Shown here piece after piece: positions 1 to 64,000 of a stretch of 64,000 nt of DNA. The DNA lies in assembly GCA_016861185.1 (NCBI GenBank), contig BOKW01000001.1, positions 558,001 through 622,000 of the forward strand, in the 5' to 3' direction. Position 1 is the first letter of the stretch. Each line of letters opens with the position of its first letter. The position numbers and the translations under genes are program-made. This DNA comes from Betaproteobacteria bacterium. GTDB lineage: Bacteria; Pseudomonadota; Gammaproteobacteria; Burkholderiales; Burkholderiaceae_F. Under the pieces are notes generated by a model. It had not been told where the DNA came from and ran no database searches. It worked only from the letters and a program-made list of their open reading frames with translations.

Positions 1-162
1 CTAGACCGGCATCGGATCGAGCGGATACATGACCGTTCGCAAAGCCGACAGGCGCTCGGGGGCGGGTTCGCTGGAACGCATCAAGACCACGACCGCGCTG
101 CCGCTGGGTCAGCTCCCGACTTGAACGGCCGAACGCGGCACCGACATAGGTGTCGATATCGC
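1..162. other. left-edge stretch, no recognisable gene
   Basis: No convincing coding region. One short plus-strand frame runs from ATG 29 to the TGA at 122-124 (31 residues, ending in a Thr-rich stretch and LGQLPT), but it has no recognisable family and an in-frame TAG lies at 2-4. It may be chance, or the tail of something outside the window. Confidence 0.3.
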
Positions 163-525
163 ATGCCGTCCAAGATGCCCCCGCCTTCCGCACCGTCCGC
201 CGGCCAGGGCGAGATCTTCTGGCAGAACGGCTTTTTCTACCTGAGCGCCGTGATGGCAGCGTTCGCGCTGGTCGACTTCGATGCGGGCCGCCTCGCCCAC
301 GGGTTGGGCGATGCCGCTATCGCCTGCCTGATGCTGTCGTTGATGACCCAGTATCCGTTTGTGCGCGCCATCGTCGCGGCGAGCAAGCGGGCCAAACCGC
401 GCGAAGAGTTGTTGCGCGAAGTGCAGCGGCTGAAGGAGGCGAACCCCTGGGGCGACCGGCTTAGCCTCGCCGGTTGGACGCTGCTCGCCGCCTCGCTGGT
501 CCTGCGTGCGATCGGCGTCGACTGA
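163..525 (+). CDS. small hypothetical membrane protein
   Basis: Predicted 120-residue protein, family not recognised. A Pro/Ser-rich N-terminus (about 1-15) is followed by three hydrophobic stretches: FFYLSAVMAAFALVDF (about 23-38), GDAAIACLMLSLMTQY (about 49-64), and LAGWTLLAASLVLRAIGV near the C-terminus. Between the second and third is a basic, charged segment (SKRAKPREELLREVQRLKEA) that probably forms a cytoplasmic helix. I chose ATG 163; a TTG at 121 would add 14 Arg-rich residues that look non-coding. It precedes the histidine kinase gene by 179 bp and may be unrelated to it. A small inner-membrane protein is an inference from hydrophobicity only. Confidence 0.55.
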   Translation: MPSKMPPPSAPSAGQGEIFWQNGFFYLSAVMAAFALVDFDAGRLAHGLGDAAIACLMLSLMTQYPFVRAIVAASKRAKPREELLREVQRLKEANPWGDRLSLAGWTLLAASLVLRAIGVD

Positions 526-704
526 GCGCCGAATCGCGGCCGCTCGCGCAAGCGCGCAGGTCAGTCGGCCGTTCCTGCAGTTCGTCGCGCCCGGGTCGCG
601 GCCGCGCGGGCGAACGGCCTAGAGTCGCGCCGTCGATCAAAGCAGCCCGGGCATCCGGGCGGCGCCCGATAATCGCGCGCTGTACGCGCCGCCGTAGCCA
701 ACTC

Positions 705-2201
705 ATGGATTCACAGAATTCGTCGACCACACCCGGCGCCAACACCGCGTCTGCGCAGGCCAAGCCCGGGGCCGGTGGCCGCTGGCAGCGCATCCGCGAG
801 GACATCGCGGCCGGCGCACGCGTTTCCGCACCGGTCATCCGTCAGTTCGGCACACGCTTCGGCGACTGGCTTGCCGCTATCGGCTGGGGCAAGTTCTTCC
901 TGCTGGCGATCCTGCTGCTGGTCTTCGGTGGAATTCTGAGCTCCGTGCTCTTCGAGCGCGGGCCGACCGTGGTCGTCGATCAGGCGGAGCCCAAGGATCG
1001 CGTCAACGTCGTCGTTTCGGTTTCGCCCGAAGGCATCCGCATCGCGCCGCCCGACGCGCCGAAGCCTCCGGTCCCACCGAAGGCGCCCGGCGCGCCGGAA
1101 CCGTCGGCGGCCGGCAAGGCCGCACCGGCCGACGGGCGCGCGGGCGTCAAGGTCGACGAGAAGGGTGTGCGGATCTTTTCCAACAAGGACGGCAAGCGCG
1201 TCGCGATCACGATCGACGAGAAAGGCGTGCGCGTCGAAGATGCCGTCTCTGCCGACGACACGGCGCGCGGCGAAGCCGTCGTGATTCCGCCCGATGTCGC
1301 GGCCGATCCGGAGAAGGTGGCCGAAGCGCTGGAGACGGCACGCGAAAAGATCGAGGACATCGTCAGCGAGCAGGTGTCGCGGCAGGTCGCGCGGCGCACG
1401 CGCGTGTATCGCGAGGAGTCGGGCGAATGGTTCATGAGCTTCCTGCTCGTGCTGATCGTCGCGATGATCATCGTGAAGGTGGTACTGGGCTCCAAGAAGA
1501 AGGCCGAGTCGCGCGCCCAGGCGGCCACCGCGACGGCGGCGGAGGAAGGGCTGAAGCGCCAGCTCGCCGAGGCGCAGCTCAAGATGATGCAGGCGCAGGT
1601 CGAGCCGCACTTCCTGTTCAACACGCTGGCCTCGGTCGACTATCTGATCGAAACCGACCCGGCGCGCGCGTCGAAGATGCAGAAGAACCTGATCCAGTAT
1701 CTGCGCGCCGCGCTGCCGCAGATGCGCGAAGGTTCGACCACGCTGGGCAAGGAGATCGCGTTGTGCCGCGCCTACCTGGAGATCCTGAAGGTGCGCATGG
1801 AGGATCGGCTGCAGTTCGCGATCACGGTGCCGCAGGGGCTGGCGAGCGCCCAGTTCCCGCCGATGATGCTGCAGTCGCTGGTGGAGAACGCGATCAAACA
1901 CGGACTCGAACCGAAGGCCGAAGGCGGTTCGCTGACGATCAGCGCAGACATCGCCAACGGCAACCTGCGCGTCACCGTTGCCGACACGGGGCTCGGATTC
2001 GCGGCAGCTGCGCGGCCGGGCACCGGCGTGGGTTTGGCGAACGTCCGCGAAAGGCTGGCGGCACTGTACGGCGGCCGCGCGAGGATCTCGATCGAAGCGA
2101 ACACCCCGGCCGGTACGATCGCGACGATCGAAGTGCCGTACGCGATCGATCCCGAAGCGAAGGACTTGCCCGAGGCACCCTTGGCGGCCCAGCCGGCCTG
2201 A
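705..2201 (+). CDS. LytS/AlgZ-type sensor histidine kinase
   Basis: Membrane sensor kinase, 498 residues, expected to phosphorylate the LytTR regulator encoded 31 bp downstream. Layout: soluble N-terminus (1-61), membrane segment about 62-83 (KFFLLAILLLVFGGILSSVL), extracytoplasmic region about 84-240, second membrane segment about 242-261, then a HisK_5-type domain. The phosphoacceptor is H302 in VEPHFLFNTL; a GHKL ATPase domain follows with N-box VENAIKHG and glycine-rich DTGLGF and GTGVGLANVRERL. The extracytoplasmic region has a Pro/Ala linker (about 115-140) and three related turns, VSPEGIRI, VDEKGVRIFS and IDEKGVRVED, an unusual sensor. ATG 705 gives the complete topology; longer upstream frames are Arg-rich and look non-coding. 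The signal sensed is unknown. Confidence 0.88.
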   Translation: MDSQNSSTTPGANTASAQAKPGAGGRWQRIREDIAAGARVSAPVIRQFGTRFGDWLAAIGWGKFFLLAILLLVFGGILSSVLFERGPTVVVDQAEPKDRVNVVVSVSPEGIRIAPPDAPKPPVPPKAPGAPEPSAAGKAAPADGRAGVKVDEKGVRIFSNKDGKRVAITIDEKGVRVEDAVSADDTARGEAVVIPPDVAADPEKVAEALETAREKIEDIVSEQVSRQVARRTRVYREESGEWFMSFLLVLIVAMIIVKVVLGSKKKAESRAQAATATAAEEGLKRQLAEAQLKMMQAQVEPHFLFNTLASVDYLIETDPARASKMQKNLIQYLRAALPQMREGSTTLGKEIALCRAYLEILKVRMEDRLQFAITVPQGLASAQFPPMMLQSLVENAIKHGLEPKAEGGSLTISADIANGNLRVTVADTGLGFAAAARPGTGVGLANVRERLAALYGGRARISIEANTPAGTIATIEVPYAIDPEAKDLPEAPLAAQPA

Positions 2202-2217
2202 ATCGGCTGAGGGCGCC

Positions 2218-2233
2218 TAGAATCGCGGCCGCA
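2218..2233 (+). promoter_or_regulatory. possible -10 element just upstream of the LytTR regulator
   Basis: TAGAAT at 2218-2223 lies nine bases before ATG 2233. A transcript starting there would have almost no 5' leader. No good -35 hexamer is visible, and the gene could also be read from the kinase promoter. Confidence 0.35.
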
Positions 2234-3006
2234 TGAGGACCGCCATCCTCGCCGACGACGAGCGCTTGATGCGCGAGCAGCTGCGCGCGCGGCTCGCAGA
2301 GGTCTGGCCGCAACTGCAGATCGTCGCGGAGGCGAAGAACGGGCAGGAGGCGGTCGAAGCCGTGCGAACGCATCGGCCCGATCTCGCCTTCCTCGACATC
2401 CGCATGCCCGGCATGACCGGCGTCGAGGCGGCGCGCGAGATCGGCGATGCCTGCCACGTGGTCTTCATCACCGCGTACAGCGAGTATGCGGTCGAGGCGT
2501 TCGAACACGGTGCCGTCGACTACGTGCTGAAGCCCGCGGAACGCGATCGGCTCGAATTGACGGTGGCGCGTCTGAAGAAGCGTCTTGGGAGCAAACCGCA
2601 GGATCTGAGCGAGCTACTGGCCAAACTGTCGGCCAAGCTGGACGGCGTCACCGCCAACGGGAAGGCGCCCTCGTCCAGGCCCTACCTGCAGTGGATCCAG
2701 GCGTCGATGGGCCAGCAATTGCGGATGATCCCGGTCGTCGACGTGCTGTTCTTCATGTCGGACGAGAAGTACACGCGCGTGCAGACCGAGTCCTACGAAG
2801 CGTTGATACGGAAGCCGATCAAGGAACTGATCGAGGAACTCGATCCCGAGCAGTTCTGGCAGATCCATCGCTCGACGATCGTCAACGCGAAGGCGATCGC
2901 CGGCGTGACGCGCGATTTCCGCGGCCGCCAGCTGGTCCAGTTGAAGAACTTCCCGGAAAAGCTCGAAGTCAGCCGCAGCTTCACTCATCTGTTTAAGCAG
3001 ATGTGA
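2233..3006 (+). CDS. LytTR-family response regulator
   Basis: Cytoplasmic DNA-binding regulator, 257 residues, partner of the preceding kinase. The N-terminal receiver domain (about 1-120) has the acidic pair in AILADDERLM, the phosphoacceptor Asp in LAFLDIRMPGMTG, Thr in VVFITAYSEYA and Lys in YVLKPAERDRL. A linker of about 30 residues leads to a C-terminal LytTR domain (about 150-257) with VLFFMSDEKYTRVQT and WQIHRSTIVNAKAI, which in this family binds direct repeats in promoters. The same two-gene arrangement is seen for AlgZ/AlgR and LytS/LytR pairs. Targets cannot be told from the window. Confidence 0.92.
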   Translation: MRTAILADDERLMREQLRARLAEVWPQLQIVAEAKNGQEAVEAVRTHRPDLAFLDIRMPGMTGVEAAREIGDACHVVFITAYSEYAVEAFEHGAVDYVLKPAERDRLELTVARLKKRLGSKPQDLSELLAKLSAKLDGVTANGKAPSSRPYLQWIQASMGQQLRMIPVVDVLFFMSDEKYTRVQTESYEALIRKPIKELIEELDPEQFWQIHRSTIVNAKAIAGVTRDFRGRQLVQLKNFPEKLEVSRSFTHLFKQM

Positions 3007-3125
3007 CGCGACTACCGGCGCGGCGATGCTGCGCGTAAACCGAGGCGCGCACTCGCCGGCGCTCGCCGCGGGATTTGCCGGCCATGAATTGCCGCGCGTT
3101 CGATGCCGAAGCGCGGACGCGCGCC

Positions 3126-4076
3126 TCAGCCCTGCAGCGCGCGCCACATCTCCCGGTCTCTTTCGGCCGTCCAGATGCGCGGATGCTTGATGCCGCTCGC
3201 TTCGTCGTATGCGCGCGCGACGTCGAACGGCAGGCAATGCTCGTAGATGAAGACGTGTCCGAAGAGCGGATCCATCTTTGCCCGCGTGTAGTCGAACGTC
3301 GTCTTCAGATCTCGCTTGGCCGCGACGCTTTCGCGCGCCGCTTCAAAGAGCGTCGCGACGAAGGAGCGCGTGTAGTCGATCGCCTTGTTTGCGTCTGCGT
3401 TGTTGAGAAGCGCGGGACCGCGTCCGGGCACGAGTCGTTCGGGTTGCAGCGCGCGCAGCGCTTCCAGGGTCGAGGGCCATTCCTCGAGTTGCGCGTCGCC
3501 CGTATAGGCCGCGGCCTCGTACTCGACCAGATCGCCCGAAAACAGAACCTTGTCCCGAGGCAGCCATACGATGGTGTCACCCTTCGTGTGTCCGGGGCCC
3601 AGGTGCTTGATCTGCACCTCGAGAGAGCCCATGAACAGCGTGAGTTCGCTGTCGAACACCATCGTCGGCCATGTCAGGCCGGGGATCGAGTCGACCGCCT
3701 GGAACAGGCGCGGGAATCGCTCGATCTCGGACTTCATATCCTGAGCCCCGCGCTCGCGGATCAACTCGAGCGTTCCGCGGCTTGCGATGATCTCCTGCGC
3801 CCCGAACGCGGACGCGCCGAGCACGCGAACGGCGTGATAGTGGGAGAGCACGACATACTTGATCGGCTTGTCCGTCACCGAACGGATACGCCCGATCAAC
3901 TCCTGCGCCATGACGGGCGTGGCCGTCGCATCTACCACAAGGACGCCGTCGTCGCCAATGACGACTCCGGAGTTCGGGTCGCCTTCGGCCGTGTAGGCGT
4001 ACGCACTTTCGGAAAGCCGGGTAAAGGAGATCGTGCGAGGTGTGAGATCGCCTCGAGATGCGAATTCCTTGCTCAT
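3126..4076 (-). CDS. metallo-beta-lactamase-fold protein lacking second metal-site ligands
   Basis: A 316-residue protein of the MBL-fold hydrolase family, no signal peptide. The canonical HxHxDH motif is replaced by SHYHAVRVLG: H79 and H81 remain, but the Asp and His that bind the second metal are Val83 and Arg84. The third His motif (LGPGHTKGD) and the bridging Asp (FSGDLVE) are intact, while the last ligand, normally a PGHG His, is Arg in VPGRGP. All three second-site ligands are therefore gone and the first site kept, which suggests a mononuclear enzyme or a non-hydrolytic role. The C-terminal ~90 residues are a helical extension. It stands alone between the LytTR gene and the tRNA cluster. 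Substrate unknown. Confidence 0.85.
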   Translation of the reverse strand: MSKEFASRGDLTPRTISFTRLSESAYAYTAEGDPNSGVVIGDDGVLVVDATATPVMAQELIGRIRSVTDKPIKYVVLSHYHAVRVLGASAFGAQEIIASRGTLELIRERGAQDMKSEIERFPRLFQAVDSIPGLTWPTMVFDSELTLFMGSLEVQIKHLGPGHTKGDTIVWLPRDKVLFSGDLVEYEAAAYTGDAQLEEWPSTLEALRALQPERLVPGRGPALLNNADANKAIDYTRSFVATLFEAARESVAAKRDLKTTFDYTRAKMDPLFGHVFIYEHCLPFDVARAYDEASGIKHPRIWTAERDREMWRALQG

Positions 4077-4271
4077 TCGGATGCTCGCTTCGCTTCAGTG
4101 GAGGTCGTCGGTCGCGTGTAGTCTGGATCGATTCAGATGTAAGCGCACGCCGACGACCTCGCGACGTGGCGATGAATAACTTGTGCCGAGTGCGGCAATT
4201 CCGATATCCAACCGGGCTTGCTTCATCGGGGCAACGGCGTGCCGCAGGGGACGGCGTGGGCGGTCGTTGGT
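4077..4271. other. intergenic region between the MBL-fold gene and the tRNA promoter
   Basis: About 195 bp with no gene I can support. It should hold the promoter of the minus-strand MBL-fold gene, but I see no clear -35/-10 pair for it. Confidence 0.4.
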
Positions 4272-4300
4272 TTGACAAGGCATTGTTGCGCAACCATAAT
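4272..4300 (+). promoter_or_regulatory. sigma70-type promoter of the tRNA-tuf transcript
   Basis: A consensus -35 TTGACA (4272-4277), a 17-bp spacer and -10 CATAAT (4295-4300) sit 14 bp before the first tRNA. This is the best promoter match in the window and fits a strongly expressed stable-RNA/tuf unit. Confidence 0.85.
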
Positions 4301-4314
4301 TTGCGGTTCTCTGC

Positions 4315-4400
4315 GGAGGGGTGCCCGAGCGGTTAAAGGGGGCAGACTGTAAATCTGTTGGCTTACGCCTACGTTGGTTCGAATCCAACCCCCTCCACCA
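4315..4400 (+). tRNA. tRNA-Tyr (GTA)
   Basis: An 86-nt class II tRNA with a long variable arm. The acceptor stem GGAGGGG pairs with CCCCTCC, the T arm is GTTGG-TTCGAAT-CCAAC, and the anticodon loop reads CTGTAAA with anticodon GTA. The 3' CCA is encoded. It is the first of three tRNAs before tuf, an order long known for the tufB locus. Confidence 0.96.
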
Positions 4401-4499
4401 GGTTCGGTTCGGTCGAGGAATCGATCGCACGAGGCAAGGAAAAGCGGGCGAGAGGCGATCCCGCCTTCGCGCGTCGGAAGGATCTGACAGTCGGTTCGG

Positions 4500-4573
4500 G
4501 CGGGTGTAGCTCAATGGTAGAGCAGAAGCCTTCCAAGCTTATGACGAGGGTTCGATTCCCTTCACCCGCTCCA
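4500..4573 (+). tRNA. tRNA-Gly (TCC)
   Basis: A 74-nt tRNA with acceptor stem GCGGGTG/CACCCGC, D arm with GCTCAATGGTAGAGC, anticodon loop CTTCCAA (anticodon TCC), T loop TTCGATT and encoded CCA. Second gene of the tRNA-Tyr/Gly/Thr-tuf unit; 99 bp separate it from tRNA-Tyr. Confidence 0.96.
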
Positions 4574-4608
4574 AGGAACACTCAAACGACGTGCGGCGAC
4601 ACGTCCAG

Positions 4609-4683
<75 letters not shown>

Positions 4684-4757
4684 GGATCACGGAAGCAAGG
4701 CCGACCTTGTCCGGCTACGGCGGGTCGAAGACAAAACGGGCAGTCAGGAGTTAACAA

Positions 4758-5948
<1,191 letters not shown>

Positions 5949-5974
5949 GCCGAACGCACATTTGCTGAAACCGC

Positions 5975-6006
5975 GGGCCGCCGCCCGTCTCCGAGGCCGG
6001 CGGCCC
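5975..6006 (+). terminator. hairpin between tuf and rpsJ
   Basis: A 9-bp GC stem (GGGCCGCCG at 5975-5983 with CGGCGGCCC at 5998-6006) and a 14-nt loop is followed by CTTGCTCTTT. The tail is only moderately T-rich, so it may partly terminate tuf mRNA or tune readthrough into the ribosomal operon. Confidence 0.5.
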
Positions 6007-6028
6007 CTTGCTCTTTGAAGGAAACGAC

Positions 6029-6340
6029 ATGCAAAGCCAACGCATCCGCATCCGCCTGAAGGCGTTCGATTACAAGCTGATCGACCAGTCGGCGCTCGAG
6101 ATCGTCGACACGGCAAAGCGCACCGGCGCCGTGGTCCGCGGCCCCGTGCCGCTGCCCACCCGCATCCAGCGCTTCGACATCCTGCGTTCGCCGCACGTGA
6201 ACAAGACGTCGCGCGACCAGTTCGAGATCCGCACCCACCAGCGGCTGATGGACATCATCGACCCGACCGACAAGACGGTCGACGCGCTGATGAAGCTCGA
6301 CCTGCCGGCGGGGGTCGACGTCGAGATCAAGGTGCAGTAG
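6029..6340 (+). CDS. rpsJ: 30S ribosomal protein S10
   Basis: First gene of the S10 block, 103 residues, the normal length. The sequence [16 protein letters not shown] at the start and [11 protein letters not shown] near residue 40 are S10 hallmarks; it also serves as NusE in antitermination. ATG 6029 has GAAGGA eight bases upstream; an upstream in-frame start would add seven atypical residues. Separated from rplC by 118 bp that hold a candidate promoter and two hairpins. Confidence 0.97.
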
Positions 6341-6345
6341 CGCAG

Positions 6346-6375
6346 TTGCGTCGTACCGCCAGCGTTGGATACAAT
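6346..6375 (+). promoter_or_regulatory. candidate promoter before rplC
   Basis: TTGCGT (6346-6351), 18-bp spacer, TACAAT (6370-6375). The -10 matches 5/6 and the -35 3/6 of consensus. It would give rplC onward a transcript independent of rpsJ. Confidence 0.45.
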
Positions 6376-6391
6376 CGCGGGCTTTCCGCGA

Positions 6392-6444
6392 CCGGATGGG
6401 CAATCCGGCGCGCAAGAACACGGTCCCGGCCAATCGAAGCCGGG
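6392..6444 (+). promoter_or_regulatory. two-hairpin leader of rplC
   Basis: Hairpin CCGGAT/ATCCGG (6392-6408, loop GGGCA) is followed by hairpin CCCGGC/GCCGGG (6425-6444, 8-nt loop), ending 14 bases before ATG 6459, close to the GGAG at 6449. Autogenous control by a ribosomal protein (L4 in Escherichia coli, from a leader upstream of rpsJ) is possible by analogy only. Confidence 0.4.
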
Positions 6445-6458
6445 GTTTGGAGAAAACG

Positions 6459-7127
6459 ATGAGTGAAGCGAGTTCACGGGCGGACGCCTCGCGTCTGGGC
6501 CTGGTCGGCCGCAAGGTCGGCATGACGCGCATCTTCACGGACGACGGCGAAGCCGTTCCCGTGACCGTGCTCGACGTGTCGAACAATCGTGTCACGCAGG
6601 TGAAGACGGCCGAGACCGACGGCTACACCGCCGTGCAGGTCGCCTACGGCAGCAGGAAGCCGTCGCGCGTGGCCAAACCCCTCGCGGGGCACTACGCCAA
6701 GGCCGGCGTCGAGGCGGGTTCCGTGCTCAGGGAATTCCGGATCGATGCCGCCAAGGCCGGCGATCTCAAGCCCGGCGCCGCACTCGGCGTCGAGCTCTTC
6801 CAGGTCGGCCAGAAGGTCGACGTCACCGGCGTCACGATCGGCAAGGGTTTCGCCGGTGCGATCAAGCGCCATCATTTCTCCTCCAACCGCGCCAGCCACG
6901 GCAACTCGGTGACCACCAACGCGCCGGGCTCGATCGGCATGCGGCAGGACCCAGGTCGCGTCATGCCCGGCAAGCGCATGGCGGGCCATCTGGGCGACAA
7001 GCAGCGCACGACGCAGAACCTCGTGGTCGCGCGCGTCGACAAGGACCGCGGCCTGCTGATGGTGCGTGGCGCGGTCCCGGGCGCCAAGGGCGGCAACGTG
7101 ATCGTGCGCCCCGCGGTGAAGGCATAA
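6459..7127 (+). CDS. rplC: 50S ribosomal protein L3
   Basis: Large-subunit protein next to the peptidyl transferase centre, 222 residues. [14 protein letters not shown] begins only at about residue 13, so there is an 11-12 residue Ser/Ala-rich N-terminal extension ([10 protein letters not shown]) beyond the usual start. The central loop [15 protein letters not shown] and the C-terminal [11 protein letters not shown] are typical. ATG 6459 has GGAG upstream. The rplD start follows after 10 bp. Confidence 0.96.
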
Positions 7128-7137
7128 GGAGCGGGCG

Positions 7138-7776
7138 ATGGAACTGAAAGTACTCGACGCCCGCGGCCAGACGACCGGCACGACGCCGGCACCGGCCACG
7201 CTCTTCGGCCGCGACTTCAACGAAGCGCTGGTGCACCAGCTCGTCGTCGCCTACCAGGCGAATGCGCGCCAGGGCACGCGTGCGCAGAAGGATCGCGCGA
7301 CCGTCAAGCACTCGACCAAGAAGCCGTGGCGGCAGAAAGGCACTGGCCGCGCGCGCGCGGGCATGACCTCGTCGCCGCTGTGGCGCGGGGGCGGCCGCGT
7401 GTTCCCGAACTCGCCCGACGAGAACTTCACCCAGAAGGTGAACAAGAAGATGTACCGCGCCGGCGTGTGCTCGATCCTGAGCAAGCTGGCGAAGGACGAC
7501 CGCATCGCGGTCATCGACGGACTGACGGTCGAGTCGCCGAAGACCAAGCTGCTCGCGCAGAAGCTCAAGGCGATGGGGCTGGGTACGCCCGAGGCGTCGG
7601 TGCTGATCATCACCGACAACGTCGACGAGAACCTGTACCTGGCGTCGCGCAACCTGAAGGACGTGATGGTTGTCGAGCCGCGCTACGCGGACCCGATGTC
7701 GCTGATCTACTTCAAGAAGGTCGTTGTCACCAAACCGGCGATCGCCAAGCTCGAAGAGATGTGGGGGCAGTCATGA
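7138..7776 (+). CDS. rplD: 50S ribosomal protein L4
   Basis: 212 residues, near the usual 200-210. The extended loop that lines the exit tunnel is visible as [16 protein letters not shown] and [12 protein letters not shown]. In enterobacteria L4 also represses the S10 operon; whether it does so here is not known. Its TGA overlaps the rplW ATG (ATGA), implying translational coupling. Confidence 0.97.
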
Positions 7777-8071
7777 ACCAGGAGCGTCTGTACAGCGTGC
7801 TGGTCGCGCCCATCGTCTCCGAGAAGAGCACGATGATCGCCGACAAGCACGAGCAGGTCGCCTTCCGCGTCAGGCAAGATGCGACCAAGCAGGAAGTCAA
7901 GGCCGCGGTCGAGCTGCTGTTCAAGGTGCAGGTCGAGCGCGTGTCGATCCTGAACCAGAAGGGCAAGCAGAAGAAATTCGGGCGCTTCGAGGGTCGGCGC
8001 GACCACGTGCGCAAGGCGTACGTGTCGCTCAAGCCCGGTCAGGAAATCAACTTCGCGCAAGAGGTGAAGTG

Positions 8072-8072
<1 letters not shown>
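7773..8072 (+). CDS. rplW: 50S ribosomal protein L23
   Basis: 99-residue protein at the tunnel exit, docking site for trigger factor and [17 protein letters not shown] at the start and [16 protein letters not shown] in the loop are characteristic. Start overlaps rplD by 4 bp; stop overlaps the rplB start by one base (TGATG). Confidence 0.97.
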
Positions 8073-8896
<824 letters not shown>

Positions 8897-8905
8897 GGGG
8901 TCCGC

Positions 8906-9196
8906 ATGTCGCGTTCACTGAAAAAGGGCCCGTTCGTCGACGGGCATCTGCTGAAGAAGGTCGAGGCTGCACAGGCCACGAAGGACAAGAAGCCGATCAA
9001 GACGTGGTCGCGTCGCTCGACGATCGTTCCCGACTTCATCGGACTGACGATCGCCGTGCACAACGGCAAGCAGCACGTCCCCGTCTATGTCACCGAGCAG
9101 ATGGTCGGACACAAGCTCGGCGAGTTCGCGCTGACGCGGACCTTCAAGGGGCATGCGGCCGACAAGAAGACCGCGGTCGCGCCCGGCAAGAAGTAA
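8906..9196 (+). CDS. rpsS: 30S ribosomal protein S19
   Basis: 96 residues. Starts [18 protein letters not shown] and contains [14 protein letters not shown] and [13 protein letters not shown], all diagnostic of S19, which sits in the 30S head near S13. Slightly longer C-terminus than the common 91-92 residues ([11 protein letters not shown]). Confidence 0.97.
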
Positions 9197-9205
9197 GAGG
9201 ACACG

Positions 9206-9547
9206 ATGGAAACCACAGCATCCGTCCGCGGCGTCAGGTTGTCTGCCCAGAAGGGCCGGCTGGTCGCCGACCTCGTCCGCGGCAAGCCGGTCGACAAGGC
9301 GCTGAACATCCTCGCCTTCACGCAGAAGAAGGCGGCGGGCATCATTAAGAAGGCGCTCGAGTCGGCGATCGCCAACGCCGAGCACAACGACGGCGCCGAC
9401 ATCGACGAGCTGAAGGTCACCAAGATCTACGTCGAGAAGGCCGCCACGCTGCGCCGCTTCTCGGCGCGCGCCAAGGGGCGCGGCACGAGGATCAACAAGC
9501 AGACCTGCCACATTTTCGTCGCCGTCGGCGACGGCAAGAACCGCTAG
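9206..9547 (+). CDS. rplV: 50S ribosomal protein L22
   Basis: 113 residues. [22 protein letters not shown] and the C-terminal beta-hairpin region [16 protein letters not shown], which reaches into the exit tunnel and is the site of macrolide-resistance changes in other bacteria, are intact. Start has AGAGGA seven bases upstream. Confidence 0.97.
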
Positions 9548-9564
9548 GGAACCAAGGGGCGCAT

Positions 9565-10470
9565 ATGGGTCAGAAGATCAATCCCACCGGTTTCCGGCTC
9601 GCGGTTTCGCGCAACTGGAACTCGCGCTGGTTCGCGTCGGGTCCGGAGTTCGCGCGCATGCTCGGCGAGGATCTCAAGGTCCGCGAGTACCTGAAGAAGA
9701 AGCTGCGCAACGCCTCGGTCGGCCGCATTCTGATCGAGCGCCCGGCGAAAAACGCGCGCATCACGATCTACTCGGCGCGTCCGGGTGTGGTGATCGGCAA
9801 GAAGGGCGAGGACATCGAGTCGTTGAAGACCGAGCTGCAGAAGATGCTCGGCGTGCCGGTGCATGTCAATATCGACGAGATCCGCAAGCCGGAGATCGAC
9901 GCGCAGCTGATCGCCGACTCGATCACGCAGCAGCTGGAGAAGCGCATCATGTTCCGCCGCGCGATGAAGCGAGCGATGCAGAATGCGATGCGGCTCGGCG
10001 CACAGGGCATCAAGATCATGAGCGCCGGACGCCTGAACGGCATCGAGATCGCGCGCACCGAGTGGTACCGCGAGGGACGCGTGCCGCTGCATACGCTGCG
10101 CGCCGACATCGACTACGGCTTCTCGGAAGCCAAGACGACCTACGGTGTGATCGGCGTCAAGGTCTGGGTTTACAAAGGCGACACGCTCGGGCGCAGCGAA
10201 GCGCCGGCGGCCGAGGCCGCCCCGGCGCCCGAGCGCGAAGAGCGCCGTGCGCGGCGTCCCGAGGGCCGGCCGGAAGGCAAACCCGCGGGTCGGCCCGCCG
10301 CCAAACGCGCGGCACCCCGCCGTGCCGACCCTAAGACCGAAGCCAAGACAGAGGCGCCTCCTGCCGAGACACCCAAGGAAGAAGCCGCCAAGCCGGCCGT
10401 CAAGCGCGTGCGCAAGGTGGCGGCCAAGACCGCCGGCGACGCCAAGGGCGGCGGCAAAGACGGAGAGTAA
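9565..10470 (+). CDS. rpsC: 30S ribosomal protein S3 with long C-terminal tail
   Basis: 301 residues against about 210-235 in most relatives. The KH domain has the GxxG loop in [13 protein letters not shown] and the C-terminal S3 domain runs to about residue 210 ([16 protein letters not shown]). The remaining ~85 residues are low-complexity Ala/Pro/Arg/Lys/Glu ([20 protein letters not shown]), likely disordered and RNA-contacting. The frame is open with rplP starting 3 bp after its stop, so the tail is genuinely encoded rather than a readthrough error. Confidence 0.96.
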
Positions 10471-10473
10471 GCG

Positions 10474-10890
10474 ATGCTGCAACCTGCCCGACGCAAGTAC
10501 CGCAAGGACCACAAGGGCCGCAACCGCGGCCTGGCCACGCGCGGCGCCCACGTCGCCTTTGGCGACTACGGCCTGAAGGCAACCGAGCGCGGCCGCCTGA
10601 CTGCGCGCCAGATCGAGGCCGCGCGGCGCGCGATCTCGCGTCACATCAAGCGCGGCGGACGCGTGTGGATCCGCATCTTTCCCGACAAGCCGATTTCGCA
10701 GAAGCCCGCCGAAGTCCGGATGGGCAACGGCAAGGGCAACCCGGAGTACTGGGTCGCGCAGATCCAGCCCGGCAAGGTGCTGTACGAAATGGACGGCGTC
10801 GACGAGGCGCTCGCGCGCGAGGCCTTCGCGCTCGCGGCCGCCAAGCTGCCGCTGAAGACGACCTTCGTCGTGCGCCAGCTCGGCATGTAA
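10474..10890 (+). CDS. rplP: 50S ribosomal protein L16
   Basis: 138 residues. [16 protein letters not shown] at the N-terminus and [16 protein letters not shown] plus [16 protein letters not shown] in the body are typical. Binds near the A site. Located 3 bp after rpsC and 10 bp before rpmC. Confidence 0.97.
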
Positions 10891-10900
10891 GGGGAGCGCG

Positions 10901-11095
10901 ATGGAAACTAAAGAACTGCGCGCCAAGGACGTGGCGGCGCTGAACAAGGAGCTGCAGGACCTGATGAAGGCGCACTTCTCGCTGCGCATGCAGAAGGCCA
11001 CGCAGCAGTTGCAGAACACGGCCCAGCTTCGCAACGTCCGGCGCGACATCGCGCGGGTGCGCACGGTGCTGGCGCAGAGGGCGGCCTCGAAATGA
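10901..11095 (+). CDS. rpmC: 50S ribosomal protein L29
   Basis: 64-residue two-helix protein beginning [10 protein letters not shown], with [17 protein letters not shown]. Ends with TGA that overlaps the rpsQ ATG by 4 bp. Confidence 0.95.
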
Positions 11096-11361
11096 ACGCT
11101 GAGAAAAAGTCGCTGAAGCGCACCCTGGTCGGTCGCGTCGTCAGCAACAAGATGGACAAGACGGTGACCGTGCTGGTCGAGCGCAAGGTCAAACACCCCG
11201 TTTACGGCAAGTACGTCGTGCGTTCGACGAAATTCCATGCGCACGATGAAAGCGACCGGATCAACGAGGGCGACCTAGTCGAAATCGCCGAGACGCGGCC
11301 GATCTCGAAGACGAAGGCTTGGACCGTCACGCGCGTCGTCGAGGCGGCGCGGACGGTCTGA
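11092..11361 (+). CDS. rpsQ: 30S ribosomal protein S17
   Basis: 89 residues, OB fold. [38 protein letters not shown] and [14 protein letters not shown] mark the family. Last gene of the S10 portion; a 255-bp gap with a candidate promoter separates it from rplN. Confidence 0.97.
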
Positions 11362-11375
11362 GCACGGTCTCCGGC

Positions 11376-11405
11376 TTGCGACGAGTACGGCTTTACGAAT
11401 AGAAT
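11376..11405 (+). promoter_or_regulatory. candidate promoter of the spc portion (rplN onward)
   Basis: TTGCGA (11376-11381), 18-bp spacer, TAGAAT (11400-11405). It lies in the 255-bp gap between rpsQ and rplN, the only large gap in this part of the block, and would produce a leader of roughly 205 nt. -35 matches 4/6 and -10 5/6 of consensus. Confidence 0.55.
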
Positions 11406-11616
11406 TGCACGCTTCGCTGCGGCGGTCGGACGGATTTCTCGAACGACAACGCGGCGGAACTCCGGAGTCGAGGCAGCAAGGGTACGAGTTCGGCACTGCG
11501 CGACCGCGCAGATTCAGGTCCGAACGCTCTTCGACTCATCCACCCGGACGGGACCAAGACTGTCCGCCGCGCCAGGCGAACGCCGGGCGCAGCGGGATAA
11601 GTTGGGACAAGAAGCC

Positions 11617-11985
11617 ATGATTCAGATGCAGACGATGCTCGACGTCGCCGACAACACCGGCGCGCGCTCGGTGATGTGTATCAAGGTGTTGGGCGGCAGC
11701 AAGCGGCGTTACGCCAACATCGGCGACGTGATCAAGGTGAGCGTCAAGGATGCGGCGCCGCGCGGCCGCGTCAAGAAGGGCGAGGTCTACAACGCGGTCG
11801 TCGTGCGCACCGCGAGCGGCCTGCGTCGCGCGGACGGTTCGGCGATCAAGTTCGACAACAACGCCGCCGTGCTGCTCAACAACAAGTTGGAGCCGATCGG
11901 CACCCGCATCTTCGGGCCGGTCACGCGCGAACTGCGGACCGAGCGCTTCATGAAGATCGTGTCGCTGGCTCCGGAAGTGCTCTAG
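11617..11985 (+). CDS. rplN: 50S ribosomal protein L14
   Basis: 122 residues, exactly the usual length from ATG 11617. [20 protein letters not shown] and [20 protein letters not shown] are diagnostic. An upstream TTG would add five residues not seen in the family. First gene of the spc part; followed by rplX after 10 bp. Confidence 0.97.
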
Positions 11986-11995
11986 GGAATCGACG

Positions 11996-12316
11996 ATGGA
12001 ACGCATCCGCAAGGGCGACGAGGTCGTCGTCATCGCCGGCAAGGACAAGGGCAAACGCGGCGTCGTGCTCGCGCGCATCGACGAGCGGCACGTGACCGTC
12101 GAGGGCGTCAACGTCGTCAAGAAGCACGTCCGGCCGAACCCGATGAAGGGCGTGGCGGGCGGCATCGTCGACAAGACGATGCCGGTCGACGTGTCCAACG
12201 TCATGCTGTTCAACCCGGACACCAAGAAGGGCGACCGGGTCGGATTCAAGGTGGTCGACGGCAAGAAGGTGCGCGTGTTCAAGAGCAACGGCGCCGTCGT
12301 CGGCGCCAAGCAGTAA
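11996..12316 (+). CDS. rplX: 50S ribosomal protein L24
   Basis: 106 residues. N-terminal KOW motif in [19 protein letters not shown], followed by [15 protein letters not shown]. Early assembly protein at the tunnel exit. Confidence 0.97.
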
Positions 12317-12335
12317 GGCAATGGTGGAGTAGGCG

Positions 12336-12875
12336 ATGGCCCGCTTGCAGACGCAGTACCGCGAGAAGATCGTGCCCGAGCTGATGCAGAAGTTCGGGTA
12401 CAAGTCCGTGATGGAAGTGCCGCGCATCACCAAGATCACGCTGAACATGGGCGTGGGCGAGGCGGTCAACGACAAGAAGAACATCGAAAACGCCGTGGCC
12501 GACATGACCAAGATCGCCGGCCAGAAGCCGGTGGTCACGAAGGCGCGCAAGGCGATCGCGAACTTCAAGATCCGCCAGGGCCTGCCGATCGGCTGCATGG
12601 TGACGCTGCGCGGCCAACGGATGTACGAGTTCCTCGACCGCCTGGTGACGATCGCGTTTCCGCGGATGCGCGACTTCCGCGGCGTGTCCGGCCGCGCCTT
12701 CGACGGCCAGGGCAACTACAACATCGGCCTGAAGGAACAGATCATCTTCCCCGAGATCGAGTACGACAAGATCGACACGCTCCGGGGCCTGAACATCAGC
12801 ATCACGACGACCGCGAAGACGGACGACGAAGCCAAAGCGCTGCTCGCCGCCTTCCGGTTTCCGTTCCGGAACTAA
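12336..12875 (+). CDS. rplE: 50S ribosomal protein L5
   Basis: 179 residues. [37 protein letters not shown] and [17 protein letters not shown] identify it. Binds 5S rRNA in the central protuberance with L18. Confidence 0.98.
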
Positions 12876-12887
12876 GCGGGGTGTGAA

Positions 12888-13193
12888 TTGGCGAAGCTCG
12901 CACTGATCAATCGCGAAGCCAAGCGCCAGGCGCTCGTCAAGAAGTACGAGGCCAAGCGCAAGGAACTGAAGGCCATCATCGCGGACCAGACGCGGTCGAT
13001 GGAGGAGCGCATGGACGCGCAGACCAGGCTGCAGGCGCTGCCGCGCAACGCCAATCCGACGCGGCTGCGCAACCGCTGCGAGCTGACCGGGCGGCCGCGC
13101 GGCACGTTCCGCAAGTTCGGACTCGCGCGCAACAAGATCCGCGAGGCGGCGCTGCGCGGCGACATCCCCGGCCTGACCAAGGCGAGCTGGTAA
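12888..13193 (+). CDS. rpsN: 30S ribosomal protein S14 (zinc-free type)
   Basis: 101 residues read from a TTG start at 12888 ([20 protein letters not shown]). It is the long, C-minus form: the CxxC zinc ligands are absent and [18 protein letters not shown] is present. The TTG start is supported by the fixed family N-terminus, since no ATG or GTG fits. Confidence 0.95.
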
Positions 13194-13208
13194 GCGAGGA
13201 GATTGCAC

Positions 13209-13604
13209 ATGAGCATGAGTGATCCGATCGCCGACATGCTGACCCGCATCCGCAATGCGCAGCGGGTCGAGAAGGCCGAAGTGACGATGCCCGCGTCGAA
13301 GCTGAAGGCCGCGATCGCGCAGGTGCTGAAGGACGAGGGCTACATCGACGGCTTCCAGGTCGTCACCCAGGACGGCAAGCCGGAGCTGCGGATCGGTCTG
13401 AAGTACTACGCCGGCCGGCCGGTGATCGAGCGCCTGGAGCGGGTCTCGCGCCCGGGCTTGCGTATCTACCGCAGCCGCAACGCGATCCCGCAGGTCATGA
13501 ACGGGCTGGGCGTGGCGATCGTGTCGACCTCGCGCGGCGTGATGACCGATCGCAAGGCGCGCAGCCAGGGTGTCGGCGGCGAAGTGCTCTGTTACGTCGC
13601 ATAA
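13209..13604 (+). CDS. rpsH: 30S ribosomal protein S8
   Basis: 131 residues from ATG 13209 ([18 protein letters not shown]). A second ATG at 13215 is equally plausible and a GTG/TTG further up is not. C-terminal [20 protein letters not shown] is conserved. In enterobacteria S8 represses the spc operon at the rplE region. Confidence 0.96.
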
Positions 13605-13619
13605 CGGGGCGAGGACAAG

Positions 13620-14153
13620 ATGTCTCGAGTTGCACGCATTCCCGTCACGCTGGCCAAGGGCGTCGAAGCCCAGGTGAGCGCGACCGAAATCACGGTCAAG
13701 GGTCCGCTCGGCACGCTCAAGTATCCGGCGTCGAGGCTCGTCAAGGTCAGCGTGGCCGACGGCAAAGTGAGCTTCGCCGCCGCCGACGCGTCGCGCGAGG
13801 CCAACGCGATGAGCGGCACGCTGCGCGCGCTGGTCGCCGGCATGGTGCAGGGCGTGTCGAAGGGCTTCGAGAAGAAGCTCACGCTGGTCGGCGTCGGCTA
13901 CCGCGCGCAGGCGCAGGGCGACAAGCTCAGCCTGTCGCTGGGCTTCTCGCACCCGATCGTCCACCAGATGCCCGCCGGCGTGAAGTGCGAAACGCCGTCG
14001 CAGACCGAGATCGTGATCAAGGGCCTGGACAAGCAGAGGGTCGGCCAGGTCGCCGCCGAAGTGCGCGGCTACCGTCCGCCGGAACCGTACAAGGGCAAGG
14101 GCGTGCGTTACGCCGATGAGACCGTGGTCCTCAAAGAGACCAAGAAGAAGTAA
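13620..14153 (+). CDS. rplF: 50S ribosomal protein L6
   Basis: 177 residues, two similar domains. [18 protein letters not shown] at the N-terminus and [19 protein letters not shown] near the C-terminus are diagnostic. Confidence 0.97.
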
Positions 14154-14173
14154 CGCGAGCGTCGGAGTTCAGC

Positions 14174-14542
14174 ATGATCGACAAGAAGGAAGCCCGCCTG
14201 CGCCGCGCCCGCGCGACGCGCGTCCGCATTGCGCTGCAGCGCGCACATCGCCTGACCGTGCACCGGACCAACGTGCACATCTACGCGAACGTGATTTCAC
14301 CCGACGGCGCGCGCGTGCTGGCGTCGGCGTCGACGGCGGAGCCAGAGGTGCGCGCGCAGCTTGCCGGCGCCAAGGGCAAAGGCGGCAACGCGGCGGCGGC
14401 CAAGATCGTCGGCGCGCGTATCGCGCAAAAAGCCAAGGCCGCGGGCATCGAACAGGTGGCGTTCGATCGCGCCGGGTTCCGTTTCCACGGTCGCGTCAAG
14501 GCGCTGGCCGAGGCCGCGCGCGAAGCCGGCCTGAAGTTCTGA
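14174..14542 (+). CDS. rplR: 50S ribosomal protein L18
   Basis: 122 residues. [35 protein letters not shown], and C-terminal [20 protein letters not shown]. 5S rRNA-binding partner of L5. Confidence 0.97.
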
Positions 14543-14565
14543 GCACCGATTCGAGGAACTGAGCG

Positions 14566-15087
14566 ATGGCAAAGGTTCAACCGAAAGGCATGCCCTCGGA
14601 AGAGCGCGACGACGGTCTGCGCGAGAAGATGATCGCGGTCAACCGCGTCACCAAGGTGGTGAAGGGCGGTCGCATCCTCGGCTTCGCGGCGCTGACCGTC
14701 GTGGGCGACGGCGACGGCCGCATCGGCATGGGCAAAGGCAAGGCGCGCGAAGTGCCGGTCGCCGTGCAGAAGGCGATGGAGAAGGCGCGCCGCGGCATGA
14801 CGCGCATCCCGCTGAAGAACGGAACGCTGCATCACCTGGTCGAAGGCAAACACGGCGCCTCGAAGGTGATCCTGTCGCCCGCGCAGGAAGGTACCGGCGT
14901 GATCGCCGGTGGACCGATGCGAGCGGTGTTCGACGTGATGGGCGTACGCAACGTCGTGGCCAAGTCGCACGGCTCGACCAACCCGTACAACATGGTGCGC
15001 GCGACGCTGAACGCGCTCGAGCAGCTGCGCACGCCGTCGGAGATCGCGGCCAAGCGCGGCATGACGGTCGAGCAGATCACCGGCTGA
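14566..15087 (+). CDS. rpsE: 30S ribosomal protein S5
   Basis: 173 residues. Double-stranded RNA-binding fold with [20 protein letters not shown] and [20 protein letters not shown]. Involved in decoding accuracy. Followed by rpmD after 10 bp. Confidence 0.97.
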
Positions 15088-15097
15088 GGTAGGCGCA

Positions 15098-15277
15098 ATG
15101 AGCAAAAAGACCCTGAAGGTCACGCTGGTCAAAAGCCCGATCGGCTGCAAGTCCGACCACCGCGCCACCGTGCTCGGCCTCGGGCTGAAGAAGATGAACC
15201 AGACGCGCGAGCTGGAGGACACGCCGGCCGTGCGCGGAATGATCACCAAGGTCGCGTACCTCGTGCGCGTGGCCTGA
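15098..15277 (+). CDS. rpmD: 50S ribosomal protein L30
   Basis: 59 residues, beginning [18 protein letters not shown] and containing [20 protein letters not shown]. Short gene between rpsE and rplO, in its standard place. ATG 15098 has GAGGTAGG upstream. Confidence 0.95.
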
Positions 15278-15296
15278 CGAATCCGGGACGATCGAA

Positions 15297-15911
15297 ATGC
15301 GTCTGAACACTCTGAAACCGGCGGCCGGCAGCAAGAGCGCGCGGCATCGCGTCGGTCGCGGCATCGGCTCCGGTTGGGGCAAGACCGCGGGGCGCGGCCA
15401 CAAGGGCCAGAAGGCGCGCGCCGGCGGCTTCCACAAGGTGGGCTTCGAAGGCGGGCAGATGCCGCTGCATCGGCGCCTGCCGAAGCGCGGCTTCACGTCG
15501 ATGTCGCGCCGTTACGTCGAGGCGGTGCGGCTGTCGGAGCTCGACAAGCTCGGCGCCGACGAGATCGACCTGATGGTGCTCAAGCAGGCCGGCATCGTGT
15601 CCGCGCTCGCGCAGGACGCGCGCGTGATCAAGTCGGGCGACATCAAGCGCAAGGTGACGGTGCGCGGCATCGGCGTGACCGCCGGTGCGAAGGGTGCGAT
15701 CGAAGCGGCCGGCGGCCGCGTCGAGGTCGTCGCGGTCGAAAAACCCGCAGGCAAGAAGGCGGCGCAGTACGCGCAGCGGCGCGCGGCGAAGGAAGCCGCG
15801 ATCAAGGCGGCCACGCAGGCCGCGCAACAGGCACCGGCGCCGGCCAAGAAGGCGGCCAAGCCGGCCGCGGAGGCCGCGCCGAAGAAGCCGGCCAAGCCGG
15901 CGGCGAAGTAA
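15297..15911 (+). CDS. rplO: 50S ribosomal protein L15 with Ala/Lys/Pro tail
   Basis: 204 residues against about 143-150 usually. The normal protein ([58 protein letters not shown]) ends near residue 146; the last ~58 residues are repeats of [20 protein letters not shown] and [10 protein letters not shown]. This resembles histone-H1-like basic tails and is probably disordered. secY starts 30 bp later, so the tail does not run into another gene. Confidence 0.96.
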
Positions 15912-15941
15912 GGCCGGAAAGCGCAAGGCAAAGGACACCGC

Positions 15942-17270
15942 GTGGCGAGCCTTCCCGGCACCCTCGGCAAGACGGGCAAGTACGGCGACCTGAAGCGTCG
16001 TCTGGTCTTCCTGTTGCTCGCGCTCGTCGTCTACCGGATCGGCACGCACGTTCCGGTGCCGGGGATCGACCCCGACCAGCTGCGCCAGCTCTTCAACACG
16101 CAGCAGGGCGGCATCCTCGGCCTGTTCAACATGTTCTCGGGCGGCGCGCTGTCGCGCTTTTCGGTGTTCGCGCTGGGGATCATGCCGTACATCTCGGCGT
16201 CGATCATCATGCAGATGCTGACGTACGTGCTGCCGTCGCTCGAGTCGCTGCGCAAGGAAGGTGAGTCGGGCCGCCGCAAGATAACGCAGTACACGCGCTA
16301 CGGCACGCTCGCGCTCGCGATCTTCCAGGCGATCGGCATCTCGATCGCGCTCGAATCGCAGCAGGGGCTGGTGCTCGACCCGGGCATCATGTTCCGCTTC
16401 GTCTGCGTCGTGTCGCTCGTCACCGGCACGATGTTCCTGATGTGGCTTGGCGAGCAGATCACCGAGCGCGGCCTGGGCAACGGCATCTCGATCCTGATCT
16501 TCGCCGGCATCGTCGCCGGCTTGCCGTCCGCGATCGGCGGGCTGTTCGAGCTGGTGCGCACCGGCGCGATCGGCCCGCTGGCGGCGATCTTCATCATCGT
16601 GCTGATCGCGGTGGTCACCGCGTTCGTCGTGTTCGTCGAGCGCGGCCAGCGCAAGATCCTGGTCAACTATGCCAAGCGCCAGGTCGGCAACAAGATCTAC
16701 GGCGGACAGAGCTCGCACCTGCCGCTGAAGCTGAACATGTCGGGCGTGATCCCGCCGATCTTCGCGTCCAGCCTGATCCTGTTCCCGGCCACGCTCGCGA
16801 GCTGGTTCACGACCGGCGACGCGACGCGCTGGATCCGCGACCTCGCAGCGGCGCTGTCGCCCGGGCAGCCGCTGTACATCCTGCTGTACGCGGGGCTGAT
16901 CGTGTTCTTCTGCTTCTTCTACACGGCGCTCGTGTTCAACAGCAAGGAGACGGCCGACAACCTGAAGAAGAGCGGCGCGTTCGTGCCGGGCATCCGCCCG
17001 GGTGACCAGACTGCGCGCTACATCGACAAGATCCTGATGCGGCTGACGCTCGCCGGCGCGATCTACATCACGTTCGTGTGCCTGGTACCGGAGTTCCTGA
17101 ACCTGCGCTGGAACGTGCCGTTTTATTTCGGCGGAACATCGCTGCTGATCGTCGTCGTCGTGACGATGGACTTCATGGCGCAGGTGCAGGCCTACCTGAT
17201 GACGCACCAGTACGAGAGCCTGCTGAAGAAGGCCAACTTCAAGGGCTTCGGCCCGGGCATGCCGCGATGA
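15942..17270 (+). CDS. secY: protein translocase channel subunit SecY
   Basis: 442-residue inner-membrane channel with ten hydrophobic segments. GTG start at 15942 gives [20 protein letters not shown], the expected cytoplasmic N-terminus. Pore-plug region and first helices are seen in [20 protein letters not shown]; the fifth cytoplasmic loop carries [19 protein letters not shown] and a later loop [20 protein letters not shown]. Lies between rplO and infA as is usual in Betaproteobacteria. Confidence 0.98.
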
Positions 17271-17305
17271 CGGGGACTTTCGTGCGCGCGAACGGAGCGG
17301 TCTAG

Positions 17306-17524
17306 ATGGCGAAGGACGACGTCATCCAGATGCAGGGGGAAATCCTCGAGAACCTCCCCAACGCGACTTTCCGCGTGAAGCTGGAGAACGGGCACGTGGT
17401 GCTCGGCCACATTTCCGGAAAGATGCGGATGCACTACATCCGCATCCTGCCGGGCGACAAGGTGACGGTGGAACTGACGCCGTACGACCTGACGCGGGCG
17501 AGGATCGTTTTCCGCGCCAAGTAG
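17306..17524 (+). CDS. infA: translation initiation factor IF-1
   Basis: 72 residues, S1/OB fold: [19 protein letters not shown] and [20 protein letters not shown]. Overlaps the ribosomal A site during initiation. Its place between secY and rpmJ is normal for this group. Confidence 0.97.
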
Positions 17525-17540
17525 CGCGGTGGAGAGAACC

Positions 17541-17654
17541 ATGAAGGTCATGGCAAGCGTGAAGAAGATGTGCCGCAAGTGCAAGATCATCCGGCGCAAG
17601 GGTGTGGTGCGCGTGATCTGCAGCGACCCGCGTCACAAGCAACGTCAGGGGTGA
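17541..17654 (+). CDS. rpmJ: 50S ribosomal protein L36 (zinc type)
   Basis: 37 residues, [20 protein letters not shown] at the start and a C-terminal [11 protein letters not shown]. The zinc ligands C11, C14, C27 and H32 are all present, so this is the C-plus form. GGAGAG lies upstream of ATG 17541. Confidence 0.95.
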
Positions 17655-17704
17655 GGCTGGACGTGAGCGAATCCCTGCGGACTCGCGAACGCCTGCCGAA
17701 CGAC

Positions 17705-17724
17705 CGCGCGCCTGCAGGCGCGCG
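17705..17724. promoter_or_regulatory. 20-bp perfect palindrome before rpsM
   Basis: CGCGCGCCTGCAGGCGCGCG is a perfect palindrome in the 117-bp gap between rpmJ and rpsM, 47 bp before the start codon. It could fold in the rpsM leader or bind a dimeric protein. In enterobacteria S4 represses translation from the rpsM leader, but no homologous pseudoknot is evident. Confidence 0.4.
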
Positions 17725-17771
17725 GGCCGGGCGGGCGGAGCAACAGCGACAAGCGATTTGAAGGAAGAACC

Positions 17772-18146
17772 ATGGCTCGAATAGCCGGTATCAACATCCC
17801 GCCGCAGCAACACGCCGAGATCGGCCTGACCGCCATCTACGGCATCGGCCGCGCGCGCGCGCGCGCGATCCTCGAGGCGTGCAACGTGCCCTTGACGAAG
17901 AAGGTGAAGGAGCTGACGGACGCCGAACTCGAGCGCATCCGCGAGGCCGTCGGCCGCGTGACGGTCGAGGGCGACCTGCGCCGCGAGATCCAGCTTTCGA
18001 TCAAACGCCTGATCGATCTCGGCTGCTACCGCGGCGTACGGCATCGCCGCGGGCTGCCGGTGCGCGGCCAGCGCACGCGCACCAACGCGCGCACGCGCAA
18101 GGGTCCGCGCAAGGCCGGTGTGGCGCTGAAGAAGGCCGCGACCTGA
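17772..18146 (+). CDS. rpsM: 30S ribosomal protein S13
   Basis: 124 residues. [36 protein letters not shown], and basic tail [19 protein letters not shown]. Starts the alpha portion. GAAGGAAG precedes ATG 17772. Confidence 0.97.
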
Positions 18147-18179
18147 CCGCGCGCCGCAGACGAATCGAGGAACTCCTAG

Positions 18180-18593
18180 ATGGCTAAGAATCCGACCGCT
18201 CAGCAGATCGCCGCGCAACAGCGTGCCCGCAAGAAGGTCAAGAAGAACGTGGCCGAGGGCATCGCCCACATCCACGCGTCGTTCAACAACACGATCATCA
18301 CGATCACCGACCGCCAGGGCAACGCGCTGTCGTGGGCCAGTTCGGGCGGCCAGGGCTTCAAGGGCTCGCGCAAGTCGACGCCGTTCGCCGCGCAGGTGGC
18401 GGCCGAAAACGCCGGCCGCGCCGCGCTCGAGTGCGGGGTCAAGAACCTGGAAGTGCGCATCAAGGGTCCCGGTCCGGGGCGCGAGTCGTCGGTGCGGGCG
18501 CTGAACGCCTGCGGCTTCCGCATCACGTCGATCCAGGACATCACGCCGGTGCCGCACAACGGCTGCCGCCCGCCGAAGCGCCGCCGCGTGTAA
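18180..18593 (+). CDS. rpsK: 30S ribosomal protein S11
   Basis: 137 residues. [20 protein letters not shown] and the conserved C-terminal [18 protein letters not shown] are present. Slightly longer N-terminus than usual ([15 protein letters not shown]). Confidence 0.97.
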
Positions 18594-18652
18594 GCACGTT
18601 CGTCTTTTCTACTGAGGGCACGACCTTGGGACTGGACAACATCTAGCTAGGC

Positions 18653-18702
18653 GGCGACCGCGAGTCGCCATCGGGTGTTCGCAGTCGCGACTGCGGACTT
18701 AA
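18653..18702 (+). promoter_or_regulatory. hairpins in the rpsD leader
   Basis: Between rpsK and rpsD (145 bp), GGCGAC/GTCGCC (about 18653-18669) forms a 6-bp hairpin and GCAGTCGCGACTGC (about 18680-18693) is a perfect 14-bp palindrome. Possibly a translational operator or processing site; no homology to a described S4 site is evident. Confidence 0.35.
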
Positions 18703-18738
18703 TGCGGGCCCGCCCCGCAGGATGAAAGAGGAAATCAA

Positions 18739-19362
18739 GTGGCACGCTATACCGGAGCAAAACTCAAGCTTTCGCGCCGCGAAGGCACCGATCTTTTCCT
18801 GAAGAGCGCGCGCCGCGCGCTCGACACCAAGTGCAAGGCCGACTCCAAACCCGGCCAGCACGGCCGCATCTCGGGCGCGCGCCAGTCCGATTACGGCACG
18901 CAGCTGCGCGAGAAGCAGAAGGTCAAACGCATGTACGGCGTGCTCGAACGCCAGTTCCGCCGCTACTTCGCCGAGGCGTCGCGCCGCAAGGGCAACACCG
19001 GCGCGCGGCTGATCGAGCTGCTCGAGTCGCGCCTGGACAACGTCGTCTACCGGATGGGCTTCGGCTCGACGCGCGCCGAAGCGCGCCAGCTCGTCTCGCA
19101 CTGCGCGATCGCGGTCAACGGCGAAACGGCCACCATTCCGTCGATGTTGGTCAAGCCGGGCGACGTGATCAGCGTGCGCGAAAAGGCCAGGAAGCAGGCG
19201 CGCATCGCCGAGGCGCTGTCGCTTGCCGAGCAGTCTGGCTTCCCGTCGTGGGTCGAGGTCGACCCGAAGAAGATGGAAGGCAAGTTCAAGGCGCTGCCGG
19301 AGCGCGGCGACGTGGCGCAGGACGTCAACGAGTCGCTGGTCGTCGAGCTGTACTCGCGCTGA
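18739..19362 (+). CDS. rpsD: 30S ribosomal protein S4
   Basis: 207 residues from a GTG start at 18739 ([20 protein letters not shown]). S4 RNA-binding domain includes [20 protein letters not shown] and [16 protein letters not shown]. Primary 16S rRNA binder. SD-like GAGGAAA upstream. Confidence 0.97.
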
Positions 19363-19390
19363 CCGGAGTCGCCGGACGCAACGATCGGTA

Positions 19391-19467
19391 TTCACCACAG
19401 AGACCCAGAGAACACAGAGAAAAGCGCAAAGTTCTTTCTCGGTGTTCTCGGTGTCTCGGTGGTTCAA
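19391..19467. repeat. palindromic interspersed repeat, copy 1
   Basis: A long imperfect inverted repeat built of 8-bp units like CACMGAGA (left arm from TTCACCACAGAG, right arm ending GTCTCGGTGGTTC). Sits in the 217-bp gap between rpsD and rpoA. Three more copies occur at 20681, 55984 and 57573. It can fold as a long RNA hairpin and might modulate rpoA expression or mRNA stability. Confidence 0.85.
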
Positions 19468-19579
19468 GTCGGTTTTCTGTCGGCGGGATTTCGGGCCGTC
19501 CGCCGACGGGTGAACAGGCCCCGACCACCCATCAGCCTTATCGGCGTAACGAGCCGAGGGTATTGAAAAGGGAACGTCA

Positions 19580-20560
19580 ATGACCGCTACCGCATTACTC
19601 AAGCCGCGCGCGATCGAAGTCGAATCGATCGGCCCCAACGCCGCCGTCGTCACGATGGAACCGTTCGAGCGGGGCTACGGCCATACGCTCGGCAACGCGC
19701 TGCGCCGCATCCTGTTGTCGTCGATGGTCGGCTACGCGCCGACCGAGGCGCAGATCGCCGGCGTCGTGCACGAATACTCCACCGTCGACGGCGTGCGCGA
19801 GGACGTCGTCGACCTGCTGCTGAACCTCAAGGGCGTCGTCTTCAAGCTGCACAACCGCGACGAAGTGTCGCTGACACTGAAGAAGGAAGGCGAAGGCATC
19901 GTTACCGCAGGCGACATCGAGCTGCCGCACGACGTCGAGATCATCAACCCCGACCACGTGATCGCGCATCTGCACGGCGGCGGCCGGCTCGAAATGCAGA
20001 TCAAGGTCGAAAAAGGCCGCGGCTACGTGCCGGGCAACGTGCGCGCTTTCCGCGACGATCACAGCAAGACGATCGGCCGCATCGTGATGGACGCGTCGTT
20101 CTCGCCGGTCAAGCGCGTCTCCTACACGGTCGAGAGCGCGCGCGTCGAGCAGCGCACCGACCTCGACAAGCTGGTGATGACGATCGAAACCAACGGCGCG
20201 ATCACACCCGAGGAAGCGGTCCGCCAGTCGGCGCGCATCCTGATGGACCAGCTGCGCGTCTTCGGCGAACTGGAAGGCACGGCCGAGCCGATCGCTGCCG
20301 CGCGCGCCGCGCCGCAGGTCGACCCGATCCTGCTGCGCCCGGTCGACGACCTCGAACTCACGGTGCGCTCGGCGAACTGCCTGAAGGCCGAGAACATCTA
20401 CTACATCGGCGACCTGATCCAGCGCACCGAAAACGAGCTGCTGAAGACGCCGAACCTCGGCCGCAAGTCGCTGAACGAGATCAAGGAAGTCCTCGCCGCG
20501 CGCGGTTTGACGCTGGGGATGAAATTAGAGAACTGGCCCCCTGCGGGACTCGAAAAGTAA
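19580..20560 (+). CDS. rpoA: RNA polymerase alpha subunit
   Basis: 326 residues. N-terminal dimerisation domain has [20 protein letters not shown] and the C-terminal domain [20 protein letters not shown] with the helix region [19 protein letters not shown] that contacts UP elements and activators. AAAGGGAA precedes ATG 19580. Flanked on both sides by palindromic repeats. Confidence 0.98.
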
Positions 20561-20587
20561 GCACGGTACTGCCGGGGCCAGTTCAGG

Positions 20588-20637
20588 CGACCGCTAACTC
20601 GGCGCAGCCGAGTTAAGGCCCGAAGGGCCGGCGGTCG
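20588..20637 (+). repeat. folded element A (three-way junction) after rpoA
   Basis: CGACCGC (20588-20594) pairs with GCGGTCG (20631-20637); inside are TAACTCGGC/GCCGAGTTA (20595-20615, loop GCA) and GGCCC/GGGCC (20617-20629, loop GAA). All three stems are perfect, giving a three-way junction of 7, 9 and 5 bp. Related elements follow rplQ at 21223 and 21371, with different stem bases but preserved pairing. Confidence 0.7.
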
Positions 20638-20680
20638 GCAAAATTGGCCGCCCGCAGGCCTGGAGAAGTGATTTAACTTG

Positions 20681-20740
20681 ACCACGGAGACACAGAGGGC
20701 ACAGAGAACGACTTGAACCGTTCTCGGTGTCTCGGTGTGA
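20681..20740. repeat. palindromic interspersed repeat, copy 2
   Basis: Left arm ACCACGGAGACACAGAG, right arm TTCTCGGTGTCTCGGTGTGA. Same family as the copies at 19391, 55984 and 57573. It lies between rpoA and rplQ, 66 bp before the rplQ start, next to folded element A. Confidence 0.85.
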
Positions 20741-20806
20741 AACCGAACCGACCCGCCCGCGCAGGGATCGAAGAGTCGGACTACCTGAAGATCGAAAGGA
20801 AGAACG

Positions 20807-21205
20807 ATGCGTCACCGTCACGGACTGCGGAAACTGAACCGCACGACCAGCCACCGGCTGGCGATGTTCCGCAACATGTCGAACTCGCTGCTCAGGCACG
20901 AGCTCATCAAGACCACGCTGCCGAAGGCGAAGGAACTGCGCAAGGTCATCGAGCCGCTGATCACGCTGGGCAAGGAGCCCACGCTCGCCAACAAGCGTCT
21001 GGCATTCAACCGCCTGCGCGACCGCGAGATGGTCGTCAAGCTCTTCAACGAAATCGGCCCGCGCTACAAGAACCGCAACGGCGGCTACACCCGCATCCTC
21101 AAGTTCGGATTCAGGGTGGGGGACAATGCGCCCATGGCCCTGATGGAACTCGTCGATCGCCCTGAGCCGAAGACCGAAGAGCAGTCGTCCGAGTCCGCAA
21201 GCTAG
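20807..21205 (+). CDS. rplQ: 50S ribosomal protein L17
   Basis: 132 residues. [20 protein letters not shown] and [20 protein letters not shown] are typical; the body ends at about residue 120 ([13 protein letters not shown]) and a Glu/Ser tail follows. GAAAGGA is seven bases upstream of ATG 20807. The last ~85 bp are duplicated 150 bp downstream. Closes the alpha portion. Confidence 0.97.
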
Positions 21206-21283
21206 GGGCGCATTGCGTCGTAGGCTAACTTCGCCGTGGGCGAAGTTAAGCGGCGAAGCCGCGGCCGGAGACACAATGCGCCC
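21206..21283 (+). repeat. folded element B directly after rplQ
   Basis: Outer stem GGGCGCATTG (21206-21215) with CAATGCGCCC (21274-21283), perfect 10 bp; inner stems TAACTTCGCC/GGCGAAGTTA (21226-21248, loop GTG) and GCGGC/GCCGC (21250-21262, loop GAA). Shares the GCTAAC-stem-GTTAAG frame with element A while the stem bases differ in a compensated way. The 3' half of the outer stem belongs to the duplicated rplQ tail. Confidence 0.7.
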
Positions 21284-21355
21284 ATGGCCCTGATGGAACT
21301 CGTCGACAGGCCCGAACCCAAGCAGGAAGGGTCGACATCCGAAGCCGCGAGCTAG
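21273..21355 (+). pseudogene. duplicated 3' end of rplQ
   Basis: About 83 bp repeat the end of rplQ (21122-21205) starting ACAATGCGCCCATGGCCCTG. The copy still encodes, in one frame, a peptide beginning [13 protein letters not shown] and ending SEAAS before a TAG, with several substitutions and small length changes relative to the original. It lacks the rest of L17, so it is a remnant of a tandem duplication, not a second functional L17. A short translated peptide cannot be excluded. Confidence 0.8.
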
Positions 21356-21370
21356 GCGCGTTACGGCGGA

Positions 21371-21432
21371 GGCTGACGTCGCGAACGCGACGTTGAGCCC
21401 GCGCAGCAGGCGGCCGCGGACAACAAGGCGCC
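21371..21432 (+). repeat. folded element C after the rplQ remnant
   Basis: GGCTGACGTCGCG then GAAC-type turn and CGCGACGTTGAG (21371-21397) form the same hairpin seen in elements A and B, with G-T wobbles at the base. A weaker second stem and an outer GGCGC/GCGCC (about 21356-21360 with 21427-21432) may complete the fold. It relates to the rplQ remnant as element B does to rplQ, which makes a tandem unit of about 150 bp. Confidence 0.6.
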
Positions 21433-21444
21433 CATCCGCTCTCG

Positions 21445-21465
21445 AGGCCCGCGCAAGCGGGCCTT
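21445..21465 (+). terminator. terminator-like hairpin ending the ribosomal block
   Basis: AGGCCCGC (21445-21452), loop GCAA, GCGGGCCT (21457-21464), then TGTCTCTC. A strong 8-bp stem with a weak T tail, placed 47 bp before cutA. A plausible end of the alpha-operon transcript. Confidence 0.55.
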
Positions 21466-21511
21466 GTCTCTCGAGCGGTACGTGCGGCGACCGGATTGCA
21501 AGGAGACACCC

Positions 21512-21844
21512 ATGCCCGAAGTCCTCCTCGTCCTCACCAACTGCCCCGACGAAGAGGTCGCCGACCGCATCGCGCGTGCGCTGGTCGGCAACCGCCTCGC
21601 GGCTTGCGTGAACCAGCTCGCGCCGGTCGACTCGATCTACCGCTGGCGCGGCGTCGTCGAGGAAGCGGGCGAGATTCCGCTGCTGATCAAGTGCACGCGC
21701 GAGCGCTACCCGGCGGTCGAAGAAGCGATCCGGCAGCTTCATCCGTACACGGTCCCCGAGATCATCGCCGTTCCGGTCGTCGCCGGCTTCGCGCCGTACC
21801 TGCGCTGGGTCGACGACGAAACGCAGCCGCCGCTGACGGCCTGA
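21512..21844 (+). CDS. cutA: CutA1 divalent-cation tolerance protein
   Basis: 110-residue trimeric cytoplasmic protein. Family marks are VLTNCPDEEVADRIARALV, RLAACVNQLAPVDSIYRW and the end region YTVPEIIAVPVV. Linked to copper tolerance in Escherichia coli, but its real activity is unresolved. ATG 21512 has AGGAGA upstream. The following gene is on the opposite strand and convergent. Confidence 0.93.
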   Translation: MPEVLLVLTNCPDEEVADRIARALVGNRLAACVNQLAPVDSIYRWRGVVEEAGEIPLLIKCTRERYPAVEEAIRQLHPYTVPEIIAVPVVAGFAPYLRWVDDETQPPLTA

Positions 21845-21855
21845 GTCGGGCGGCG

Positions 21856-22386
21856 CTAGCGGACGCGATACGTGAACTGCACGAACATGAGCCCCGGAAA
21901 GCGCAGCTGCTTGCCGAAGTTGCCCGCCGGCAGCGCGGTCAAGTTCGCGCCGAAGCCGCTGGCGCGATGTTCGATCGAGAACATCGGCAGCAACAGCGGA
22001 ATCGCTGCGCGCGCCGACGACGCGAAACTGCGCGTGCGGTAGAGCACCATCGGCGCGAGCGTCGCGTCGAAACTCCAGCCGTGCGCCTGCCGGCGCAGCC
22101 CCAAGGCCGCGCCGAGATACAGCCCCTGCCGACCGAAGCTGTCGCGCATGAAGCCGGCCGTCATCCGGCTTACGCGGCGGTCGCGCACGGCGGTCCGTTG
22201 CACGCCGAGGCCGTCGTGCAGCTCGTTCCACGATCGCGTTTCGTCCGCTGGCGGGCCGAAGTGATGCGAAACCGCAGGCAGATGCAAGTGCCACGCGATC
22301 CCGGAGCGACCGTCGGCGTGCGCTGCCCCGACCCCGAGCGCAAGCAAGGCGGCCGCCAGCGTCCGGCGGCGTCTCGCGTCGAACAT
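21856..22386 (-). CDS. hypothetical exported protein, possibly small outer-membrane barrel
   Basis: 176 residues from ATG 22386. Signal peptide MFDARRRRTLAAALLALGVG followed by AAHADG. The mature part alternates polar and hydrophobic residues with frequent glycines, includes HLPAVSHHFG and WNELHDGLGVQ, and ends GLMFVQFTYRVR, a terminal aromatic-rich strand of the kind seen in outer-membrane beta barrels. An ATG at 22428 would add 14 residues before the signal. Family not recognised; the barrel idea is inferred from composition and the C-terminal strand. Confidence 0.55.
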   Translation of the reverse strand: MFDARRRRTLAAALLALGVGAAHADGRSGIAWHLHLPAVSHHFGPPADETRSWNELHDGLGVQRTAVRDRRVSRMTAGFMRDSFGRQGLYLGAALGLRRQAHGWSFDATLAPMVLYRTRSFASSARAAIPLLLPMFSIEHRASGFGANLTALPAGNFGKQLRFPGLMFVQFTYRVR

Positions 22387-22582
22387 CTCTCCGGTCCCGT
22401 GAGTCCGTCCGTCTGAACAGATCGGCACGGAACCGCGGGGCTTGAGTCGAAGCGGCTTCCGGCGGCCGCCCGCGTTTCAGTCGTCCTCCGGACTACAACG
22501 CGACCGTGGAATCCAGGAAAGCGCTGGTGGACTGTCTCCGCGAACGCGTGCTTCGTCGCGGATCCCTTCCGGTCGCACGCCG

Positions 22583-22810
22583 TCAGCCAGTGCCGCGCGT
22601 GAAAGCGGCGATGTCCCATTCGCCGCTCGGCTCGTCGTGGCGCAGCACGTACAGGTGCCCGTCGTCGGCGTCGACGCGGAACCAGCGCTGCGCGGGCGCG
22701 AACCAGCGATCGACGATTGCGCGCACGACGAGCCGGCGTTCGCCGAGCCAGAACGCGACCGGCTCCTGTTCGCCGCGATAACCGGCGTAGCACTCGACGC
22801 GGATCGTCAT
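22583..22810 (-). CDS. small conserved hypothetical protein
   Basis: 75 residues, MTIRVECYAGYRGEQEPVAF at the start, then WLGERRLVVRAIVDRWF, RWFRVDADDGHLYVLRHDEP and WDIAAFTRGTG. Looks like a compact beta-rich domain of unknown function found as a stand-alone protein in many proteobacteria. Divergent from the DUF1697 gene with only 44 bp between starts. TATCTT at 22822-22817 (minus) lies six bases before the ATG, so the mRNA may be leaderless. Confidence 0.7.
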   Translation of the reverse strand: MTIRVECYAGYRGEQEPVAFWLGERRLVVRAIVDRWFAPAQRWFRVDADDGHLYVLRHDEPSGEWDIAAFTRGTG

Positions 22811-22854
22811 GGTGAGAAGATACGCGCCTCTTCCGGCAAGGGCATCGCGGCTCG

Positions 22855-23406
22855 ATGAAGACCTGGATCGCGCTGTTCCGCGGCATCAACGTCGGCGGCA
22901 ACCGCGTGCTGCCGATGAAGTCGCTCGTCGCCGCGCTCGAATCGAACGGTTGCACCGACGTCAGGACCTACGTGCAGAGCGGCAACGCCGTGTTTCGCAG
23001 CGCTGCGTCGCAGGCCGCGCGGCTCGCGGCGAGCATCCGGCGCGCGGTCGGCGAGCGCCACGGTTTCGAACCGGGCGTGCTCGTGCTCGCCCCAGCCGAA
23101 CTGCAGCGCGCGCTGGCGGACAATCCGTTCGCGCGGGCGGCCGCGGAGCCGACATCGGTGCATCTGTTCTTCCTCGTCGAAGCGCCGCGGCGTCCGGACC
23201 TCGAAGCCTTGAATGCGGCGAAGGCCGCGCGCGAAGCCTTCGCGCTTGCGGGCAAGGTTTTCTATCTGCACACGCCCGACGGCTTCGGCAGATCGAAGCT
23301 CGCCGCGCGTGTCGAGCGCTGCCTCGGCGTCGAGGCGACCGCGCGCAATCTGCGAACCGTCTCGGCGCTGGTCGAGCTGACCCGCTCCGCGCACGGCTCG
23401 GCGTAG
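22855..23406 (+). CDS. DUF1697 family protein
   Basis: 183 residues. WIALFRGINVGGNRVLPMKS, TYVQSGNAVFRS and VFYLHTPDGFGRSKLAARVE are typical of DUF1697, a soluble family of unknown function. No signal peptide. Standalone between the small conserved gene and the rhomboid gene. Confidence 0.85.
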   Translation: MKTWIALFRGINVGGNRVLPMKSLVAALESNGCTDVRTYVQSGNAVFRSAASQAARLAASIRRAVGERHGFEPGVLVLAPAELQRALADNPFARAAAEPTSVHLFFLVEAPRRPDLEALNAAKAAREAFALAGKVFYLHTPDGFGRSKLAARVERCLGVEATARNLRTVSALVELTRSAHGSA

Positions 23407-23498
23407 CCGCCCGCTGCGCATCGCGCGCGACCGATCGGCCGCAACCGCGCGTCCGTCCCGCGTCGCTCGGGGCGCGCGGAAGGCTATTCTGTCCGCCG

Positions 23499-24200
23499 AT
23501 GCAGTTGCACGTTCCCGATCCAGCCTTCACCGGCTCCACGCAGGCGCGCGCGCACTTCAGGCTCGCGGCGCGGCTTGCGCTCGGATTCGTCGCGCTGCTA
23601 TGGCTGATCCACCTGATGAACTGGGCGGCGGCTCTGGATCCCGCGCCTTTCGGCGTCCATCCGCGCCAACTCGCCGGCGCGCTCGGCGTCCTGTCCGCGC
23701 CGCTGGTGCATGGCGACTTCGCGCATCTGGTCGCCAACACCGCGCCGCTCGCGGTCGTCGGCACCGCGATGCTGTTCCTCTATCCGAGCGCGTCGCTCAG
23801 GGTGCTGCCTGCGATCTATCTGGGACCGGGCATCGCCGTCTGGCTGTTCGGCCGCGACTCGACCCACCTTGGTGCCAGCGGACTCGTCTATGGCCTCGTC
23901 GCCTACGTGTTCGTCGCCGGCCTGCTGCGCCGCGACCGCCGCGCGATCGCTGCCTCGTTCGTCGTCGCCTTCATGTACGGCTCGCTCGCCTGGGGCGTGC
24001 TGCCGACGCGCGAGCCGGTGTCGTGGGAAACGCATCTGGCCGCCGCGCTGATCGGCGTCGTGCTCGCGTTCGCCTTGCGGCGACTCGACGTACCGCCGCG
24101 GAAGCGGTATGCGTGGGAGGACGAAGACGCTATCCGCGTAGAGCAATCGCCTTCAACAACGGAAGGCGACGAATCCACGCGGATTCGAAGCGGCGTCTAG
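23499..24200 (+). CDS. rhomboid-family intramembrane serine protease
   Basis: 233 residues, about six membrane segments. The catalytic Ser is in LGASGLVYGLVAYVF and the catalytic His in SWETHLAAALIGVVLAF; HGDFAHLVANTAPLAVVG carries the conserved His and Asn of the fold. The C-terminus is a charged cytoplasmic tail rich in Glu, Asp and Thr. Cleaves membrane-embedded substrates, unknown here. TATTCT at 23485-23490 sits eight bases before ATG 23499, with no SD-like sequence. Confidence 0.9.
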   Translation: MQLHVPDPAFTGSTQARAHFRLAARLALGFVALLWLIHLMNWAAALDPAPFGVHPRQLAGALGVLSAPLVHGDFAHLVANTAPLAVVGTAMLFLYPSASLRVLPAIYLGPGIAVWLFGRDSTHLGASGLVYGLVAYVFVAGLLRRDRRAIAASFVVAFMYGSLAWGVLPTREPVSWETHLAAALIGVVLAFALRRLDVPPRKRYAWEDEDAIRVEQSPSTTEGDESTRIRSGV

Positions 24201-24228
24201 CCGTCTGCGCAGGCGAAGCTTCAATCCC

Positions 24229-25335
24229 TTACCTGCCCAGATACCTGATCTGCGCCGCATCGACGCCCATCCTCACGGCGGACCCGGCCGCCAGCGTCGG
24301 CTGCCCCGCGAGATGCGGCTGATCCGCAGTCAGCTCCGCGCTGCCGGCGCGCACGCGGTAGCGCGTGAATTCGCCGAGGAATTCGGCGGACACGATCTCG
24401 CCTTCGAGCCAGATCGTGCGGCCGTCGTCCGCGGCGTCGAGCGCGCACTCGCGCGGTTCGAGCACGGTCGTGTGCGGGCGGAAGCTCAGCGTTGTGCGGC
24501 CGGGCTTCGGTGCATTCGGCGATGGCGGCAGCACCAGTTCGCCCACGCCTTCGGCCTTGAACACGAGTCGCCCGTTTCTCGCCTCGACCTCGCCGTGCAG
24601 CAGGTTCGCGGTGCCGACGAAGCCGGCGACGAAGGCATTGGCCGGATGGTCGAACAGCTCGGCGGGCGTGCCGACCTGCTGCAACACGCCGCCTTCGAGC
24701 ACGGCCATGCGGTCGGCGGTCGTCATCGCCTCTTCCTGGTCGTGCGTGACGAAGATCGTCGTGATGCCGAGCTGACGCTGCAGTCGCAGCAGCTCCTGCC
24801 GCATCTGCTCGCGCAGCTTCTTGTCGAGGTTCGACAGCGGCTCGTCGAGCAGCAGCACCTGCGGCTCGATGACGATCGTGCGCGCCAGCGCCACGCGCTG
24901 CTGCTGACCGCCCGAAAGCTGGTGCGGCCGACGCTGCGCGTAGTCGGCGAGATCGACGAGCGCCAGCGCCTCTTCGACGCGGCGCTTGATCTCGACGCGC
25001 GGCAGCCTTCGTTCGACGAGTCCGAAAGCAACGTTGTCGTACACCGTCAGATGCGGCCACAGCGCGTAGTTCTGGAACACCATGCCGATGTTGCGCGCGT
25101 GCGGCGGCACGCCGCTGATGTCCTGCCCGTCGACGAGCAGCCGGCCCTGGTTGTGCTGGTTGAAGCCCGCGATCAGCCGCAGCAGCGTGCTCTTGCCCGA
25201 GCCCGAAGGTCCGAGCAGCGCAAAGAACTCACCCGGCTCGATCCTGAGCGTGATGTCCTTCAGCACCTGGTTCCTGCCGGCTTTCGACTCGTAAGCCAGG
25301 CCGATGTGGATGCACTCGACGGCGACTTTTTTCAT
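24229..25335 (-). CDS. ABC importer ATP-binding protein
   Basis: 368 residues. Walker A LLGPSGSGKSTLLRL, Q-loop MVFQNYALWPHLTVYDN, signature LSGGQQQR, Walker B VLLLDEPLSN and switch His in TIFVTHDQEEA. Residues from about 250 form a C-terminal TOBE-like regulatory domain, as in iron(III), polyamine and phosphonate importers. Its ATG overlaps the permease stop by 4 bp. Third gene of the minus-strand importer operon. Confidence 0.92.
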   Translation of the reverse strand: MKKVAVECIHIGLAYESKAGRNQVLKDITLRIEPGEFFALLGPSGSGKSTLLRLIAGFNQHNQGRLLVDGQDISGVPPHARNIGMVFQNYALWPHLTVYDNVAFGLVERRLPRVEIKRRVEEALALVDLADYAQRRPHQLSGGQQQRVALARTIVIEPQVLLLDEPLSNLDKKLREQMRQELLRLQRQLGITTIFVTHDQEEAMTTADRMAVLEGGVLQQVGTPAELFDHPANAFVAGFVGTANLLHGEVEARNGRLVFKAEGVGELVLPPSPNAPKPGRTTLSFRPHTTVLEPRECALDAADDGRTIWLEGEIVSAEFLGEFTRYRVRAGSAELTADQPHLAGQPTLAAGSAVRMGVDAAQIRYLGR

Positions 25336-27059
25336 CGTGCGTTCCGCGTGGTCGTGTTCGCCTGCTCGACCAGCCGGTGCGACAGGTAGGTGCCGAGCGC
25401 GACGATGGCGACCGCCAGCACGCCGAGCGCGGCACCCGGTCCGCGGCCGGCGACCGACTGCATGTACAGATAGATGCCGTAGCTCATCGGCGCCTGCGAC
25501 TCCTGCACGGTGAGCAGCAGCGTGGCGGACAGCTCGACGGCGGCGGTGATGAAGCTCGACACGAAGCCCGCAAGGATGCCGCCCGCCATCAGCGGGATCA
25601 CGACGCGGCGCACCGCGCGCCAGCGGGTCGCGCCGAGCATCTCGGCCGCCTCTTCGAGATTGACGTTGATCTGCTGCAGCGCCGCCACGCAGGAGCGCAG
25701 CGCGTATGGCATGCGCCGCACCGCGAGCGCGAGCATGATCAGCACCCATGTCTGCGTGACCGGGATGCCCGCGATCTGCAGGTGCTGGAACGTACGCAGA
25801 TAACCGATCGCGAGCACGAGCCCCGGAACGGCGATCGCGGCGGTCGCGATGAAGTCGAGCCACTGCCGCGCGGGCAGCTTCGTGCGCAGCATCAGGTACG
25901 CGATCGCGGTGCCGATGGCGACGTCGATCAGTCCGGCGAGGCCGCAGTACAGCAGCGTGTTCCTGATCATGTGCGCCGAGTCGTTGAACACCGTCGCGTA
26001 GTGCGCCAGCGTCCACGCGTCCGGCAGCACCGAAAAGCTCCACACGCGCGCAAACGACAGGATCAGCAATCCCAGGTGCGGCGACAGCACGACCAGCAGC
26101 ACGAAGACGATGCCCGCATATGCGACCGCCGCTTCCCAGCGTCCGAGTCTGCGGCGGGCGATGCCGGTGCCGCCCTTCTGCAGCGTCGAATACTCCTTGC
26201 CCTTCATCACGCGGATCGACAGCCACAGCGCGAGGATCGAGAAGCCGATCAGGATCACGCCGATCACGTAGCCCATCGGATCCTCGAGTCCGACCTGCGT
26301 GATGCGCAGGTACGCCTGCGGTGCGAGCAGGTTGGTCTGCCCGAGCACCAACGGCGTGCCCAGATCGTCGAACACCTTGATGAACACGAGCGCGGCGCCG
26401 GCGATGTAGCCGGGAGCCGCGAGCGGGAACACGACGCGTCGGAACAGCCGCCAGCCTTTCGCGCCGAGGTTCAGCGCCGCTTCCTCCATCGCGCTGTCGA
26501 TGTTGCGCAGCGCGACGATCAGGTTCATCAGGATGAACGGGAAGTAGTGCAGGCTTTCGACGAAGATCACGCCGGTGAGCCCCTGCATCAGCGGCAGCGT
26601 GAAGCCGAAGTACTCGTCGAGCAGCAGGTTGACCGAACCGTTGCGGCCGAAGATCAACTGCATCGCCACTGCGCCGACGAAGGGCGGCATGATCAGCGGC
26701 AGGATGCCGAGCGTCTGGATCAGCAGCGCGCCGCGGAACTCGAAGCGCACGGTGATGTACGCGAGCGGCACTGCGATCAGCGAGGCGATCGCCACGCTCA
26801 CCGCCGCGACGTAGAACGAGTTGCCGAACGCCTCGCGCATCAGCGAGACCTGGAAGAAAGAGCCGAAGTGGCCGAGCGTGAACGCGCCGTCGGCGTCGCG
26901 AAACGCGGTGACGAAGACGGTGCCGACGGGAATCAGCAGCAGGAGCAGCAGGAAGCCGAGCACGCCCGCGGCGAGCGCGAGCGTGCCCCAGCCGGCGTTG
27001 AAGCGCGTGCGCAGCCAGGCGCCGATGTGGCCGCGGGACGGCGCAGCAACGGTGCTCAT
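25332..27059 (-). CDS. fused ABC importer permease
   Basis: 575-residue membrane protein carrying two permease domains in one chain. Each half has an EAA-type loop: GAKGWRLFRRVVFPLA near residue 200 and GATRWRAVRRVVIPLM near 480. About twelve hydrophobic segments, starting with LALAAGVLGFLLLLLLIPVG. Two-domain fused permeases occur in the FbpB/AfuB iron and 2-aminoethylphosphonate importer groups. I chose ATG 27059 (MSTVAAPSRG); an upstream ATG adds 18 residues. Confidence 0.9.
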   Translation of the reverse strand: MSTVAAPSRGHIGAWLRTRFNAGWGTLALAAGVLGFLLLLLLIPVGTVFVTAFRDADGAFTLGHFGSFFQVSLMREAFGNSFYVAAVSVAIASLIAVPLAYITVRFEFRGALLIQTLGILPLIMPPFVGAVAMQLIFGRNGSVNLLLDEYFGFTLPLMQGLTGVIFVESLHYFPFILMNLIVALRNIDSAMEEAALNLGAKGWRLFRRVVFPLAAPGYIAGAALVFIKVFDDLGTPLVLGQTNLLAPQAYLRITQVGLEDPMGYVIGVILIGFSILALWLSIRVMKGKEYSTLQKGGTGIARRRLGRWEAAVAYAGIVFVLLVVLSPHLGLLILSFARVWSFSVLPDAWTLAHYATVFNDSAHMIRNTLLYCGLAGLIDVAIGTAIAYLMLRTKLPARQWLDFIATAAIAVPGLVLAIGYLRTFQHLQIAGIPVTQTWVLIMLALAVRRMPYALRSCVAALQQINVNLEEAAEMLGATRWRAVRRVVIPLMAGGILAGFVSSFITAAVELSATLLLTVQESQAPMSYGIYLYMQSVAGRGPGAALGVLAVAIVALGTYLSHRLVEQANTTTRNAR

Positions 27060-27105
27060 GCAGGGGCTGCTTGTCTTGACGAGCGCGAGGACTGCGTGGC
27101 GGCGC

Positions 27106-27202
27106 CCCCTCACCCTAACCCTCTTGCCGTGTCCGGGGAGAGGGGACGATTCCGCGTCTTGCTCCCTCTCCCCGGAGGCGGGGAGAGGGCGGGGGTGAGG
27201 GG
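27106..27202. repeat. GC-rich palindromic repeat inside the importer operon
   Basis: CCCCTCACCCTAACCCTCT at the left mirrors GAGAGGGCGGGGGTGAGGGG at the right, with an inner pair GGGGAGAGGGG/CCCTCTCCCC, so it folds on itself twice. This looks like the intergenic palindromes scattered through many proteobacterial genomes. It lies between the binding-protein and permease genes, where it could lower downstream expression or protect the upstream mRNA. Confidence 0.85.
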
Positions 27203-27221
27203 TTCCGCCGTCGACGCGGCG

Positions 27222-28556
27222 CTACTTCACCGCCGCGGCCGCCTGCTGCGCCAGCTCGAGCGCGCGCTGGTAATTGGCGCGCGCCTTGCTGTTCCACTGC
27301 TCTTCGAGCACGGTGATCTTGCGCGAAACGTCGACTTCCTTCTTGTTCGACGCGAACAGCTTCTGGAAGTCGGGCTGTCCGGCGATCTGCCCCGAAAGCA
27401 CCGGCGAATACGCGAGCGCTTTCGCCTGATTCAGCAGCTCGCGCGCCTGCGCGTTGCTCTTGCCCGCGGGCTTCGCTTCGGCGTCGTGGATCGCACGAGT
27501 CGCCGCCTGCAGCTCCTTCAGCCGGAACGTGATCGTCTGGTCGAACAGCGCCTGCACGATCGCGTAGCGATCCTCGGAAAGATCCGCGTTGAACTGCACC
27601 TTGCTGCGCTTGGCGATCGCCTGCGGGTCCGGATAGCCGGCGGGAATCTTGCCGCCGAACGCGCTGTACGGCAGCACCGGCAGCCGCGAGATCTTCGGAT
27701 CGAGCAGCAGTTCCTGTCCTTCCTGGCTCAGCGCGAACTGGACGAAACGCTTCGCGCCCGCGAGGTTCTTGCCGCCTGCGACCAGCGCGATGTTGGCCGG
27801 CACGATCGAGGTCATCGTCGGATAGACGAACTCGACCGGGAAACCCGAGTACTTGCCGGCGAGGCCGAAGAAATCGATCACCGGTCCCGCGCCGAACTGG
27901 CCATTGTTGATGCCGTCGGGCACGCCGAAGCTGCGCTCGGTGATCTGCGCGCTGTTGCCGGCCATGCGCAGGATCGTCTCCCAGCCCTTGTCCCAGCCTT
28001 CGCCCTGCAGGATCGTCTCGACCGTCAGGTGCATCGTGCCGGAGCGCGACGGCGAGGTCATCGCGACGTGGCCGAACCACTCGCGGCCGAGCAGATCGTT
28101 CCACTCCTTCGGCGCGTTGAGCTTGTTCGCCTTCAGGTAGCGCGTGTTGTACATGATCCCGTAGCCCGCGAGCGCCTGGCCCTTGTAGAAGCCCTTCGGA
28201 TCGTTGATCGGATAGTTGCCGATCTTGGCCGGGATCTTCGGGTTGTCGACGTCGGCCGCGGCGACCAGCAGGTTGTCGCGCTTCAAGACCTCGAACGCGT
28301 CGGGCGCGCTCGCCCAGAACACGTCGGGCCGCTGACCGGCCGCGGTTTCGCGCACGAACGCGATGCCGGCCACGGTGCTCTTGTTCAGGATCTCGAGCTT
28401 GACGTCCGGGTTGCGCTTCTCGAACGCGGACTTGTAGGCCGCCGTCAGCTCGCGCGGGAACGACGTGATCACGGTGACCGTCTGCTGCGCGAGCGCGGGC
28501 GCGGCGACCGCCCATGCGGCCGCGGCGAGCAGCGCGCGGATCGGGGTGCGGGGCAT
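27222..28556 (-). CDS. ABC importer periplasmic substrate-binding protein
   Basis: 444 residues. Signal peptide MPRTPIRALLAAAAWAVAAP with cleavage near LAQQ. Mature protein starts TVTVITSFPRELTAAYKSAF, and GQRPDVFWASAPDAFEVLKR follows, a type 2 periplasmic binding fold of the extracellular solute-binding family 1. C-terminal ~110 residues are helical and unusual for the iron-binding group, closer in look to phosphoglycerate-type or uncharacterised members. CAGGAGA precedes ATG 28556. First gene of the operon, so likely most expressed. Substrate unknown. Confidence 0.88.
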   Translation of the reverse strand: MPRTPIRALLAAAAWAVAAPALAQQTVTVITSFPRELTAAYKSAFEKRNPDVKLEILNKSTVAGIAFVRETAAGQRPDVFWASAPDAFEVLKRDNLLVAAADVDNPKIPAKIGNYPINDPKGFYKGQALAGYGIMYNTRYLKANKLNAPKEWNDLLGREWFGHVAMTSPSRSGTMHLTVETILQGEGWDKGWETILRMAGNSAQITERSFGVPDGINNGQFGAGPVIDFFGLAGKYSGFPVEFVYPTMTSIVPANIALVAGGKNLAGAKRFVQFALSQEGQELLLDPKISRLPVLPYSAFGGKIPAGYPDPQAIAKRSKVQFNADLSEDRYAIVQALFDQTITFRLKELQAATRAIHDAEAKPAGKSNAQARELLNQAKALAYSPVLSGQIAGQPDFQKLFASNKKEVDVSRKITVLEEQWNSKARANYQRALELAQQAAAAVK

Positions 28557-28659
28557 CTTCGTCTCCTGTTCCGGTGAAACCGGACCAATGCTAGCCGCGC
28601 GAACGATCCGCCTCAATGCGTCCGCGTCGACCGCGGTCAGCGCTGTCTATCATCGTGGC

Positions 28660-29052
28660 ATGTCCGAATCCGGCCGCGTTCGCGTCGACAAATGGCTGTG
28701 GGCCGCGCGCTTCTTCAAGACGCGCTCCGCCGCCGCGCAGGCGATCGAGCTGGGCCGCGTGCGAGTCGAAGGCGAGCGGATCAAGCCCGCGCGCGAGGCG
28801 CGCATCGGCGAGCGGATCGAGATCCAGATGGTCGATACGCGGATCGACGTGGTCGTGCGCGCGCTTTCGACCATGCGCGGACCCGCGCCGGTCGCGCGCA
28901 CGCTGTACGAGGAAACGGAAGAGAGCATCGCCCGCCGCGCGCGCCGCGCCGAGGCGCGCAAGCTCGCGGCCGAGCCGGCGACGACGATCAAGGGCCGGCC
29001 GACCAAGCGCGAAGGGCGCGAGTTGCGCCGGCTGCAGCGCGGCGGCGCGTGA
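28660..29052 (+). CDS. hslR: heat-shock protein 15, S4-domain RNA-binding protein
   Basis: 130 residues. S4 domain at the N-terminus: RVRVDKWLWAARFFKTRSAA, ELGRVRVEGERIKPA. The C-terminal half is an Arg/Lys/Glu-rich helix ending RELRRLQRGGA. Hsp15 recycles stalled 50S subunits carrying nascent chains. TATCAT at 28648-28653 is six bases before ATG 28660 and no SD is seen, so a leaderless mRNA is possible. Divergent from the ABC importer. Confidence 0.92.
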   Translation: MSESGRVRVDKWLWAARFFKTRSAAAQAIELGRVRVEGERIKPAREARIGERIEIQMVDTRIDVVVRALSTMRGPAPVARTLYEETEESIARRARRAEARKLAAEPATTIKGRPTKREGRELRRLQRGGA

Positions 29053-29076
29053 AGCGGACGCGCCGCGTGCGCCGGT

Positions 29077-30147
29077 TCAGACGCTCAGCTCGCGCGAGAC
29101 GATCCTGTACTTGAAGTTCTCCGGATCGAGGCTGTCGAGCCGGCCGTCGGCGGTTTCCGCCTGCGGATACATCAGGAAAGGAAGCTGCGCGCCCTTCGAC
29201 CCGGGCAGCTTCACGTCGTGCGCGTAGTTGTATGCGAGCCAGTTGCCTTCCCAGTTGCCGAACAGGAACGCGCGCATCTGCTTGACGACGTCGTCGTTCA
29301 AGCTAAGGTTCGGCCGCTCCTCGAGCACGACCTTGCGCACGTCGGCCGGATCGACCGGCACCCAGCCGATGCCCTGCGCGTAGAACTCGGCGCGGCAATG
29401 CTGCGCCTTGGTGATGTCGCCGAGCCGGCCCATGCTCTTGTAGCCGCGCGGCGACTCGACCACGCGCACGCCGTAGACGTCGCGCGCCGGCACACCGGCC
29501 GCGCGGCACAGCGCGACGAACAGCGCGTTCAGATCGGCGCACTTGCCGCCGAGCGCACCCGTCTCCAGCATCGCCTTGACGTCGCCCACGCCGCAGCCGC
29601 GCGTCTTCGGATCGCGGAAGGTGTTCTCGACGGTCCAGTCGTAGATCGCGCGCGCCTTGGCCACGTCGGTGCGCGCGCCCTTGGTGATCTCGTCGGCGGT
29701 CTTCTTGACGATGCCGTCGGTGGGCATCAGCTCGGTGGGCTTCAGATACAGCGCCTGCTCCTCGCGCGTCGCGAGCATGCCGGCGCCCGGCTTCAGCTCG
29801 ACGTTGCGCTCGCGCACCGCAAAGCGGCTGGCGACCTCGATGACCGGCTGCGTCTCGCCCGGCCTGAACTGGGCCGACACCATCGCCGCCCGATAGGTGG
29901 GCTCGTAGACGATTTCGACCTTCTCGGCGTTGCCGCTCCAACTGTTGGCGAGCGTCTTGAAGTAATCGGTGTCCTGCGACAGCGGCAGCGGCATCCACGC
30001 GCGCACCTGGCCCTTAGCTTGCGCGATTTCGAGGTGGGCGGTGGTTTCGAAGGTGCGCCATTTGCGCGACTGCGCGCGGGCGGCGAAGGGAACGGCGGCG
30101 ATCAGGGTCGAGGCGGGAACGGCTTTGAGCAGCGTGCGTCGTTTCAT
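29077..30147 (-). CDS. exported transglutaminase-like protein
   Basis: 356 residues. N-terminus MKRRTLLKAVPASTLIAAVP, a twin-Arg type signal. Transglutaminase-like core with Cys in GGKCADLNALFVALCRAAGV, His in AQHCRAEFYA and Asp in GWVPVDPADV, so the catalytic triad is complete. Likely a periplasmic cysteine peptidase or amide hydrolase. AGGAG lies upstream of ATG 30147. Downstream on the same strand nothing follows; upstream is the TlpA-like gene, separated by 221 bp. Confidence 0.85.
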   Translation of the reverse strand: MKRRTLLKAVPASTLIAAVPFAARAQSRKWRTFETTAHLEIAQAKGQVRAWMPLPLSQDTDYFKTLANSWSGNAEKVEIVYEPTYRAAMVSAQFRPGETQPVIEVASRFAVRERNVELKPGAGMLATREEQALYLKPTELMPTDGIVKKTADEITKGARTDVAKARAIYDWTVENTFRDPKTRGCGVGDVKAMLETGALGGKCADLNALFVALCRAAGVPARDVYGVRVVESPRGYKSMGRLGDITKAQHCRAEFYAQGIGWVPVDPADVRKVVLEERPNLSLNDDVVKQMRAFLFGNWEGNWLAYNYAHDVKLPGSKGAQLPFLMYPQAETADGRLDSLDPENFKYRIVSRELSV

Positions 30148-30368
30148 GTCGGTCTCCTTGAGGCTATCGACTAGCGACGTTCGGTTGCGTAGCGGACCGG
30201 TTGACGGTCGAGTGCCACGGACTGGCTCATCCGTGCGAGCGACCGGCTGGACCGCTGCGTAAGACGGGGGGACAAGGTCATGACACCTCCCGAGGTTGCG
30301 GCGCGAGGTGCGCCGGATCGATGAGTCGCGCGGGAACGCGCGATCTTGCAGCTCGCGGGGATTATGCG
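30148..30368. other. intergenic region upstream of the transglutaminase-like gene
   Basis: No gene. A minus-strand CATAAT at 30366-30361 could be a -10 for a 210-nt leader; no matching -35 was found. Confidence 0.3.
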
Positions 30369-30926
30369 TCAGCGTGCGTCGCCCTTCGCCATCAATCGGC
30401 GCAGGGTCTTTTCGACTGAAGGCGCGGACCAGTCGATGCTGCCGACCAGCGCGTAGCGGATGTTGCCGGCGCGGTCGACGACGTAACTGCTCGGAAACAC
30501 GCGCGCTTTCCAGGCCCGCGCCACTGCGCCGTCGGTGTCGCGCACGATCGGGAAGTCCACCGGTACTTTCTGCAGGAACCCGCGGATGCGCGGCACGCCT
30601 TCCTGGTAGTTCACCGCGAGGATCTCGAACGGCTCGCCGCGCAGCTTCTCGCGCAGGCGTTGCATCGAAGGCATTTCCTCGATGCAGGGTTCGCACCAAG
30701 TCGCCCAGAAGTTGACGACGACCACTTTGCCCTTGAGGTCGGCAAGCGTGAGCGGAGCGCCGTCGAGCGTCTTCAGCTCGATCGGCGGCGCGGCCGCCGG
30801 TCCGGCCCACGGCTTCAGTTCGGCTTGCGCCCAGGCGAGTGCATGCGCGAAAGCCAGCAGCAGCGCGAGCGCCAGCGTCGACGCGCGGCGCAACTCCATC
30901 GGGTTCGAGGTCGATCGCGGCATCAT
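30369..30926 (-). CDS. TlpA-like thiol:disulfide oxidoreductase
   Basis: 185 residues with an N-terminal signal sequence or anchor (LALALLLAFAHALAWAQA). Thioredoxin fold with the redox motif in NFWATWCEPCIEEMPSM and cis-Pro region YVVDRAGNIRYAL. Periplasmic reductant for cytochrome c maturation or similar. GGAGG precedes ATG 30926; an internal ATG at 30899 is also possible and would place the signal nearer the N-terminus. Confidence 0.88.
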   Translation of the reverse strand: MMPRSTSNPMELRRASTLALALLLAFAHALAWAQAELKPWAGPAAAPPIELKTLDGAPLTLADLKGKVVVVNFWATWCEPCIEEMPSMQRLREKLRGEPFEILAVNYQEGVPRIRGFLQKVPVDFPIVRDTDGAVARAWKARVFPSSYVVDRAGNIRYALVGSIDWSAPSVEKTLRRLMAKGDAR

Positions 30927-30986
30927 GGAATTCTGCCTCCGGCCAACGCGCCGTAAATCCGCGTTATTCCCGAGTGTGAACGCGGG

Positions 30987-32168
30987 TCAGGGCGCCGAGA
31001 TCGGACGCGCCGCGCGCACTTCGCTGCGCAGCCAGCGACGGCGCCACCAGCGGCGCAGGCGCGACGGCCGGTCGGACAGGATCCGCTGCGTCCAGAACAC
31101 GGCGAGCAGCGCGAGCGCGAGCAGGCTCATCGCGGCGATCGTCAGCCAGAAGCCGTCGTGCCGCTGCACGAGCGGCATCGCCTCGAAGTTCATGCCGAAG
31201 ATGCCGGTGATCAGCGTCAGCGGCGCGAACACGGCCGTGATCACCGTCAGCAGCCGCACGACCTGGTTGGTCCGGTGCGCGGTCGCCGAGAAGTGAAGCT
31301 GCACGGCGGTCTCGAGCGAGTTCTCCAGCCGCTGCGCGTGCGTGTGCACGCGCCGCACGTGGTCGATCACGTCGGCGATGCGCACGAGGTATGCGTCGCT
31401 CTGCTGGGGTTCCGGCGTGGATTCGAGGTAGCTGTCGCGCAGCTCCTGCAGGGCGTCGTGCTGTTCCTCGCACAGGTTTTCGAGCTTGCGGATCTCGATA
31501 CGCGCGTCGAGCAGCGCGGACCAGTCGGCGAACGGCCGGCGCGGATCGAGCAGTTCGCGTTGCCAGTGGTCGAGCTTTTCGGTCAGCGGCTGGCGCAGCT
31601 CGAGGTAGCGGTCGACCATGCCGTTCAGGAGCCGCAGCATCAGCTCCTCGGGTCGCTGCGGCAGGCGCGCCAGATGCGCTTCGCCGTTGATCGTGCCGCC
31701 CTTCTGCGCCGTGCGCGTGCGGAACTCGAGCAGACGATGCCGCACCTGGTCGATCGTGCGCGACTGCGCGTTGCGCACGGTCACGAGCAGCCGGTCGAAG
31801 ACGAAGAAGGTCACGGGCCGTGTGGCGATTTCCTGCAGGCGGCGGTGCCGGCCGCGCGCGCCGCGCGGCTGCTCGATTTCGGTCAGCGGCTGCGATTCGC
31901 CGAGCGCGAGCTTGCGGAAGACCAGCATGTCGTAATCGCTGGTCGAGTCGAAGAACGACGGGTGCTGCAGGTTGACGGCATCGCGCAGGTGCAGGTCGAA
32001 CACGCGCACGCCGCCAGCGAGCCGCGCCATCGTCTCGCGCAGGCATTCGGGATCGGCGGCGAACTCCTCGTGCGTGACGTCGAGCCAGACGAAACCGGCG
32101 TCGCGCGGCGATTCCGGAACCGCCTCCAGACTTTGCGCCTGGTCGGGCAGGACGTGGATCGCCTCCAT
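30987..32168 (-). CDS. corA: CorA-family divalent cation transporter
   Basis: 393 residues, longer than the ~316 of Escherichia coli CorA. Large cytoplasmic N-terminal funnel, then two membrane segments: LLTVITAVFAPLTLITGIF ending in the selectivity motif GMNFE, and FWLTIAAMSLLALALLAVFW. A basic C-terminal tail (RRWWRRRWLRSEVR) follows. Transports magnesium and related ions. Starts 9 bp after hemB stops, hence probably co-transcribed. Confidence 0.9.
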   Translation of the reverse strand: MEAIHVLPDQAQSLEAVPESPRDAGFVWLDVTHEEFAADPECLRETMARLAGGVRVFDLHLRDAVNLQHPSFFDSTSDYDMLVFRKLALGESQPLTEIEQPRGARGRHRRLQEIATRPVTFFVFDRLLVTVRNAQSRTIDQVRHRLLEFRTRTAQKGGTINGEAHLARLPQRPEELMLRLLNGMVDRYLELRQPLTEKLDHWQRELLDPRRPFADWSALLDARIEIRKLENLCEEQHDALQELRDSYLESTPEPQQSDAYLVRIADVIDHVRRVHTHAQRLENSLETAVQLHFSATAHRTNQVVRLLTVITAVFAPLTLITGIFGMNFEAMPLVQRHDGFWLTIAAMSLLALALLAVFWTQRILSDRPSRLRRWWRRRWLRSEVRAARPISAP

Positions 32169-32177
32169 CCGTTGCGC

Positions 32178-34011
<1,834 letters not shown>

Positions 34012-34193
34012 GTTCGGGCGGGGCGGCGGCGTGGATCGCCGTGCGGCGGATCCGACGGGCGAGTTGAGTAGAATACGCGCCCGGCGAAGGTCGGCCCGCG
34101 CGCGCGCGCGGAATGCCTCGCGCGGATCGCGGCGCGCAGCGCGGGGGCTGCGGCGCCGGTCCGAAACTCCAACAAGACGACGAAGGCATTTCG

Positions 34194-34844
34194 ATGATTT
34201 CGACGACGGGCCGCCGCTTCGTGGTGATGGCGCTGTTCGCGCTGGCGGCGGCGCAGGGCGGGTACGCGCAGGACAAGGCGACCCCGAAACCGGATCTCGC
34301 GAAGGGGCAGCAGATCGTGGGGCAGGTGTGCGCCGCGTGCCATGGCACCGACGGCAACTCGACGATCGGGGCCAACCCGAAGCTCGCCGGACAGCACGCC
34401 GACTATCTGATCAAGCAACTCCTCGACTACACGGTCAAGCCGGGCGCGCAGAAGCCCGCCCGCGAGAACAGCGTGATGGCGGGCTTCGCCGCGACGCTGT
34501 CCGACGCGGACCGGCGCGACGTTGCGGCGTTCCTGGCGGTGCAGAAGCCGAAACTCGGCGTCGCCCGCAACCGCGATACGCTGGCGCTCGGCCAGCAGAT
34601 CTATCGCACCGGGATCGCCGACAAGGCCGTGCCCGCGTGCGCGGGTTGCCACAGCCCGAACGGCGCCGGGATCCCTTCGCAGTACCCGCGGCTCGCGGGC
34701 CAACACGCGGAGTACACCGAAGCGCAACTGAAGGCCTTCCGCGACGGCGTCCGCCGCAACAACGCGCCGATGATGCAGATCGCCGCGCGGTTGTCGGACG
34801 CCGAGATCAAGGCGGTTGCGGATTACATCGCCGGCCTGCGCTAG
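34194..34844 (+). CDS. cytochrome c4 (dihaem)
   Basis: 216 residues. Signal peptide about 1-26 (FVVMALFALAAAQGGYAQ), then two class I cytochrome domains with haem sites CAACHG (about residue 48) and CAGCHS (about 148). Methionine ligands are likely in NSVMAGFA and APMMQIAA. Periplasmic electron carrier to terminal oxidases. GAAGG precedes ATG 34194. A TAGAAT at 34069-34074 may be its -10. Convergent with guaC, 8 bp between stops. Confidence 0.93.
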   Translation: MISTTGRRFVVMALFALAAAQGGYAQDKATPKPDLAKGQQIVGQVCAACHGTDGNSTIGANPKLAGQHADYLIKQLLDYTVKPGAQKPARENSVMAGFAATLSDADRRDVAAFLAVQKPKLGVARNRDTLALGQQIYRTGIADKAVPACAGCHSPNGAGIPSQYPRLAGQHAEYTEAQLKAFRDGVRRNNAPMMQIAARLSDAEIKAVADYIAGLR

Positions 34845-34852
34845 CGTCGCGC

Positions 34853-35896
34853 TCAGTTCCGGCCGAACACCTCGTTGACCTGCTGCGTCACGCGCACGAA
34901 GGTGGTGCGTTTGGACAGTTCCTTGAGCCGGCGCGCGCCGACATAAGTGCACGCCGAACGAACGCCGCCCAGGATCTCCTGCACGGTGTTGGCGACTTCG
35001 CCGCGATAAGGCACGAGCACTTCCTTGCCTTCGGCCGCGCGGTATTCGGCCACTCCGCCCGCGTAGCGCTCCATCGCGGCCTTGCTGCTCATGCCGTAGA
35101 AGCGCTTGAACTTCTCGCCGCCGCGTTCGATCAGTTCGCCGCCGGACTCGGTGTGGCCGGCGAACATGCCGCCGAGCATCACGAAGTCCGCACCGCCGCC
35201 GAAGGCCTTGGCGACGTCGCCCGGCGTCGAGCAGCCGCCGTCGGCGCAGATGAGTCCCCCGAGCCCGTGCGCGGCGTCGGCGCATTCGATCACCGCCGAC
35301 AGCTGCGGATAACCCACACCGGTCATCTTGCGCGTCGTGCACACCGAGCCCGGCCCGATGCCGACCTTGACGATGTCCGCGCCCGACAGGATCAGCTCCT
35401 CGGTCATCTCGCCGGTGACGACGTTGCCCGCCATGATCACGAGCTGCGGCCACGCGGCGCGGATGCGCTGCACGAAAGTCGCGAACGCCTCGTGGTAGCC
35501 GTTGGCCACGTCGATGCACACGTACTGGATCGCGCCCGGGCCGGCCGCTTCCATCACGCGCGTGAACTTCTCCTCGTCGACTTTCGTGATGCCGATGGAA
35601 TAGAACGCCGCCGACTTGCGTTCAAGCGAGCGGAAGAACTCGACGTACTGCTCGACCGCGTAGTGCTTGTGCAGGGCGGTCGACAGGCCGAAGCGGTCGA
35701 GCGCGCGCGCCATCTCGAACGTTCCGGTCGTGTCCATGTTGGCCGCGACGATTGGGATGCCGCGGTACTTGACCGGCGCATGGCGGAAGGCGAACTCGCG
35801 CGCGATGTCGACGTCCGAGCGCGAGGTCAGCGTCGAGCGCTTCGGACGGATCAGCACGTCCTTGTAGTCGAGTTTGACTTCGTGTTCGATGTGCAT
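34853..35896 (-). CDS. guaC: GMP reductase
   Basis: 347 residues, IMPDH/GMPR fold. Catalytic Cys lies in [20 protein letters not shown], with flavin-free NADPH-dependent deamination of GMP to IMP. Other marks are [14 protein letters not shown] and [20 protein letters not shown], and [15 protein letters not shown] for the K+ and monovalent loop. AGGAGGTGT precedes ATG 35896. The leader contains a terminator-like hairpin (see 35927-35960). Confidence 0.95.
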
Positions 35897-35926
35897 GCGA
35901 CACCTCCTGTCGTCCGGCGCGGACGC

Positions 35927-35960
35927 AAAAAACGCCGGCCCTGAGGCGGGGTCCGGCGTT
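35927..35960 (-). terminator. terminator-like hairpin in the guaC leader
   Basis: On minus, AACGCCGG (35960-35953) pairs with CCGGCGTT (35938-35931), extended past a bulged A by CCC/GGG, then a run of six T. It lies 31 bp upstream of guaC and downstream of a -10-like TAAAAT (35971-35966). The upstream neighbour msrP is divergent, so no gene needs terminating here: attenuation or protection of guaC mRNA is possible. Confidence 0.6.
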
Positions 35961-36081
35961 GCGGCATTTTAGCCCCGCGCGGCGGGAACGCCGAACGCGC
36001 GCCCGGGTCAGACGTAAGCTTTGCGCCGCTGCGACGACCGAATCCCGAACGAGCAACACAACCGATCCTCCGACAGCCCCG

Positions 36082-37050
36082 ATGCCGACGACCCGTTATC
36101 CCTGGAGCGCCCCCCGCGACATCGCGCCGTCCGAAATCACGCCGCGCGCCGTGTGGATGCGCCGACGCGAGCTGCTGCAGGCCGCGGCGGCCGCCGGGTT
36201 GGCGATCGCCGCCCCGCGCGGGTCCGCGCAGCCGGCCGACGCGCGCAAGCTGCCCGCGAAGTCCGGGCCGTACTCGACGATGGAGAAGCCCACGCCGTAC
36301 AAGCTGATCACGGAGTACGTGAACTTCTACGAGTTCGGCACCGAAAAGGACGATCCGCCGAAGTACGCGCCGAAGCTGCTGCGTACGCGACCGTGGACCG
36401 TACAGGTCGACGGCGCAGTGAAGAAGCCGCGCGCGTTCGACATCGAAGAGCTGCTCAAGCTCGCGCCGTTGGAGGATCGCGTCTACCGGCTGCGTTGCGT
36501 GGAAGCGTGGTCGGCCGTCGTGCCGTGGGTCGGTTATCCGCTCGCGGAACTGATCAAGCGCGTCGAGCCGACCGGCAACGCCAAGTTCGTCGAGTTCACC
36601 ACACTCGCGGATCCGAAGCAGATGCCGGGGCTGCGTTCGCCGGTCATCGACTGGCCGTACACGGAAGGGCTGCGGCTCGACGAGGCGATGCATCCGCTGA
36701 CCTTGCTCACCTTCGGCCTGTACGGCGAAGTGCTGCCGAATCAGAACGGCGCGCCGGTGCGCATCGTCGTGCCCTGGAAGTACGGGTTCAAGAGCGCGAA
36801 GTCGATCGTGCGGATCCGCTTCGTCGAGAAGCAGCCGCTCAACAGCTGGCAGAAGTCGGCGCCGCACGAATACGGCTTCTACTCGAACGTCAATCCGACG
36901 CGCGACCATCCGCGCTGGAGCCAGGCGACCGAGCGCCGCCTCGGCGAAGACGGCCTCTTCACCAAACGGCGGCCGACGCTGATGTTCAACGGCTACGCGG
37001 AGCAGGTCGCGTCGCTGTACGCGGGCATGGACCTGCAGAAGTTCTACTGA
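36082..37050 (+). CDS. msrP: periplasmic methionine sulfoxide reductase, molybdopterin subunit
   Basis: 322 residues. Twin-arginine-like leader [20 protein letters not shown] (about 29-48) for folded export with molybdopterin. The molybdenum-binding Cys is in [21 protein letters not shown]-terminal half includes [18 protein letters not shown]. Repairs oxidised methionines in periplasmic proteins using electrons from MsrQ, whose start codon overlaps this stop by one base. Confidence 0.94.
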
Positions 37051-37715
37051 TGCGGCCGGCGACCGACGCGCGTGCATTGCCGCGGCCGGCGCGCGTGCCG
37101 GCGGCGCTGTCGGCGGGCGCCCATGCGCGCGTACGCGGCGCGCTGTTCGCGCTCGCGCTCATGCCGTTCGCGCGGCTCGTGTGGCTTGCGGCAAACGATG
37201 GACTCGGCGCGAATCCGGTCGAATTCGTCGTCCGCTCGCTCGGCACCTGGACGCTGGTGTTCCTGTGCATCACGCTCGCGGTGACGCCGCTGCGCTGGGC
37301 GACCGGCTGGGCCTGGGTGCTGCGGCTGCGGCGGATGTTCGGACTGTTCACGTTCTTCTACGCGACGCTGCACTTCCTCGCGGTCGCCGGCATCGACCTC
37401 GGATTCGACTGGACCGCGATCGTCAAGGACATCGCCAGGCGGCCGTTCATCACCGTCGGCTTCGCCGCCTATGTGCTGCTGATCCCGCTCGCCGCCACGT
37501 CGACCAACGCGATGGTGCGCGCGCTCGGCGGGCGCAACTGGCAGCGGCTGCACCGCCTCGTGTACTTCATCGCGCTGCTCGCGCTTGTCCACTACTGGTG
37601 GCACAAGGCAGGGAAAAACGACTTCGCGCAGCCGACCGTCTACGCGGTGATCATCGGCCTGCTGCTCGGCGTGCGCCTGGTCCGATGGGTCAAGGACCGT
37701 CGGCCGCCGTCCTAG
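37050..37715 (+). CDS. msrQ: haem-binding membrane subunit of the MsrPQ system
   Basis: 221 residues, about six membrane segments and conserved histidines (FYATLHFLAVAG, RLHRLVYFIALLALVHYWWH) that bind haem. Passes electrons from the quinone pool or flavin reductase to MsrP. Translationally coupled to msrP (TGATG). Its stop codon overlaps the stop of lysA on the opposite strand. Confidence 0.94.
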   Translation: MRPATDARALPRPARVPAALSAGAHARVRGALFALALMPFARLVWLAANDGLGANPVEFVVRSLGTWTLVFLCITLAVTPLRWATGWAWVLRLRRMFGLFTFFYATLHFLAVAGIDLGFDWTAIVKDIARRPFITVGFAAYVLLIPLAATSTNAMVRALGGRNWQRLHRLVYFIALLALVHYWWHKAGKNDFAQPTVYAVIIGLLLGVRLVRWVKDRRPPS

Positions 37716-38986
37716 GGCAGCACCGACTCGCCGGCGAACAGGTCTTCGACGCGCTCGCGCCGGCGTACGCAATAGACGCGATCGCCGTCGACGACCACCT
37801 CGGCGGCGCGGCCGCGGGTGTTGTAGTTCGACGCCATGCTCATGCCGTACGCGCCGGCGCCCATCACCGCGATCAGATCGCCGGGCGCAAGCGCAAGCGC
37901 GCGCTCGCGCGCGAGCCAGTCGCCGGATTCGCACACCGGGCCGACGACATCGCAGACGATCGCCCCGGAATCGCGCGGCCGCACCGGCTGCACGTCCATC
38001 CACGCGTCGTACAGCGCCGGTCGCATCAGATCGTTCATCGCCGCGTCGACGATGGCGAAGTTCCTTTCCGCGCCGCGCTTGACGACGATCGTGCGCGCGA
38101 GCAGCGCGCCGGCGTTGCCGACGACCGAGCGGCCCGGCTCGACGAGGATCGTTTTGTCCGCATGGCCGCGCGCATCGACGCGCGCGAGCAGCGCGGCGAT
38201 CAGCTCGCCGATCGCGGGCGGCACTTCGTCGCGGTAGCAGATGCCGAGCCCGCCGCCGAAGTCGACGTGATGCAGGCGGATGCCGTCGCGCTGCAGCTCG
38301 TCGACCAGGTCGAGCACGAGATCGGCCGCATCGACGTAGGGTTTCAGTTCGGTGATCTGTGATCCGATGTGGCAGTCGATGCCGACGACCTCGACGTGCG
38401 CCAGCTTCGCCGCGCGGCGGTACAGCGCGACTGCGTCGCTCCAGGCCACGCCGAACTTGTTGCTCTTGAGCCCCGTCGCGATGTAGCGATGCGTCTTCGG
38501 GTCGACATCGGGATTGACGCGCACCGACACCGGCGCGCGTTTGCCGAGCCGCGCGGCCACGCGCTCGATCGTCTCCAGCTCGGCGACCGATTCGAGATTG
38601 AAGCAGAGGATGCCCGCGGCGAGCGCCTGCGCGATCTCCTCTTCGGTCTTGCCCACGCCCGAGAAGACGACCTTGCGCGGATCGCCGCCGGCGGCCAGCG
38701 CGCGCGCCAGTTCGCCGCCGGAGACGATGTCGAACCCGGCGCCGAGCCGCGCGAGCAGGTCCAGCACCGCGAGGTTCGAGTTGGCCTTCATTGCGTAGCA
38801 GACGAGCGCGGGCCGTCCGGCGAGCGCGTCGCGGTACGAGCGGAACGCCGCTTCGATCGCCGCGCGCGAGTACACGTAGGTCGGCGTGCCGAAGCGCTGT
38901 GCGATCGCTTCGAGCGGGACGCGCTCGCAGTGAAGCGCGCCGTCGCGCAGCGCGAAGGCGCCGTCGGCCGGACTCGATGACTTCAT
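37712..38986 (-). CDS. lysA: diaminopimelate decarboxylase
   Basis: 424 residues, PLP enzyme for the last step of lysine synthesis. The PLP lysine is in YAMKANSNLAVLDLL, phosphate loop HVDFGGGLGICY, HIGSQI, and EPGRSVVGNAGALL. The Cys region CDVVGPVCESGDW completes the fold. ATG 38986 overlaps the lptM stop by 4 bp, so lptM-lysA are coupled. Its TAG overlaps the msrQ TAG (37712-37715). Confidence 0.95.
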   Translation of the reverse strand: MKSSSPADGAFALRDGALHCERVPLEAIAQRFGTPTYVYSRAAIEAAFRSYRDALAGRPALVCYAMKANSNLAVLDLLARLGAGFDIVSGGELARALAAGGDPRKVVFSGVGKTEEEIAQALAAGILCFNLESVAELETIERVAARLGKRAPVSVRVNPDVDPKTHRYIATGLKSNKFGVAWSDAVALYRRAAKLAHVEVVGIDCHIGSQITELKPYVDAADLVLDLVDELQRDGIRLHHVDFGGGLGICYRDEVPPAIGELIAALLARVDARGHADKTILVEPGRSVVGNAGALLARTIVVKRGAERNFAIVDAAMNDLMRPALYDAWMDVQPVRPRDSGAIVCDVVGPVCESGDWLARERALALAPGDLIAVMGAGAYGMSMASNYNTRGRAAEVVVDGDRVYCVRRRERVEDLFAGESVLP

Positions 38987-39177
38987 TTCTTCTCGTCGGT
39001 CGACGCCGGCACGTCGGGCGTCTTGCGCTCTGGCGGCGGCGCCGGCGGTTTCGGCGGATACGGCCAGGTCGCGCCTTTCGGATAGCCCGGCAGATACAGC
39101 GGGCCCTTCTGCCCGCAGGCGGCGAGCGCGAACGCCAGCGCCGCAGTCAATACAATCGTGCACGTGCGACCGAGCAT
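38983..39177 (-). CDS. lptM: LPS translocon maturation lipoprotein LptM
   Basis: 64 residues. Lipoprotein signal with lipobox LAAC and then GQKGPLYLPGY, the motif that defines LptM/YifL, which helps LptD fold with correct disulfides. Proline- and Lys-rich tail. TAGATT (39189-39184, minus) is six bases before the ATG. Overlaps lysA by 4 bp. Confidence 0.9.
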   Translation of the reverse strand: MLGRTCTIVLTAALAFALAACGQKGPLYLPGYPKGATWPYPPKPPAPPPERKTPDVPASTDEKK

Positions 39178-39204
39178 GCGGGCAATCTAACACGGGCCGA
39201 TCAG

Positions 39205-39528
39205 ATGACGGAATCCGAATTCCTCGAGCTGGCCGAACAGACGCTCGACGCGATCGAGGCCGCCGTTGAGGCCGCACCGATCGACGTGGACGTCACGCGC
39301 GCCGGCAACGTCCTGACGCTGGAGCTGGCGGACGGTTCGCGCGTCGTGGTCAACAGCCAGGCGCCGATGCAGCAGCTCTGGGTCGCCGCAAAAAGCGGCG
39401 GCTTCCATTACGAGCGACGCGAAGGCCACTGGCACGACACGCGCGACGGAACGGAGCTGTTCGCCGCGCTGTCGCGCATCCTCTCCGCGCAGGGGGGAAC
39501 GCCGGTGCTGCTGCGGTCGCGCGCGTAG
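39205..39528 (+). CDS. cyaY: frataxin-like iron-sulfur assembly protein CyaY
   Basis: 107 residues. Acidic first helix MTESEFLELAEQTLDAIEAA and the strand core NVLTLELADGSRVVVNSQAP, then QLWVAAKSGGFHYERREG. Regulates cysteine desulfurase activity. Divergent from lptM, 27 bp between starts. Confidence 0.93.
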   Translation: MTESEFLELAEQTLDAIEAAVEAAPIDVDVTRAGNVLTLELADGSRVVVNSQAPMQQLWVAAKSGGFHYERREGHWHDTRDGTELFAALSRILSAQGGTPVLLRSRA

Positions 39529-39544
39529 GCGACGCGCGCCGCTC

Positions 39545-39565
39545 GCGATCAGAAGATCTGATCGC
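39545..39565. terminator. hairpin overlapping the ponA stop
   Basis: GCGATCAG (39545-39552), loop AAGAT, CTGATCGC (39558-39565). It lies at the convergent ends of cyaY and ponA and covers the ponA stop codon. No T tract follows on either strand, so termination is uncertain. Confidence 0.35.
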
Positions 39566-41927
39566 GCACCTGTTCGTTCTTCTTCTGCTCTTCCGGCGGC
39601 AGGCCGTCTTCGAGACCGACGCTGGCCACCCCTTGCCCGGGCGGGAACTCCGCGTAGTAGACCTCGCCGCCGATCGCGGCCACGCCTTCGGGCATCGCCA
39701 TGATCTGCTCGGGACGATCTTTCAGCGCGGCGCTCATGTACGACAGCCAGATCGGCAGCGCGAGCCCGCCGCCGGTCTCGCGTTCGCCGAGCGGGCGCGG
39801 CTGATCGAAGCCCATCCAGCCGACCGCAACCAGGCCGCCGCCGTAGCCCGCGAACCAGGCGTCGTGCGTGTCGTTGGTCGTTCCGGTCTTGCCGGCGATG
39901 TCAGAGCGTTTCAACGCGGTCGCGCGCGCTGCCGTGCCGTAACGGGTGACGTCGCGCAGCATGCTGTCCATGATGAACGCGTTGCGCGCTTCTAGAACCC
40001 GGTGGCTTTCGTCGCCGGCCTTCAGCGGCTGCGCCTCCATCAGTACCTTGCCATTGGTTTCCGTCACGCGGCTGATCAGGTAGGGCTGCACGCGGTAGCC
40101 GCCGGTGGCGAAGACCGCGTAGCCGGCGAGCATCTGCCACGGGGTGACCGAACCGGCGCCGAGCGCCATCGTCAGGTAAGCAGGATGCCTGTCGGCTTCG
40201 AAGCCGAACCGCGTGACGAACGACTGCGCGTACTGCGGCGTGATCGACTGCAGGATCCGGATCGACACGAGGTTCTTGGACTTCGCCAGCCCCTGGCGCA
40301 TGCGCATCGGGCCTTCGAACTTGCCGTCGTAGTTGCGCGGCTCCCAGCCCTGCCCGCCGGTCATGGCCGGGTCGACCGTCAACGGCGCGTCGTTGATCAG
40401 CGTGCTCGGCATGAAGCCCTTTTCGAGCGCAGCCGAGTACACGAACGGTTTGAAGCTCGATCCCGGCTGCCGCCATGCCTGCGTGACGTGGTTGAACTTG
40501 TTCAGGTTGAAGTCGAAGCCGCCGACCAGCGCCCGGATCGCACCGTCGCTGGCGTTGGCCGCGACGAACGCGGCCTCGACCTGCGGCAGCTGCGTGATCT
40601 CCCACACGCCCTGCGCGTTCTGCGTCACCCGGATCACCGCGCCCGGAACGATGCGCCGTGTCGGCTGCGCCTTCGGGTCGAGCGAGCGCGCTGCGAACCG
40701 CAACCCGGCCCCCTGGATCTGGATCGTTTCGCCACCCTGCAGGACCGCCTTCACGAGCTTCGGCGAGCTCTCCAGCACGACGGCCGGATACAGGTTCGGG
40801 CTGTCGATGGCTTCGACCAGCGCATCCTCGATGCGCTGCTCGCGCACCTGCTCGTCCTTCGCGAGCTCGATGAAGGCCTCCGGTCCCCGGTAGCCGTAGC
40901 GGCGGTCGTACTCGAGCACCTGCGCGCGCAGACCCTCATACGCCGCCCGCTGGTCGGTGCTGACCAGCGTCGTGTAGACGTTCAGCCCGCGTGTGTACGT
41001 CTCCTCGCGGAAGATGTCGAACATCAGCTGCCGCACCATTTCCGCGGCGAACTCCGCGTGCAGGCGGTTGCGGGCGTTGGGCTGCGAAGCGGCGGTGACC
41101 GCGGCCGGACGCTGCCTGAATTCCTCCTTCAATGCGGCGTCGTAGGTTTTCTGATCGATGGACCCGAGCGCGAGCATGCGCGACAGCACGTACTGTTGTC
41201 GCGCTTTCGCTCGGCGCGGATTGACCCAGGGGTTGTACGCGCTCGGCGCTACCGGCAGGCCCGCGAGCGTTGCCATCTCGGCGACCGTGAGATCCTTCAG
41301 CTTCTTGCCGAAGTAGACCTGCGCAGCCGCCGAGAATCCGTATGCGCGCTGGCCGAGGAAGATCTGGTTGATGTAGATCTCCAGGATGCGGTCCTTCGGC
41401 AGTGTCGATTCGATCTTCAGCGCGAGCGCGATCTCGTAGATCTTGCGGATGTAGCTGCGCTCGGAGCTCAGGAAGAAGTTGCGCGCGACCTGCATCGTGA
41501 TCGTGCTGCCGCCCTGGCCGCGGCGCCCGGACGCGAAGTTGGCGATCGCCGCGCGCGCCAATCCCGCGTAATCGACGCCGCGGTGCTGGTAGAAGCGATC
41601 GTCCTCGGCGGCGAGGATCGCCTGCTTGAGCCGGTCGGGGACGTCCCTGATCTCGACGTAGTCGCGCCGCTCCTCGCCGAATTCGCCGATCAGCACGCCG
41701 TCGCTGGTCCACACGCGCAAAGGGATCTTCGGCCGGTACTCGGTCAACGCGTCGATCGGCGGCAGATTGGAGTACGCCACCGCGAACACGAAGACGAGCA
41801 GCAGCCCGGCGGCGACGGCACCGCCGAGCGCGAGCGCGGCCCCGTAGAGCACGACGCGGCCGGCGAGCGTGGTCGACCAGGCGCGAAAGCGAGCGCCGAT
41901 GCCGGAGCTGTTCGTTGCGGAAGGCAC
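39549..41927 (-). CDS. ponA: penicillin-binding protein 1A
   Basis: 792-residue bifunctional peptidoglycan synthase, from a GTG start at 41927. Membrane anchor about 27-51 (YGAALALGGAVAAGLLLVFV). Glycosyltransferase domain: AEDDRFYQHRGVDYAG with the catalytic Glu, RRGQGGSTITMQVARNFF. An OB-like insert follows, then a transpeptidase with SxxK in PGSSFKPFVY, SxN in AKSKNLVSI and KTGTTND. Divergent from pilM, a common arrangement in the group. Confidence 0.95.
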   Translation of the reverse strand: MPSATNSSGIGARFRAWSTTLAGRVVLYGAALALGGAVAAGLLLVFVFAVAYSNLPPIDALTEYRPKIPLRVWTSDGVLIGEFGEERRDYVEIRDVPDRLKQAILAAEDDRFYQHRGVDYAGLARAAIANFASGRRGQGGSTITMQVARNFFLSSERSYIRKIYEIALALKIESTLPKDRILEIYINQIFLGQRAYGFSAAAQVYFGKKLKDLTVAEMATLAGLPVAPSAYNPWVNPRRAKARQQYVLSRMLALGSIDQKTYDAALKEEFRQRPAAVTAASQPNARNRLHAEFAAEMVRQLMFDIFREETYTRGLNVYTTLVSTDQRAAYEGLRAQVLEYDRRYGYRGPEAFIELAKDEQVREQRIEDALVEAIDSPNLYPAVVLESSPKLVKAVLQGGETIQIQGAGLRFAARSLDPKAQPTRRIVPGAVIRVTQNAQGVWEITQLPQVEAAFVAANASDGAIRALVGGFDFNLNKFNHVTQAWRQPGSSFKPFVYSAALEKGFMPSTLINDAPLTVDPAMTGGQGWEPRNYDGKFEGPMRMRQGLAKSKNLVSIRILQSITPQYAQSFVTRFGFEADRHPAYLTMALGAGSVTPWQMLAGYAVFATGGYRVQPYLISRVTETNGKVLMEAQPLKAGDESHRVLEARNAFIMDSMLRDVTRYGTAARATALKRSDIAGKTGTTNDTHDAWFAGYGGGLVAVGWMGFDQPRPLGERETGGGLALPIWLSYMSAALKDRPEQIMAMPEGVAAIGGEVYYAEFPPGQGVASVGLEDGLPPEEQKKNEQVRDQIF

Positions 41928-42333
41928 GTGGATTGGATGCCTCGCGGTCGCGACCGTTCAACTCGGGTTTGCGGGCGCCCGCGACACGGCGGTGAGGAGG
42001 TGCGGATTATAGGCGGCGCACCCGAACTCATCGGCGATGCGCCGATCGCGCCGCGCACGTTTGCATCGACGCATACCGCAATCCATGCAGGAATACCCAA
42101 AACCGGTCACTGTTCGTCCGTTCTCCCGTCTTGTGCTCGCTTACAGTCTGTTGTTAGGATTTCACGTAGCCTCGAATAATTCAGCGGTAAGCGCTCGAAA
42201 AATAAAGAAATTTGGGGAGTCCGACCCGCTCTTTTCGACGGATCGACGGGTGGGTGCCAACGCCGTTTGTCGGTAATACTGGACGACAGGTTCCTTCCAA
42301 CTTCGAGTCGATTGCGATCACGGGAGCGCCCCC
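41928..42333. other. divergent ponA-pilM intergenic region
   Basis: 406 bp without a gene. The part around 42120-42215 is distinctly AT-rich compared with its surroundings (runs such as AAAAATAAAG), consistent with promoters. TTGTGC (42131-42136), 18 bp, TAGGAT (42155-42160) is a weak candidate for the pilus operon, 174 bp before the TTG start. Nothing else recognised. Confidence 0.5.
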
Positions 42334-43410
42334 TTGGCCTTCGAGTTGCCCTTCACGTCGAAAGCTCCGCCGCTGGTGGGCCTCGACATCGGGTCGTCCA
42401 GCGTCAAGATCGTCGAACTGTCGGATGCGGGCGGCGGCGTGATGCGCCTCGAGCGTTACGCGATCGAGCCGCTGCCGCGCGGTGCGGTCGTCGACGGCAA
42501 CATCGACAAGATCGACGTGGTCGCCGAGGCGGTCAAACGCGCGTGGCGCCGCGCGGGTTCGCGCATCAAGAACGTCGCGATGGCGTTGCCGGCGTCGGCG
42601 GTGATCACCAAGCGCATCGCGCTGCCCGCCAACCTGCGCGAGGAAGAACTCGAGATGCAGGTCGAGAGCGAGGCGAACCAGTACATCCCTTTTGCGCTCG
42701 ACGAGGTGAGCCTGGACTTCCAGGTGCTCGGCCCGATTCCGAATGCGCCGGACGACGTCGAGGTGCTGATCGCCGCGTCGCGCAAGGAAAAGGTCGAAGA
42801 CCGGATGGCGGTCGCTCAGGCGGCAGGACTGAAACCGGTCGTCGTCGACGTCGAGTCGTACGCCATGCGCGCCGCGCTCGAGCGGCTGATCGAGCAGCTG
42901 CCCAACGGCGGCGAAGGGCTCGTGATCGCGGTGTTCTACATCGGCGCCAACACGACCAGCGTCACCGTGATGCACGACGGCGAGGCGATCTACGAACGCG
43001 AGCAGCCTTTCGGCGGCCAGCAGCTGACGGGTGACATCGCGCGCACCTACGGCATCCCGGCCGAGGAAGCCGAGCAGAAGAAGCGCAGCGGCGACCTGCC
43101 GGCGAACTACGAGAACGAGGTACTGCGGCCGTTCATCGACACCGCGGTGACCGAGATCACGCGCGCGCTGCAGTTCTTCTTCACGTCCACGCCGTACACG
43201 CGCGTCGACCAGATCATGCTGGCCGGCGGATCGGCCGTGATCACCGGGCTGGCGGACGCGCTGATGGAGCGCGCGCAGGTGCCGACCTCCGTCATCTCGC
43301 CGTTCAAGGGCATGGAGATCGCGGCGAGCGTGCGCGAGAAGCAGCTTCGGCTGGACGCGCCGGCGCTGCTGACGCCGTGCGGGCTGGCGATGCGGAGGTT
43401 CGATAAATGA
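42334..43410 (+). CDS. pilM: type IV pilus assembly ATPase-like protein PilM
   Basis: 358 residues, actin-like fold from a TTG start at 42334. Nucleotide-binding phosphate loop VGLDIGSSSVKIVEL and VIAVFYIGANTTSVTVM; LAGGSAVITGLADAL near the C-terminus. Cytoplasmic partner of PilN at the inner membrane. GGGAG upstream. First of the pilMNOPQ operon. Confidence 0.95.
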   Translation: MAFELPFTSKAPPLVGLDIGSSSVKIVELSDAGGGVMRLERYAIEPLPRGAVVDGNIDKIDVVAEAVKRAWRRAGSRIKNVAMALPASAVITKRIALPANLREEELEMQVESEANQYIPFALDEVSLDFQVLGPIPNAPDDVEVLIAASRKEKVEDRMAVAQAAGLKPVVVDVESYAMRAALERLIEQLPNGGEGLVIAVFYIGANTTSVTVMHDGEAIYEREQPFGGQQLTGDIARTYGIPAEEAEQKKRSGDLPANYENEVLRPFIDTAVTEITRALQFFFTSTPYTRVDQIMLAGGSAVITGLADALMERAQVPTSVISPFKGMEIAASVREKQLRLDAPALLTPCGLAMRRFDK

Positions 43411-44057
43411 GGATCCGCATCAACCTGCTGCCGCACCGCGAGGCGCGGCGCGAGCGGCAGAAGAAGACCTTCTACGCGCTGACGCTCGTGAGCTTCGTCG
43501 CGGGGATCGCGCTGGTCGGGCTCGTGTGGTCGGTGCTGCAGGGCTACATCAGCGGACAGCTCGAGCGCAACCAGTACATCGAGAACGAGAACCGCAAGCT
43601 CGACGTCCAGATCAAGGAGATCGCGACGCTGCGCCAGGAGATCGAGGCGCTGCGCGCGCGCCAGCGTGCGGTCGAGGATCTGCAGGCCGACCGCAATCAG
43701 CCCGTGTACCTGATGGACGAGTTGACCAAGCAGACGCCGGAAGGCATCTACCTGCGCGCGATCAAGCAGGAGGATCGCAAGGTCAACGTCACCGGTTGGG
43801 CCGCGTCGAACGAGCGCGTCTCGGAGTTCCTGCGCAACCTGCAGAACAACTCCAGGTACCTCGAACGGCCGGAACTGGTCGAGATCAAGATCGCCGGACA
43901 GACGCCGCAGAACGTGCAGCGCCGGCTGTTCGAGTTTTCGCTGAATTTCTTCCTGCGGCCCACACCCGAACGCGCCCAGCTTCAACAGGCTGCCCGTGGG
44001 GCTCCCGCGCAGCGTCCGGGTCAGCCCGCGCCGGGCGCAGCGCCCAAGAAGCAGTAA
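43407..44057 (+). CDS. pilN: type IV pilus inner-membrane protein PilN
   Basis: 216 residues. Short cytoplasmic start MRIRINLLPHREARRERQKK that binds PilM, one membrane segment (LTLVSFVAGIALVGLVWSVL), then a coiled coil (QRAVEDLQADRN) and a periplasmic ferredoxin-like domain. Overlaps pilM by 4 bp. The C-terminus has a Gln/Pro/Ala-rich tail. Confidence 0.94.
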   Translation: MRIRINLLPHREARRERQKKTFYALTLVSFVAGIALVGLVWSVLQGYISGQLERNQYIENENRKLDVQIKEIATLRQEIEALRARQRAVEDLQADRNQPVYLMDELTKQTPEGIYLRAIKQEDRKVNVTGWAASNERVSEFLRNLQNNSRYLERPELVEIKIAGQTPQNVQRRLFEFSLNFFLRPTPERAQLQQAARGAPAQRPGQPAPGAAPKKQ

Positions 44058-44081
44058 CGGGGCCGCAGCGACGAGGAGAGC

Positions 44082-44723
44082 ATGGCGAACGCCCGCGACA
44101 TCGTGTCCCAGTTCCAGGGCCTGACCCTGGAGAACGTCGGCACTTGGCCGCTGCTGCCGCGCGCGACCGTGTGGCTGGTCGCGATCGTGGCCTGCGGCGT
44201 GCTTGGGTGGTTCCTGCTGTGGAGCAAGCAGGTCGACGAGCTCGAACGGCTGCGGCAGGCCGAATCGCAGCTCAAGGAGCAGTACAAGAGCAAGCTGCAG
44301 CAGGCGATCAATCTCGAGGAACTGCGCAAGCAGAAGGAGCAGGTCAGCCAGTACGTGCTGACGCTCGAGAAGCAGCTTCCGAGCAAGGCGGAGATGGACG
44401 CGCTGCTGTCGGACATCAACCAGGCCGGCATCGGACGCGGCCTGCAGTTCGAGTTGTTCCGACCCGGGCAGACCAACCTGAAGGAGTACTACGCCGAGCT
44501 GCCGATCGCGGTGAAGGTTTCCGGCCGCTATCACGATCTCGGCGCGTTCACCAGCGACATTGCCAATCTGCCGCGGATCGTGACGCTGAACAACCTCGTG
44601 ATCCAGACCGGCAAGGACGGCACGCTGTCGCTCGATGCGACCGCCAAGACCTTCCGCTACCTGGACGAAGAGGAACTCGCGGCCCAGCGCAAGGCGCGCC
44701 AGGCGGCCGCGGCCAAGAAATGA
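44082..44723 (+). CDS. pilO: type IV pilus inner-membrane protein PilO
   Basis: 213 residues. One membrane segment (VWLVAIVACGVLGWFLLW), coiled coil about 60-110 (QAESQLKEQYKSKLQQA), then YYAELPIAVKVSGRYHDLGA in the periplasmic domain. Forms heterodimers with PilN. GAGGAG precedes ATG 44082. Confidence 0.94.
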   Translation: MANARDIVSQFQGLTLENVGTWPLLPRATVWLVAIVACGVLGWFLLWSKQVDELERLRQAESQLKEQYKSKLQQAINLEELRKQKEQVSQYVLTLEKQLPSKAEMDALLSDINQAGIGRGLQFELFRPGQTNLKEYYAELPIAVKVSGRYHDLGAFTSDIANLPRIVTLNNLVIQTGKDGTLSLDATAKTFRYLDEEELAAQRKARQAAAAKK

Positions 44724-44733
44724 CGGATCGTCG

Positions 44734-45297
44734 ATGAGAACCCTGCGCTTGACCCTCTGCCTTGCCGCGGTCGCGCTCGTCGCCGCCTGCGGTGCGTCCG
44801 ACGAAAAGCAGATCCAGGAGTGGATGGCCGAGGTCAAGGCGTCGATGAAGCCGACCACGCAACCCGTGCCCGAGCCGAAGGAGTTCTCACCGTACGCCTA
44901 CGAAGGCCGGGGTTCGGTCGATCCGTTCGACCCGCAGAAGATCGTGATGGCGGTGGCGCGCCAGCAGCAGGCGCGGGTTTCGGCCTCGGCGATCAAACCC
45001 GATCTGGAGCGCCGGCGCGAAACGCTGGAAGGGTTTCCGCTCGATCAGATCCGCATGGTCGGCATGATGCGGCAGGGAGGGGCCAACGTCGCACTGCTGG
45101 AAACCAACGGCGCCACGCATCTGGTGCGCGTCGGCAACTACGTCGGGCAGAACTTCGGTCTGATCACGCGCATCTCGGAAACCGAAGTCCAACTCAAGGA
45201 AATCGTGCAGGACGCTGCCGGCGAATGGGTCGAACGGCCCGCCAAACTTGAACTGCAGGAGGCTGCGGCACGCCAGCAGCAGGGGAGCAAGCGATGA
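44734..45297 (+). CDS. pilP: type IV pilus lipoprotein PilP
   Basis: 187 residues. Lipoprotein signal ending LVAAC followed by GASDEKQ. The C-terminal HR domain includes ETLEGFPLDQIRMVGMM and LVRVGNYVGQNFGLITRI. Links PilNO to the PilQ secretin. Overlaps pilQ by 4 bp. Confidence 0.94.
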   Translation: MRTLRLTLCLAAVALVAACGASDEKQIQEWMAEVKASMKPTTQPVPEPKEFSPYAYEGRGSVDPFDPQKIVMAVARQQQARVSASAIKPDLERRRETLEGFPLDQIRMVGMMRQGGANVALLETNGATHLVRVGNYVGQNFGLITRISETEVQLKEIVQDAAGEWVERPAKLELQEAAARQQQGSKR

Positions 45298-47441
45298 GGA
45301 TCTCGATGAAAACCTTGTGGAGCGCGGCGGCGTTCGGCTGGTTCGCCGCCGTAGCGCTGCTGCCGTCGGGCGCCTCGGCGCAGGCTGCCGCGGCGGGCAA
45401 CAGCATCGAACGCATCGATGCGACCCAGACCGGCACGAGCGTCGTGCTGACGATCCAGTTGAAGGATGCGGCCCCGGGTGTCCCGCCGAGCTTTTCGGTG
45501 GCCAATCCGGCGCGCATCGCGATCGACCTGCCGCAGACCATCAACAATCTGGGCAAGAACCTCGTCGAGATCAATCAGGGCGATCTGCGCTCGGTTAACG
45601 TCGTGCAGGCGCAGGGACGTTCGCGCGTCGTGCTGAACCTGCGCCGGCAAGTCACCTACGCGATCACGGCCGACGGCAACACGATCCAGGTCGCGCTCGG
45701 CGCCTCGGCCGACACGACGACGTTCCGCGCGGCCGAAGCGCCTGCCGCGGCGCCCGCGGCCGCGGCGACGACGGCGGCGGCCGAAACGGGGCGAACGCTG
45801 CGCGGAATCGACTTCCGCCGCGGTGCCGAGGGCGAAGGTCGCGTGGTCGTCGATCTGTCGGATCCGAACACCAGCGTGGACATCCGGCAGCAAGGCCAGA
45901 CGGTCGTCGTCGACTTCCTGAACACATCGCTGCCCGAGGCGCTGCGCCGCCGGCTCGACGTCACGGACTTCGGTACGCCGGTCGCGCAGGTCAACACCTT
46001 CCAGCAGGGCGGCAACGTCCGCATGGTGATCGAGCCGCGCGGGCTGTGGGAGCAGAACGCGTACCAGAGCGACACGCGCTTCGTCGTCGAGGTCAAGCCG
46101 GTCAAGGAAGATCCGTCGCGGCTGTTCCAGGGCACCCGGCAGGGCTACCAGGGTGAACGGCTGTCGCTGAACTTCCAGAACGTCGACGTGCGCTCGCTGC
46201 TGCAGGTGATCGCCGACTTCACGAACCTGAACATCATCACCAGCGACTCTGTGCAGGGCTCGATCACGTTGCGGCTGAAGGACGTGCCGTGGGACCAGGC
46301 GCTCGACATCATTCTGCAGAGCAAGGGCCTCGACATGCGCAAGAACGGCAACGTGATCATCGTTGCCCCGCGCGACGAGCTGGCCACGAAGGAGAAGCTC
46401 GAGCTCGAAGCGCGCAACCAGATCGCGGATCTCGAGCCGCTGCGCACCGAGAATTTCGTCGTCAATTATCAGAAGGCCGACGACGTGCGCAAGCTGCTGG
46501 TCGACGAGAAGCAGCGCCTGCTGTCCAAACGCGGCAGCGTCGTGGTCGATCCGCGCACGAACCAGCTGTTCGTGCAGGACACGGCCGCAAGGCTCGAGGA
46601 AGTGCGGCGGCTGCTCGGGCGCATCGACATCCCTGTGCCGCAGGTGCTGATCGAGGCGCGTATCGTCGAGGCCGACGACAAGTTCAGCCAGAACCTCGGC
46701 GTGCGTTTCGGTTTCGCGCGGATCACCAACGGCGAGTGGGTGAACGCCGGCGCAGGCAGCACGTTCACGACCGGCACCGGCACCGGCGCCGGCGGAACGA
46801 ACACGATCACCATCGGCAATCGCACGGTGACGAACCCGAACTTCGTCAACCTGCCGGCCGGAACGATCGGCGGCTTCCAGCCGGGGACGTTCGGGCTGAC
46901 GCTGTTCAACAGCAGCGTTACGCGGTTGGTCAACCTCGAGATCTCCGCGCTCGAGGCCGACGGCCGCGGCAAGATCGTGTCCAGTCCACGCGTGATCACG
47001 GCGGACAAGGTTAAGGCGATCATCGAGCAGGGCACCGAGATCCCGTACCAGCAGGCGACCTCCAGCGGCGCGACCAGCATCTCGTTCCGCAAGGCGGTGC
47101 TGAAGCTCGAGGTGACGCCGCAGATCACCCCGGAGGGCGCGATCTTCCTCGACGTCAAGGTCAACAAGGACAGCCGCGGCCAGGACACCGCGTCGGGCCC
47201 GGCGATCGACACGAAGAACGTGCAGACGCAGGTGCTCGTGGAAAATGGCGGCACGGTCGTGCTCGGCGGCATCTACGAGCAGATCGAACGCAGCACCGTC
47301 ACCAAGGTGCCGCTGCTGGGCGACATCCCTGTCCTGGGCACGCTGTTCAAGAACCGCCAGCGCGTCAACGACCGCACCGAGCTGATGATCTTCATCACGC
47401 CGCGCGTCGTGTCCGAGCGCGTCACGGCCGCCGTGCGCTGA
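45294..47441 (+). CDS. pilQ: type IV pilus secretin PilQ
   Basis: 715-residue outer-membrane pore. Signal peptide to about residue 30 (SGASAQAAAAG). Two AMIN domains, for peptidoglycan binding, about 30-260, then an N1 domain (LSLNFQNVDVRSLLQVIADF) and the secretin core with PQVLIEARIVEADDKFSQNL and VPLLGDIPVLGTLFKNRQ. A Gly/Thr-rich loop (FTTGTGTGAGGTN) interrupts the core. Transports the pilus through the outer membrane and also needed for DNA uptake in relatives. Confidence 0.95.
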   Translation: MRISMKTLWSAAAFGWFAAVALLPSGASAQAAAAGNSIERIDATQTGTSVVLTIQLKDAAPGVPPSFSVANPARIAIDLPQTINNLGKNLVEINQGDLRSVNVVQAQGRSRVVLNLRRQVTYAITADGNTIQVALGASADTTTFRAAEAPAAAPAAAATTAAAETGRTLRGIDFRRGAEGEGRVVVDLSDPNTSVDIRQQGQTVVVDFLNTSLPEALRRRLDVTDFGTPVAQVNTFQQGGNVRMVIEPRGLWEQNAYQSDTRFVVEVKPVKEDPSRLFQGTRQGYQGERLSLNFQNVDVRSLLQVIADFTNLNIITSDSVQGSITLRLKDVPWDQALDIILQSKGLDMRKNGNVIIVAPRDELATKEKLELEARNQIADLEPLRTENFVVNYQKADDVRKLLVDEKQRLLSKRGSVVVDPRTNQLFVQDTAARLEEVRRLLGRIDIPVPQVLIEARIVEADDKFSQNLGVRFGFARITNGEWVNAGAGSTFTTGTGTGAGGTNTITIGNRTVTNPNFVNLPAGTIGGFQPGTFGLTLFNSSVTRLVNLEISALEADGRGKIVSSPRVITADKVKAIIEQGTEIPYQQATSSGATSISFRKAVLKLEVTPQITPEGAIFLDVKVNKDSRGQDTASGPAIDTKNVQTQVLVENGGTVVLGGIYEQIERSTVTKVPLLGDIPVLGTLFKNRQRVNDRTELMIFITPRVVSERVTAAVR

Positions 47442-47467
47442 GCGTCCCAGGCCCGCCATCCCGCTGC

Positions 47468-47495
47468 AAGGCCGCCTCGGGCGGCCTTGCTTTTT
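47468..47495 (+). terminator. intrinsic terminator after pilQ
   Basis: AAGGCCGC (47468-47475), loop CTCGG, GCGGCCTT (47481-47488), then GCTTTTT. A textbook rho-independent terminator closing the pil operon, 30 bp before aroK. Confidence 0.88.
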
Positions 47496-47524
47496 CCCGC
47501 GCGCTTCTCGGCTAACCTTGACCG

Positions 47525-48064
47525 ATGTATGCGCGCTCCGGATCGATCTTCCTGATCGGCATGATGGGCGTCGGCAAGACGACCATCGGCCGGCTGCTCG
47601 CACAGGCGGCCGGTCTCGAGTTCGTCGACTGCGATCGCGAGCTGGAGGCGCGCGCAGGCGCGTCGGTCGCGACGATCTTCGAAGTCGAGGGCGAAGAGGG
47701 CTTTCGCCGGCGCGAAGCGGCGCTGCTCGACGAGCTGACGCAGCGGCACGGGATCGTGCTCGCTACCGGCGGCGGCGCGGTGCTGCGCGAGGACAACCGG
47801 CGGGTTCTGCGCGAGCGCGGCCTCGTCGTCTACCTGCACTCGACGGTGGACGAAATCGTGCGGCGGACCCGGCGCGACACCGCGCGGCCACTGCTGCAGA
47901 CGGAGAACCCGCGCGCGCGCATCGAGCAGCTCGTGCACGAGCGCGAGCCGCTGTACCGGCAGACCGCGCATCTGAGCTTCCAGTCCGGCATCATGAACCC
48001 GAAAAAGCTCGTCAAGCGCATCCTCGCGCATCCGGACGTGAGCGCCTTGCTCGGCGAGTCGTGA
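47525..48064 (+). CDS. aroK: shikimate kinase
   Basis: 179 residues. P-loop LIGMMGVGKTTIGRLLA, shikimate-binding FVDCDRELEARAGASVATIF and ATGGGAVLREDNRRVL, lid YLHSTVDEIVRRTRRDTARP. Phosphorylates shikimate at O3. Because the terminator before it closes the pil operon, aroK needs its own promoter; TAACCT (47513-47518) six bases before ATG 47525 is a weak -10. Confidence 0.94.
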   Translation: MYARSGSIFLIGMMGVGKTTIGRLLAQAAGLEFVDCDRELEARAGASVATIFEVEGEEGFRRREAALLDELTQRHGIVLATGGGAVLREDNRRVLRERGLVVYLHSTVDEIVRRTRRDTARPLLQTENPRARIEQLVHEREPLYRQTAHLSFQSGIMNPKKLVKRILAHPDVSALLGES

Positions 48065-48077
48065 TGAGGGTGCCGCT

Positions 48078-48092
48078 TACAATCGCCGCATG
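48078..48092 (+). promoter_or_regulatory. possible -10 of a leaderless aroB mRNA
   Basis: TACAAT (48078-48083) lies exactly six bases before ATG 48090. Transcription would start at or next to the A of the ATG. No SD is visible and no good -35 was found. Confidence 0.45.
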
Positions 48093-49169
48093 CAGCGCGT
48101 TCACGTCGGTTTGGCCGGCTCGCCGTACGAGATCCACATCGGCGGCGCCCTGCTCGCTCGGATCGACACCTTCGTCGCGCCGTTGGCGCCGACCTCGATC
48201 CTGATCGTCAGCGACGCGACGGTCGCGCCGCTGTACGGCGAAACGGCGCTCGCGGCGGCGCGCCGCGTCGCTCCGACGGCGCTGCTCGAGCTGATCGGCG
48301 GCGAGCAGCACAAGACCATGGCCACGGTCGGGCGCGTGCTCGATGCGCTGGTCGCGAGCGGCGCCGACCGCAGGAGTCTCGTCGTCGCGCTCGGCGGGGG
48401 CGTGGTCGGCGACATCGCCGGCTTCGCCGCGGCGATCTACATGCGTGGCATCCGCTACGCGCAGGCGCCCACCACGCTGCTCGCGCAGGTCGACTCCTCG
48501 GTCGGTGGCAAGACGGGCGTCAACCATCCGCGCGGCAAGAACCTGATCGGCGCGTTTCATCAGCCCGCGCTCGTCCTCTCGGATACCGACACGCTGCGCA
48601 CGCTGCCGCCGCGCGAGCTTTCCGCCGGTCTGGCCGAGGTGCTCAAGCACGGGCTGCTTGCGGACGCCGACTACTTCGAGCGCACGCTGCGCGACCTGCC
48701 GCGGCTGCTGGCGTGCGACGAGGAAGCGCTGGCGGCCGCGATCGCGCGCTCGTGCGAGATCAAGGCCGGCGTGGTCGCGCGCGACGAGCGCGAGGCGGGC
48801 GAGCGCGCGCTGCTGAACCTCGGCCACACCTTCGGCCATGCGATCGAGGCGCTGACCGGGTTTTCGCGCTGGCTGCACGGCGAAGCGGTGGGCTGCGGTC
48901 TGTGTCTGGCGGCCGACCTGTCGCACCGGCTCGGGTTGATCGCGCGCGCCGACGTCGAGCGCATCGAGGCCGCGGTGGCGGCCGCGCGGCTGCCGACGCG
49001 GATCGAAGGGCTGTCGCTGCGCGACGCGCTCGAGTCGATGCGCGGCGACAAGAAAGCCGAAGCCGGACGCGTGAAGTTCGTGCTGCTCGAACGCATCGGT
49101 CGTGCGGTCCAGCGCACGGTGCCGGACGAAGCGGTCGCAGCGACGCTGGCTGCGGCCGGCTATCGATGA
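48090..49169 (+). CDS. aroB: 3-dehydroquinate synthase
   Basis: 359 residues. NAD-binding and metal residues in [20 protein letters not shown] and [20 protein letters not shown], with [30 protein letters not shown] and HGEAVGCGL for zinc. Second step of the shikimate pathway. Overlaps dgt by 4 bp and follows aroK by 25 bp. Confidence 0.96.
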
Positions 49170-50302
49170 GCGCCGAGTTCGAGACGCACCTGGCGCCGTA
49201 CGCCGCACGTTCGGCCGCGACGCGCGGGCGCGCGCGCGCCGAGCCGCCGGCGGTCGCGCGCAGCGAGTTCCAGCGCGACCGCGACCGCATCATCCACTCG
49301 ACCGCGTTCCGCCGGCTCGAATACAAGACGCAGGTCTTCGTCAACCACGAGGGCGATCTGTTCCGCACGCGGCTCACGCATTCACTCGAGGTCGCGCAGA
49401 TCGGCCGCTCGATCGCGCGCAACCTGCGCGTCAACGAGGATCTCGTCGAAGCGATCGCGCTCGCGCACGACCTCGGTCATACCCCGTTCGGACATGCGGG
49501 GCAGGACGCGCTGCACGAATGCATGAAGCCCTACGGCGGCTTCGAGCACAACCTGCAGTCGCTGCGCGTGGTCGACGAGCTCGAAGAGCGCTACGGCGGC
49601 TTCGACGGGCTGAACCTGTGCTTCGAGACGCGCGAAGGGATACTGAAGCACTGTTCGCTCGAAAACGCGCGCAGGCTCGGCGCGCTCGGCGAGCGTTTCA
49701 TCCGGCGCCGGCAACCGTCGCTCGAAGCGCAGATCGCCAATCTCGCCGACGAGATCGCCTACAACAACCACGACATCGACGACGGCCTGCGATCGGGGCT
49801 GCTGCTGCTGTCGCAGCTCGAAGAGGTGCCGATCTTCGCGCGGCACGTACACGAAGTCCGCGAGCGGTATCCGGCGCTCGCCGAGCGGCGTCTGATCCAC
49901 GAAACGGTCAGGCGGATGATCAACACCTTGATCACCGATCTGATCGCGGAAACGCGGCGGCGCATCGCTGCGGCCGGGCCCGAATCGATCGACGCGGTGC
50001 GCGCCGCGCCGCCCCTCGTTGCCTTCTCCGACGCCATTCGGCGTGAAGGCGACGAGCTCAAGCTGTTCCTGCGAGATCACCTCTATCGCCACTACCAGGT
50101 CATGCGCATGACCTCGAAGGCGCGGCGCATCGTGCGCGAGCTGTTCGACGCGTTCATGGACGATCCCCGCCTGCTTCCGACCGATCATCGCCTGCGCGCC
50201 GAACGCGATCGCCCGCGCGCGATCGCCGACTATGTCGCCGGCATGACCGATCGCTACGCGATCAAGGAACATCGCCGCCTGTTCGCCGTCGGCGAGATCT
50301 GA
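49166..50302 (+). CDS. dgt: deoxyguanosinetriphosphate triphosphohydrolase-like protein
   Basis: 378 residues, HD-domain metal enzyme. [19 protein letters not shown] at the start, H in [20 protein letters not shown] and HD in [19 protein letters not shown], then [19 protein letters not shown]. Hydrolyses dGTP or other dNTPs to nucleosides and triphosphate. Coupled to aroB. The transposase-element repeat begins at the last base of the stop codon. Confidence 0.93.
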
Positions 50303-51163
50303 AAAAATGGGGTCAGACACCTTTTCTCTTCGGTGAGCTGACCCCGATGGCTCGACTTCCGAGGCTCGCCGCCGCCGGCCTTCCGCATCACGTCATCCAA
50401 CGCGGTAACGACCGGCAAACTGTGTTCCGCGAGGACGCGGACTACGCGCGCCACCTCGGCTGGTTGCGCGAGGTCGCGGCGGCGCACGGGCTCGCCGTGC
50501 ACGCCTACGTGCTGATGCCGAATCACGTGCATCTGCTCGTCACGCCGCCGACGGACGCTGCGCTCAGCAAGGCGATGCAGTCGCTCGGCAGGCGCTACGT
50601 CCGATGGTTCAACGACAAGTACGGCCGCACCGGAACGCTGTGGGAGGGCCGATTTCGTTCGACGGTGATCGACGCCGATCGCTATCTGCTCGCGTGCTCG
50701 CGCTACATCGAGCTGAATCCCGTGCGGGCCGGCATCGTCAACGCGCCGGAGCTGTACCGGTGGTCGAGCTACGCACACCACGCCGGCGTGTTCGTCGATC
50801 CGCTCGTCACCGATCACCCGCTGGTTTGGGCGCTGGGCAACACGCCATTCGAAAGGCAACTCGCCTATCGCCGCCTGTTTGAAGTGGACTTGGCTCCGGA
50901 GTTTCTCCAGTCGCTTCGATCGGCAACCAACCGGGGACGGGCCCTGGGTCTGTCGAGTGATGGCGGGAGAACGATGACCTATCCGCGCCCACGAGGCCGC
51001 CCCCGGAAAGGCGAGCGCCGCGAGCAGCAGGCCGCGGGACCGCAGACCTAAGGGGCTGGATGAGCTTTACGTGGTGCCGAGTCGCAGATCTACGACTCTG
51101 TCCCCATTTAAGTGAACTGAGATGAACGCGTCCCCAGTAAATGGTGTCTGACCCCATTTTTTT
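50302..51163. mobile_element. REP-associated transposase element with terminal inverted repeats
   Basis: AAAAAATGGGGTCAGACACC (50302-50321) is repeated inverted at 51143-51162 as GGTGTCTGACCCCATTTTTT, a perfect 20-bp pair. The left end also folds locally: GGGGTCAG with CTGACCCC and CACC with GGTG (50310-50346). The element holds one transposase gene and is inserted between dgt and gltB, which are neighbours in relatives. Confidence 0.85.
50347..51051 (+). CDS. REP-associated tyrosine (Y1) transposase
   Basis: 234 residues, IS200-like HUH fold. HVIQRGNDRQTVFREDADY, the HUH motif in LMPNHVHLLVTPPTD and the region RRYVRWFNDKYGRTGTLWEG, then Tyr in ACSRYIELNPVRAGIVNA. Basic Pro/Arg-rich C-terminal tail RPRGRPRKGERREQQAAG. 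Such RAYT proteins act on REP palindromes. It begins right after the left-end hairpin, so the GTGAGCTGACCCCGATGG stretch sets the start. Confidence 0.9.
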   Translation: MARLPRLAAAGLPHHVIQRGNDRQTVFREDADYARHLGWLREVAAAHGLAVHAYVLMPNHVHLLVTPPTDAALSKAMQSLGRRYVRWFNDKYGRTGTLWEGRFRSTVIDADRYLLACSRYIELNPVRAGIVNAPELYRWSSYAHHAGVFVDPLVTDHPLVWALGNTPFERQLAYRRLFEVDLAPEFLQSLRSATNRGRALGLSSDGGRTMTYPRPRGRPRKGERREQQAAGPQT

Positions 51164-51262
51164 GAGTTGATCGCCCTGTTGCGGCGCAGTACAGTGCGAC
51201 TGCGCACCCGGAAGGCCGTGTTGGCGATGGGTTTACTCACGGGTGCAGGACGAGGGGTACGA

Positions 51263-55975
<4,713 letters not shown>

Positions 55976-55983
55976 GGACGGGA

Positions 55984-56057
55984 TTCACCACGGAGACACA
56001 GAGAGCACCGAGAGAAGAGCTTTGAGTTTTTCTCCGTGATCTCCGTGCCTCGGTGGC
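55984..56057. repeat. palindromic interspersed repeat, copy 3
   Basis: Left arm TTCACCACGGAGACACAGAG, right arm ending GTGCCTCGGTGG, with CTTTGAG in the loop. It fills the 100-bp gltB-gltD gap and ends 18 bp before the gltD start. Paired with copy 4 on the far side of gltD. Confidence 0.85.
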
Positions 56058-56075
56058 AAACAGAGATGGTTGAAG

Positions 56076-57563
<1,488 letters not shown>

Positions 57564-57572
57564 AGTCTTGAA

Positions 57573-57643
57573 TTCACCACCGAGACACCGAGAACACCGG
57601 GAAGAACCAATGCTTCTCTCTGTGCTCTCGGTGTCTCGGTGGT
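57573..57643. repeat. palindromic interspersed repeat, copy 4
   Basis: Arms ACCACCGAGACACCGAGA and TCTCGGTGTCTCGGTGGT pair perfectly over 18 bp, the best copy in the window, then less perfectly to the loop. It lies between the convergent gltD and cupin genes and could act as a bidirectional barrier. Confidence 0.88.
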
Positions 57644-57667
57644 CAGATCAATCCCTCGGCCCAGCCG

Positions 57668-58093
57668 CTACCGCTGCAACCGCGCCGCTTCTTCCGGCGT
57701 CGGAAGCTGCGGCCGGTCGCGCTCCTTGCTGACGAGGCACAGGAAGCCGAGCGCGCTGTCGGCGGCGGCGTGGAACTGGTGCCAGGTCAGCGGATCGACG
57801 GTCACGAGATCGCGTTCGGCGATCGCATGGATCTCGTCGCCGAGCCGCACGGTGCCGCGGCCGCGCAGGATCAGCACCGCGTGCGTGTGCTCGTGGCGTT
57901 CGAGCGTCGAATGGCCGCCGGGCGCGATCTCGAAGTAGCGCAGCTCGCTCGCCTGGTCGGGCGGCGCGAACAGCACCTGCCGCGTGATGTCGCGAAACGG
58001 CGCCGTTCCTTCGTCCTTGTAGCGCAGCACCTCGACGGCCTGCCAGCGATAGTCGCCGGCCGCGTCCGGCGCGAAACGACGCACGCCGCTCAT
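57668..58093 (-). CDS. small cupin protein beside the RuBisCO-like gene
   Basis: 141 residues, one cupin domain. Metal ligands are likely in LERHEHTHAVLILRGRGTVR (His-X-His plus a further His; the usual Glu is not obvious) and the second motif LTWHQFHAAAD. Starts MSGVRRFAPDAAGDYRWQAV. No signal peptide. ATG 58093 overlaps the RuBisCO-like stop by 4 bp, so the two are translated together. In Rhodospirillum rubrum a cupin acts one step after a RuBisCO-like isomerase in the MTA-isoprenoid shunt; the same role here is only a hypothesis. Confidence 0.85.
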   Translation of the reverse strand: MSGVRRFAPDAAGDYRWQAVEVLRYKDEGTAPFRDITRQVLFAPPDQASELRYFEIAPGGHSTLERHEHTHAVLILRGRGTVRLGDEIHAIAERDLVTVDPLTWHQFHAAADSALGFLCLVSKERDRPQLPTPEEAARLQR

Positions 58094-59208
58094 GCGTCCG
58101 CCGGCGTTTCGGTGCGCGCGACCGCTTCGACGAACTCGCGGCTGCGCTCGTAGAGCTTCTCGCGCGCCGCCAGCAGCGAACCGCCGATCAGCAGCATGCA
58201 GTTGTCGCCGTATTCGCGCTTCAGTTCCGGCACGCGCTCGACGCTCATGCCGCCGGCCGGCACCGGCAGTGCGGGCTTCAGGCCGTGCCAGGCGGCGCGG
58301 CTGGCCTGCGCGATCGCGAGGCAGACCTCGCGCGCGTAGGTGAAGCGGCCGCCGTGGTTCGGAAAGATCACCGCGTCGGCGCCGAACAGTCTGAACAGCC
58401 TGCCGAGCAGCGCGGCGGGCGCGATGCGGCCTACACCCGCCAGCGAAGGGTGCGCGATGAACGCGAAGTCGGGGTGCTCGCGCCGCAGACCGTTGAGCGT
58501 GGCGACGCCACAGACCATCGGCGCGATCAGCGCGATGCGTACGCCGCGCGCGCGCGCCAGCTCGATCTGTCTGAGCATCTGCGTGCAGGTGCCGAACAGG
58601 CTCGGCGCGTACAGCGTCACCGTTCCGTTGCGCGCGGCGTTGACCTCGTCGACGGCGGCCTGGCACGCGGCCACACGCTGCGCGAACGGCGCGCTCGCCT
58701 GGTCGGCCCAGCCGTGATCGTCCTTGATCACGTCGATGCCTGCGGCGGCGAAAGTTCGGCACAACGCTGCAAGCTGTCCGGGTGTGGAGCCGATCGGTTT
58801 CAAAGCCGTGCACGTCAGCGGCCGGCCGATCACACCCACGAGGCTGCGCAGGCCTTCGATGCCCAGGTTCGGCCCGCCGAAGCGGTGCGCGAGCGCTTCG
58901 GGAACGTCGACGTCGACCAGCTCCACGTCGGGCAGCAGCGAGCTGTTGCCGAACAGCATGTTCAACAACTGCCCGGGTTCCTCGCCGACGCTTTCGGCGG
59001 CGAGCGCGATTCGCGCGAGGCTCGAGCCGTCCGCCAGCGCCTCGATCCGTTCGACGCGTGCGGCGACGCGTTCGAGCACGCCCGCGTCCAGCACCGCTTC
59101 GGCGGGCATTTCGATGCTCTGCTCGAGCGCCAGCACGCGCGCGCGCCGCGGCGCGTCTTCGGCCGCAACGCGTAGCCGGTACACCGCGCGGATGCCGTGT
59201 GGATCCAT
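58090..59208 (-). CDS. RuBisCO-like protein (form IV type)
   Basis: 372 residues, short of the ~410-480 of true large subunits. Barrel motifs remain: NMLFGNSS, TCTALKPIGSTPGQLAALCR, GIDVIKDDHGWAD, FIAHPSLAGVGR, IFPNHGGRF and PAGGMSVERVPEL. Compared with RuBisCO, the lysine of KPKLGL is kept (K137), its second Lys is Ile, the metal triad Lys-Asp-Glu reads K162-D164-H165, and the loop-6 Lys is absent. Carboxylation is therefore unlikely; enolase, isomerase or decarboxylase activity on a sugar phosphate is known for relatives. TAGAAT (59220-59215, minus) lies six bases before the ATG. Confidence 0.9.
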   Translation of the reverse strand: MDPHGIRAVYRLRVAAEDAPRRARVLALEQSIEMPAEAVLDAGVLERVAARVERIEALADGSSLARIALAAESVGEEPGQLLNMLFGNSSLLPDVELVDVDVPEALAHRFGGPNLGIEGLRSLVGVIGRPLTCTALKPIGSTPGQLAALCRTFAAAGIDVIKDDHGWADQASAPFAQRVAACQAAVDEVNAARNGTVTLYAPSLFGTCTQMLRQIELARARGVRIALIAPMVCGVATLNGLRREHPDFAFIAHPSLAGVGRIAPAALLGRLFRLFGADAVIFPNHGGRFTYAREVCLAIAQASRAAWHGLKPALPVPAGGMSVERVPELKREYGDNCMLLIGGSLLAAREKLYERSREFVEAVARTETPADA

Positions 59209-59313
59209 GCGCAGATTCTAAGGGCCGCCGCACGCCGACCGGCCGCGCAGGATCGCCGGCCGGTCGGTGCGCCCGGCACGCGAGCTGCGCGGCGCGGCTA
59301 CACTGCGAACGCC

Positions 59314-59649
59314 ATGGCAGAGCTCCGGATACGCCTAGCGGCGGCGGCGATCGCGGCCCTGTTCGCCGCGCCGGCCGCGCTCGCGCAAAGCGAAGTCGAA
59401 CTGAAACGCCTCGACGAACTGGATCGCAAGTGCGAAGCGGCGCGCGCCGCCAAGCTCGCGCCGATCCGCGCCGAACTGATCGACAAGTGCGTCAGGATCG
59501 ACAAGCGTCCGCGCGAAGCCTGCGAAGGCGAGTTCGCGCACTACGGCGACACCAAGGGCACCGCGCAGGGCAAGGCGGTCGCCGGCCTGTTCTACGACCT
59601 GCCCGAGTGCGTCGCCGCGTTCGAGGCGAGGCAGAAGTACCGGCGCTGA
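59314..59649 (+). CDS. small exported Cys-containing protein
   Basis: 111 residues. Signal peptide MAELRIRLAAAAIAALFAAP with cleavage near ALAQS. The mature part is helical and charged (EVELKRLDELDRKCEAARAA) with four cysteines (in RKCEA, DKCVR, EACEG and PECVA), so two disulfides are possible. Family not recognised. TACACT (59299-59304) is nine bases before ATG 59314. Lies between the RuBisCO-like gene (divergent) and mlaF. Confidence 0.7.
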   Translation: MAELRIRLAAAAIAALFAAPAALAQSEVELKRLDELDRKCEAARAAKLAPIRAELIDKCVRIDKRPREACEGEFAHYGDTKGTAQGKAVAGLFYDLPECVAAFEARQKYRR

Positions 59650-59843
59650 ACGCGGCCCTCACCCCTGCTTGGTACGGCCTGCGGCCGCCGCGCGGGTTCG
59701 TCGTTGTGCTGTGAGACAATCCGCCGGCCGCGCGCGGGCATGGCACTTGCCCGTGTCGTGCGGCGAGCCGTCGCTCCCGGCCCGATCAACAACCCGAAGC
59801 GTCGCGCGCCGAAGTCCTGCGCGCGCGGACGCGACAAATCGCC

Positions 59844-60653
59844 GTGCCCCAAGACGACTTCATCACCGTCGATCGCGTCACGTTCGGCTATGACCCGAGC
59901 CGCACGATCCTCAACGACGTATCGGCCCGCTTCGCGCGCGGCAAGGTCACGGCGATCATGGGCGGGTCGGGCTGCGGCAAGACCACGCTGCTGCGGCTGA
60001 TCGGCGGCGTCTACGCTGCCAACCGCGGCACGATCACCTTCGATGGCCAGCGCGTCGACGCGCGCGACAAGGAGTTGATGTACCGGCTGCGGCGGCGGCT
60101 CGGCATGCTGTTCCAGTTCGGCGCGCTGTTCACGGATCTGACGGTGTTTGAGAACGTCGCGTTCCCTCTGCGCGAGCACACCAACCTGCCCGAGCCGATG
60201 ATCCGCGACATCGTGCTGATGAAGCTCAACGCGGTCGGCCTGCGCGGCGCGGCCCCCTTGCGCATCTCTGAAGTGTCCGGCGGCATGGCGCGGCGGATCG
60301 CGCTGGCGCGCGCGATCGCACTCGACCCCGACCTGATCATGTACGACGAGCCGTTCGCCGGGCTCGATCCGATCAGCATGGGCGTGACGGCGAATCTGAT
60401 CCGCAAGCTCAACGACGCCACCGGCGCGACCTCGCTGATCGTCTCGCACGACGTGCAGGAGTGCTTCATGATCTGCGACTACGCGTACCTGATGTCTTCG
60501 CAGGGGCGCATCGTCGCGCACGGCACGCCGCGCGAGCTGCAGGCGTCCGACGATCCCGAGGTGCGCCAGTTCATCCGCGGCGAACCCGACGGGCCGGTGC
60601 GCTTCCATTATCCGGCGCGACCCGCCGCGGACGAGTTCGGGGTGCGCGTTTGA
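59844..60653 (+). CDS. mlaF: phospholipid ABC transporter ATPase MlaF
   Basis: 269 residues from GTG 59844. Walker A IMGGSGCGKTTLLRL, signature VSGGMARRIALARAIA, Walker B LIMYDEPFAGLDPIS and His in LIVSHDVQECF. C-terminal extension ends PARPAADEFGVRV, which in MlaF contacts MlaB. Inner-membrane complex that moves phospholipids between the membranes. Overlaps mlaE by 4 bp. Confidence 0.94.
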   Translation: MPQDDFITVDRVTFGYDPSRTILNDVSARFARGKVTAIMGGSGCGKTTLLRLIGGVYAANRGTITFDGQRVDARDKELMYRLRRRLGMLFQFGALFTDLTVFENVAFPLREHTNLPEPMIRDIVLMKLNAVGLRGAAPLRISEVSGGMARRIALARAIALDPDLIMYDEPFAGLDPISMGVTANLIRKLNDATGATSLIVSHDVQECFMICDYAYLMSSQGRIVAHGTPRELQASDDPEVRQFIRGEPDGPVRFHYPARPAADEFGVRV

Positions 60654-61441
60654 CTGCACTCGATCTGCTGCAGGCGCTCGGCGCGCGCGCGCTGACGGTG
60701 TTTCGCGTGCTCGGTCATCACGCGTTTTTCTTCGCGGAGCTGCTGCGGCATCTGCCGCAGGCGCTGCGGCGCTTCTACCTCGTCGTGGTCCAGATCCACG
60801 CGATCGGCAACTACTCGCTGGTGATCATCGCCGCATCGGGGCTGGCGGTCGGCTTCGTGCTCGGCCTGCAGGGCTACTACACGCTGAGCCGCTACGGCGC
60901 GGCCGAATCGCTCGGGCTGCTGGTCGCGCTGTCGCTGGTGCGCGAGCTGGGGCCGGTGGTCACGGCGCTGCTGTTCGCGGGCCGCGCCGGTACCTCGCTG
61001 ACCGCCGAGATCGGCCTGATGAAGGCCGGCGAGCAGCTCGCCGCGATGGAGATGATGGCGATCGATCCGAAGAGCCGCGTGCTCGCGCCGCGCTTCATCG
61101 GCGGCATCATCGCGATGCCGCTGCTGGCGGCGATGTTCTCCGCGGTCGGCATCTTCGGCGGCTACGTCGTCGGCGTGCTGCTGATCGGCATCGACCCGGG
61201 GCAGTTCTGGTCGCAGATGCAGGACGGCGTGGACGTCTTCGACGACGTCGGCAACGGCATGGTCAAGAGCTTCGTGTTCGGCGTGGCGTGCACCTTCGTC
61301 GCCCTGTACCAGGGCTACGAGACGCAGGCGACGCCCGAAGGCGTGGCGCAGGCGACCACGCGCACGGTGGTGATCTCGTCGCTCGCCGTGCTGCTGCTGG
61401 ATTTCGTGTTGACCGCGGTGATGTTCTCGACGCCGCGGTAA
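60650..61441 (+). CDS. mlaE: phospholipid ABC transporter permease MlaE
   Basis: 263 residues read from TTG 60650, which overlaps the mlaF stop (TTGA). Membrane segments include LVIIAASGLAVGFVLGLQGY and LLAAMFSAVGIFGGYVVGVL; RELGPVVTALLFAGRAGTSL and AEIGLMKAGEQLAAMEMM are conserved. No ATG lies near, so the TTG start is accepted from the overlap and family length. Confidence 0.93.
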   Translation: MTALDLLQALGARALTVFRVLGHHAFFFAELLRHLPQALRRFYLVVVQIHAIGNYSLVIIAASGLAVGFVLGLQGYYTLSRYGAAESLGLLVALSLVRELGPVVTALLFAGRAGTSLTAEIGLMKAGEQLAAMEMMAIDPKSRVLAPRFIGGIIAMPLLAAMFSAVGIFGGYVVGVLLIGIDPGQFWSQMQDGVDVFDDVGNGMVKSFVFGVACTFVALYQGYETQATPEGVAQATTRTVVISSLAVLLLDFVLTAVMFSTPR

Positions 61442-61453
61442 CTGGAGCTACTC

Positions 61454-61927
61454 ATGGGACGCAAGGGCATCGAGTCGCTGGTCGGCGTGTTCGTACTGCT
61501 GGGCTTCGTCGCGATCTTCTATCTCGCGCTGAAGGCGGCGAATCTCGCCTCGTTCAATACCGGCGAAACCTATACGCTGACGGCGAAGTTCGACAACATC
61601 GGCGGTCTGAAGGTGCGCGCCCCGGTGCGCAGCGCCGGCGTCACGGTCGGCCGCGTCGCCTCGATCACGCTCGATACGCGGACCTACCAGGGGCTGGTCA
61701 CGCTCGAGATCCAGAAGAGCATCGAGTTCCCCGCCGACACGTCCGCCAAGATCCTGACCGCCGGCCTGCTCGGCGACCAGTACATCGGGCTGGAGCCCGG
61801 CGGCGACGACAAGATGCTGAAGAGCGGCGACACGATCAAGATGACGCAGTCGGCGGTCGTTCTCGAAAACCTGATCGGGCAGTTCCTGTACAACCGGGCG
61901 GCCGAAGGGCCGGCCGAGAAGAAGTGA
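61454..61927 (+). CDS. mlaD: outer-membrane lipid asymmetry protein MlaD
   Basis: 157 residues, MCE domain. N-terminal anchor ESLVGVFVLLGFVAIFYLAL, then FDNIGGLKVRAPVRSAGVTV and LTAGLLGDQYIGLEPGGDD. Forms a hexameric ring with a hydrophobic pore. GAGC before ATG 61454. Confidence 0.94.
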   Translation: MGRKGIESLVGVFVLLGFVAIFYLALKAANLASFNTGETYTLTAKFDNIGGLKVRAPVRSAGVTVGRVASITLDTRTYQGLVTLEIQKSIEFPADTSAKILTAGLLGDQYIGLEPGGDDKMLKSGDTIKMTQSAVVLENLIGQFLYNRAAEGPAEKK

Positions 61928-61935
61928 GCCGCACG

Positions 61936-62775
61936 ATGCGCATTGTGCCGCGCCTGTTGCGAGCGTTCGCCGGTGCCGGCGTCGCGTTGCTGGCGGGCGC
62001 CTGCGCGACGATTCCGCCCGACGCCGGCAGCAACCCGGTCGATCCGCTCGAGCGGATGAACCGCCACGTCTTCGAGTTCAACGATCGCGTCGACCGCGCG
62101 GTGCTCAAGCCGATCGCGCAGGGCTACGTGGCCGTCGTCCCCGAACCGCTGCGCGGTTGCGTCAGCAACTTCTTCGCCAACCTCGGCGACGTGAGCAACG
62201 CCGCGAACAACCTGCTGCAGGGCAAGCCGGTCGAGGCGGTGTCGGACATCTGCCGGATCGCGATCAACACGACGGTCGGCGTGCTCGGCTGCTTCGACGT
62301 CGCCTCGAAGGCGGGGCTCGAGAAGCACAACGAAGACTTCGGACAGACGCTTGGCCGCTGGGGGCTGGGATCGGGCGCCTATCTGGTGCTGCCCCTGCTC
62401 GGTCCGAGTTCGGTGCGCGACGCGGTCGGGCGCGTGCCCGACGCGTACGTCGATCCGGCGAATGCCGCCGGCGATGACGTGCGCGCGCGCAATACGCTGT
62501 TCGTGCTCGGGACGATCGACCTGCGCGCGCGCCTGCTCGATGCCGGCCGCCTGCTCGACGCCGCCGCGCTCGACAAGTACCAGTTCACGCGCGACGCGTA
62601 CCTGCAGCGGCGGCGCAACCTCGTCTACGACGGCAATCCGCCGCGCGAGAAGGAAGAAGACGACGACGCGCCGGTGAAGGCGCGCCCCGTCGAGCGTTCG
62701 GCGCCGGTCGAGGGCGAAAAGGCCCGCGTCGAGCCGCCCAAGGACGATCAACCCGGGATCGCGCCGGCGCGTTAA
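61936..62775 (+). CDS. mlaA: outer-membrane lipid asymmetry lipoprotein MlaA (VacJ)
   Basis: 279 residues. Lipoprotein signal with lipobox LLAGAC; then NPVDPLERMNRHVFEFNDRV, LRGCVSNFFANLGDVSNAAN, the VacJ core (EDFGQTLGRWGLGSGAYLVL). C-terminal ~50 residues are charged and low-complexity (EKEEDDDAPVKARPVERS), longer than in Escherichia coli. Here the lipoprotein gene is inside the mla operon. Confidence 0.94.
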   Translation: MRIVPRLLRAFAGAGVALLAGACATIPPDAGSNPVDPLERMNRHVFEFNDRVDRAVLKPIAQGYVAVVPEPLRGCVSNFFANLGDVSNAANNLLQGKPVEAVSDICRIAINTTVGVLGCFDVASKAGLEKHNEDFGQTLGRWGLGSGAYLVLPLLGPSSVRDAVGRVPDAYVDPANAAGDDVRARNTLFVLGTIDLRARLLDAGRLLDAAALDKYQFTRDAYLQRRRNLVYDGNPPREKEEDDDAPVKARPVERSAPVEGEKARVEPPKDDQPGIAPAR

Positions 62776-62805
62776 TGCGGGAACACCCTGCGACGGCCCG
62801 GGTCC

Positions 62806-62811
62806 TAGAAT
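62806..62811 (+). promoter_or_regulatory. possible -10 upstream of mlaC
   Basis: TAGAAT in the 65-bp gap between mlaA and mlaC, 29 bases before the start codon. No clear -35. It could drive mlaCB separately. Confidence 0.3.
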
Positions 62812-62840
62812 CGTCGCTTCGAACGATCGGCTCATCCACG

Positions 62841-63512
62841 ATGCGAAACCTGCACAGACTCCGGAGTCTTTTCGTCGCCTTCGCCGCGGCGGCTGCACTG
62901 GCGAGCGCCGCTTCCGCGCAAGGCACGACCGCGACGAGTGTCGCGCCGTCCGGCGCGCAGGCGCCCGACGCGTTGATCCGCACGCTGTCGAACGACGTGC
63001 TCGACACGATCAAGAAGGACAAATCGCTGCAGTCGGGCGACGTCGGTAAGCTCAACGCACTGATCGACGAGAAGATCCTGCCGTACGTGAACTTCGAGAA
63101 GATGACGCAGCTCGCGGTCGGCCGCGGCTGGCGGCAGGCCACGCCCGAACAGCGCCAGGCGCTGACGCGCGAGTTCCGCACGTTGCTCGTGCGGACGTAC
63201 AGCGGCGCGGTATCGGTCGTGCGCGATCACCAGGTCCAGATGCGTCCGTTCCGCGCCGGCCCGAACGACACCGACGTGATCGTCCGCACCGCCGTCGTGC
63301 CGTCGCGCGGCGAGCCGATCCAGCTCGACTACCGCCTCGAGAAGACCGACGCCGGCTGGAAGATCTACGACGTCAACATCCTCGGCGTCTGGCTGGTCGA
63401 GAACTACAAGAGCTCGTTCGCCGCCGAAATCAACGCCGGCGGCATCGACGGACTGATCAAGTCGCTGACCGAGCGCAACCGCCAGCTCGCCGCGGCCGAC
63501 AAGAAGGCGTGA
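62841..63512 (+). CDS. mlaC: periplasmic phospholipid-binding protein MlaC
   Basis: 223 residues. Signal peptide MRNLHRLRSLFVAFAAAAAL with cleavage near SAAS-AQG. ALIDEKILPYVNFEKMTQLA and VRTYSGAVSVVRDHQVQMR plus IYDVNILGVWLVENYKSSF are typical. Shuttles lipids between MlaA and MlaFEDB. Overlaps mlaB by one base. Confidence 0.94.
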   Translation: MRNLHRLRSLFVAFAAAAALASAASAQGTTATSVAPSGAQAPDALIRTLSNDVLDTIKKDKSLQSGDVGKLNALIDEKILPYVNFEKMTQLAVGRGWRQATPEQRQALTREFRTLLVRTYSGAVSVVRDHQVQMRPFRAGPNDTDVIVRTAVVPSRGEPIQLDYRLEKTDAGWKIYDVNILGVWLVENYKSSFAAEINAGGIDGLIKSLTERNRQLAAADKKA

Positions 63513-63787
63513 TGAAGCTTGAAGTCGCGTCGATCAGCAACGAGAACGCCGCCGCATTGCTCGGCACCGGCGTCGACGCAATCCGCGCCGGCGACGCGGA
63601 CTTCGACCTGTCGGCCGTCCGGCAGGTCGACTCCTCTGCGGTGGCGCTGCTGCTTGCGTGGCAGCGCGAGGCGCAGGTGCGCGGCGCGCGAGTCACGCTT
63701 TCCGGGTTGCCGGCGGCGCTGAAGAGCCTAGCCACCCTGTACGGCGTCGACGAACTCATTCCCGCGTTCCGCCAAGGCTCCGAATAG
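63512..63787 (+). CDS. mlaB: STAS-domain protein MlaB
   Basis: 91 residues. STAS fold with DFDLSAVRQVDSSAVALLLA and SLATLYGVDELIPAF. Binds MlaF and stimulates its ATPase. ATG 63512 overlaps the mlaC stop by one base; GTG 63509 gives one extra residue. AAGAAGG lies upstream. Confidence 0.9.
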   Translation: MKLEVASISNENAAALLGTGVDAIRAGDADFDLSAVRQVDSSAVALLLAWQREAQVRGARVTLSGLPAALKSLATLYGVDELIPAFRQGSE

Positions 63788-63801
63788 GGGGCCTGCACCG
63801 G

Positions 63802-63861
63802 TAAAATCCCGGCGCTGGCCGCCCCGGGCAATGCCCGGCGCGGCCGTCTTGTCTTTTGCCG
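63802..63861 (+). promoter_or_regulatory. leader hairpin of the last ABC ATPase gene
   Basis: TAAAAT (63802-63807) is a possible -10. Next, GGCCGC (63817-63822), a C-C mismatch and CCGGGC pair with GCCCGG and GCGGCC (63833-63845, loop AAT), followed by TCTTGTCTTTT. ATG 63862 follows without an SD. This reads as a terminator for the mla operon, or as an attenuator for the next gene, or both. Confidence 0.6.
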
Positions 63862-64000
63862 ATGTCCGTTGCCGCCATCGAAGTCGTCGATCTCGTCAAG
63901 CGCTACGCGTCGCGCGCGGCAGCGGTGACTGCGCTCGGCGGCGTCAGCCTGCGCATCGAGCAAGGCGAGTTCTTCGGACTGCTCGGCCCGAACGGCGCGG
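63862..64000 (+). CDS. ABC transporter ATPase, 5' end only
   Basis: Begins MSVAAIEVVDLVKRYASRAA and continues VTALGGVSLRIEQGEFFGLL to GPNGA, the start of a Walker A motif. The gene runs beyond the window. In relatives, a YadG/YadH-like export ATPase and permease follow the mla genes. No SD is visible before the ATG. Confidence 0.85.
   Translation, partial: MSVAAIEVVDLVKRYASRAAAVTALGGVSLRIEQGEFFGLLGPNGA

What the first reader, a model, noticed from the sequence alone, without database searches (positions are those of the whole stretch)
57668..59208. RuBisCO-like protein translationally coupled to a cupin: candidate undescribed sugar-phosphate or methylthio-sugar pathway
Seen: a 372-residue RuBisCO-fold protein with the Lys-Asp-Glu metal triad changed to K162-D164-H165, no loop-6 lysine and a shortened N-terminus, whose stop overlaps by 4 bp the start of a 141-residue cupin. 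The two lie alone between gltD and mlaF, which are close neighbours in relatives, so they look like an inserted module. Known: form IV RuBisCO-like proteins do not fix CO2; characterised members include enolases and isomerases of methionine salvage and sugar-acid phosphate decarboxylases/transcarboxylases of apiose catabolism. In Rhodospirillum rubrum an RLP isomerase is followed by a cupin methylsulfurylase that makes 1-deoxyxylulose 5-phosphate and methanethiol. Inference: an RLP plus cupin in one translational unit may be such a shunt, or a new variant because of the His substitution. No MTA phosphorylase, kinase or transporter is adjacent.
Basis: partly seen in the sequence, partly recalled or inferred. 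Interest (0 to 1): 0.76.

Follow-up and report, generated by a model that had tools for sequence, protein, structure and literature searches.

The report
RuBisCO-like isomerase and cupin sulfur-salvage pair
Two overlapping genes very probably encode a known enzyme pair that recycles a sulfur-containing waste product of S-adenosylmethionine into methanethiol and a building block for isoprenoids, a pathway already worked out in purple bacteria; here it is an ordinary, well-preserved member of a known kind.

Summary
A 372-aa RuBisCO-like protein (RLP; 58090-59208, minus) overlaps by ATGA a 141-aa cupin (57668-58093, minus). It is not an undescribed pathway. The RLP falls in the clade (support 96/93) of a characterised 5-methylthioribulose-1-P 1,3-isomerase (PDB 3qfw, Rhodopseudomonas palustris RLP1 by recall). 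The cupin's best solved match is Rru_A2000 (3jzv), the Rhodospirillum rubrum methylthioxylulose-5-P methylsulfurylase. The 'His substitution' marks the clade: 58 of 60 distinct RLP loci have it; the others are a broken copy and a different RLP. The cupin lies downstream in 52 of 57 named loci; one Fibrobacter fuses the two enzymes, another places them around an O-acetylhomoserine sulfhydrylase. [quoted passage not shown] Dxs is also present. Two twists: the phosphorylase looks methylthioinosine-type and a deaminase candidate exists, so entry may be MTA to MTI to MTR-1-P; and mtnA is followed by a class II aldolase (Ald2 candidate), so the DHAP shunt may coexist. Acireductone dioxygenase was over cut-off in 0 of 67 family genomes. 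Function is inferred from homology and context, not assayed.

The parts
58090..59208 (-). RuBisCO-like protein, DeepYkr clade; predicted 5-methylthioribulose-1-phosphate 1,3-isomerase (372 aa)
   Evidence: PDB 3qfw E 6.5e-105, 354 bits, next best 122 bits; tree; residues
57668..58093 (-). cupin; predicted 1-methylthioxylulose-5-phosphate methylsulfurylase (141 aa)
   Evidence: PDB 3jzv (Rru_A2000) E 1.7e-49, 56% identity over 132 columns; H67, H69, H71, H105 and C119 in 57 of 57 rows
58090..58093 (-). ATGA overlap of RLP stop and cupin start (likely translational coupling, inferred)
   Evidence: read from sequence; the same 4-base overlap (ATGA or GTGA) in 21 of 52 pairs measured, own included
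57578..57641 (.). palindromic repeat between the convergent gltD and cupin genes; possible bidirectional terminator (inferred)
   Evidence: fold z-score -7.1; no Rfam match in 55500-61000

Best explanation
The two genes are the signature pair of the MTA-isoprenoid shunt. Proposed working: 5'-methylthioadenosine (MTA) from polyamine synthesis and similar reactions is converted to 5-methylthioribose-1-P, probably by deamination to methylthioinosine (MTI) and then phosphorolysis; MtnA makes 5-methylthioribulose-1-P. The RLP then moves the carbonyl by a 1,3-isomerisation to give 1-methylthioxylulose-5-P, and the metal-site cupin uses a thiol (glutathione) to release the methylthio group, leaving 1-deoxyxylulose-5-P for isoprenoids. 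Methanethiol is captured by O-acetylhomoserine sulfhydrylase as methionine. An Ald2-like aldolase beside mtnA may draw the same 5-methylthioribulose-1-P into DHAP and methylthioacetaldehyde, so the RLP-cupin pair is probably one of two outlets. Shown here: the sequences, clade, conserved residues, adjacency and presence of homologues of the other genes. Inferred: every reaction in this organism.
For: RLP best PDB match 3qfw at 354 bits against 122 for the best MtnW chain; the own RLP groups with 3qfw in a 15-row clade (96/93), and the 57-row RLP1-type clade is apart from MtnW at 100/98. Cupin best PDB match is Rru_A2000 itself, 56% identical. R. palustris RLP1 is the enzyme shown to do the isomerisation (kcat 1.3 per s), with cupin partner RPA2170 (PMC5893883, passages). 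KDDH in 58 of 60 distinct RLP loci. Cupin downstream on the same strand in 52 of 57 named loci, the L079 fusion included, and beside 12 of 12 RLP1-type places of the family search. A natural RLP-cupin ORF of 537 aa in Fibrobacter L079 and a cupin / O-acetylhomoserine sulfhydrylase / RLP gene run in Fibrobacter L084. Own genome: phosphorylase, MtnA with a class II aldolase next to it, a deaminase-candidate hydrolase, O-acetylhomoserine sulfhydrylase over cut-off, Dxs.
Against: No assay. The R. rubrum RLP itself was not fetched, and that 3qfw is R. palustris RLP1 is recalled, not printed by a tool. The other pathway genes are not linked to the pair: mtnA, ald2, phosphorylase and deaminase homologues were found in 0 of 70 RLP loci within the flanks held, 1.5 to 5 kb at most. 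MtnA is not found in 2 of 11 RLP1-type genomes of the family and the phosphorylase in 1 of 11 (these three genomes are 77-84% complete); the deaminase at E 1e-100 is not found in 2 of 11. MtnA and phosphorylase are also common in relatives without the RLP (MtnA over cut-off in 37 of 56, phosphorylase match in 46 of 56), so their presence is not specific to the pair. Four of 57 named loci showed no cupin (L070, L081, L085, L087); the RLP of L081 and L087 runs to the end of the stretch, L070 and L085 had room downstream. Model names for the deaminase and aldolase do not prove their roles: the MTA/SAH deaminase model NF012037 scores 271.6 against a cut-off of 779, and the aldolase is below every cut-off shown.
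Confidence: 0.9

Rival explanations
1. The RLP is an MtnW-type 2,3-diketo-5-methylthiopentyl-1-P enolase of the oxygen-dependent methionine salvage pathway, and the cupin is an acireductone dioxygenase-like partner.
For: PRK09549 and TIGR03332 (MtnW) are the top NCBIfam names; MtnW chains are the next best PDB matches.
Against: 158.5 bits against a cut-off of 409 and 119.6 against 513.6; the MtnW chains printed have KDDE, this clade KDDH; the tree separates them at 100/98; the cupin matches Rru_A2000 and no ARD model; ARD over cut-off in 0 of 67 family genomes (the control rings over cut-off in 2 of 14). MtnB and MtnC were not searched for.
Confidence: 0.02
2. The RLP is an apiose-pathway decarboxylase or transcarboxylase (OiaC/OiaX) acting on 3-oxo-isoapionate 4-phosphate.
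For: Weak OiaX profile match (E 1.3e-20); the own form I RuBisCO matches the same profile better (134 bits).
Against: 73.6 bits against a cut-off of 700; the seven best OiaX-profile hits in 369 class genomes (none over cut-off) keep KDDE and fall outside this clade. Apiose genes were not searched for.
Confidence: 0.01
3. The pair works on a related 5-deoxypentulose phosphate (for example from 5'-deoxyadenosine) or has drifted to another thio-sugar, with methylthio salvage as a side activity.
For: MTI phosphorylase is reported to accept 5'-deoxyinosine (PMC6302742 passage), and the DHAP shunt to handle 5'-deoxynucleosides (PMC10986504 and PMC12632272, search listing only). The own subclade has its own residues (K-P-I/L and KDDHGW where other RLP1-type rows mostly have K-P-Q and KDDHGL or KDDHGI).
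Against: A cupin that removes a methylthio group would be pointless for a 5-deoxy sugar (inference), yet it is kept beside the RLP with its invariant residues.
Confidence: 0.06

Closest known systems
MTA-isoprenoid shunt of Rhodospirillum rubrum (Rru_A1998 RLP, Rru_A2000 cupin)
   Same: Cupin 56% identical to Rru_A2000; RLP in the clade of 3qfw, whose R. palustris protein is 53% identical to the R. rubrum RLP; MtnA and O-acetylhomoserine sulfhydrylase present.
   Different: RLP and cupin overlap here (locus tags A1998 and A2000 suggest a gene between them in R. rubrum); the phosphorylase looks MTI-type and a deaminase candidate is present.
Rhodopseudomonas palustris RLP1/cupin plus DHAP-methanethiol shunt (PMC5893883)
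   Same: 3qfw is the closest solved relative; an RLP-cupin pair and a class II aldolase candidate for Ald2 occur in one genome.
   Different: In R. palustris mtnP and mtnA are together and ald2 elsewhere; here mtnA is next to the aldolase and the phosphorylase is elsewhere.
MtnW (YkrW) enolase of Bacillus
   Same: RuBisCO fold, methionine salvage, next best solved match.
   Different: KDDE not KDDH; different clade.
Pseudomonas aeruginosa MTI route (MTA deaminase plus MTI phosphorylase)
   Same: Own phosphorylase scores highest for S-methyl-5'-thioinosine phosphorylase (376 bits, cut-off 223) and, like its best PDB match 3ozb, has Asn where four other MTA phosphorylase chains printed have Asp.
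   Different: There it is described as an MTA degradation route (PMC6302742 passage), not as a feed to an RLP-cupin shunt.

Membership tests
DeepYkr RLP (5-methylthioribulose-1-P 1,3-isomerase) | Clade placement with a characterised member | tested here: met
   Groups with 3qfw (R. palustris RLP1 by recall) in a 96/93 clade, apart from MtnW at 100/98; the R. rubrum RLP was not in the tree
DeepYkr RLP (5-methylthioribulose-1-P 1,3-isomerase) | Lys-Asp-His at the metal-triad columns, no loop-6 Lys (clade marker found here) | tested here: met
   His in 68 of 70 loci, 58 of 60 when second fetches of one contig are counted once (L014 lacks the column, L015 has Glu); Glu in 31 of 31 rows of L002 and L152-L181, the own large subunit counted twice; His in 3qfw
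DeepYkr RLP (5-methylthioribulose-1-P 1,3-isomerase) | 1,3-isomerase activity | not testable with these tools
   needs purified enzyme
MTXu-5P methylsulfurylase cupin | Homology to Rru_A2000 with conserved metal-site-like residues | tested here: met
   E 1.7e-49; 56% identity; H67, H69, H71, H105, C119 in 57 of 57 rows; their metal role is inferred
MTXu-5P methylsulfurylase cupin | Adjacency to the RLP | tested here: met
   own overlap; 52 of 57 named loci downstream; fusion in L079
MTXu-5P methylsulfurylase cupin | Thiol-dependent release of methanethiol | not testable with these tools
   needs assay
MTA-isoprenoid shunt | MTA phosphorylase (MtnP) | tested here: inconclusive
   One homologue, over both the MTAP (282.9, cut-off 274.85) and the MTI phosphorylase (376.4, cut-off 223) models, better for MTI
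MTA-isoprenoid shunt | MtnA | tested here: met
   395.8 bits, cut-off 279
MTA-isoprenoid shunt | O-acetylhomoserine sulfhydrylase | tested here: met
   two places over cut-off, 655 and 590 bits
DHAP shunt (Ald2) | 5-methylthioribulose-1-P aldolase | tested here: inconclusive
   class II aldolase (PF00596) directly downstream of mtnA; best NCBIfam L-fuculose-phosphate aldolase 202 bits, below cut-off 264; MtnB model 47 bits, cut-off 137; no Ald2 reference compared
MtnW enolase | Equivalog score and KDDE triad | tested here: not met
   119.6 bits against 513.6; His instead of Glu
OiaX/OiaC apiose RLP | Equivalog score and clade | tested here: not met
   73.6 bits against 700; OiaX-profile hits lie outside the clade, though none of them is itself over cut-off
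Form I-III RuBisCO | Full catalytic residues | tested here: not met
   Glu204 to His, Lys177 to Ile, Lys334 to Arg on alignment with form I rows (numbering recalled); 100.5 bits against 438

The most novel reading that the evidence does not exclude
In this lineage the shunt is a rewired variant: MTA is deaminated and enters as methylthioinosine, and the common intermediate 5-methylthioribulose-1-P is split between the RLP-cupin branch (five carbons to isoprenoids) and a mtnA-linked Ald2 branch (three carbons to glycolysis). With no acireductone dioxygenase found, these would be the outlets for methylthio salvage, and neither branch needs oxygen at the steps identified.
Probability: 0.5. Interest if true: 0.38.

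Novelty: new member of a known kind. Interest (0 to 1): 0.25.

Why it matters
It identifies the pair as the known sulfur-salvage and isoprenoid shunt and shows that the KDDH triad and cupin adjacency are usable markers for this RLP clade in records labelled Pseudomonadota, Deinococcota, Chloroflexota, Actinomycetota, Bacteroidota, Acidobacteriota and Fibrobacterota (labels, many of them MAGs). It suggests that betaproteobacteria (by the titles of the nearest named records) join the shunt to the methylthioinosine entry route and to the DHAP shunt. No NCBIfam model in this copy takes either protein over its cut-off, so such genes may carry vague or wrong names; KOfam does have models for both (PMC10663253 passage).

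Tried and rejected
MtnW enolase, OiaX/OiaC apiose enzyme and true RuBisCO were each tested by profile score, residues and tree, and rejected. The idea that the shunt replaces a missing Dxs was tested and rejected: Dxs is present in the own genome at 888 bits. The insertion idea was tested against synteny in RLP-bearing relatives and is not supported. Rfam search of 55500-61000 gave nothing. Three original papers (PMC3475740, PMC3490199, PMC2168653, cited as Erb 2012, Warlick 2012 and Tabita 2007) are not held; their content is used only as told in passages of PMC5893883, PMC4958253, PMC6302742 and PMC10663253. Structure prediction was not used, because solved relatives exist for both proteins.

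Limits. The genome-contig scan is pattern-based (KDDHGWA or R[PA]LTCTALK), stopped at 80 candidates and favours close relatives; no R. rubrum record is among its titles. Adjacency counts are therefore a sample. L014 is a broken or misassembled copy (two pieces, residues 8-88 and 168-363).

Full report
Observation. The RLP (58090-59208, minus, 372 aa) and the cupin (57668-58093, minus, 141 aa) are as described; the RLP stop and the cupin start share ATGA at 58090-58093. Pfam finds RuBisCO_large (E 3.3e-21) and Cupin_2 (E 2.6e-12).

What the RLP is. No NCBIfam model reaches its cut-off. Against solved structures the best match is 3qfw (354 bits, E 6.5e-105), well clear of MtnW chains (122 bits and less). 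I recall 3qfw as R. palustris RLP1; the tool does not print the organism. In a maximum-likelihood tree of 71 rows the own RLP lies in a 15-row clade (96/93) with 3qfw and RLPs of Rhodomicrobium, Rhodovulum sp. PH10, Pseudorhodoplanes and an Acetobacteraceae record; the RLP1-type clade of 57 rows is separated from the two MtnW chains at 100/98, and form I and OiaX-profile rows lie outside (midpoint root). From that tree I had left out three partial rows (L014, L081, L087), ten duplicates (L005-L013, L016) and 20 form I rows. PMC5893883 (abstract and outline, first parts of introduction and discussion, passages) reports that R. palustris RLP1 has the isomerase activity (kcat 1.3 per s; R. rubrum 1.2 per s), that it is 53% identical to the R. 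rubrum RLP, and that without the cupin 1-methylthioxylulose-5-P builds up.

The His substitution. H165 stands where RuBisCO has Glu204. It is present in 68 of 70 RLP loci examined (58 of 60 when second fetches of one contig are counted once); the two others are L014 (broken copy without that column) and L015 (a 30%-identical RLP of another clade, with Glu). All 31 rows of L002 and L152-L181 have Glu, the own large subunit counted twice. 3qfw has KDDH. So it is a clade marker, not a new change. K137 (Lys175) is kept; Lys177 is Ile here; Arg288 aligns with the loop-6 Lys (alignment-dependent, RuBisCO numbering recalled).

What the cupin is. Its best solved match is 3jzv, named in the PDB as Rru_A2000 (E 1.7e-49), which PMC4958253 calls the R. 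rubrum cupin-like MTXu-5P sulfurylase (passages). Identity is 56% over 132 columns; H67, H69, H71, H105 and C119 occur in 57 of 57 rows (own, three PDB chains and 53 loci).

Adjacency. Of 57 named loci, 52 have the cupin downstream on the same strand (L079, a fusion, included), one (L084) upstream at 3.3 kb, and four none (L070, L081, L085, L087; in L081 and L087 the RLP runs to the end of the stretch). Of the 58 loci given to (own included), 52 pairs could be measured: 21 share the 4-base overlap and 47 have a gap of 50 bases or less, the fusion counted in the latter; the six not measured are L060 (no start found), L084 and the four without a cupin. Starts were chosen mechanically. L079 (Fibrobacter) is a single 537-aa ORF with both domains, its RLP part 40% identical to ours. 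In L084 (Fibrobacter) the order is cupin, O-acetylhomoserine sulfhydrylase (TIGR01326 599.7 bits, cut-off 495.1), a 178-aa ORF without an NCBIfam match, RLP. That sulfhydrylase was found in no other of the 57 loci within the flank held. One library search for RLP, cupin, fusion and isomerase together listed five papers; the words fusion and fused in PMC5893883 and PMC6302742 concern Tetrahymena and other enzymes, not this pair, and I did not check the other three for it. So I cannot say that the fusion is unreported.

The rest of the pathway in the own genome (4.03 Mb, 85.6% complete). Phosphorylase: one homologue, 282.9 bits for MTAP (cut-off 274.85) and 376.4 for S-methyl-5'-thioinosine phosphorylase (cut-off 223); best PDB match 3ozb; Asn where the four other MTA phosphorylase chains printed have Asp. 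That this position reads the purine 6-substituent is recalled. Asn stands there in 30 of 30 family phosphorylase loci read, out of 56 family genomes with a match; the 30 include 10 of the 11 RLP1-type genomes, the eleventh having no match. Deaminase candidate: NF006549 'TRZ/ATZ family hydrolase', 660.7 bits, cut-off 540, while the named MTA/SAH deaminase and 5'-deoxyadenosine deaminase models stay below theirs; that NF006549 covers the P. aeruginosa MTA deaminase is recalled. MtnA: 395.8 bits, cut-off 279. Directly downstream of mtnA lies a class II aldolase (256 aa; best NCBIfam L-fuculose-phosphate aldolase, 202 bits, below its cut-off of 264), which I take for Ald2 from family and position; a homologue lies beside mtnA in 24 of 30 mtnA loci read, among them all five RLP1-type genomes in that set. 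O-acetylhomoserine sulfhydrylase: two places over cut-off. Dxs: 888 bits. Acireductone dioxygenase: 0 of 67 family genomes over cut-off, three weak matches below it, none in the own genome. A form I RuBisCO large subunit, a small subunit (PF00101) and a LysR-type gene with CbbR as best, below-cut-off name also exist.

Family profile. RLP matches at E 1e-20 occur in 12 of 67 family genomes; 11 are RLP1-type and each has the cupin beside it. Of those 11, 9 have MtnA over cut-off, 10 a phosphorylase match and 9 the deaminase candidate at E 1e-100. Among the 56 others, 37 have MtnA over cut-off and 46 a phosphorylase match. So the trunk is common in the family, and the RLP-cupin branch is patchy.

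Synteny. gltD and mlaF homologues lie on opposite sides of the pair in L036, L037, L039 and L040, at up to about 4 kb, so the pair is an old resident there, not a private insertion.

Comparison with print. In the held library no paper has both 'methylthioinosine' and 'isoprenoid shunt' (three papers with two of three terms); PMC6302742 (passages) describes the two routes separately, and PMC5893883 does not mention inosine or hypoxanthine. PMC5893883 counts at least 25 species with RLP, cupin, MtnP and MtnA homologues, and PMC10663253 (passages) used the pair in a genome survey. The pair itself is therefore known; the MTI entry combined with it seems not to be spelled out in what I could search, which excludes most subscription journals.

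The distinct-locus count, the Ald2 and deaminase caveats, the distances in the synteny claim and the fusion literature statement were mended; the main confidence went from 0.91 to 0.90 and the 5-deoxy rival from 0.05 to 0.06 because the Ald2 and deaminase names rest on recall or position.

Noticed in passing
L079:4986-6596: Natural fusion of the RLP and the cupin in one 537-aa ORF in a Fibrobacter MAG: independent evidence that the two enzymes act together.
   Followed up: partly
L084:544-3952: Fibrobacter gene run cupin, O-acetylhomoserine sulfhydrylase, 178-aa ORF, RLP: ties the pair to methionine formation from methanethiol.
   Followed up: partly
window 19396-19461, 20683-20737, 55989-56055, 57578-57641: Four copies of a palindromic repeat (CACCGAGACACCGAGA and its complement, up to 3 mismatches); the copy at 57578 folds with z -7.1; no Rfam match in 55500-61000, which covers the last two copies.
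   Followed up: partly
window 59314-59649 (+): 111-aa ORF with a signal-peptide-like start (by eye) between RLP and mlaF, no Pfam or NCBIfam match, homologues downstream of the cupin in L039-L041.
   Followed up: partly
L015 (G039): A different RLP (30% identical, KDDE, no cupin found) that groups with the best OiaX-profile hits of the class, none of which reaches that model's cut-off.
   Followed up: no
L002:515-3457: Own genome also carries form I RuBisCO large and small subunit genes and a LysR-type gene with CbbR as best, below-cut-off name.
   Followed up: partly
L040 and L041 (G041): Two contigs of one genome carry the same RLP-cupin locus with identical RLP rows; either a duplication or an assembly or strain artefact.
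   Followed up: no
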